Below, piece by piece: positions 1-35,007 of a DNA stretch of 35,007 nt (its first letter is position 1; each line of letters begins with the position of its first letter). Source of the DNA: Bacteroidaceae bacterium (lineage in GTDB: Bacteria; Bacteroidota; Bacteroidia; Bacteroidales; Bacteroidaceae). The stretch covers positions 1 through 35,007 of the forward strand of contig JAFUYM010000033.1 in assembly GCA_017470525.1 (NCBI GenBank), written 5' to 3'. A model generated the notes under the pieces. The model made no database searches. It saw only the letters and a list, made by a program, of their open reading frames with translations, and was not told the origin of the DNA. The position numbers and the translations under genes are program-made.

Positions 1-378
1 AGAGATGACAACCTTCTTGGCACCAGCCTCGATGTGAGCAGAAGCCTTAGCCTTAGAAGTGTAGAAACCAGTACACTCGAGCACTACGTCAACACCCAGT
101 TCGCCCCAAGGGAGTTCTGCTGCGTTTGGCTTAGCGTAGATAGTGATTTCCTTACCGTCAACGATGATAGAGTTCTCTGTTGCCTCAACAGTGTGCTTGC
201 CCTCGCCGAACTTGCCAGCGAAGCCACCCTGTGCAGTGTCATACTTGAGCAGGTGAGCCAACATCTTAGGGCTTGTCAAGTCGTTGATAGCGATTACTTC
301 ATAACCTTCAGCCTCGAACATCTGACGGAAAGCGAGGCGACCGATACGGCCAAAGCCGTTAATTGCTACTTTTGTCAT
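1..378 (-). CDS. gapA: Glyceraldehyde-3-phosphate dehydrogenase, N-terminal part (runs off the window)
   Basis: Catalyses the NAD-dependent oxidative phosphorylation of glyceraldehyde-3-phosphate in glycolysis, in the cytoplasm. The minus strand reads [20 protein letters not shown] at its N-terminus, which carries the GxGxxG Rossmann motif (NGFGRIG), followed about 20 residues later by INDL, the acidic position that favours NAD over NADP. The frame stays open to base 1 (126 codons, ending near KKVVIS). The catalytic cysteine domain lies outside the window, so activity cannot be judged. The ATG at 376-378 gives the canonical GAPDH N-terminus. A Bacteroidetes -7 box about 100 bp upstream suggests it is transcribed alone. 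The neighbour across the divergent gap is the ABC-F gene. Confidence 0.96.
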
Positions 379-479
379 TTTGATTGAATAAATTTATAAA
401 GTTAATAAAACCAGAGTTTGATTAGTTGGAGTGGCATAAAACCTCCTATGTGGAGGCATACTCTCTCTCTTACAGACTG

Positions 480-487
480 CAAAGGTA
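480..487 (-). promoter_or_regulatory. Candidate -7 element of the gapA promoter
   Basis: The minus strand reads TACCTTTG, a perfect match to the Bacteroidetes primary sigma factor -7 consensus TAnnTTTG, and lies about 100 nt upstream of the gapA start. I see no convincing TTTG -33 box at 19-21 bp, so the call rests on the -7 box alone. Confidence 0.6.
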
Positions 488-583
488 AGAAAAAAAACAA
501 CAATGTGAACGATTTTGGGGCTGTTTTCTTCAAAAAAATTGAAAGGCGAACGTCAAAAGCCTCCGATTGCGAGGTGCAGAGCC

Positions 584-636
584 GCCCTCGCCCTTGCTTT
601 TGTCAACTTGGGGTTGCAAAATGGTGAGGGCTTTTT
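584..636 (+). terminator. Terminator-like hairpin in the gapA/ABC-F gap
   Basis: GCCCTCGCC (584-592) pairs with GGTGAGGGC (623-631), nine pairs including one G-U, and is followed directly by TTTTT. A short inner stem TTGC/GCAA (594-597, 616-619) could fill the loop. It faces the plus strand, yet no plus-strand gene ends just before it, so its purpose is unclear. The rest of the 379-786 gap holds the gapA leader, an inverted repeat and the ABC-F promoter. Confidence 0.35.
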
Positions 637-643
637 AAATTTG

Positions 644-2397
<1,754 letters not shown>

Positions 2398-2453
2398 CCT
2401 GTTCAATAGATGTGGATAGGACAAAATGAGCCTTTCTTGTCAGAATAGCCACA

Positions 2454-2486
2454 AAAACAGGAAGCGACTTCTTTTTTTCCTGTTTT
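2454..2486 (+). terminator. Probable terminator after the ABC-F gene
   Basis: AAAACAGGAA (2454-2463) pairs perfectly with TTCCTGTTTT (2477-2486). The stem ends in a T-rich 3' arm 57 nt after the ABC-F stop codon. The 13-nt loop is T-rich. Confidence 0.55.
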
Positions 2487-2532
2487 CTTCAAAAAAAGCG
2501 TAACTGTCCTGACGACAGATCGTTGTGAAAAC

Positions 2533-2572
2533 ACGAGCACCCTGCACCAAATAATAGGCGCTGGGTGCTTGT
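2533..2572. terminator. Hairpin next to the nucleotidyltransferase remnant
   Basis: ACGAGCACCC (2533-2542) pairs with GGGTGCTTGT (2563-2572) with one G-U pair. On the minus strand the stem is followed by GTGTTTTCA, so it could end transcripts of the remnant gene. It shares its right arm with the first 23-bp repeat unit. Confidence 0.35.
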
Positions 2573-2616
2573 CATTTTATGCGCTGGGTGCGCGAAAAGA
2601 GATGCGCTGAGTGCGC
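2558..2616. repeat. Three-unit tandem repeat with exact 23-bp period
   Basis: The core GCGCTGGGTGC starts at 2558 and 2581, and a one-base variant GCGCTGAGTGC starts at 2604, giving an exact 23-bp spacing. The 12 bases between cores are not conserved. The array lies over the 3' end of the truncated nucleotidyltransferase reading frame. Three units with variable spacers do not amount to a CRISPR. Confidence 0.7.
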
Positions 2617-2742
2617 ATATAGGAGGAAATTGATATCGCCATTCGACCGAGAACCGAAGATGAGAACACGCTTGATGTTCCGATGCTTTCTGAACACCCC
2701 TTGCAGTTCCTCTATAACCGTTTCATTGAGTCCGAACTTCAT
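2572..2742 (-). pseudogene. Truncated MNT-type nucleotidyltransferase remnant
   Basis: The minus-strand frame begins MKFGLNETVIEELQGVF and continues ..IKRVLIFGSRSNGDI, which resembles the N-terminus of minimal nucleotidyltransferases (MNT antitoxin-like proteins) up to the GSR active-site strand. Homologous families continue with GSDIDL and about 60 further residues carrying the metal-binding Asp. Here the similarity ends at about residue 40 and the frame runs out through the 23-bp repeats to a stop at 2572, after 56 codons. No HEPN partner is next to it. I therefore call it a decayed fragment. A TATCTTTG sequence at 2752-2759 on the minus strand would leave only a short leader. Family assignment rests on the N-terminal motif alone. 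Confidence 0.5.
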
Positions 2743-3197
2743 TGTTTTCCACAAAGATATATAATTTAAGTTTCGGGAGTTTGCCTCCCTTTGAAGTTAA
2801 AGAAGTTAGAGAAGTTAAAGACGATACTCTGCCAACAATACAACATTCGTCTCTAACTTCTGAGCGAAGCGATAACTTCCGAAAGTTGAGTACATAATAT
2901 ACTCCACCTCCATAAAAACATCCATTATCGGAACAAATTATCGTTAATTATCGTTAATTATCGTTTATCTTGCGCCGCAGCGCAAGAGGCTGCCCATGAA
3001 GATTTTTTGCTCCTTCGCCGCCAAAGGCGGCTTGGAAAAACGAAAATTACCGATAATTTTTTGTTTTATAGAGGAAAGATAAGAACTTCCTCGTTTAATT
3101 CCTAAAAAATCGGACATTTTTTCTTCGAAAGCCTGTAGTTTTTGTATTTTGTTGAAAAAAGTTTCAAGAAAATGAAAAACTTACACATATTTTTGTT
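2743..3197. other. Intergenic stretch with short hairpins and repeats, no gene seen
   Basis: No supportable ORF. It contains small GC hairpins: GGGAG/CTCCC (2775-2789), CTTGCGC/GCGCAAG (2969-2986) and GCCGCC/GGCGGC (3017-3031). It also holds an AAGTTAAAG/AAGTTAGAG direct-repeat patch around 2795-2820 and the 10-bp tandem array described separately. The last 100 bases are strongly AT-rich and lead into the promoter of the structured RNA. Confidence 0.6.
2936..2965. repeat. 10-bp tandem repeat, three exact copies
   Basis: AATTATCGTT occurs three times head to tail (2936-2945, 2946-2955, 2956-2965). An inverted partial copy, CGATAATT, lies near 3051-3058. One repeat per DNA helical turn is the arrangement expected for a cooperative protein-binding site, but no binding protein can be named. 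Confidence 0.75.
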
Positions 3198-3205
3198 TAT
3201 CTTTG
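3198..3205 (+). promoter_or_regulatory. -7 element of the structured-RNA promoter
   Basis: TATCTTTG matches the Bacteroidetes TAnnTTTG consensus, followed by a likely start of transcription near 3210. A good -33 TTTG is not visible at the usual distance. Confidence 0.55.
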
Positions 3206-3210
3206 CAACT

Positions 3211-3530
3211 GTTCTCTTGCCGAAGTCCACTTTCGGGTGGGGTTGAGGGAGGGAACCTATATATAGAAAAGGCGTTACTTGCGCTTTGTGCTTGACGTTC
3301 GGGAATCTGGCAGTTCCATAAAAAAACAAGTCAAAAAACAAAGCAACAATGGCGTCCACTTGGTGTATATGATATGATACTATCAGTAAAAGCCCCATAG
3401 GCTTTATGTAACTGTTTTATCATTATATGCCAATGCGTGGGCTTCGGCGTTGCTCGTTTCGACTTGTTGGGCGATGCCAGAGCCTCTGAACGTGAGACGA
3501 GCAATAGGACAGAACTCTCACGCATTTTTT
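3211..3530 (+). ncRNA. Candidate structured non-coding RNA, family not recognised
   Basis: The region has a promoter at its 5' end, dense complementary pairings and a stem closing onto a U-run. 5' domain: GTTCTCT (3211-3217) pairs with AGGGAAC (3250-3256) around a UUCG-capped hairpin CCACT/GGTGG (3227-3240). Middle: AAGGCG/CGCTTT (3269-3287), GGAA/TTCC (3302-3317) and a perfect AAAGCC/GGCTTT hairpin (3389-3405). 3' domain: AATGCGTG (3432-3439) pairs exactly with CACGCATT (3519-3526), enclosing a UUCG hairpin (3441-3448), a long stem TTGCTCGT/ACGAGCAA (3450-3457, 3497-3504; extendable to 12 pairs) and CAGA/TCTG (3478-3488). The outer stem runs into TTTTTT, so it doubles as a terminator. It does not show signature sequences of tmRNA, RNase P RNA or SRP RNA. 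ORFs on the opposite strand look like artefacts of this structure. Exact ends are estimates. Confidence 0.6.
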
Positions 3531-3603
3531 GTATATATGACTCAATCAAATCTTTGCTTACCCGCCAAGTTCGAGAGTTGCACGGCAATAAAACTTATTA
3601 AAT

Positions 3604-3834
3604 ATGAAAATATCATGTGGTATTGAACATGAACGTTTGGCTCTTGGATTTGACGATGTGCGTTTTATCTACATCAAAGGAACTTCTTATGCACCGTCAC
3701 AAACATTCTTTGTGAAAAACGAAGACTTTTATGGTCGGAATGATATGTCTGTCGAAGAGAAGAATAATGCGTTGAAGGCGATTGATGCATACAATGCAAA
3801 GAATGCTTGGCAAATCGCTCTTGTGGATGACTAA
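3604..3834 (+). CDS. Small hypothetical protein, 76 residues
   Basis: I do not recognise this protein. It starts MKISCGIEHERLALGFDDVR, has a mixed beta-like N-terminal half (FIYIKGTSYAPSQTFFVKN) and a helical C-terminal half rich in Asn, Ala and Lys, ending VDD. There is no signal peptide or membrane segment. It sits 74 bases after the terminator end of the structured RNA, with a weak -7-like AATCTTTG at 3549-3556, so it may have its own promoter or use read-through from the RNA. A strong hairpin follows the stop codon. Its AT-rich codon use fits the island rather than the flanking core genes. Confidence 0.55.
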   Translation: MKISCGIEHERLALGFDDVRFIYIKGTSYAPSQTFFVKNEDFYGRNDMSVEEKNNALKAIDAYNAKNAWQIALVDD

Positions 3835-3841
3835 AAAGAAT

Positions 3842-3882
3842 GGAAAGTATAGGGTATAACCATAGGATACCCTATACTTTCC
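3842..3882. terminator. Perfect 16-bp stem hairpin after the 76-residue ORF
   Basis: GGAAAGTATAGGGTAT (3842-3857) is exactly complementary to bases 3867-3882, with a 9-nt loop. It begins 8 bases after the stop codon at 3834. No T-run follows, so it may act as a bidirectional terminator or mRNA-stabilising hairpin rather than a classical intrinsic terminator. Confidence 0.65.
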
Positions 3883-3945
3883 CTACGGTTTGTAAATGAA
3901 CTTATAATATTAACCAAGCAATTAGAAAGAAATTATGGAGATACA

Positions 3946-4329
3946 TTGAGAGAACTCTCCCCGCAAGCAGTGGAAGCCCTCAAAGAGATAAAGAAAACAT
4001 GGGACAAACTACAGAAAGAGCCATATGGCAGATTTCTCCCAAACGGCATGTCATTGCCACCAAGTTCTGGAAATTATTTGTACAATGTTGACAAACTTGA
4101 GAAGCAAATAGGGCTTCTTTGTGATGAGACTTCTAATGCTTTTCAAACAGTGCTCAATGATTTTTGTCATACAGTTGATAAAGAATGTGCATATGTGAGA
4201 AATTATCGCGATGATTCGCGTAAAAGCAGAGAAAAGAATAATGCAGTTTTATCTGATTTGATGCGTAATGCGAATAATCAAATAGCATTGGATTTGTTTC
4301 CAGTTCTTAAGTTAACGCATAATTTATAA
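3946..4329 (+). CDS. Hypothetical helical protein, about 127 residues, start uncertain
   Basis: The open frame reads LRELSPQAVEALKEIKKTW near its N-terminus and is rich in Lys, Glu, Asn and Leu, consistent with a mostly helical soluble protein. I recognise no family. There is no ATG in this frame near the 5' end: the only candidate is TTG at 3946. An ATG at 3935 lies in another frame and hits a stop after MEIH, just as this frame opens. A single missing base near 3945 would join them, so a frameshift or a TTG start are both possible. It is followed by 67 bases to the BspA-like gene and may be cotranscribed with it. Confidence 0.45.
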   Translation: MRELSPQAVEALKEIKKTWDKLQKEPYGRFLPNGMSLPPSSGNYLYNVDKLEKQIGLLCDETSNAFQTVLNDFCHTVDKECAYVRNYRDDSRKSREKNNAVLSDLMRNANNQIALDLFPVLKLTHNL

Positions 4330-4396
4330 AATTTTTAAAAGAAGAGTGAGGCACGTTAATGCGTGACATTTTCATTACTTCAAAAACATTGCAAAT

Positions 4397-6145
4397 ATGA
4401 AAAAAAGTCCATGTATTTTAGTTTTAGTGTGCATGCTCATCATGTGCACATTGATATCTTGCAGCAAAAACAATGAGGGTGAGTCGGAAAACGAGGAAGT
4501 TGAAAATCGGATTACAGATGAAGAGGATGAAAGTTTTATGGTCTCCCTCACTGCCATAAATTACACAACAGATGGTTACTTTGACGGTGTGTTGTATTAT
4601 CAAATAACATCAAACTTGGATAACACAGTAGAGGTCACAAAAGGTTCCAGGGGAATTTCCGTTGTCAAAATTCCTAAATATGTGATAATTAATGGAACTA
4701 CATATTCTGTTACGAGTATTCATTCCGAAGCATTCCAACAATGTGAGAATTTGAGTTCAGTTATTATCTCTGACAATATTGTCTCTATTGGTGAAAATGC
4801 TTTTGAAGGAATACAAAATTTGGATTCTATTGTTTTCGGTAAGAATGTGATGACTATTGGCTATAATGCTTTTAGTGGATGTCCCATAAGTAAAATTGAA
4901 TTTGCAGACGGAGAAAGCCTTGGGCGAATTATGTGTAAACGTGGATGGAGAGATACAATATATGAAACATGGTTGATGCAAAAACTCTATGGAGGAAGAG
5001 TACCCACGTACGATAACGATATACACTTATTTATTCAGGGGAAAGAAGTCCATGATATAATAATTCCTACAAGTGTCACATCAATAGATGAATGTGCTTT
5101 CGTCGGTTGTAACAATTTGAACTCTGTAACGATTTTCGATGGTGTAAAGGAAGTCGGTTTTGGGGCTTTTTATGGTTGTAGTAACTTGACATCTCTGACC
5201 ATTTCTAATAGTGTTACTAAGATTGACCCTTATGCTTTCTACCAATGTAGTAGTTTGAACTCCTTGACTATACATGGCAATATTACATATATAGGCGAAT
5301 ATGCTTTTGGATTCTGTCAAAGATTGACCTCTTTGACCATCGATGGTGATGCCACAGGTATTGACGAACTTGCTTTTGGGGGGTGTAGTGGTTTAGAATC
5401 CGTAAATATAGATATAAAAGATTTATCAAGATGGTGTATTAGTAATTGTAATATTTTTATGAACTATAGCTATGCGATTAATTTATCTTTAAATGGTGAG
5501 ATAATACGGAGTCTGATTATTCCAAACGCTGTTACATCTATCAGTGATTTTGTATTTCATAACTGCAGCGGCTTGACCTCATTGACCATCCCCAACAGCG
5601 TCACATCCATCGGCGAATCTGCTTTCGAGGGCTGCAGCGGCTTGACATCGCTGACTATCCCCAACAGCGTCACATCCATCGGATATCAGGCTTTTCGGAA
5701 TTGCAGCGGCTTGACCTCATTGACCATCCCCAACAGCGTCACATCCATCGGCGAATCTGCTTTCGAGGGCTGCAGCGGCTTGACATCGCTGACTATCCCC
5801 AACAGCGTCACATCCATCGGCAGTTATGCTTTCGGGGGCTGCAGTGGCTTGACCTCTGTGACCATCCCCAACAGCGTCACATCTATTGGCAGTTCTGCTT
5901 TCTATGGCTGTAGCGGCTTGACCTCCTTGACCATCCCCAACAGCGTCACATCCATTGGCACCGGGGCTTTCGCTGGCTGTACCAATGTGAGTTCTATAAC
6001 GATATGCGCATCTATACCTCCAACCATTTATTATTCATTTGATGGAAGAGATGATTGTCTTATTTATGTGCCGTCAGGAAGTGTCGAAGCATATAGAAAT
6101 GCCGAAGGATGGGAATATTGCGCAGATAGAATTCGAGGATTTTGA
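4397..6145 (+). CDS. BspA-like leucine-rich-repeat surface lipoprotein, C-terminus truncated by frameshift
   Basis: A 582-residue predicted surface lipoprotein; BspA-type proteins mediate adhesion to host or other bacteria. The N-terminus has a signal with lipobox LISC (Cys22), then an acidic, Asn/Glu-rich stretch (23-45) that could act as a surface-export signal. Residues from about 105 on are LRR_5-type repeats of about 23 residues. The early ones are diverged, while the last six (about 393-530) are near identical copies of SGLTSLTIPNSVTSIG plus a variable xxAFxxC. The frame ends ...WEYCADRIRGF at a TGA, but a typical tail continues in the +1 frame (6129-6254). The near-identical repeats are GC-rich, in contrast to the AT-rich rest of the gene. 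It may still make a membrane-anchored LRR protein without the tail. Confidence 0.88.
   Translation: MKKSPCILVLVCMLIMCTLISCSKNNEGESENEEVENRITDEEDESFMVSLTAINYTTDGYFDGVLYYQITSNLDNTVEVTKGSRGISVVKIPKYVIINGTTYSVTSIHSEAFQQCENLSSVIISDNIVSIGENAFEGIQNLDSIVFGKNVMTIGYNAFSGCPISKIEFADGESLGRIMCKRGWRDTIYETWLMQKLYGGRVPTYDNDIHLFIQGKEVHDIIIPTSVTSIDECAFVGCNNLNSVTIFDGVKEVGFGAFYGCSNLTSLTISNSVTKIDPYAFYQCSSLNSLTIHGNITYIGEYAFGFCQRLTSLTIDGDATGIDELAFGGCSGLESVNIDIKDLSRWCISNCNIFMNYSYAINLSLNGEIIRSLIIPNAVTSISDFVFHNCSGLTSLTIPNSVTSIGESAFEGCSGLTSLTIPNSVTSIGYQAFRNCSGLTSLTIPNSVTSIGESAFEGCSGLTSLTIPNSVTSIGSYAFGGCSGLTSVTIPNSVTSIGSSAFYGCSGLTSLTIPNSVTSIGTGAFAGCTNVSSITICASIPPTIYYSFDGRDDCLIYVPSGSVEAYRNAEGWEYCADRIRGF
5564..5820 (+). 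repeat. 119-bp perfect direct repeat within the LRR array (69-bp unit)
   Basis: Bases 5564-5682 and 5702-5820 are identical, offset by 138 bp, which is two 69-bp (23-codon) LRR units. The whole run of six units (about 5572-5980) keeps almost the same DNA sequence, including third codon positions. This points to recent duplication or gene conversion rather than selection on protein alone. Confidence 0.9.
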
Positions 6146-6254
6146 GAATAATAAGATTTACACACAGGAAGGCAAACCCACCAAGACTTTGCAGAAAGGA
6201 GTGAACATCATCCGCTATTCTGACGGACAAGTGAAGAAGGTGCTGGTGAGATAG
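6129..6254 (+). pseudogene. Out-of-frame C-terminal tail of the BspA-like gene
   Basis: In the +1 frame relative to the LRR gene the sequence reads ...EDFENNKIYTQEGKPTK followed by LQKGVNIIRYSDGQVKKVLVR and a TAG at 6252. Tails of this pattern (KGVxII...KKVxVK/R at the extreme C-terminus) are common on secreted proteins of Prevotella-like bacteria and resemble sorting domains. The two frames overlap between about 6126 and 6145, so a one-base change in GATAGAATTCGAGG would restore a full-length protein. Either a real inactivating frameshift or an assembly error is possible. Confidence 0.7.
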
Positions 6255-6335
6255 GAATCATCATGATTCGATAAACCCGAATAGGTCATTAGAACATAAA
6301 TTGAATTTTTTAATGACCAATTTGGGATAAAAACA

Positions 6336-6371
6336 AAAGCCGCCCGCAATCGACTGGTTGCGGGCGGCTTT
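6336..6371. terminator. Strong bidirectional terminator between the LRR gene and lptC
   Basis: AAAGCCGCCCGCAA (6336-6349) pairs perfectly over 14 bp with 6358-6371, with an 8-nt loop. A-rich sequence on the left and T-rich on the right allow it to serve both convergent units: the LRR gene from the left and the lptC operon from the right. Confidence 0.85.
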
Positions 6372-6407
6372 GTTATGCCGAGTGTTATGCCAGAGAAAGT
6401 AAGCCGG

Positions 6408-7043
6408 TCATTCTCCGTTGGTTGCAGTATTCTCCTGCTCTGCCATCAGGTTAGGGTCAGGCTGCGGAGTGGGGCTGTTGTCTTCGAGGGGGAAACGTCC
6501 TTTGGAGGAGTGGATGATGTAGTCGGTCATCTGTTCGTTGCTGCTGAAGTCGTAGCCAGAAAGTTGCTGGGTTTCACCATCAATTTCCATGTAGGCGGGG
6601 GAGTAGATGCGGTGGGCACGTGTGTCCCAATAGAGGAGGGTGGTCTTGAAGGTCTCGCCTTTCACATTTTTGGCGAGAACGCGACCATGAAGTTCCCAAA
6701 GCCCTTGATTATAGAAATTGTAAGCGGTGTCGGATGAGATGAAGGCTTCCGCCTGGAAGGATTTGTCGAAAGTCTCGATGAAGAGTCCTTTCATGAAGGA
6801 CCAGTATTGCGGTTCTTTCTTGTCGTAGATGCACCATTCTTCGGCAATCATCTTGTAGCGGATGATGCCGGAGTCGCTGATGAGGGTGCTGACCCCGAGG
6901 GTCTGGAGGGTGGGCAAGGAATCACGTTCTCCAATGTCTGGCCCGACTTTCTTGTCGCTGTCGTCGCACGATTGGAGTGATAGCATTGCAGCAGCCATGA
7001 TGACTGCTGCAACGCTGAATATGTGTGTGATTCTTTGTGTCAT
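6408..7043 (-). CDS. lptC: LPS export periplasmic protein LptC
   Basis: LptC is anchored at the inner membrane and receives LPS from the LptB2FG extractor, passing it to LptA on the way to the outer membrane. The 211-residue protein starts MTQRITHIFSVAAVIMAAAM and has a lipobox LQSC (Cys26), so here it is a lipoprotein rather than a single-pass protein. The conserved core runs from TLGVSTLISDSGIIRYKMIA to IDGETQQLSGYDF, the beta-jellyroll expected of LptC. A Pro/Gln-rich C-terminal tail of about 25 residues follows. It is 9 nt downstream of the TPR gene and is evidently the last gene of that operon. Confidence 0.88.
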   Translation of the reverse strand: MTQRITHIFSVAAVIMAAAMLSLQSCDDSDKKVGPDIGERDSLPTLQTLGVSTLISDSGIIRYKMIAEEWCIYDKKEPQYWSFMKGLFIETFDKSFQAEAFISSDTAYNFYNQGLWELHGRVLAKNVKGETFKTTLLYWDTRAHRIYSPAYMEIDGETQQLSGYDFSSNEQMTDYIIHSSKGRFPLEDNSPTPQPDPNLMAEQENTATNGE

Positions 7044-7052
7044 AGCCGTTCT

Positions 7053-8504
7053 TTAGCGGAGACGGAGCGTTGTGCTTCCGTAGCCAGGCACACTGACGGT
7101 CTGTCCTGCCTTGATGCCTGCGAAGAATGCCTCAGACTTGGGATAGAAGTGGGCTGCATATCCTGCTGCCGCACGGTTTGCCTTGGCTGCGGATGATGGG
7201 TCAACTGCCTTTGCCTTGTTGCAGTAGTCGTAGGCGAGGCAATAGTAGTAACTTCTCTGCAGTGCGTCGCCTGATGCGGCACGTGCGATGCAACTTGCCT
7301 GAAGGAGATACGCTCCACCGTTGGACGGGTTGTATTGGAGTGTCTTCTGGCAGTAGGAGCGGCACTGGCCGAGGTTGCCTTTACGGTACATGAGGGCTGC
7401 CACAATGTAGGAGTATTTTGCCTTCTTGGCATTGTCTGACTCAAGACCGATTGCCTCGTCGAAGTACTGGATGGCTCCGTTCACATCACCTTCCTTGAGC
7501 AACTTTGATGCCTTACCAATGGCTGCCTGTGGAGTCTTGTTGATCTGGTAAGCATAGTCAGCGGCTACGTAGTAGATGTTGGACTTGTCACATTCGAAGT
7601 TGGTGAGGATGGCAAGCACGGCGTTGAGGTACTGGAGGTTGGTCTTGTTGGCTTCAACCTGTGCGCCGTAAATCTTTTCGAGGGCGTCGCAGTCGGCTGC
7701 ACCAGAGGAAACGAAGAGTTCGTTTGCCTTAATCTGCACGGGCTGGTAGTTATCGACGATTTTCTGAGCCTCGGGTGCGAGCACCACTTGCTCTACCCAC
7801 TTGGTGGAGTCTTCAGACTCTGGGTCGGCTGGGATGGTCTCTGATGGATATTCCTTTGCCTGGTCGAGCAGACGGTCGCAGATGTCGTTGGTGTTCATGT
7901 AGTCCTGGATGAAATCTTGGCGAACATCGATGTTGTCCTTGTTCTGCAAGAAGCGGTTGTAGGAGCATTCGATGAATCCGTAGAGGACGAAGCCTTCGGT
8001 GTTGGGACCCATGTCGTCAATTCCTTCCTTGAACATCTTGTAGGCTACATTGTTATCTACCTTGGGGCAGAAATAGTAGTAGTCGTATGCCTTGCGGCAG
8101 ATGATGTTACCCTTTGTAGAGGTGGTCTTTGGGGTGGCGAAGGAGTTGAGGGCATCGAGGTTGGCAAGACGCTGGTCGTAAATCTTCATGAGTTTGTCGA
8201 AATACTCCTGCTTCTTCCCTGCGTCGGTTTCCTTCTGGATGAGTTGCTCGAACATCCACGCTCCGTCGGTGTAAACGCGCACCATTGAGAGGGGAGCCTT
8301 TTCGAAGACGAACTCCCATGGTTCGAGTGCTTCAACGAAACTGTTGCGCTTGTATGCCTCCTGATAAAGCGAGAGGCTGCCGAGCACGTCAATAGAGTCC
8401 TGACCATGACCGATGCGGTCGTTGAGTGAAGTTCCCTTGAGGTTCTGTGCAGATGCTGCTACAGCAACGAATGCAAGGGCACATGCGAATAAAATCTTCT
8501 TCAT
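7053..8504 (-). CDS. Periplasmic tetratricopeptide-repeat protein
   Basis: A 483-residue exported protein with a clear Sec signal (MKKILFACALAFVAVAASAQ, cleavage after the Ala-Ser-Ala motif). Helical TPR-like repeats follow: near 55-130 (SLYQEAYKRNSFVEALEPWE) and near 340-440 (KLLKEGDVNGAIQYFDEAI, ALMYRKGNLGQCRSYCQKTL). The C-terminal 40 residues end in a small beta-rich piece, VSVPGYGSTTLRLR. No enzyme motif is seen. Its position between an outer-membrane barrel and lptC suggests a scaffold role in envelope assembly, which is inference. It has its own -7 box about 70 bp upstream. Confidence 0.85.
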   Translation of the reverse strand: MKKILFACALAFVAVAASAQNLKGTSLNDRIGHGQDSIDVLGSLSLYQEAYKRNSFVEALEPWEFVFEKAPLSMVRVYTDGAWMFEQLIQKETDAGKKQEYFDKLMKIYDQRLANLDALNSFATPKTTSTKGNIICRKAYDYYYFCPKVDNNVAYKMFKEGIDDMGPNTEGFVLYGFIECSYNRFLQNKDNIDVRQDFIQDYMNTNDICDRLLDQAKEYPSETIPADPESEDSTKWVEQVVLAPEAQKIVDNYQPVQIKANELFVSSGAADCDALEKIYGAQVEANKTNLQYLNAVLAILTNFECDKSNIYYVAADYAYQINKTPQAAIGKASKLLKEGDVNGAIQYFDEAIGLESDNAKKAKYSYIVAALMYRKGNLGQCRSYCQKTLQYNPSNGGAYLLQASCIARAASGDALQRSYYYCLAYDYCNKAKAVDPSSAAKANRAAAGYAAHFYPKSEAFFAGIKAGQTVSVPGYGSTTLRLR

Positions 8505-8573
8505 AATCGTTTATTTGTGTGTGAATATTGTTTCTTTTCTCTTGTTTTGTCGTTTGACTTTGAATTTCAAGTG

Positions 8574-8581
8574 CAAAGGTA
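8574..8581 (-). promoter_or_regulatory. -7 element ahead of the TPR-lptC pair
   Basis: The minus strand reads TACCTTTG, followed by CAC, giving a leader of about 65 nt. No clear -33 TTTG is found at the proper spacing. The gap 8505-8693 contains nothing else that I can identify. Confidence 0.55.
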
Positions 8582-8693
8582 GTAAATGGATACCACATTC
8601 GGATGGGTTTTTCCGTTTTTTTCGAAGGAAATTCCTATTTCTCGGATGGATTTACCCTTTTGAATCCCTTGCAATTGCTTTCTTCCGGTCTTT

Positions 8694-10055
8694 TTAACGG
8701 AATTTCATTTTCTGGAACCAGGGTTCACTGAATGTAACGCCGATGCAGAGTCTGAGATAGTTCTCGGTGAGCGCATTCTGCCGCAGGGTGGTGGCATCCA
8801 GATAGGGGATGTTGGTGTGTACCCATTGTATGGACAGGTTGATGTGTGGCAGATTTCGTTGGCTTAGGTAGGTGACGTGTGCGTTGCCGATGGGGAGGGT
8901 GAGTCCAGCCGATAAGCCCATTTCGTAAGGCTTGTCGGTCACGGTTCCTGTGACATCTGCTTTTGCGTAGGTCCGTGAATAGTAGCCACCGACTTTATAG
9001 GTGCATCGTTTGAAGTATTTATTAGACAAGGGGTTCGGTGTCCAGTCGAGACCCGCCGCGATTTTTGAACGGTCATTTAACTGTCCTGTTGTGGAAGTGT
9101 AGGTGTCGGAGATGGTGCTGCCAGAGAACCCTGACTGCTGATTGGGGAATCGGCAACCGCTCCATCGCTGCAGTTCGAAGTCTGCTCCGATGCGAAGAGT
9201 GTTGGAGTGGTAGTAGGTGACACCTGCTGCAATGGATGTAGGCCATTGGAAGGCGTTTTTGATGGTGTCGTTCGTTTGTGTCTCAATGGTTGTTCCGTTG
9301 AGGGTTGCTGTTGTGCGTACTGCTTCGTTGGAAAAGTTGTGTCCTAACGTATAAGTGGCGCCGAGCACCAGTTGATCGTTCTTGCCGATGGGCTGAATGA
9401 ACTGGGCACCTGCCTGAATGTTGTAGGTGCTGATGTCGGCAGCATAGGTGCGCCGCATGCTGAAGGCTGTGCTTTCACTGAAGGACATGGTCGCATTGTG
9501 GGAATAGTCTCCCCAGAGGTAACTCATGTTGAACCCGATAGAGATGGGCTTGAATGGTCGCCATCCTGCACCGAGAAAGACTTCACGCAGACCTCCATCG
9601 CCATTGAATGCGTAGGAGGATGTCACATTCTCTGTGCCTTCCAATGTTTCGCTGGAGGAGGCGAAACTGTATTTGATGTTGGTGATAGGCAGCACTCCGA
9701 TTGTCATGCCGACATTTCTGAAAGCACGGAATTGAAACGCAAAGTAGTCAAAACTGGTGTTGCGAATGTTCTGCTGCAAATTGCCCATCTTATGGTTGCT
9801 GTTTTGCAGTGATATGCCAATGTCGAAGAGGGCGGTGATGGAATCGACCGCAGAATAAGATGCTGGGTTGGCTATGTTGATTTGTTGCCCGTTGCGGAAA
9901 CCTTGTGCCACACCGCCCATACCTTTGTTGAATCCCATGGCGCGTTCGGACTGGATGCCGAATCCATAGCGGGAGTAGGGCGTGTTGATGCCATTTTGTG
10001 CATGAATGGTCATGAAAAATGACGCTGCGATGATGGCAAGTGTTATCTTCTTCAT
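8694..10055 (-). CDS. Outer-membrane beta-barrel protein (FadL/OmpP1-like)
   Basis: A 453-residue exported protein starting MKKITLAIIAASFFMTIHAQ, a Sec signal ending at HA-Q. The mature part begins NGINTPYSRYGFGIQSERAM and is made of alternating amphipathic strands with many Tyr, Gly, Ser and Asn. It ends in a strand with a C-terminal aromatic-basic pattern (EPWFQKMKFR). Glycine-rich N-terminal text such as GGVAQGFRNGQQINIANPAS resembles the start of FadL/OmpP1-type barrels, but a transport substrate cannot be inferred. The ATG at 10053-10055 is used because the longer frame from 10091 would begin inside the promoter. It lies upstream of the TPR protein and lptC on the same strand. Confidence 0.8.
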   Translation of the reverse strand: MKKITLAIIAASFFMTIHAQNGINTPYSRYGFGIQSERAMGFNKGMGGVAQGFRNGQQINIANPASYSAVDSITALFDIGISLQNSNHKMGNLQQNIRNTSFDYFAFQFRAFRNVGMTIGVLPITNIKYSFASSSETLEGTENVTSSYAFNGDGGLREVFLGAGWRPFKPISIGFNMSYLWGDYSHNATMSFSESTAFSMRRTYAADISTYNIQAGAQFIQPIGKNDQLVLGATYTLGHNFSNEAVRTTATLNGTTIETQTNDTIKNAFQWPTSIAAGVTYYHSNTLRIGADFELQRWSGCRFPNQQSGFSGSTISDTYTSTTGQLNDRSKIAAGLDWTPNPLSNKYFKRCTYKVGGYYSRTYAKADVTGTVTDKPYEMGLSAGLTLPIGNAHVTYLSQRNLPHINLSIQWVHTNIPYLDATTLRQNALTENYLRLCIGVTFSEPWFQKMKFR

Positions 10056-10088
10056 TCTTTCGTTGATGTGAAAAGTTGAATTTGAGTG

Positions 10089-10120
10089 CAAAATTAAGCC
10101 TTTTTGGGGAGTTCTTCAAA
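10089..10120 (-). promoter_or_regulatory. Promoter of the outer-membrane barrel gene
   Basis: On the minus strand, TTTG (10117-10120) is followed after 20 bp by TAATTTTG (10089-10096), an excellent Bacteroidetes -33/-7 pair. It fixes the translation start at 10055, about 30 nt downstream. Confidence 0.8.
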
Positions 10121-10179
10121 AAATCCCCTCTTTAAGCGAGTTAAAAAAACTGAAAGACCCCGATTAAGGCGTTGGTTGA

Positions 10180-11457
10180 CTATTGAGGTCTGTTGTTTGA
10201 GGCTCCTTTATGACCTTTTCCTTTCCCGCCTCTCCGTTTGCTGTTATACCGTCCTTTGCCTCCGTGCCTGCCCGGTGTGTGTCGGCGACCACTGGATGCG
10301 TTTTTGCTGATTTCAGGTTTCTCGCCACATCCTTCAGGCAGGTCTGGTTTGGGTATTTCTTTTTCAATGAGTTTCTCAATCTTGAGCAGATGATGCCAAT
10401 CACGTGGAGTGACGAGGGTGACGGCTTGACCGTCTCGGTTGGCACGTGCTGTACGCCCGATGCGATGCACGTAGTCCTCTGGGTCACGTGGCGTGTCATA
10501 ATTGATGACCATCTGGATGTCGTCGATGTCGATGCCTCGGCTCACGATGTCGGTGGCAATGAGGATGCGGATGCGTCGATTTTTGAAACCGAGCATGATT
10601 TCTTCTCGTTCGCGTTGTTCGAGGTCGCTGTGCATGGCACCGACATTGTATCCCTTACGTTTCAGGGTGATGCTCAATTCCTTGACTTTCATCTTGGAAG
10701 AGGCGAAGAGGATGACGCGGTCGAGTGATTCGTCGCTCAGCACTTTCTCTACGATTCGGTCTTTCATGCCTTCGTAGCAGACATAGGCAATCTGCTGTAT
10801 TTTTTCGGCGGGCTTCGATACGGCAATCTTCACTTCCACGGGATTGTGGAGGATGTTCTGCGCCAGTTTCAGAATGTTGTCAGGCATCGTGGCAGAGAAC
10901 ATGATGGTTTGCCTGTTCTCGGACAGATAACTGGTGATCTTCATAATGTCGTCGTAGAAACCCATGTCGAGCATACGGTCTGCCTCGTCGAGAATGAAGA
11001 ACGACACTTTTTTCAGGTCGATATGTCCTCCATTGAGGTGGCTGATGAGTCGTCCAGGTGTGGCAATGATGATGTCGGCACCAAGTTCCAGTCCTTTGCG
11101 CTCCTGTTCGAAGCGGATGCCGTCGTTGCCTCCATAAACAGCAACGGATGATACACCATCGAGATAGTAGGCAAAGCCTTCCACCTGTTGGTCAATCTGC
11201 TGTGCCAGTTCACGGGTGGGTGACATAATGATGCAGTTGACGGAATCTTTCGGGTAATCTCCGTGGCTCAACTCGTCAAGCACAGGAAGCAGATAGGCTG
11301 CTGTTTTTCCCGTGCCGGTTTGTGCTATGCCCATCAGGTCATGCCCTTCAAGGATTTTGGGGATGGCTTGCTCTTGGATGGGGGTACACTCTTCAAAGTT
11401 CATTGCATCGAGCGCGTCGAGCAGTTCGTCTGATATGTTTAATTCGTCGAAATACAC
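10180..11457 (-). CDS. DEAD-box RNA helicase (RhlE-like)
   Basis: An ATP-dependent RNA helicase for ribosome assembly or mRNA turnover, 425 residues. All core motifs are visible: Q motif (FEECTPIQEQAIP), I (AQTGTGKT), Ia (PTRELAQQ), II (DEAD), III (SAT), V (TDIVSRGIDI) and VI (HRIGRTAR). The last 50 residues are a basic, Gly/Arg/Lys-rich tail (GRRHTPGRHGGKGRYNSKRR), an RNA-binding extension common in RhlE-type enzymes. The start is GTG at 11455-11457: a stop lies 9 codons upstream and no ATG precedes the conserved YFDELNISDELLDALDAMNF. It follows lptG by 27 nt and is probably the last gene of the lon-tgt-lptG operon. Confidence 0.95.
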   Translation of the reverse strand: MYFDELNISDELLDALDAMNFEECTPIQEQAIPKILEGHDLMGIAQTGTGKTAAYLLPVLDELSHGDYPKDSVNCIIMSPTRELAQQIDQQVEGFAYYLDGVSSVAVYGGNDGIRFEQERKGLELGADIIIATPGRLISHLNGGHIDLKKVSFFILDEADRMLDMGFYDDIMKITSYLSENRQTIMFSATMPDNILKLAQNILHNPVEVKIAVSKPAEKIQQIAYVCYEGMKDRIVEKVLSDESLDRVILFASSKMKVKELSITLKRKGYNVGAMHSDLEQREREEIMLGFKNRRIRILIATDIVSRGIDIDDIQMVINYDTPRDPEDYVHRIGRTARANRDGQAVTLVTPRDWHHLLKIEKLIEKEIPKPDLPEGCGEKPEISKNASSGRRHTPGRHGGKGRYNSKRRGGKGKGHKGASNNRPQ

Positions 11458-11484
11458 TTGTTTCTGTTTTTGAGTTAATTGAGT

Positions 11485-12744
11485 TTATCTGGGGGCTTTC
11501 TTGAAGTAGTAGAAAGCGATGATGGCATACACGAAGTTAGGAATCCATACGGCAATGACAGCAGGGAAGTTGGCATTGACAGCAAGGCTGGAAACCACTG
11601 TCTGGAACATGATATATGCAAGAATCAAAGCCAAACCGATACCCAATGCGATACCCATGCCGTTTTTACGTTTCCGTGCTGAGATTGATACGCCAATGAT
11701 GGTCAGGATGAAGGTTGCAAATGCTGTTGCTCCGCGTTTGTAGTATTCCACTTCGAATGGCTGAATGTTGGCAAATCCACGTGCTTTTTGTCGTTCAATG
11801 TGCTTGCGCAATTCAGGGGTGGTGAGTGTCATCTCCATATCTCTCGATGCCATCAGGTCTTGTGGCTGTATCTTGATGATTGTATCAAGTTTGTTGCCAC
11901 TTTTGATGATTTCCCGCATGCCTTGCAGGTCGCGTGTCTGATACCCTGTGATGACCCAATGGTAAGGTTCATACGAGAGGGTGTCATACTGGATAGCCAT
12001 GGCTTGCAGGTGTTTCACCAATTTTTTGTCTTCAAACTTATCGAGGGTGAAGTCGAACGCCATCTTTTGACTTTCTTCATAACGTCCGAAGTAGGCAATG
12101 ACTCCCGTGTCCACTTCCAATTGTACATTTGAGGTGAAATCTTGCCGACCACGATTCTTGTATCGGTTCTCAAACCTTACACGTTTGACATTTCCTTTGG
12201 GAATGATGTAAGAACCCAAACCATAATTGAGCAAGGCGATGATGGCTGCAGAAATCATGTAGGGGCGAACGATTCGTGTGAAACTGGTTCCCGTCGATAG
12301 CATAGCGATGATTTCCGAATTGTCCGCCAGTTTTGTCGTGAAGAAGATGACGGCAATGAAGACGAAGAGTTGGCTGAACATGTTGGAATAGAATGGGATA
12401 AAGTTCAGATAGTAATCGAACAGAATCTCATGCATCGGTACGTCATGTTGCAGGAATTTATCGATGTTCTCATTGATGTCGAACACCACGGCAATGCTGA
12501 TAATCAAGACGATGGAGAAGAAGTAGGTGCCGAGGAACTTGCCAATGATGTAACGGTCAAGGCGCGACAACGGGGTGTGCTCAGCCAGCCACTTGAAAGC
12601 AGAAGACCGTTGGGCATACCTTTCACGGAGGGCACGTCGTCTTTTTCTCGTCTTCTGCCCTTTCTTGTAGTCAAGGTAAGCCTTGATGTCTTCCTCGCTT
12701 CCGTGGGGAACCAACTTTCCGTTTACTTCTTCAAATATGACCAC
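11485..12744 (-). CDS. lptG: LptF/LptG-family LPS export permease, with N-terminal extension
   Basis: An inner-membrane permease of the LptB2FG complex that extracts LPS from the membrane. The 419-residue frame has an N-terminal TM block (YIIGKFLGTYFFSIVLIISI at about 65-85, then NMFSQLFVFIAVIFFTTKL and PYMISAAIIALLNYGLGSYI), a periplasmic beta-rich middle (about 190-325), and three C-terminal helices including IALGIGLALILAYIMF. The family normally begins close to LSRLDRYIIGKF; here about 58 charged residues precede it (KKGQKTRKRRRALRERYAQR). The only start in frame is GTG at 12742-12744, since the next Met lies inside the membrane domain. LptF and LptG are hard to tell apart by eye, so the symbol is tentative. 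It lies 50 nt after tgt. Confidence 0.85.
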   Translation of the reverse strand: MVIFEEVNGKLVPHGSEEDIKAYLDYKKGQKTRKRRRALRERYAQRSSAFKWLAEHTPLSRLDRYIIGKFLGTYFFSIVLIISIAVVFDINENIDKFLQHDVPMHEILFDYYLNFIPFYSNMFSQLFVFIAVIFFTTKLADNSEIIAMLSTGTSFTRIVRPYMISAAIIALLNYGLGSYIIPKGNVKRVRFENRYKNRGRQDFTSNVQLEVDTGVIAYFGRYEESQKMAFDFTLDKFEDKKLVKHLQAMAIQYDTLSYEPYHWVITGYQTRDLQGMREIIKSGNKLDTIIKIQPQDLMASRDMEMTLTTPELRKHIERQKARGFANIQPFEVEYYKRGATAFATFILTIIGVSISARKRKNGMGIALGIGLALILAYIMFQTVVSSLAVNANFPAVIAVWIPNFVYAIIAFYYFKKAPR

Positions 12745-12794
12745 CTTTTTACCTTCGTTATCTCTTTATATATAATATAATGTATATATATGTG

Positions 12795-13925
12795 TTACAC
12801 TCTTCTGCCGAGTTCTTCCACCATCTTGGCTTTCCACACACAGAAGTCACCTGCAATGATATGCTGTCGTGCTTCGCCTACAAGCCACAGATAGAACGCG
12901 AGGTTGTGGATGGATGCTATCTGCATGGCAAGCAACTCTTGTGCTTTGAAAAGGTGGTGGACATACGCTTTTGTGTAGGCGGTGTCCACATAGGATGTCC
13001 CCTCTGGGTCGAGCGGGGAGAAGTCAAAGTCCCACTTCTTGTTGCGCAGATTGATGGTGCCATGTTTTGTGAAGATTTGAGCGTTGCGCCCATTGCGTGT
13101 GGGCATGACACAGTCAAACATATCCACACCTCTTTCGATGCCTTCCAATATGTTGATGGGTGTGCCGACCCCCATCAGATAGCGTGGCTTGTCTTTAGGT
13201 AGGATGGCATTCACCACTTCAATCATCTCATACATCACGTCTGTCGGTTCGCCTACTGCTAAACCGCCAATTGCGTTGCCATCTGCTCCCTTCGATGCCA
13301 CATTCTCTGCCGCACGTTCCCGTAAATCCTTGTATGTGCAGCCTTGCACGATGGGGAAGAGGCTTTGCTGATAGCCGTATTTGGGCTCGGTCTCATTGAA
13401 TCGTTTAATGCAGCGGTCAAGCCATCGCTCCGTCAAAGCCAACGATTTCTTGGAGTATTCGTAGTCACTGGTACCAGGAGGACATTCGTCGAATGCCATC
13501 ATGATGTCTGCGCCAATCGAACGCTCAATGTCCATCACCTTTTCTGGCGTAAAGAAATGCTTGCTGCCGTCAATGTGGCTTCGGAACTCTACACCTTCTT
13601 CCTTGATTTTGCGGATGCCAGCCAAAGAGAACACTTGAAAACCACCGCTATCGGTCAACATCGGACGGTCAAATCCATTAAACTTGTGCAATCCACCAGC
13701 CGCCTCCAGCACTTCCAGTCCTGGACGTAGATAGAGGTGATAGGTGTTGCCAAGAATGATTTGTGCCTTGATGTCATCCTTCAGTTCATGCAGATGCACC
13801 GCCTTCACCGTGGCTTGAGTGCCCACGGGCATGAAGATGGGTGTCTGGATGTCTCCGTGGTCTGTATGGATGAGACCAGCACGGGCATTGCTCTTCGGGT
13901 CGTTATGTTGGAGTTCAAACGTCAT
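12795..13925 (-). CDS. tgt: Queuine/preQ1 tRNA-ribosyltransferase, zinc-site cysteines missing
   Basis: Exchanges guanine-34 of GUN tRNAs for preQ1 in queuosine synthesis. The 376 residues match the TIM-barrel family: TPIFMPVGTQATVKA, the substrate-site Asp in MLTDSGGFQVFSLAGI, PIVQG, GGLAVGEP, GVGTP, and the nucleophile Asp (about residue 271) in MFDCVMPTRNGRNA. The family zinc site is CxCxxC plus a downstream His. Here the equivalent stretch reads EGTSYVDTAYTKAYVHHL (about 308-325), with Gly, Ser and Asp in place of the three Cys, while His340 (ASIHNLAFY) remains. My recollection is that this variant is usual in Bacteroidetes Tgt, so it is unlikely to be a dead gene. The start is 1 nt after the lon stop, so the two are cotranscribed. 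Confidence 0.95.
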   Translation of the reverse strand: MTFELQHNDPKSNARAGLIHTDHGDIQTPIFMPVGTQATVKAVHLHELKDDIKAQIILGNTYHLYLRPGLEVLEAAGGLHKFNGFDRPMLTDSGGFQVFSLAGIRKIKEEGVEFRSHIDGSKHFFTPEKVMDIERSIGADIMMAFDECPPGTSDYEYSKKSLALTERWLDRCIKRFNETEPKYGYQQSLFPIVQGCTYKDLRERAAENVASKGADGNAIGGLAVGEPTDVMYEMIEVVNAILPKDKPRYLMGVGTPINILEGIERGVDMFDCVMPTRNGRNAQIFTKHGTINLRNKKWDFDFSPLDPEGTSYVDTAYTKAYVHHLFKAQELLAMQIASIHNLAFYLWLVGEARQHIIAGDFCVWKAKMVEELGRRV

Positions 13926-13926
13926 G

Positions 13927-16344
13927 TTATATCAGTGCATAATCCAGCACATCCTTCACATTTTCTACATAATGGAACTTCACCCCCTTCACATACTTTG
14001 CTGGTATATCCTCAATGTTCTTCCTGTTTTCGTGGCAGATGAGAATGTCGGTGATTCCTGCTCGTTTTGCAGCCAAAATCTTCTCCTTGATGCCGCCTAC
14101 AGGAAGCACTTTGCCACGTAGGGTGATTTCACCTGTCATGGCGATGTTCTTTCTCACCTTTCGCTTTGTGATGGCACTTGCCAGCGAGGTCGCGATGGTG
14201 ATGCCTGCCGATGGTCCGTCCTTTGGCGTTGCTCCTTCGGGCACATGGATGTGGATGTTGTGGTTCTCAAAGAAACTGGGTTCGATGCCAATGACATCGC
14301 AATGCTCCTTCAGATACTGCAAGGCAATGGTTGCCGATTCTTTCATCACGTCACCCAGATTTCCAGTCAGACCGAGTTTTCCGCCCTTTCCGTTGTCAAT
14401 GGAGGTCTCGATGAAAAGAATCTCGCCACCCACGCTTGTCCATGCCAAACCTGTCACCACACCGTAGTAGTCGTTGCCTTGATATTTGTCGCGGCTGAAA
14501 GGCTCAGTGCCGAGGTAGTCTTTGATATCTTCCACCTTCAGTTCTTCTTCTGGCAACACACCGTCCTTGGCATACTTGAGCGTGACTTTTCGGAGTACTT
14601 TGTTGATTTTCTTGTCAAGTTCTCGAACACCCGATTCCCTCGTGTAATCCTCAATCATCTTTTCAAGGGCAGGCTTGGAAATCTTCACGCCGCTGTCCTT
14701 CATGCCGAGATTTTCGAGTTCCTTCGGCACGAGGTGCCGCTTTGCGATTTCTATCTTCTCTTCGGTCAGGTAACCACTCACCTCAATCAGTTCCATGCGG
14801 TCAAGCAGTGGGGCAGGGATGGTGCTGATGTTATTTGCCGTGGCAATGAACATCACTTTCGAGAGGTCATAGTCGGTGTCGAGATAGTTGTCATGGAAGG
14901 CGATGTTCTGTTCAGGGTCAAGCACTTCCAGCAATGCCGATGCAGGGTCTCCATGGTTGGTGTTCTGTGTCACCTTGTCTATTTCATCGAGAATGAACAC
15001 AGGGTTACTTGAGCCAGCCTTCTTGATATTCTTGATGATTTGTCCAGCCATTGCACCCACGTAGGTGCGGCGATGCCCACGGATTTCGGCTTCGTCATGC
15101 AGACCGCCTAACGACATCCGCACATACTTTCGCTTCATTGCTTTTGCAATGCTCTTTCCCAAAGAGGTCTTACCGACTCCAGGAGGTCCGTAAAGACAAA
15201 GGATGGGGCTCTTGAAGTCACCACGCATCTTCAGCACAGCCAAGTGCTCAATGATGCGTTCCTTCACCTTCTCCATTCCGTAGTGGTCTTTGTTCAGCAC
15301 CTTTTCGGCATTGCTGAGGTTCAGGTTGTCTTTGGTGTATTCTCCCCAAGGCAGTTCAAGCATGGTCTGGGCGTATGCATATTCTGTCTGGTAGTCGGGA
15401 GAGTGGTTGCTCATGTGCGACATCTTGTCCAGTGTGTCATTAAACACCTTGGCTGTTGCCTCGCTCCATTTCTTCTTCTTGCCAGCCTCGCGCATCGCCT
15501 TGATTTCATCCTCGCTTTTTTCGCCCAGTTGTTCCTGAATCGTCTCCATCTCCTGGCGCAGGAAGTATTCCTTGTGTTGCTTGTCGAGTTCTTCGCGGGT
15601 ACGCATCTGGAGGTCAATCTTCAGCATCACATACTGATACTCTCGTTGCAAGATGCTCAGCAGGCGGTAGGCGCGGTCATAGAGGTTGGTTTGTTCCAAC
15701 AGCATGATACGTTCCTTATTGGTGATGTTGAGGTTGGCGCAAATAAAGTTGATGGCAAATGCACGGTCGGTGATGTTGTTGAGTGCAAAGGCAGAGCCGA
15801 TGGTCTGTTCGCTTGTGCGCATCAGTTTGATGGCAGTCTCGCGGCAAGCATCCACTACGGCAGTGTATTCCCTGTCACCACGTGCAGGAATCACCTCGGG
15901 GTAGTTTTCCACACGCCCGATGTTATAGGTGCCGTTCCATCCCAGTTCAATCAGTCGGATGCGGTGGAAACCTTGTATGAGTGCCGTATGGCTTCCATCT
16001 GGCAATTTGATGATTTTCTGCACCTTGCCAATCACGCCCGTATGGTACAACTGGTCATAATCGGGTTCGTCAGTCGAGTCATCCACTTGCGTGAACACCG
16101 CAATGGCAGCATCCTTCTTCTGTGCATCTTTCAGCAATCTGAAGGAAGAATCGCGCCCAATCGAGATGGGCACCATCGTTTCAGGGAAGAGCATGACGCC
16201 CCTCAATGGTAAAATGGGAATGAAGTTCTCTGGTGAAATCTCCTGCTCTATGTTTCCCCTTACGGCTTTGTCAATGCTGGTGATAAAGCTGATCTTGCTC
16301 TCCACTGGTCCTTCCTCTATAATTTCGTCGAAGTTGAAATCCAT
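13927..16344 (-). CDS. lon: ATP-dependent protease Lon
   Basis: A cytoplasmic AAA+ serine protease that degrades damaged and regulatory proteins. From the ATG at 16342-16344 (MDFNFDEIIEEGP) it is 805 residues. It has an N-terminal LAN domain (ILPLRGVMLFPETMVPISIG), a long helical region, Walker A LYGPPGVGKTSLGKS, Walker B FILDEIDK, and the protease domain with catalytic Ser in KDGPSAGITIATS and Lys in GGIKEKILAAKRAG. The same frame is open 26 codons further upstream to 16422, but that start would lie inside the -7 box. It heads a tight operon with tgt, 1 nt downstream. The promoter looks like a housekeeping type; no heat-shock inverted repeat of the CIRCE type is seen. Confidence 0.97.
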   Translation of the reverse strand: MDFNFDEIIEEGPVESKISFITSIDKAVRGNIEQEISPENFIPILPLRGVMLFPETMVPISIGRDSSFRLLKDAQKKDAAIAVFTQVDDSTDEPDYDQLYHTGVIGKVQKIIKLPDGSHTALIQGFHRIRLIELGWNGTYNIGRVENYPEVIPARGDREYTAVVDACRETAIKLMRTSEQTIGSAFALNNITDRAFAINFICANLNITNKERIMLLEQTNLYDRAYRLLSILQREYQYVMLKIDLQMRTREELDKQHKEYFLRQEMETIQEQLGEKSEDEIKAMREAGKKKKWSEATAKVFNDTLDKMSHMSNHSPDYQTEYAYAQTMLELPWGEYTKDNLNLSNAEKVLNKDHYGMEKVKERIIEHLAVLKMRGDFKSPILCLYGPPGVGKTSLGKSIAKAMKRKYVRMSLGGLHDEAEIRGHRRTYVGAMAGQIIKNIKKAGSSNPVFILDEIDKVTQNTNHGDPASALLEVLDPEQNIAFHDNYLDTDYDLSKVMFIATANNISTIPAPLLDRMELIEVSGYLTEEKIEIAKRHLVPKELENLGMKDSGVKISKPALEKMIEDYTRESGVRELDKKINKVLRKVTLKYAKDGVLPEEELKVEDIKDYLGTEPFSRDKYQGNDYYGVVTGLAWTSVGGEILFIETSIDNGKGGKLGLTGNLGDVMKESATIALQYLKEHCDVIGIEPSFFENHNIHIHVPEGATPKDGPSAGITIATSLASAITKRKVRKNIAMTGEITLRGKVLPVGGIKEKILAAKRAGITDILICHENRKNIEDIPAKYVKGVKFHYVENVKDVLDYALI

Positions 16345-16419
16345 CTTCAGTTTTTTCCTTTCCTTACTTAAGAATCTATTATTGAACGACTTTTTCTTAT
16401 ACAGATACAAAAACGCGTG

Positions 16420-16427
16420 CAAAGATA
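16420..16427 (-). promoter_or_regulatory. -7 element of the lon operon promoter
   Basis: TATCTTTG on the minus strand, matching TAnnTTTG, followed by CACGCG and a leader of about 70 nt to the lon ATG. No -33 TTTG at standard distance. Confidence 0.55.
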
Positions 16428-16560
16428 GTGAAAATTTCGGAATTAAGAGGGACGAATGCCAAAGAAATCATCAACTTAGCAGCAGAATTTAATAAAAGAT
16501 AAGATTTATGAAGATGTCACTCGCAACTGATGAGCAGTATCGGATGATAGGGTGGCTGTG

Positions 16561-16603
16561 AAAAAAGAGGCGGCTTGGTTTGTCGAAGAAACCAAGCCGC
16601 CTC
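16561..16603 (-). terminator. Intrinsic terminator of pgk
   Basis: GAGGCGGCTTGGTTT (16567-16581) pairs perfectly with bases 16589-16603 around a 7-nt loop. On the minus strand the stem is followed by six U (A-run at 16561-16566). It lies about 37 nt after the pgk stop codon. The remainder of the 16345-16639 gap contains only the lon promoter region. Confidence 0.9.
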
Positions 16604-16639
16604 ATTATTTAGAATCCGATTCTGTGGATGGATATCGGA

Positions 16640-17908
16640 TTATTCGCCCTTTACGGCTGCAATGCCTGGGAGCACCTTACCCTCGATGGCTTCGAGGAGA
16701 GCACCACCACCTGTAGAGATGTAAGACACCTTGTCGGCAAGACCGAACTTGTTGACACAAGCCACAGAGTCGCCACCACCGATGAGGGAGAAGGCGCCTT
16801 CCTGAGTAGCCTTGGCAACAGCCTCACCTATGGCACGAGAACCTGCGGTGAAGTCTTCACACTCGAAGCAGCCAGCAGGACCGTTCCAGAGGATGGTCTT
16901 GGCACCTTCAATAGCCTTTGTGAACTTCTCGCGGCTCTTAGGACCGATGTCGAGACCGTCCCAACCGTCTTCGATAGCATTGGATGGGAATGTCTTGATT
17001 TCAGCACCTGGCTTCACAGCGAATGTAGAGAAGTCGTAGCCAGTGCAGCAAACAGAATCCTCACCGAGAACGAGTTCAACACCGTTCTTCTTTGCGAGTT
17101 CTTCCACGCCAAGAGCCACATCGAGTTTGTCCAACTCAACGATAGAGTTGCCGATTTCGCCACCGTGAGCCTTCATGAAGGTGTAAGTCATACCACCGCA
17201 GAGGATGAGTTTGTCCACCTTGCCGAGCAGATTCTCGATAATGCCAATCTTGGTGGAAACCTTTGAACCACCCATGATGGCAACGAATGGACGCTTGATG
17301 TTGTTGAGCACGTTGTCAACAGCCTGCACTTCCTTCTCCATGAGGAGACCGAGCATCACGTCGTTCTTGTCGAAGTAGTCAGCGATGACAGCGGTAGAAG
17401 CATGCTTGCGGTGAGCAGTACCGAAGGCATCCATCACCCAGCAGTCAGCGTAAGAAGCGAGTTTCTTGGCAAATTCCTTCTGGCTTGCCTTCATTGCCTT
17501 CTTTGCCTCGTCGTACTCTGGAGTGCCTTTCTCAACACCTACTGGCTTGCCTTCCTCTTCAGGATAGTAGCGGAGGTTCTCGAGCAGGAGCACTTCGCCA
17601 GGCTTCAGGGCAGCAGCCTGTGCGTCAGCCTTCTGGCAGTCATCTGCAAACTGTACCGGAACACCCAGTGCCTCGCTCACAGCAGGAACAATCTGCTTCA
17701 GCGAAAGTTCTGGCTTCACCTTGCCCTTTGGCTTGCCCATGTGAGACATGATGATGAGGGCACCACCTTTCTCAAGGATGAGTTTGAGGGTGGGAACTGC
17801 ACCACGGATGCGGGTGTCGTCAGTGATGACGCCATTCTGAATTGGCACGTTGAAATCTACACGCACGATTGCCTTCTTACCGGCAAAATTGTACTCATTG
17901 ATAGTCAT
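16640..17908 (-). CDS. pgk: Phosphoglycerate kinase
   Basis: Makes ATP from 1,3-bisphosphoglycerate in glycolysis, in the cytoplasm. The 422 residues begin [20 protein letters not shown], with the substrate-binding VDFNVP motif, SHMGKPKG (residues 55-62), [13 protein letters not shown], the hinge and nucleotide motifs [22 protein letters not shown] and the phosphate loop GGGDSVACV, ending GIAAVKGE. The length is usual for the family. It is followed by a strong terminator and preceded by panB with a 62-nt gap. I see no clear promoter in that gap, so it may share transcripts with panB. Confidence 0.98.
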
Positions 17909-17970
17909 AATGATTTTTGTTTTTTTAAGTTGTTTGAAATTTATTTCTTAATGGTCAATTGTTAATTCTC

Positions 17971-18792
17971 TCAATATTGTTCGTTCTCGTTCGGGAAGTT
18001 GCCCTCCTTCACATCCTCCACATAGTGTCCGATGGCATCGGTCATGATGGTGTTGAGGTCGGCATAGCGGCGAAGGAATTTTGGGGAGAAACCACGGGTC
18101 ATGCCGAGCATGTCGGCTATAACGAGCACCTGCCCGTCGCATGCGCCACCTGCTCCGATGCCGATGACGGGGATTTTCAGTTCGCTGGTCACTTGTGCGG
18201 CGAGTTTGGCTGGAATCTTCTCCAGCACCACGGCAAAGCAGCCTGCCTCTTCCAGGGCGTGGGCGTCGCTGATGAGTTTCTGGGCTTCAGCCTCTTCTTT
18301 AGCACGGACGGTGTAGGTGCCGAACTTGTTGATGGCTTGAGGAGTCAAACCAAGGTGTCCACAGATGGGGATGCCGGCATCGAGAATCTTTCTGACGGCA
18401 GGAATGATTTCCACGCCACCTTCCAGTTTGAGGGCATCGCAGTGGGTTTCCTTCATGATGCGGACAGCGTTAGTGACAGCCTCAGTCTCGTTCACCTGAT
18501 AGGTGCCGAAAGGCATATCACACACCACCAGAGCGCGCTTCACGGCGCGTACCACGCTCTTGGCGTGATAAATCATTTGGTCGAGTGTGATGGGGAGGGT
18601 GGTCCAGTTTCCCGCCATGACATTGCTGGCAGAGTCGCCAACAAGAATGACATCGATTCCTGCTGCATCTGTAATGCTGGCTGTTGTGTAGTCGTATGAT
18701 GTCAGCATGGCAATCTTCTTGCCTTCTGCCTTCATCTGAATCAGTCTGTGGGTTGTGACCTTGCGTTGGTCTTCCACTAAGTATCCTGCCAT
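17971..18792 (-). CDS. panB: 3-methyl-2-oxobutanoate hydroxymethyltransferase
   Basis: Transfers a hydroxymethyl group from methylenetetrahydrofolate to ketoisovalerate to make ketopantoate, the first step of pantothenate synthesis. The 273 residues contain [20 protein letters not shown], the Mg-ligand motif [52 protein letters not shown] and [10 protein letters not shown] with the catalytic Glu, then [20 protein letters not shown]. Start [20 protein letters not shown], typical of the family. Other pan genes are not in the window. It sits between pgk and the TonB-dependent receptor and has its own promoter. Confidence 0.97.
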
Positions 18793-18821
18793 AATTCTTT
18801 CGTTTTTTTCTTAATGAGCGG

Positions 18822-18851
18822 CAAATTTACGCATTATTCTTAAAACTCAAA
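18822..18851 (-). promoter_or_regulatory. Candidate promoter of panB
   Basis: TTTG (18848-18851) and TAAATTTG (18822-18829) on the minus strand are 18 bp apart, slightly short of the usual 19-21. The -33 part lies within the last codons of the receptor gene, suggesting that panB can be expressed independently of it. Confidence 0.55.
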
Positions 18852-21239
18852 CAACAAACGGGCATTTATTTGCCGTCCGGTCAGGTAATTTGGCACCGCA
18901 TATTGGTGATTTGTAATGTCCGTCACCCAATAATAACTGTTCACGTTGGCGATGTCGAGAATGTTGAAGGCATCTACACCCAGCCAGATGTTGCGGAAGG
19001 CTCGACCGATTCCTGTGTAGATGTGGTGGTCTTCGTTCTTCAGCAGTCGGTAACTGATGCCCAAATCGACACGCCGGTAACTCGACATGCGGAACACCTG
19101 CTTCTCGCGTCCAGAGTGAGGAGGACCGAAAGGCAAACCTCCTGCATAGTGTCCCTGCAAGGTCATTTTCCACTTGTCGGTATTGGGGAAGTAGTCGCTG
19201 AAGAACACAGCAAAATTGAGCCGTTGGTCGGTTGGTCTTGGCACGTATTTACTGCCGTTGATTTTCTCCTCCGTTTTCATGATGCCCAAACTCACCCATG
19301 AGTCTGTGCCTGGCACAAATTCTCCGTATATCTTCAGGTCGAGACCTGCTGCATAGCCTTTGGCGATGTTGCCGCCGTAATAGACAACGCGCACATTGTC
19401 AACATTGTATGGAACGAGATTGCTCAGTGCCTTGTAGTAGGCCTCAGCCGTGAATTTGAAGGGGCGCTGGTTCATCCTGAACTTATATTCCATGCCCAGC
19501 ACAAAGTGGATGCTTCGTTGCGATTTGATGTCCTTGTTCAGCACGGCAATCGTGTTGCCATTCACAGTCACGGTATCTCTCATTTCCTTGTAGAAAGGAG
19601 TCTGATAATACACGCCAGTAGAGAAGCGATAAGTCAGGTCAGGATTCCCTGCGGGCGTGAAGGCGATGGTGGCTCGTGGAGAGAACAAGGTCTCTTTGTT
19701 CCAGTCCCAATGCGTCACTCTGGCACCATAGTTGATGACCAGTCCGCCATCGTCAAATTCCTTCCGATAAGTGTCTTGAAGGAAGAATTCATAATGCTTT
19801 GATTTCTCATTGTTTACGGAAACCATATTGTAGATGAGGTCTAAGCGGTCGGAAGAGTGGGGAAGTGAGTAGCCAGCCGAGTCTCTCATCTCCCATTCGC
19901 GCATCGTCTCGTCCACTTTTTCCATCTTCATCAGCAGCCCATATCGCAGTTGGTGGCTCGTGAAACGGTTCTGTCCTGCAATGCCCACATTCACCATGCT
20001 GGCGTTCAGACGGTTCCGGGCATGCTCGTGGTAAGTGCCGATGCCGAGGCTCTCGTCATCGCCGTCGTTGTTCAGCCAATACTCGCCGTTGATGTCGTAG
20101 GTTTCACGCTCTTGGGTCTTGAAGCCCGAAAAGTTGAACGTCAGCGAGTTCATCCTGTTGAAGTTGTGGGTGGCAGAAAAGGCACCGAAATAAGTGTGAA
20201 ACTTGTCCTGCTCGCTGCCGTCGAAATAGACCTTGAACTCCTTCACATCCTCCGAGGTACCGAATTTGGTCGTGCGGTCGCTGGGGGTGAAGTCGTAGTC
20301 GTTGGTGGAAATCACACCCATCACGTCGAACGTCCACCGCTGGTTGGGGCTCCAACTCATATAGGTCTGATAGTCAAAATCACGCGGGTCATACTCTCCC
20401 TTTGTGTCGAGTGTCCCCAACAGGTTTTTCATCGTCTTGTAGCGGATGGCATGCGTCATCGAGAATTTTTCCGTGCCGAAGCCGATGTAGCCGCTGGCAC
20501 CCAGCATGCTGGCACTCACGCTGCCTTCAAAGCCTTTCACCTTCTTGTAGGTGATGTCCAGCACACTCGACATCTTCTCCCCATAGCGTGCCTCGAAGCC
20601 ACCAGCCGAGAAGCCGATTCTCTCCACCATGTCGGGATTGATGATGCTCAAACCCTCCTGCTGCCCGCTTCGGATGAGCAAGGGACGATATACCTCTATT
20701 CCATTGATATACACAGAGTTTTCGTCAAACGAGCCACCCCTCACATTGTATTGCGACGACAACTCATTGTGGGTGGAAACACCCGCCTGACTCGTAATCA
20801 GCCTTTCCACACCGCCACCCGAGGCATTGCCCATGTGCTTCATGTCCTGCATGCTCACATCCGTCATCGTGTTGGTTTGCCTCCTGATGTCAGTCACCTC
20901 CACATCGCCCAACTGATAGCCTAACGATGGCAGCATCACGTTCAGGGTCACCGAATCCACAGGATTCTCCAGCACACGTTTTCGGGTCTCATATCCCAGC
21001 ATCGAGAAGACGACCACCATCGAGTCGGCACTTTCACAACTGAAGCGGAACTCTCCCTTCAGGTTGCACACCGCACCGCACCCCGTGCCTTCCACACGTA
21101 CCTGTGCCAGTTCCAGTGGCGACTTCTTGTCGTCAATCACCTTGCCTTTTATCACAACCGTCTGGGCACCCCCCTCGGCAAAGCCCAGCACCATCAACGC
21201 CATCGTTGTTATATATATATGAATAATGTGTCGTACCAT
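18840..21239 (-). CDS. TonB-dependent outer-membrane receptor with carboxypeptidase-regulatory-like N-terminal domain
   Basis: An outer-membrane active transporter powered by TonB-ExbBD; the substrate is unknown. From the ATG at 21237-21239 it is 799 residues: signal sequence (MVRHIIHIYITTMALMVLGF, cleavage near GGAQ), a CarboxypepD_reg-like beta-sandwich (VIKGKVIDDKKSPLELAQVR to about residue 100), a plug domain (MTDVSMQDMKHMGNASGGGV, then NVRGGSFDENSVYINGIEVY) and a 22-strand barrel ending with RLLFEF, the aromatic C-terminus recognised by the Bam complex. No SusD-like partner is adjacent, so this is a stand-alone receptor. The frame is open 23 codons further upstream, but the signal peptide fits the internal Met. 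A palindromic repeat lies about 90 bp upstream. Confidence 0.92.
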   Translation of the reverse strand: MVRHIIHIYITTMALMVLGFAEGGAQTVVIKGKVIDDKKSPLELAQVRVEGTGCGAVCNLKGEFRFSCESADSMVVVFSMLGYETRKRVLENPVDSVTLNVMLPSLGYQLGDVEVTDIRRQTNTMTDVSMQDMKHMGNASGGGVERLITSQAGVSTHNELSSQYNVRGGSFDENSVYINGIEVYRPLLIRSGQQEGLSIINPDMVERIGFSAGGFEARYGEKMSSVLDITYKKVKGFEGSVSASMLGASGYIGFGTEKFSMTHAIRYKTMKNLLGTLDTKGEYDPRDFDYQTYMSWSPNQRWTFDVMGVISTNDYDFTPSDRTTKFGTSEDVKEFKVYFDGSEQDKFHTYFGAFSATHNFNRMNSLTFNFSGFKTQERETYDINGEYWLNNDGDDESLGIGTYHEHARNRLNASMVNVGIAGQNRFTSHQLRYGLLMKMEKVDETMREWEMRDSAGYSLPHSSDRLDLIYNMVSVNNEKSKHYEFFLQDTYRKEFDDGGLVINYGARVTHWDWNKETLFSPRATIAFTPAGNPDLTYRFSTGVYYQTPFYKEMRDTVTVNGNTIAVLNKDIKSQRSIHFVLGMEYKFRMNQRPFKFTAEAYYKALSNLVPYNVDNVRVVYYGGNIAKGYAAGLDLKIYGEFVPGTDSWVSLGIMKTEEKINGSKYVPRPTDQRLNFAVFFSDYFPNTDKWKMTLQGHYAGGLPFGPPHSGREKQVFRMSSYRRVDLGISYRLLKNEDHHIYTGIGRAFRNIWLGVDAFNILDIANVNSYYWVTDITNHQYAVPNYLTGRQINARLLFEF

Positions 21240-21326
21240 ATAAACGAATAACGAAAGAATGCCTCCACATATTGTGTTTGCCCTCACTTTATCTTCATTC
21301 CGGCACATTCTTCATTCGCCTTCGCC

Positions 21327-21404
21327 CACAGCCTCTTTTTCGCACTGGAGCAGTCCGATGCATCGGACTGCTCCAGTGCGGCACGTCGGACTGCTCCAGT
21401 CCGA
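21327..21404. repeat. Dispersed palindromic element, copy 1
   Basis: It has three parts: a flank CACAGCCTCTTTTTCG (21327-21342), a 40-bp perfect palindrome (21341-21380, centre CCGATGCATCGG, arms with ACTGGAGCAGT), then after 5 bases a single unit TCGGACTGCTCCAGTCCGA (21386-21404). A second copy of the same architecture lies at 34739-34815. This is a REP/BIME-like or MITE-like structure. It lies 5' of the receptor gene, where it would fold in DNA or in read-through RNA. Confidence 0.9.
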
Positions 21405-21443
21405 TTTAGGGGTGCGGCTCATGTTGTTTTATAGAGGAAAGTG

Positions 21444-21548
21444 TTACGGCATGCGCTGGTAAACCGTATCTATTGTTGCCACGGCAAGGAACAGGACGAT
21501 GGTGCTGCTCCAACGATAGAATGGGGCGGAAAAGGAACGTTGAATCAT
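21444..21548 (-). CDS. Possible 34-residue membrane microprotein
   Basis: A short ATG-to-TAA frame on the minus strand encodes MIQRSFSAPFYRWSSTIVLF, then LAVATIDTVYQRMP. It has a basic N-terminus and one hydrophobic segment (about 13-27). It lies in the 494-bp gap between the divergent receptor gene and glnS, with no promoter that I can identify. Its composition is plausible for a single-pass small protein, but chance is a serious alternative for so short a frame. The rest of the gap holds the palindromic element and the glnS promoter. Confidence 0.25.
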   Translation of the reverse strand: MIQRSFSAPFYRWSSTIVLFLAVATIDTVYQRMP

Positions 21549-21690
21549 GGGTTATGAAATGTGTGATGAATCATTCTGTGTTGGTGGAAATTTGTTCGGA
21601 AAAGTAACTATTTCTTTTCAAATGACCAATGGAAATGAGGAAAAACTCACTTTTCTTTCCACAGATGTTTCATACACGGAAAAACTTTTG

Positions 21691-21698
21691 TAATTTTG
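21691..21698 (+). promoter_or_regulatory. -7 element of the glnS promoter
   Basis: TAATTTTG followed by CA, about 35 nt upstream of the glnS ATG. At the -33 position there is only a weak GTTT (21667-21670, 20-bp spacing). Confidence 0.6.
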
Positions 21699-21733
21699 CA
21701 TTCAATTTTAACATTTTAATATAAAGAGACAAC

Positions 21734-23515
<1,782 letters not shown>

Positions 23516-23533
23516 ACCAAACAGCATCCGTTA

Positions 23534-25150
23534 ATGTCAAAAGACTATTTTCAATCACAGGAATTTAAGGACCTTCTGAAGTCTTACGAGACAGGGAAGG
23601 ACAAGAGGAAAAGCATCTATCTGGATGCTGACGACTTTGCTGATATTGCGGATTACTACCTGAATATTGACAAGCCGGAGCGGGCGATGGAAGCCATTGG
23701 AATGGGGCTTTCCATCCACCCCGAGGAGGAGGTCTTGCTGATTGTTCAGAGTGCGGCATACATCTATCAACGTGAATTTGACAAGGCACAGGATATTGTC
23801 GTCAAACTGGATTCTGTTCATAACTCGGATGTGAAGTATCAGGTGGCACAACTGGAATATGCCAAGTATGGTAATGTAGAAAGTGCTGAGGAGATTTGGC
23901 GGATATGGATGGAGATGGAAAATGGCGACAATCCGTCTGAAGAACTGAAACGTGAGAGTTACATTCACATCATTTCGTCGATGGCTGAATTGCGTAACCG
24001 GGACGAGATGGATGATAAGGAAAAAGATTGTTTGTACAGGTGGATTAAGGAATATATTGACAAGTTCCAGCCGTTGGGGAAATACGAGGAGGATGTGCAA
24101 TTGGCAGACATTTGCCGTGAGAGTGAATTGGCAGACTTGATGTGTGAGGTGCTTTCGCAGGTGCTGGAGGAACAGCCATATCTGCCCAAGGGGTGGTCGA
24201 ACCTCGCGCTGGCTCAGTATCTGTTGCAACGGTATGACCAGGCGTTGGAGTCGTGTGACTTTGCGCTTGCGGTGAATCCCGATGACTTGGACTCCCTGCT
24301 GACGAAGGCACATTCTCTCCATGCGATGGGAGAAAGGAGTCTGTCGAAGCCTATCTTCAAGGAGTATCTTGATAAAGGCGGTGAGCCTGTTCAAGCCATT
24401 CCGTATGTGGAGGCATTGTTTCTGGACGGTGAGAAAGACAAAGCCATGCAGGAACTGAACTGGCTGTCCAGTTGCTTTGAGGAGAATCGAACTGAGATGG
24501 AAGAAAGGTGGGAGGCTGCCCAGAAACGCAAACTCAGTGCACGGGAACGGCAAGAGGAGCAGTCGCTGTATGAAGACTTTATCGACCTCTACAAAAAGAT
24601 TTACACAGACATCAGCGACCTCTATCATCACAATGAGTGTTTTGAGGAGAGCCTTCATGCCAACGAGAAGATTCTGGAGGTTGACCCGACGTGTGCGGAA
24701 GCATTCTTTATGGTAGGCATTAACTATCTGGCACTTCGCAGTTATGAGGACGCTGCCCGCTATTTTGCGCTGGCACTGCAATATGCTGACGACCAAGTGA
24801 TGATGGGGCTTGACATAGCGCTCACCTTCGTGTTGAACGATTTTGACAAATTTGCACTTGAGGTGTTGAATGCCGTCAGTCGGATTGCCGATGGCAGCAG
24901 AAGTCCTTTTGTCAAGAATATCCCGGCTGCCAAGTCGCTGACCTACCTGAAGATCGGACAGACTGACCAGTTCTTGAAGAACTTTAAGATTGCATGTAAG
25001 GAAACGCCTGATTTGATTCGGAAGGTTTATGAGGGTTACTTCCCGAAGAACATGCCAGTGGGTCAGTGGAGCGATTACGCTGAACGGGAAGTGGATACGC
25101 TGATGAAGAACTTTAAGAAAGGGAACTTGTATATAGCAGGTCTTTCATAA
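23534..25150 (+). CDS. Cytoplasmic tetratricopeptide-repeat protein
   Basis: A 538-residue helical protein without signal peptide or membrane segment. It is acidic and rich in Glu, Leu and Tyr. TPR units can be recognised near 33-100 (DFADIADYYLNIDKPERAME, AAYIYQREFDKAQDIVVKLD), 220-280 (SNLALAQYLLQRYDQALESC, DSLLTKAHSLHAMGERSLSK) and 360-430 (FEESLHANEKILEVDPTCAE, FMVGINYLALRSYEDAARYF). No enzyme domain is seen. It lies 18 nt behind glnS, so it shares its transcript, but the functional link is unknown. Confidence 0.88.
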   Translation: MSKDYFQSQEFKDLLKSYETGKDKRKSIYLDADDFADIADYYLNIDKPERAMEAIGMGLSIHPEEEVLLIVQSAAYIYQREFDKAQDIVVKLDSVHNSDVKYQVAQLEYAKYGNVESAEEIWRIWMEMENGDNPSEELKRESYIHIISSMAELRNRDEMDDKEKDCLYRWIKEYIDKFQPLGKYEEDVQLADICRESELADLMCEVLSQVLEEQPYLPKGWSNLALAQYLLQRYDQALESCDFALAVNPDDLDSLLTKAHSLHAMGERSLSKPIFKEYLDKGGEPVQAIPYVEALFLDGEKDKAMQELNWLSSCFEENRTEMEERWEAAQKRKLSARERQEEQSLYEDFIDLYKKIYTDISDLYHHNECFEESLHANEKILEVDPTCAEAFFMVGINYLALRSYEDAARYFALALQYADDQVMMGLDIALTFVLNDFDKFALEVLNAVSRIADGSRSPFVKNIPAAKSLTYLKIGQTDQFLKNFKIACKETPDLIRKVYEGYFPKNMPVGQWSDYAEREVDTLMKNFKKGNLYIAGLS

Positions 25151-25205
25151 TTCGTCGCCTGTTGGCTTCGCCGAAGGTACTTTCGTTCGGAAAAATTCAA
25201 ATAAA

Positions 25206-25237
25206 TTTGGTTTTTCGCCCACTTAGTCGTACCTTTG
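25206..25237 (+). promoter_or_regulatory. Promoter of dapA
   Basis: TTTG (25206-25209) and TACCTTTG (25230-25237) are separated by exactly 20 bp, a near-ideal Bacteroidetes promoter. It rules out translation from the earlier in-frame ATG at 25162. Confidence 0.9.
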
Positions 25238-25275
25238 CAGCCGAAATTGAAAAGAAAACGTTTTCATCATATTAT

Positions 25276-26178
25276 ATGGTACATAACAAATTCAAAGGAT
25301 TGGGCGTTGCGCTCATCACTCCTTTTACCAAAGAAGGCAAAGTGGATTTCACGGCACTCCGTCGTTTGCTTGATTATCAGATTTCCAATGGCGTGGATTT
25401 CATTTGTCTGCTTGGCACCACCGCCGAAACTCCCACTCTTTCTGAAGAAGAACGTCAACAGGTGAAAGACCTCGTTGTGGAAAAAGTGAATGGGCAAGTG
25501 CCTATTTTGATGGGGTGTGGAGGCAACAACACCGCAGCCATTGTGGAGCAGATTCAAAGAGGCGATTTCAAAGGCATCGAAGGCATCCTCAGTGTGTGTC
25601 CTTATTATAACAAACCATCGCAAGAAGGTCTTTATCAGCATTTTAAGGCAATTGCAGCCGCCGCTTCCGAACGTAATCTGTCTGTGGTCCTTTACAATGT
25701 GCCTGGACGTGTAGGTGTCAACATGACGGCCGAAACAACGCTTCGTCTTGCCAATGAATGTGAGAATATCGTTGCCATCAAAGAGGCTTCGGGTAACTTT
25801 GCACAGATTGATGACATCATCAAAAACAAACCTGACAATTTTGATGTGATTTCTGGTGATGACGGCATCACTTTCCCGCTTATTACGCTTGGTGCGGTGG
25901 GTGTCATCTCTGTCATTGGCAATGCACTTCCCCGAGAGTTCAGCCGCATGGTGAGACTCGCTCTTAACGGGGACTATCAGAATGCCTTGACGATTCATCA
26001 TAAGTTTACGGAACTTTTCAAACTTCTCTTTGTGGATGGTAATCCTGCAGGTGTCAAGGCGATGCTCAATTCAATGGGGCTCATCGAAAACGAACTCCGT
26101 CTTCCTTTGGTTCCATCGCGTATCTCCACCTTTGAGAAGATTTCCGCGATTATCAAAGAACTCAACATCAAGTGCTAA
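25276..26178 (+). CDS. dapA: 4-hydroxy-tetrahydrodipicolinate synthase
   Basis: Condenses pyruvate with aspartate semialdehyde in the lysine/diaminopimelate pathway, feeding peptidoglycan and lysine synthesis. From the ATG at 25276 (MVHNKFKGLGVALITPFTKE) it is 300 residues, the usual length. Motifs: LLGTTAETPTLSEEE (substrate loop with Thr-Thr), CPYYNKPSQEGLYQHF (Tyr of the proton relay), LYNVPGRVGVNM, and the Schiff-base Lys in VAIKEASGN, followed by ISGDDG. Transcribed alone from its own promoter, with a convergent SPOR lipoprotein gene downstream. Confidence 0.97.
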   Translation: MVHNKFKGLGVALITPFTKEGKVDFTALRRLLDYQISNGVDFICLLGTTAETPTLSEEERQQVKDLVVEKVNGQVPILMGCGGNNTAAIVEQIQRGDFKGIEGILSVCPYYNKPSQEGLYQHFKAIAAAASERNLSVVLYNVPGRVGVNMTAETTLRLANECENIVAIKEASGNFAQIDDIIKNKPDNFDVISGDDGITFPLITLGAVGVISVIGNALPREFSRMVRLALNGDYQNALTIHHKFTELFKLLFVDGNPAGVKAMLNSMGLIENELRLPLVPSRISTFEKISAIIKELNIKC

Positions 26179-26225
26179 AAGAAAGTTGGGGTATAAGTTA
26201 TAATAAGAAATAAGAATTGTAAGAT

Positions 26226-26263
26226 AAAAAAACGAGTGGCAACAGGACGACCTGCTGCCACTC
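26226..26263 (-). terminator. Terminator of the SPOR lipoprotein gene
   Basis: GAGTGGCAACAGG (26234-26246) pairs with CCTGCTGCCACTC (26251-26263), 12 of 13 positions, with loop ACGA. On the minus strand it is followed by a run of seven U (A-run 26226-26232). It may also stop dapA transcription from the other side. Confidence 0.8.
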
Positions 26264-26296
26264 TTGCTTTCGGGGTATTGTATGTAATGTATTTAA

Positions 26297-26782
26297 TTAA
26301 TATGTGCGGTAGAGAAGCCAAGCATCAGGATATGTACCACGAAGTTGATCGCGAGACTGGATGGCTGCCGCACGGTCGTCAAATGAAGAGGCAATGACAC
26401 GGTACATGCCTGTCTCAGGATTTTGAGCCACTTGTGCGGAGTAACCTTTGGCTACGAGCGTGTTGCGGAGGTTGTTGGCGTTGTCAACACTGTTGAACGA
26501 ACCACATACCACGTTGAATGCCTTGAGAGTGCCACCATTCATGACGGTGAGACGCTCTTGACGGTCGTTTGCGGTGTTAGCCTGAGTGGTGGTGGTTGGA
26601 GTAGTGACAACTGGTGTCACGGTCACAGGAGCCGTCTCCACTTGGTCTGCGGCGATGGTTCTTGCCTGTTCTTGTGCTTTGGCTTTTTCGTATGCCTTCT
26701 TGTAACTGCTCTCAGATGATTTACATGAAACGAAGGCAAGGGCTGCAACGAGTGCTAAACCCATCATGAGATTTTTCTTCAT
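26297..26782 (-). CDS. SPOR-domain lipoprotein
   Basis: A 161-residue lipoprotein with signal MKKNLMMGLALVAALAFVSC (lipobox FVSC, Cys20). A short charged helix follows (YKKAYEKAKAQEQA), then a Thr/Pro/Val linker (about 50-70) and a C-terminal SPOR domain (about 85-160: LKAFNVVCGSFNSVDNANNL, then GYSAQV, YRVIASSFDDRAAA). SPOR domains bind glycan strands lacking stem peptides at division sites, so it probably anchors an envelope surface to septal peptidoglycan. Its partner genes are not here. It stands alone, with a promoter upstream and a terminator downstream. Confidence 0.92.
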   Translation of the reverse strand: MKKNLMMGLALVAALAFVSCKSSESSYKKAYEKAKAQEQARTIAADQVETAPVTVTPVVTTPTTTTQANTANDRQERLTVMNGGTLKAFNVVCGSFNSVDNANNLRNTLVAKGYSAQVAQNPETGMYRVIASSFDDRAAAIQSRDQLRGTYPDAWLLYRTY

Positions 26783-26824
26783 AATTTTTCTCCTTTATAA
26801 TTAGATGGTGATTGAATGATTTCT

Positions 26825-26856
26825 ACAAAGTTCGGGCTTTTTTGCCACATTGCAAA
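26825..26856 (-). promoter_or_regulatory. Candidate promoter of the SPOR lipoprotein gene
   Basis: On the minus strand TTTG (26853-26856), 20 bp, then GAACTTTG (26825-26832). The spacing is perfect, but the first bases of the -7 box deviate (GA for TA). Confidence 0.5.
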
Positions 26857-26918
26857 AGAGAAGTGTGCAAAAAAAAGTTAAACATCCAAAATTGTGTCGC
26901 TTTTTGACGAGAATGTTG

Positions 26919-26926
26919 TATCTTTG
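26919..26926 (+). promoter_or_regulatory. -7 element of the small envelope-protein operon
   Basis: TATCTTTG, followed by a leader of about 50 nt to the ATG at 26982. The -33 box is unclear (ATTG at 26891, 24 bp away). Confidence 0.6.
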
Positions 26927-26981
26927 ACCTCAAATTTGAAATTTATTCACTCAATTATCAACCTTAAAACTGATTAACATT

Positions 26982-27227
26982 ATGACTAAAGGTGATGGAA
27001 TTGCATTGGCAGCCGCATTTGTTGGCGGTGCTATTGCGGGAGCAGCAGTAGGTCTTCTTTTTGCTCCAGAGAAAGGTGAGGACCAACGTGCGAAAATCAA
27101 GGAAGCACTTGAGAAACGTGGTATAAAACTCGACAAGGAAGGTTTCGACAAACTGGTCGATGAAATCAAGAATATCGGTCGGAAGAAGAAGGAGACTGTT
27201 CCTGCTGAGGATTTTGATGCGGAGTGA
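26982..27227 (+). CDS. YtxH-domain small membrane protein
   Basis: An 81-residue protein starting MTKGDGIALAAAFVGGAIAG. The Gly/Ala-rich membrane helix is followed by LLFAPEKGEDQR, the hallmark of YtxH-type stress-associated small proteins. The C-terminal half is a charged amphipathic helix (IKEALEKRGIKLDKEGFDKL). Function is unknown; homologues are often induced by general stress in Gram-positives. It leads a three-gene operon (51-nt gap to the next gene) with another membrane protein and a small basic protein, an arrangement reminiscent of the enterobacterial yqjD-yqjE-yqjK set. Confidence 0.85.
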   Translation: MTKGDGIALAAAFVGGAIAGAAVGLLFAPEKGEDQRAKIKEALEKRGIKLDKEGFDKLVDEIKNIGRKKKETVPAEDFDAE

Positions 27228-27278
27228 CCGACGGCGTTTCTGCGCACACCTTTCGTTTAATCAACAAAAAGTTTCGGA

Positions 27279-27719
27279 ATGGACAATCGGATTACAGACG
27301 ACTTTCGGCGACTTGCCTATCGGATGGAGCGTTATTTGCGCCTTGAGGCAACCGAACGCCTGACGGTGCTGACCACATGTGTGGTGTTGGCTGCCGTCAT
27401 CTTTGCATTGTCAACAAGCGCCATCTTCTTTCTGAGCACAGGACTGGTGAAAACGCTGACTTTGCTGACTGAAAACGAGATGGCAAGTTACTACATTGTG
27501 GGTGCATTCCTGTTGCTCATCATTCTGCTTGTCTATTTGCTGCGTAAGCCACTGATTGAAAACCAATTCGTGAAAGTGTTCAGCAAAGAGTTTCTGGAAG
27601 GTCCCAGTTTGACGGAGCAGTTGGTGAAGAAGAAAAGAAATGACAGCCAGATTCGGAAGTTGGCAGAAAGTCTTGTACAGGAACTTGACGATTATGACGA
27701 GGAAGGAGGTGAGGCATGA
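27279..27719 (+). CDS. Two-helix membrane protein, holin-superfamily/YqjE-like
   Basis: A 146-residue protein with two strong membrane helices (LTVLTTCVVLAAVIFALSTS at about 28-48, and YYIVGAFLLLIILLVYLLRK at about 71-90) flanked by charged amphipathic ends. This matches the putative phage-holin III/YqjE architecture, which is mainly chromosomal and not tied to phages. No phage gene is nearby, so a lysis role is not supported. The stop overlaps the next start by ATGA, so translation is coupled. Confidence 0.75.
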   Translation: MDNRITDDFRRLAYRMERYLRLEATERLTVLTTCVVLAAVIFALSTSAIFFLSTGLVKTLTLLTENEMASYYIVGAFLLLIILLVYLLRKPLIENQFVKVFSKEFLEGPSLTEQLVKKKRNDSQIRKLAESLVQELDDYDEEGGEA

Positions 27720-27958
27720 AAAGAGACAGGTACACCTCGTTGGATGATATCCGTTTTGAGAAAGCGGAAGAGATGAGGCAGGTGAAGTTGGGCGTGAAGC
27801 GACTGAAGAATGATGTGACAGAACATTTTGTGCCGACCAACAACATTTTTCTCAATTCTTCCAACAAATACATGAACTTTATCGGTTATGCCATCACTGC
27901 TTATAAGACGATGACGACCGTGAAGGGAATGTTCAGATTTTTCTCGAAGTGGCTATAA
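27716..27958 (+). CDS. Small basic protein of the YtxH operon, 80 residues
   Basis: Starts MKRDRYTSLDDIRFEKAEEM, contains a charged helix, a middle PTNNIFLNSS motif and a weakly hydrophobic C-terminal helix (KYMNFIGYAITAYKTMTTVK) ending RFFSKWL. I do not recognise a family. The ATGA overlap with the holin-like gene and the terminator just downstream show that it is the last gene of the three-gene unit. It may be a peripheral membrane partner of the other two, by context only. Confidence 0.75.
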   Translation: MKRDRYTSLDDIRFEKAEEMRQVKLGVKRLKNDVTEHFVPTNNIFLNSSNKYMNFIGYAITAYKTMTTVKGMFRFFSKWL

Positions 27959-27977
27959 CTCGTGATAAAATGGTTAC

Positions 27978-28014
27978 AAGTGCACTCGTAAGTCACTTTA
28001 CGGGTGCATTTTCT
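27978..28014 (+). terminator. Terminator of the YtxH operon
   Basis: TGCACTCGTAA (27981-27991) pairs with TTACGGGTGCA (27998-28008), one G-U, loop of 6. The flanking AAG/TTT extends the stem and a T-run follows. Its last base overlaps the -33 element of the recR promoter. Confidence 0.85.
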
Positions 28015-28044
28015 TTGCCATGCCATTTTTTTGTGCTACCTTTG
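28014..28044 (+). promoter_or_regulatory. Promoter of recR and downstream genes
   Basis: TTTG (28014-28017), 19 bp, TACCTTTG (28037-28044). It directly abuts the terminator of the preceding operon and sets the recR start at 28079 instead of the in-frame upstream ATG at 28004. Confidence 0.88.
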
Positions 28045-28078
28045 TAGCCGAATTAGAAAAAATATATCTGAAAGAGAC

Positions 28079-28693
28079 ATGAAGCAGTATTCGTCAGCAT
28101 TGCTTGAGCGTGCCGTGGATGAGTTTTCCAAACTGCCAGGAGTGGGACGTAAGACGGCAATGCGGTTGGTGTTACATCTGTTGCGCCTTGATGTGGGAAA
28201 GATTGATGCCTTCACGGATGCTGTGTCAACATTGTGCCATGAGGTGCATTATTGTCAAGTGTGCCATAACATCAGCGATGATGACATCTGCCAAATTTGT
28301 GCCAATCCGAGCCGCGACGCATCGACCATCTGTGTGGTGGAGAATGTGCAGGACGTGATGGCAATAGAGCAGACGCAGCAATACCACGGTCTCTATCATG
28401 TGTTGGGCGGTGTCATCTCCCCGATGGATGGAGTGGGACCGAGCCAATTGGAACTGGATAGTTTAGTGGAACGGGTGGATAAAGGAGGTGTGTATGAGGT
28501 GATTCTTGCCTTGAGTTCGACGATGGAGGGCGATGCCACCAACTTTTTCATCTTCAAAAGGCTTTCTAAATATCCCGAGGTGAAACTGACGGTTTTGGCA
28601 AGAGGCATGAGCATCAATGATGAATTGCAATATACCGATGAGGTGACATTGGGACGTTCGCTCGTGAATCGTGTTCCTTTTATGGGCAAATAG
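28079..28693 (+). CDS. recR: Recombination mediator protein RecR
   Basis: Works with RecF/RecO to load RecA onto single-stranded DNA gaps. The 204 residues show the helix-hairpin-helix [20 protein letters not shown], the four-Cys zinc motif (CQVCHN ... [10 protein letters not shown], about 58-73), and the Toprim domain ([52 protein letters not shown]), ending [15 protein letters not shown]. The length is standard. It heads a string of plus-strand genes separated by gaps of 48, 69 and 41 nt, possibly a single long transcript up to hisB. Confidence 0.97.
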
Positions 28694-28741
28694 ACCGATT
28701 CTCATGTGGATATATAAATGAAAAGAACAATATAAGAAGAT

Positions 28742-29194
28742 ATGGTAAAATATATACAGAAACTTCTGAATGTGTTGAGAATGGAACTTGTGGTGGTGTG
28801 GATAAGTGTGGCGATTGCAGTTGTGTTGGGGGAATTGGATGTTATTCCCAATGGGGTCGTGATGCCTCAATCTTCAGATGAATTTAAGTTGAATACGGTT
28901 GTTATCGTATTGACCATCATTGGCATTCCTGCTGCCATTCGTTTGTTCATGCTGAACACGACCAAAGGGTTGCGTCGCATGAATAATGAAGAGGCACTTC
29001 GTTCCTATCATGTGTGGAGTATTGTGAGAATGGGAATCCTGTGCTTTGCAGCCGTGTTTAGTGTCGTTGTTTATTACCTTGCCACCAGCGTCAGCGGCAT
29101 GCTCTGCGCACTTGTGGCTTTGTGTGCCACACTTTATTGTTGGCCTTCCAGCGAGAAAATTTCCTCCTATCTTGAAGGAGTCAATAAAGAGTAG
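28742..29194 (+). CDS. Predicted inner-membrane protein, 150 residues
   Basis: Unrecognised. Four hydrophobic segments can be seen: MELVVVWISVAIAVVLG (about 14-30), NTVVIVLTIIGIPAAIRLF (about 51-69), RMGILCFAAVFSVVVYYLA (about 96-114) and GMLCALVALCATLYCW (about 118-133), with a charged loop NTTKGLRRMNNEEALRSYH between the second and third. No catalytic motif is seen. It sits between recR and the glycosyltransferase, 48 and 69 nt from them. A role linked to the latter is possible but unproved. Confidence 0.75.
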   Translation: MVKYIQKLLNVLRMELVVVWISVAIAVVLGELDVIPNGVVMPQSSDEFKLNTVVIVLTIIGIPAAIRLFMLNTTKGLRRMNNEEALRSYHVWSIVRMGILCFAAVFSVVVYYLATSVSGMLCALVALCATLYCWPSSEKISSYLEGVNKE

Positions 29195-29263
29195 GTGGCT
29201 GAAACATTGAAAGATAGATTGAGGTAAAGATTGAGAATGAGGGAACTAAAATAAAACAAGACG

Positions 29264-30433
29264 TTGAAACTTTCGATAGTCATAGTAAATTATAATGTAC
29301 GCTACTTTCTTGAGCAGTGTTTGCTCTCGGTGGAGAAGGCACTGTATGGTGTGAGTGGTGAGGTGTTTGTGGTGGACAATCACAGCACTGACGATTCGAT
29401 GCCCTATCTGAAAGGGAAATTCCCTTGGGTTCGCTACATCGAGAATGATGAGAATATAGGTTTCTCTCGTGCCAATAATCAGGCATTGCGGGAGGCGAGA
29501 GGGGAATATGTGTTGTTGCTGAATCCAGACACTTTTATTGGTGAACGAACCTTGCGTGAGTGCATAGACTTTATGGATAAGAACCCGCAAGCAGGAATGT
29601 GCGGTGTGGGAATGTTGAGGATAGATGGTTCGTTTGCTCCCGAATCGCGTAGAGGGGTTCCGACTCCTTTTGTGGCATTTTGCAAGATGTCTGGATTGGG
29701 TAGTTTATTCCCCAAGAGCCGTTTGTTTGGCAGATACTATATGCAGTATCTCAATAAGTTATCCATCAATCCTATAGAGATTGTGAGTGGTGCTTTCATG
29801 TTCATTCGTAAGTCGGCATTGGATAAGGTGGGGTTGCTGGACGAAGCCTTCTTCATGTACGGTGAGGATATTGACCTGAGTTACCGTGTGTTGAAGGCAG
29901 GCTATCAGAACTATTACATCCCGACGCAGATTTTACATTACAAAGGAGAAAGTACACAAAAGGATTCTTTGAAATATGTGAATGCTTTCCATAAAGCAAT
30001 GGTCATTTTCTTTAAGAAACATTTCACACAATATAGTGGAATTTACTCCGCTTTCATCACTTTGACCATTGTGATGAAGGGGGCTATGACCTATCTGATG
30101 CACAAGACACGTGCATGGTCGCATAAGAAGGATGAGATGGAACGTCTGAAATTCTTGATTGTCAGCGATGGACAGAATCTTGATGACATGAAGAATATTG
30201 CGGAAAAGCATCAATTGCGCTATGATGTCTTCCACTCCCGATTGGGCGACATACCCAGTACGGACGTGCTGTACAGAGACTACGACTACATCGTGTTTGA
30301 CACAAGTCGCTACCCGTACAGTTCCATTTTGGAGTTCTTCCGACACGACGAGTCCAATCGTCGGCGTCCATTTATAGCAACATACATCCCCTCAAATAAG
30401 TCTATCATGACTTTTTGCGGTGCATTGAATTGA
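29264..30433 (+). CDS. GT2-family glycosyltransferase with C-terminal extra domain
   Basis: Transfers a sugar, probably in polysaccharide or LPS synthesis at the cytoplasmic face; donor and acceptor are unknown. The 389-residue frame begins with a TTG codon (29264) giving MKLSIVIVNYNVRYFLEQCL, exactly where the family starts; an in-frame ATG at 29237 is cut off by a stop. GT-A motifs: VVDNHSTDDS (37-46), LLLNPDTF (84-91, the metal-binding position), SGAFMFIRKSALDKVGLLDE and GEDIDLSYR (200-208). This is the rhamnosyltransferase-like subgroup. A hydrophobic helix lies near 258-278. Residues 295-389 form a separate, Rossmann-like segment (LKFLIVSDGQNLDDMKNIAE, YDYIVFDTSRYP) not needed for GT2 catalysis. 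It lies 41 nt upstream of hisG. Confidence 0.9.
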   Translation: MKLSIVIVNYNVRYFLEQCLLSVEKALYGVSGEVFVVDNHSTDDSMPYLKGKFPWVRYIENDENIGFSRANNQALREARGEYVLLLNPDTFIGERTLRECIDFMDKNPQAGMCGVGMLRIDGSFAPESRRGVPTPFVAFCKMSGLGSLFPKSRLFGRYYMQYLNKLSINPIEIVSGAFMFIRKSALDKVGLLDEAFFMYGEDIDLSYRVLKAGYQNYYIPTQILHYKGESTQKDSLKYVNAFHKAMVIFFKKHFTQYSGIYSAFITLTIVMKGAMTYLMHKTRAWSHKKDEMERLKFLIVSDGQNLDDMKNIAEKHQLRYDVFHSRLGDIPSTDVLYRDYDYIVFDTSRYPYSSILEFFRHDESNRRRPFIATYIPSNKSIMTFCGALN

Positions 30434-30474
30434 ATATCAAATAATCATTAACAAGAAAAAATCATCTATTATAT

Positions 30475-31326
30475 ATGTTACGTATTGCAGTACAATCAAA
30501 AGGTCGTCTCTTTGAAGACACGATGGACTTGTTGAAAGAGACCGGCATCAAGGTGAGCAGCAGCAAGCGCACCCTTCTCGTTCAATCCTCAAACTTCCCG
30601 TTGGAGGTTCTTTTCCTCCGCGATGACGATATTCCGCAGACCGTGGCAGACGGTGTGGCTGATGTAGGCATCGTGGGCGAGAATGAGTTTGTGGAGCGCA
30701 ATGAGAATGCTGACGTTGTGAAGCGTCTGGGATTCAGTAAGTGTCGCATCTCCTTGGCAATCCCCAAGACAATCGAATACCCTGGTGTCGAGTGGTTCAA
30801 TGGCAAGAAAATAGCAACCTCCTATCCTGTCATTCTGAAGAAGTTTTTGGATGAGAAAGGCGTGAAGACAGACATCCACGTGATTCAAGGCTCTGTAGAA
30901 ATTGCACCCGGCATCGGATTGGCTGACGGTATCTTCGACATTGTCAGTTCAGGTTCCACGCTGGTGAGCAACAACCTGAAGGAAGTGGAAGTGGTGATGC
31001 AGAGCGAGGCATTGCTCATTGGCAACCCCAACCTCTCGGAAGAGAAGAAAGCCATCCTCGACGACCTCCTGTTCCGCATCAATTCAGTGTTGATTGCAGA
31101 GGACAAGAAGTATGTGCGCATGAATGCTCCCAAGGCACGTCTGGCAGAAATTGTGAAGGTGTTGCCTGGCTTGAAGAGCCCGACCATCATCCCACTGGCT
31201 GACGAGGACTGGTGCTCCGTTCATGCCGTGCTCGACGAGAAACACTTCTGGGAGATTGTAGGTCAGTTGAAGTCGCTTGGCGCAGAAGGAATCTTGGTTA
31301 CACCCATTGAAAAAATGATATTGTAA
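30475..31326 (+). CDS. hisG: ATP phosphoribosyltransferase (long form)
   Basis: Catalyses the first, committed step of histidine synthesis from ATP and PRPP. At 283 residues it is the long form with its own C-terminal regulatory domain (about 210-283, ACT-like, KSPTIIPLADEDWCSVHAVL), so it should not need HisZ. Core motifs: MLRIAVQSKGRLFEDTMDLL, the substrate loop ADGVADVGIVGENE, and the PRPP loop APGIGLADGIFDIVSSGSTL. The stop TAA overlaps the hisD ATG by one base. No histidine-rich leader peptide or attenuator is visible in the 41 nt before it. Confidence 0.98.
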   Translation: MLRIAVQSKGRLFEDTMDLLKETGIKVSSSKRTLLVQSSNFPLEVLFLRDDDIPQTVADGVADVGIVGENEFVERNENADVVKRLGFSKCRISLAIPKTIEYPGVEWFNGKKIATSYPVILKKFLDEKGVKTDIHVIQGSVEIAPGIGLADGIFDIVSSGSTLVSNNLKEVEVVMQSEALLIGNPNLSEEKKAILDDLLFRINSVLIAEDKKYVRMNAPKARLAEIVKVLPGLKSPTIIPLADEDWCSVHAVLDEKHFWEIVGQLKSLGAEGILVTPIEKMIL

Positions 31327-32606
31327 TGAACATCATTAAATATCCCCAATCTGAAGAGTGGGCAGCCTTGCTCGAACGTCCTCATCGCGATGCCTCCGAA
31401 TTGCGTGAGACGGTGAAGACCGTGCTCGACCAGATTCGGCAATACGGCGATTCGGCGGTGAAAGCTTTTGAGGAGAAGTTCGACAAGGTTCGGCTTGACT
31501 CGCTCATTGTTTCCGAGGCGGAAATGGCAGAGGCTGAAACATTGGTGGCAGACGATTTGAAGGAAGCCCTGAAATTGGCTCATGCCAACATTGAGAAATT
31601 CCATGCCTCGCAGAAGTTTGAAGGCGAGAAGGTGGAAACCGCTCCTGGAGTTGTGTGCTGGCAAAAGTCGGTGGCAATAGAGAAAGTGGGTCTCTACATC
31701 CCAGGAGGCACGGCACCTCTGTTCTCCACGGTGCTGATGCTTGCCACTCCTGCCAAGATTGCAGGTTGCAAGGACATCGTGCTCTGCACCCCTCCGAACC
31801 GTGAAGGGAAAGTGCATCCAGCCATTCTGATGGCAGCCAAGGTGGCAGGTGTAAACAAAATCTTCAAGGCTGGTGGCGTTCAGGCTATCGGTGCTATGGC
31901 ATACGGTACGGAGTCTGTGCCCAAGGTGAGCAAGATTTTCGGACCTGGCAATCAGTTCGTCATGGCAGCCAAGCAGCAGGTGAGTCTGCACGAGGTGGCA
32001 ATCGACATGCCGGCAGGCCCCTCGGAAGTGGCTGTCGTGGCAGACGACACGGCAAATCCCGTCTTTGTGGCTGCCGACCTCCTTTCTCAGGCAGAACACG
32101 GCGTGGACTCTCAGGTCATCCTCATCACCACCTCCGGAGCGATGGCTGAGAAGGTCAATGCGGAGGTGGACCGCCAATTGGCATTGCTTCCTCGCAAAGA
32201 GATTGCCGAACAGTCTTTGCAGTATTCCAAACTCATCATTGTGAAAGATGTGGAGGAGGCTGTGGCAATGACCAACGACTATGCCCCAGAGCATCTGATT
32301 CTTGCCGTAGAGAACTATATGGACTTTGCCGAGAGGGTGGTGAACGCAGGAAGTGTCTTTCTGGGCAACTACTCTTGTGAATCGGCAGGTGACTATGCTT
32401 CGGGCACGAACCACACGCTGCCCACTTCGGGCTATGCCAAGGCATACAGCGGCGTGAACCTCGATTCGTTCTGCCGCAAGATTACGTTTCAGGAGTTGAC
32501 AGCCGAGGGCATCCGTTCCATCGGTCGAGCCGTCGAACTGATGGCAGAGGCGGAGCAGTTGGATGCCCACAAAAATGCAATGACCGTAAGACTTCAATCA
32601 TTATGA
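31326..32606 (+). CDS. hisD: Histidinol dehydrogenase
   Basis: A zinc enzyme that oxidises histidinol to histidine in two NAD-dependent steps, the last of the pathway. The 426 residues show [66 protein letters not shown], the catalytic [17 protein letters not shown] and [20 protein letters not shown] (Glu/His base and zinc ligands). The length is normal. It overlaps hisG by one base (TAATG) and hisC by four (ATGA), so the genes are translationally coupled. Confidence 0.98.
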
Positions 32607-33640
32607 AATCACTTCAAGAATTAGTGCGTCCCAACATTTGGGCACTCAAACCATACAGCTGCGCCCGCGACGAGTTCAAGGGTGTGAAGGCTGATGCGTT
32701 CCTCGATGCCAACGAGAACCCCTATCCCAATGGTGTGAATCGTTACCCCGACCCCTTGCAGGAGCAACTGAAACAGATGATTTCTCCCATGAAGAATGTA
32801 CCCATCGAGAACATCTTCTTGGGCAATGGCAGCGATGAGGCGATAGACTTGCCTTTCCGCATCTTCTGCCGTCCAGGCAAGGATAATGTGGTAGCAATCG
32901 ACCCTACATACGGCATGTATGAAGTGTGTGCCGATGTGAACGATGTGGAGTACCGCAGGGTGTCGCTGGACGAGAACTACGACCTCGACCCCGATGCGCT
33001 CTTGGCAGCATGCGACGAGAACACCAAACTCCTGTTCATCTGTTCGCCCAACAACCCGACGGGCAATGCTTTCCAGCGTGAGAAAATCGAGGAGGTCATC
33101 ACTGCTTTTCAGGGCATCGTGATAGTGGATGAGGCATACAGCGACTTCTCTGCACAGCGTCCTTTCCGCTTCGACATCCAGAAATATCCCAACCTCATTG
33201 TACTTGCCACTTTCTCGAAGGCCTGGGGAGCGGCGGGCATCCGTTTGGGTATGGCATTTGCCAGCACGGACATCATCGCCTTGTTCAATAAGGTGAAGTA
33301 TCCCTACAATGTCAATGTGCTCACACAGAAGAAAGCGATGGAGATTTTGGGCAATGTGACGCTTCTGCAACGCCACATCACCATGATTCTCGAAGAGCGG
33401 GAGACCTTGATGAAAGCATTGGCGTTTCTTCCTCTTTGCAAAAAGGTCTATCCGACCGATGCCAACTTCATCCTTGCGAGAGTGACCGATGCCGACGGCA
33501 TCTACAAGTATCTGGTCAGCAAGGGTGTCATCGTGCGCAACCGCAACCGTGTGCATCTCTGTGGCGGTTGTCTGCGCATCACCGTTGGCACCAAGGACGA
33601 GAACACCAAACTTCTCTCAGCATTGAGACAATACGTCTAA
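32603..33640 (+). CDS. hisC: Histidinol-phosphate aminotransferase
   Basis: A PLP enzyme that converts imidazole acetol phosphate to histidinol phosphate. The 345-residue fold-type I aminotransferase has [17 protein letters not shown] near the N-terminus, [12 protein letters not shown] (cofactor phosphate site), [21 protein letters not shown] (Asp/Tyr binding PLP) and the Schiff-base lysine in [17 protein letters not shown], then [10 protein letters not shown] near the end. It follows hisD with an ATGA overlap and precedes hisB by 12 nt. Confidence 0.97.
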
Positions 33641-33652
33641 TTTTCAACTCTT

Positions 33653-34720
33653 ATGAAGCAAGCACTCTTTATCGACCGTGACGGCACCATCCTTGTGGAG
33701 CCAGCAGACGAACAAATAGACTCATTCGAGAAGTTCCAGTTTGTTCCGGGGGTGATTCGCAACCTCAACTTTATCCGCACGAAACTCGACTTCGAGTTTG
33801 TGATGGTGAGCAATCAGGACGGACTGGGCACTTCCTCCTATCCCGAGGAGGACTTCTTGCCTACGCACAACCTGATGCTCAACACGCTGAAAGGGGAGGG
33901 GGTCACGTTCGATGACATCCTGATTGACCGCTCTTTCCCTGAGGATAACCTGCCCACACGCAAGCCGGGTACGGGCATGTTGGGCAAGTACATGACAGGT
34001 GAGTATGACCTTGCCAACAGTTATGTGATTGGCGACCGTCCCACCGACAAACAATTGGCGGAGAACCTCGGTTGCAAAGCACTCATCTTGGGAGACAATG
34101 TGCAGTCATGGGACGAAATCACTGAAATCCTTTTTGCAGGAGAGCGCACCGCTTCCGTGCATCGCACGACCAAGGAGACGGACATCGACATCAGCCTCAA
34201 TCTCGATGGAACGGGGCAGTGCGACATCGATACGGGTCTCGGCTTCTTCGACCACATGCTGGAACAGATTGGCAAGCACGGCTCCATCGACTTGCGTATC
34301 CATGTGAAGGGTGACCTCAATGTGGATGAGCATCACACCATCGAAGATACGGGCATTGCCTTGGGTGAATGTATCGCAAAGGCTTTGGGTGACAAGCGTG
34401 GCATAGAGCGTTACGGCTACACGCTTCCGATGGACGATTGCCTCTGTCAGGTGGCACTCGACTTTGGCGGTCGTGCCTGGTTGGTGTGGGATGCCGACTT
34501 CAAGCGCGAACGGGTAGGGGATATGCCTACCGAAATGTTCCTCCACTTCTTCAAGTCTTTTAGCGATGCCGCCCGTATGAACCTCAATATCAAGGCAGAA
34601 GGAGAGAACGAGCACCACAAAATTGAAGGCATCTTCAAAGCCCTTGCCCGCAGCATCAAGATGGCGGTCAAGCGCGACATCTACAAATTTCAGTTGCCCA
34701 GCAGCAAGGGAGTCCTATAA
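33653..34720 (+). CDS. hisB: Bifunctional histidinol-phosphatase / imidazoleglycerol-phosphate dehydratase
   Basis: One 355-residue protein catalysing two steps of histidine synthesis. The N-terminal HAD phosphatase (about 1-165) has [17 protein letters not shown] with the nucleophile [30 protein letters not shown] and [16 protein letters not shown]. The C-terminal dehydratase (about 168-355) has [16 protein letters not shown], the Mn-binding [15 protein letters not shown] and [17 protein letters not shown]. The fusion is found in some enterobacteria and in Bacteroidetes. hisHAFIE are not in the window. The palindromic repeat lies 18 nt after the stop and may serve as terminator. Confidence 0.97.
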
Positions 34721-34738
34721 GTGAAATACAATAGAAAT

Positions 34739-34815
34739 CGCACTGCTCCAGTCCGATGCATCGGACTGGAGCAGTGCGTTATGTCGGACTGGAGCAGTCC
34801 GAAAGAGAGGCTGTG
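34739..34815. repeat. Dispersed palindromic element, copy 2
   Basis: A 40-bp perfect palindrome (34739-34778, centre CCGATGCATCGG, arms with ACTGCTCCAGT), 5 bases, then a single unit TCGGACTGGAGCAGTCCGA (34784-34802) overlapping the flank CGAAAGAGAGGCTGTG (34800-34815). The flank is the reverse complement, at 15 of 16 positions, of that in copy 1 at 21327. It lies between the convergent ends of hisB and a secreted-protein gene and could form a terminator for both. Confidence 0.9.
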
Positions 34816-34820
34816 TGGTG

Positions 34821-35007
34821 TCACTTGACTACCACTTTTTGCCCGTTCACAATGTACACACCCTTTTGGGTAGGCTTCGTGGCGAGTCGCACACCGCCCA
34901 CGGTGTACCACACCTCAGCCTCTTCCGTGGCTGCGGCGTCGCTGATGCCCACAGGGTCGTAGATGCCATAGTTGAACGTCACCACGCGGCTCGCGTCGTT
35001 ACCCTTC
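34821..35007 (-). CDS. C-terminal end of a secreted protein with a sorting-type tail (runs off the window)
   Basis: The minus strand is open from the window edge to a TGA at 34821-34823. It reads ...SRVVTFNYGIYDPVGISDAA, then TEEAEVWYTVGGVRLATKPT, then QKGVYIVNGQKVVVK and stop. Tails with VxYxxxGxR...P..GVYIVNGKKVVVK are typical of extracellular proteins in Prevotella-like bacteria and resemble type IX secretion C-terminal domains; the role here is inferred. The catalytic or binding part of the protein is outside the window, so its function is unknown. No start codon is visible. Confidence 0.8.
   Translation of the reverse strand, partial: KGNDASRVVTFNYGIYDPVGISDAAATEEAEVWYTVGGVRLATKPTQKGVYIVNGQKVVVK

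Follow-up and report, generated by a model that had tools for sequence, protein, structure and literature searches.

The question raised by this locus is whether the structured RNA placed at 3198–3530 is an independent transcript closed by its own terminator or the leader of the 76-residue reading frame that follows it. The window (the whole stretch of 35,007 nucleotides analysed here, from contig JAFUYM010000033.1 of a Bacteroidaceae bacterium) had received an initial annotation that favored the independent transcript, with the leader as alternative, and that proposed an Rfam scan, a comparison of fold energy with shuffled sequence and a test of covariation in homologues. The RNA at 3198–3530 belongs to a family of large folded RNAs that Rfam 15 does not match, and the best reading of the conserved element is as a 5′ leader that runs from 3211 to 3603 (about 390 nt). 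The claim of a structured RNA of about 320 nt stands, on both the shuffle test and covariation in homologues, but its extent does not: beyond 3530 the conserved element reaches a further hairpin at 3564–3586, ahead of the ATG at 3604.

The plus strand folds at a minimum free energy (MFE) of −113.1 kcal/mol (z −5.53), a stability reached by none of 100 shuffles, as against z −2.24 and 3 of 100 shuffles for the minus strand. The box claimed at the 5′ end is in place and recurs: TAnnTTTG, of which TATCTTTG is the window's version and which we take to be the Bacteroidetes-type −7 promoter box, is found upstream in 133 of 185 copies and in 45 of 925 random 90-nt windows from the same loci, while inspection by eye of the window copy gave no clear −33 box. 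With scores above gathering as the threshold, the 4227 covariance models of the Rfam 15 library produced no match in the window. At E up to 10, the interval 3000–3900 gave eight matches, all below gathering, the best of them (E 0.51) outside the core; in 18 other loci the sole match was abiF, outside the element, and in 4 further loci scanned at E up to 1 there were two unrelated matches, both below gathering. A known Rfam family is thus ruled out as the identity of the element, no match to it exceeding gathering in any of the loci scanned. The reported lack of a tmRNA signature agrees with ARAGORN, which finds neither tRNA nor tmRNA.

Copies of the element also occur in other genomes. DNA search gave matches in 26 of 61 genomes, its own included, and a covariance model of the 3′ domain gave 113 matches, up to 17 in one genome, spread over 25 of the 29 genomes that represent the genus (again counting its own). 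Under stricter filters, the same model picked up the element in 22 of 147 others sampled from the order, whereas a sample of 197 further genomes from the phylum yielded none. Scanning GTDB contigs for the pattern yielded at least 120 stretches; among the matches listed, 79 of 80 titles are of Bacteroidales type and the remaining one, of a MAG, reads Firmicutes (L103); the 79 include Prevotella, Bacteroides, Muribaculaceae, Parabacteroides, Odoribacter and Alistipes, along with two Candidatus genera that belong to Bacteroidales. The window sequence has no match in the GenBank phage collection, and four IMG/VR contigs fit the pattern. An IMG/VR contig of 85.7 kb carries a copy at 375–639 (L203) followed by a first ORF of 551 aa, which may be the one first gene (1 of 137) that matches elongation factor Tu models. 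Another copy (L245 and L246, 6843–7099, 114 bits, with a D3 hairpin of 7 bp by eye) sits on plasmids of 95 and 93 kb in human isolates of Phocaeicola dorei and P. vulgatus; P. dorei CL06T03C03 has a plasmid copy at about 53930–54186 of NZ_CP072250.1. In all, the profile detects the element in 241 of 244 loci, several of which represent the same site more than once. Filters on score, length and identity left 191 distinct full copies, of which 187 were used in the alignment and 185 remained after a redundancy filter. The features of the window copy are collected in Table 1.

Table 1. Features of the window copy and of the genes behind it.
Feature	Position	Strand	Details	Evidence
−7 promoter box	3198–3205	+	TATCTTTG	sequence; TAnnTTTG count
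P1, 5′ hairpin	3211–3256	+	GTTCTCTT...GAGGGAGGGAAC, TTTCGG loop	MFE fold; copy swapping
P0 5′ strand, core closing helix	3258–3270	+	TATATATAGAAAA	pairs with 3525–3540
Domain D1	3271–3356	+	outer stem 3271–3275/3352–3356; inner 3283–3288/3339–3344	covariation, 185 copies
Helix P_A 5′ strand, between domains	3295–3302	+	partner 3486–3493	covariation
Kissing loop	3306–3312	+	UCUGGCA, 7 bp with UGCCAGA 3475–3481	covariation
Helix C	3325–3329	+	AACAA, partner TTGTT 3464–3468	z 38; MI pairs
Central helix and variable hairpin, D1–D2 linker	3357–3433	+	AAGCCCCATAGGCTT	z 15.4
Domain D2	3435–3523	+	outer stem 3435–3441/3517–3523; inner 3449–3459/3495–3505; small hairpin 3469–3472/3482–3485	covariation, 185 copies
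T-run and P0 3′ strand	3525–3540	+	TTTTTT 3525–3530	TTTT count; P0 pairing
D3 hairpin	3564–3586	+	loop GAGAGTT 3573–3579, complementary to D2 AACTCTC 3513–3519	copy swapping
First gene	3604–3834	+	76 aa, no Pfam match	
Second ORF	3946–4329	+	127 aa, TTG start, no Pfam match	
BspA-type leucine-rich repeat protein	4397–6145	+	582 aa	Pfam LRR_5, E 3e-108

The 3′ outer stem, the 11-bp inner stem and the TTTTTT of the initial annotation all exist, and covariation in the homologues is strongly positive, giving the kind of conserved, covarying fold expected of a riboswitch. The strongest signal comes from P_A, with 556 double-change cells over 185 copies (z 51) and, in a set of 44 copies, double changes in 8 of 8 pairs. 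The kissing loop follows with 257 double-change cells over the 185 copies, and its cells are paired in 100% of cases in the 44. Helix C shows as MI pairs at columns 122–126/245–249 and is paired in 68–73% of cells of the 44 copies, where the alignment is uncertain. The corresponding values are 77.7% and 94.9% for the outer and inner stems of D1; 85.8%, 97.9% and 95.5% for the outer stem, inner stem and small hairpin of D2; and 84.9% for the central helix. Complementarity between the strands of P1 exceeds that of swapped copies in both its outer part (z 14.2, 157 copies) and its inner part (z 8.7, 170 copies), as does that between the flanks that form P0 (z 11.6). RNAalifold on 21 copies finds compensatory changes in 18 of 43 pairs. 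Among column pairs ranked over the 185 copies, the nine at the top are standard pairs in 97–99% of copies, several with at least four pair types, and those ranked lower are a mixture of helix neighbors and subfamily signals. The 44 copies were taken from 69 well-aligned ones and realigned separately with MAFFT; the structure, which came from copies including those 44, pairs 89.8% of their cells as against 39–48% when partners are slid by 1–3 columns, with double changes in 38 of 63 pairs against 17–27 and a covariation score of 0.380 against 0.09–0.13.

From these pairings, D1, D2, P_A and C may be read as meeting in a pseudoknotted four-way junction. RNAalifold draws the core as a single long rod, which we reject as the only fold, given that in the scan of 185 copies the kissing loop, P_A and C are backed along with the stems of D1 and D2. 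Crosswise covariation among columns 91, 132, 240 and 277, close to the junction, could reflect branch migration or merely subfamilies.

The evidence that bears most directly on leader against free RNA lies past the T-run, in D3. Its own stem is short in the window, at 3 bp. Of the 151 copies (among the 191) with a recognised D2 strand, 72 have, in the next 120 nt, an exact complement of at least six bases to that 3′ strand, compared with a mean of 27 and a maximum of 38 in 200 rounds of copy swapping. When the pairing is scored over 181 copies, z is 15.6; four control segments set against the same downstream stretch give z 0.2–0.9, so that an effect of relatedness is guarded against. With G-U allowed, 122 of the 185 copies score at least 6 and 63 score lower, 13 of the latter lacking any match. 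The stems that flank the loop are longer than in swapped copies. Median distances are 36 nt from the T-run region to the beginning of the loop and 25 nt from the end of the loop to the gene start, the latter being 10–35 nt in 83 of the 115 copies with a gene. The distance from the element to the start codon is likewise constrained, as in a leader RNA: of 180 copies with at least 320 nt downstream, 115 have an ORF start at a distance of 40–90 nt and 65 lack one there; for control positions taken from those loci, the interval holds a start in 333 of 1647. In 15 of the 191 copies, the first 300 nt downstream contain no start of an ORF of 50 aa or longer; in 10 of these the sequence ends within about 300 nt, and the other five (L065, L091, L061, L233 and L204) have more than 4 kb downstream.

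From the same perspective, a free RNA that acts in trans and stops at the T-run, with the gene expressed by leakage or from a promoter of its own, is unlikely. It would account well for the RNA having its own promoter box, for the high stability of the fold and for the TTTT found directly after D2 in 170 of 185 copies, which, behind a GC-rich stem, looks like a terminator and speaks against a leader. It would not account for a hairpin past the T-run that pairs with its own copy of the RNA, nor for the clustering of gene starts at 40–90 nt; moreover, the T-run doubles as one strand of the closing helix and can pair with the A-run of P0. The simple terminator scan of 3000–4000, which allows loops of 3–8 nt, gave no hits. 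Since gene starts cluster and the downstream hairpin co-varies with the RNA, we infer that transcripts continue into the gene, and the step from terminator to independent RNA in the initial annotation is not upheld; the leader of the 76-residue ORF, which it gave as the alternative, fits better with the shared downstream hairpin and the gene-start spacing. This leaves room for a regulated partial terminator, that is, attenuation, at the T-run. In the window, the D3 pairing (3513–3519) and the D2 outer stem (3517–3523) share three bases, 3517–3519, and should therefore compete.

What the leaders precede was assessed on 143 first ORFs of at least 60 aa starting 15–130 nt downstream, of which six were dropped and one shortened, leaving 137. 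They are diverse genes of accessory character, with Pfam matches that cover 96 families, many of them singles; among the best 25 of these are LRR_5 (10), LytTR (7), two BACON types (4 and 3), DUF4007 (3) and DUF2971 (3). As an upstream control, 137 ORFs were sampled from 143, and removing three long ones left 134. These are mostly ordinary genes; LRR_5 and LytTR are absent from their best 25 families, and thus have at most one each. PADLOC families number 104 for first genes versus 47 for upstream ORFs, counts that are inflated by related models. AbiD, DpdF and candidate systems give the upstream set defence-type matches as well, so that the neighborhoods themselves appear to be enriched, and its ORFs were picked as the longest, the two sets not being matched in every respect. 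With an imperfect control and inflated counts, what we claim is an association, and no measured enrichment: the leader family appears from its gene neighbors to be associated with many defence systems.

Individual cases are more concrete. Among 20 first genes picked by eye from the 137, PADLOC gives nine clear matches, three weak ones (L082, L087 and L140) and eight without any. The clear ones are a type III methyltransferase (L090), BrxP (L167), an SNF2/HKD helicase (L183), ZorA (L077), SspB (L148 and L099), AbiH (L098), a CorA-like protein (L119) and BrxA (L188); Ssp, Zorya and BREX loci are thereby among those with a leader ahead of the first gene. Of eight further genes tested, seven fit the system of the first gene or one related to it, namely SspC and SspD (L148), PbeA (L099), ZorB and ZorE (L077), BrxC (L167) and a type IIG-like enzyme (L183); the eighth, a gene of 153 aa in L167, matched nothing. 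In three loci (L014, L019 and L023), dynamin-like, Hsp70-like and C5 methyltransferase labels were by-eye readings and were set aside. Three loci have a first gene followed by an LRR_5 protein: the AbiH and CorA-like cases (L098 and L119) and one whose first gene has neither a Pfam nor a PADLOC match (L243), for which a by-eye SIR2-like label was dropped. The order in the window resembles theirs, two small ORFs preceding the LRR gene. Right after the 76-aa ORF, at 3842–3884, there is by eye a long near-perfect inverted repeat, GGAAAGTATAGGGTA ... TACCCTATACTTTCC, with no T-run behind it. Elsewhere, ten copies (L236, L078, L084, L093, L120, L153, L171, L194, L200 and L095) precede a family of small proteins of 68–87 aa that look HTH-like by eye. 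RNA and first gene do not travel as fixed pairs: in the six largest groups with like genes, RNA identity is 0.57–0.61 against a background mean of 0.58, and values of about 0.65 or more occur in 7 of 18 such groups, all of two or three members.

We propose that the element is a riboswitch-like control element, with transcription, regulation and ligand as the inferred parts of the proposal. That it is a cis-acting 5′ leader of a new family, with a sensor core and a D2/D3 output, is in our judgment probable, though by no means assured. Sequence comparison shows a promoter-like box, P1, a closed core in which P_A, C and the kissing loop lock D1 and D2 together, and, shortly ahead of the first gene's start codon, a D3 loop that pairs with the D2 3′ strand. 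The core would act as the sensor and the D2/D3 contact as the output: in one state the stretch ahead of the start codon would be exposed, and polymerase might pass the U-run after D2, and the other state would hide that stretch or stop transcription. In gut bacteria, where copies lie directly ahead of genes for surface proteins, regulators and phage defence, the RNA is probably a built-in switch of this kind. Against a switch, the first genes have no single common pathway, which is unusual for a metabolite riboswitch. The gene list is what suggests a broader notion, which we offer tentatively as possible rather than expected: a horizontally shared switch RNA would put unrelated phage-defence operons and surface proteins in gut Bacteroidales under one RNA-sensed signal, such as infection or cell state, read by the pseudoknotted core and relayed by the hairpin before the start codon. 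A switch, if that is what the element is, would offer one shared means of controlling when phage defences come on and the surface changes in gut bacteria. It would also add an RNA fold, new and with a definite hairpin as its output, that is open to testing in culturable species, given the plasmid copies of P. dorei and P. vulgatus.

The great diversity of first genes would also suit a passive expression module, whose fold protects the mRNA or aids translation of horizontally moving genes and senses nothing. So would the distribution at loci of the ABC-F gene that neighbors the RNA in the window: with 1.5 kb of flank searched at each of 30, the RNA is present at the window's own locus and missing at the 29 others. 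One of the ABC-F contigs (G034) carries a different copy about 5.6 kb further along. We consider such a module improbable: mere stabilisation would hardly seem to call for so elaborate a fold, and the overlap of the D2/D3 pairing with another helix suggests switching. The idea of a precise empty site was rejected; the neighbors on either side are not syntenic in relatives, so that the comparison gave no clean border of an insertion.

Very unlikely, in our estimation, is an element that acts at the DNA level, a folded recombination site or MITE-like repeat carrying genes. The core does form an inverted repeat, though an imperfect one (59% across some 300 positions), the copies are dispersed, with up to 17 in one genome, two are on plasmids, and the accessory genes could be cargo. 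However, over the nine stems there are 1466 G-U pairs and 137 A-C mismatches, and an excess of about tenfold indicates that the plus strand functions as RNA; the promoter box and D3 pairing are common to the copies; and no recombinase is found among the best 25 of 96 or the best 25 of 198 first-gene families. The integron attC-like form of folded DNA site was rejected on the same counts, the pairing not being strand-neutral. Least likely of the readings considered is a self-processing ribozyme that frees the mRNA from its leader, which a compact pseudoknotted fold near the start codon might bring to mind, and against which the element matches no Rfam family.

The cis-acting leader has several counterparts among known systems. 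One is the abiF RNA (RF03085, 47.8 bits), whose name points to an abortive-infection gene and which lies near a leader copy in Prevotella ihumii (L087, 1254–1290); it is a model of 37 positions, on the opposite strand, and has zero overlap with the element. Riboswitches with pseudoknotted aptamers, such as the cobalamin type, are a known class, and share with the element a conserved 5′ leader fold, a kissing-loop brace and a contact before the start codon; the element differs in having no known ligand or Rfam match, and in first genes of many unrelated functions. Our paper searches turned up no report of the element; the 3161 RNAs of 27–219 bp that Fremin and Bhatt (2021) predicted in human microbiomes may partly overlap with it (PMC8040213). 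Bacteroidales-1 RNA (RF01693) and other motifs of Weinberg 2010 are likewise structured RNAs of Bacteroidetes (PMC2864571), but the Rfam library gives no match at the copies of the element; Bacteroides-2 and GUCCY-hairpin are without an Rfam number in the table of that paper (PMC2864571). Finally, the “ornate” RNAs OLE, GOLLD and ROOL are, like the element, large, intricate and bacterial (PMC12286853); compared with them in sequence by the Rfam scan alone, the element stands apart as a gene leader with a pairing hairpin ahead of the start codon.
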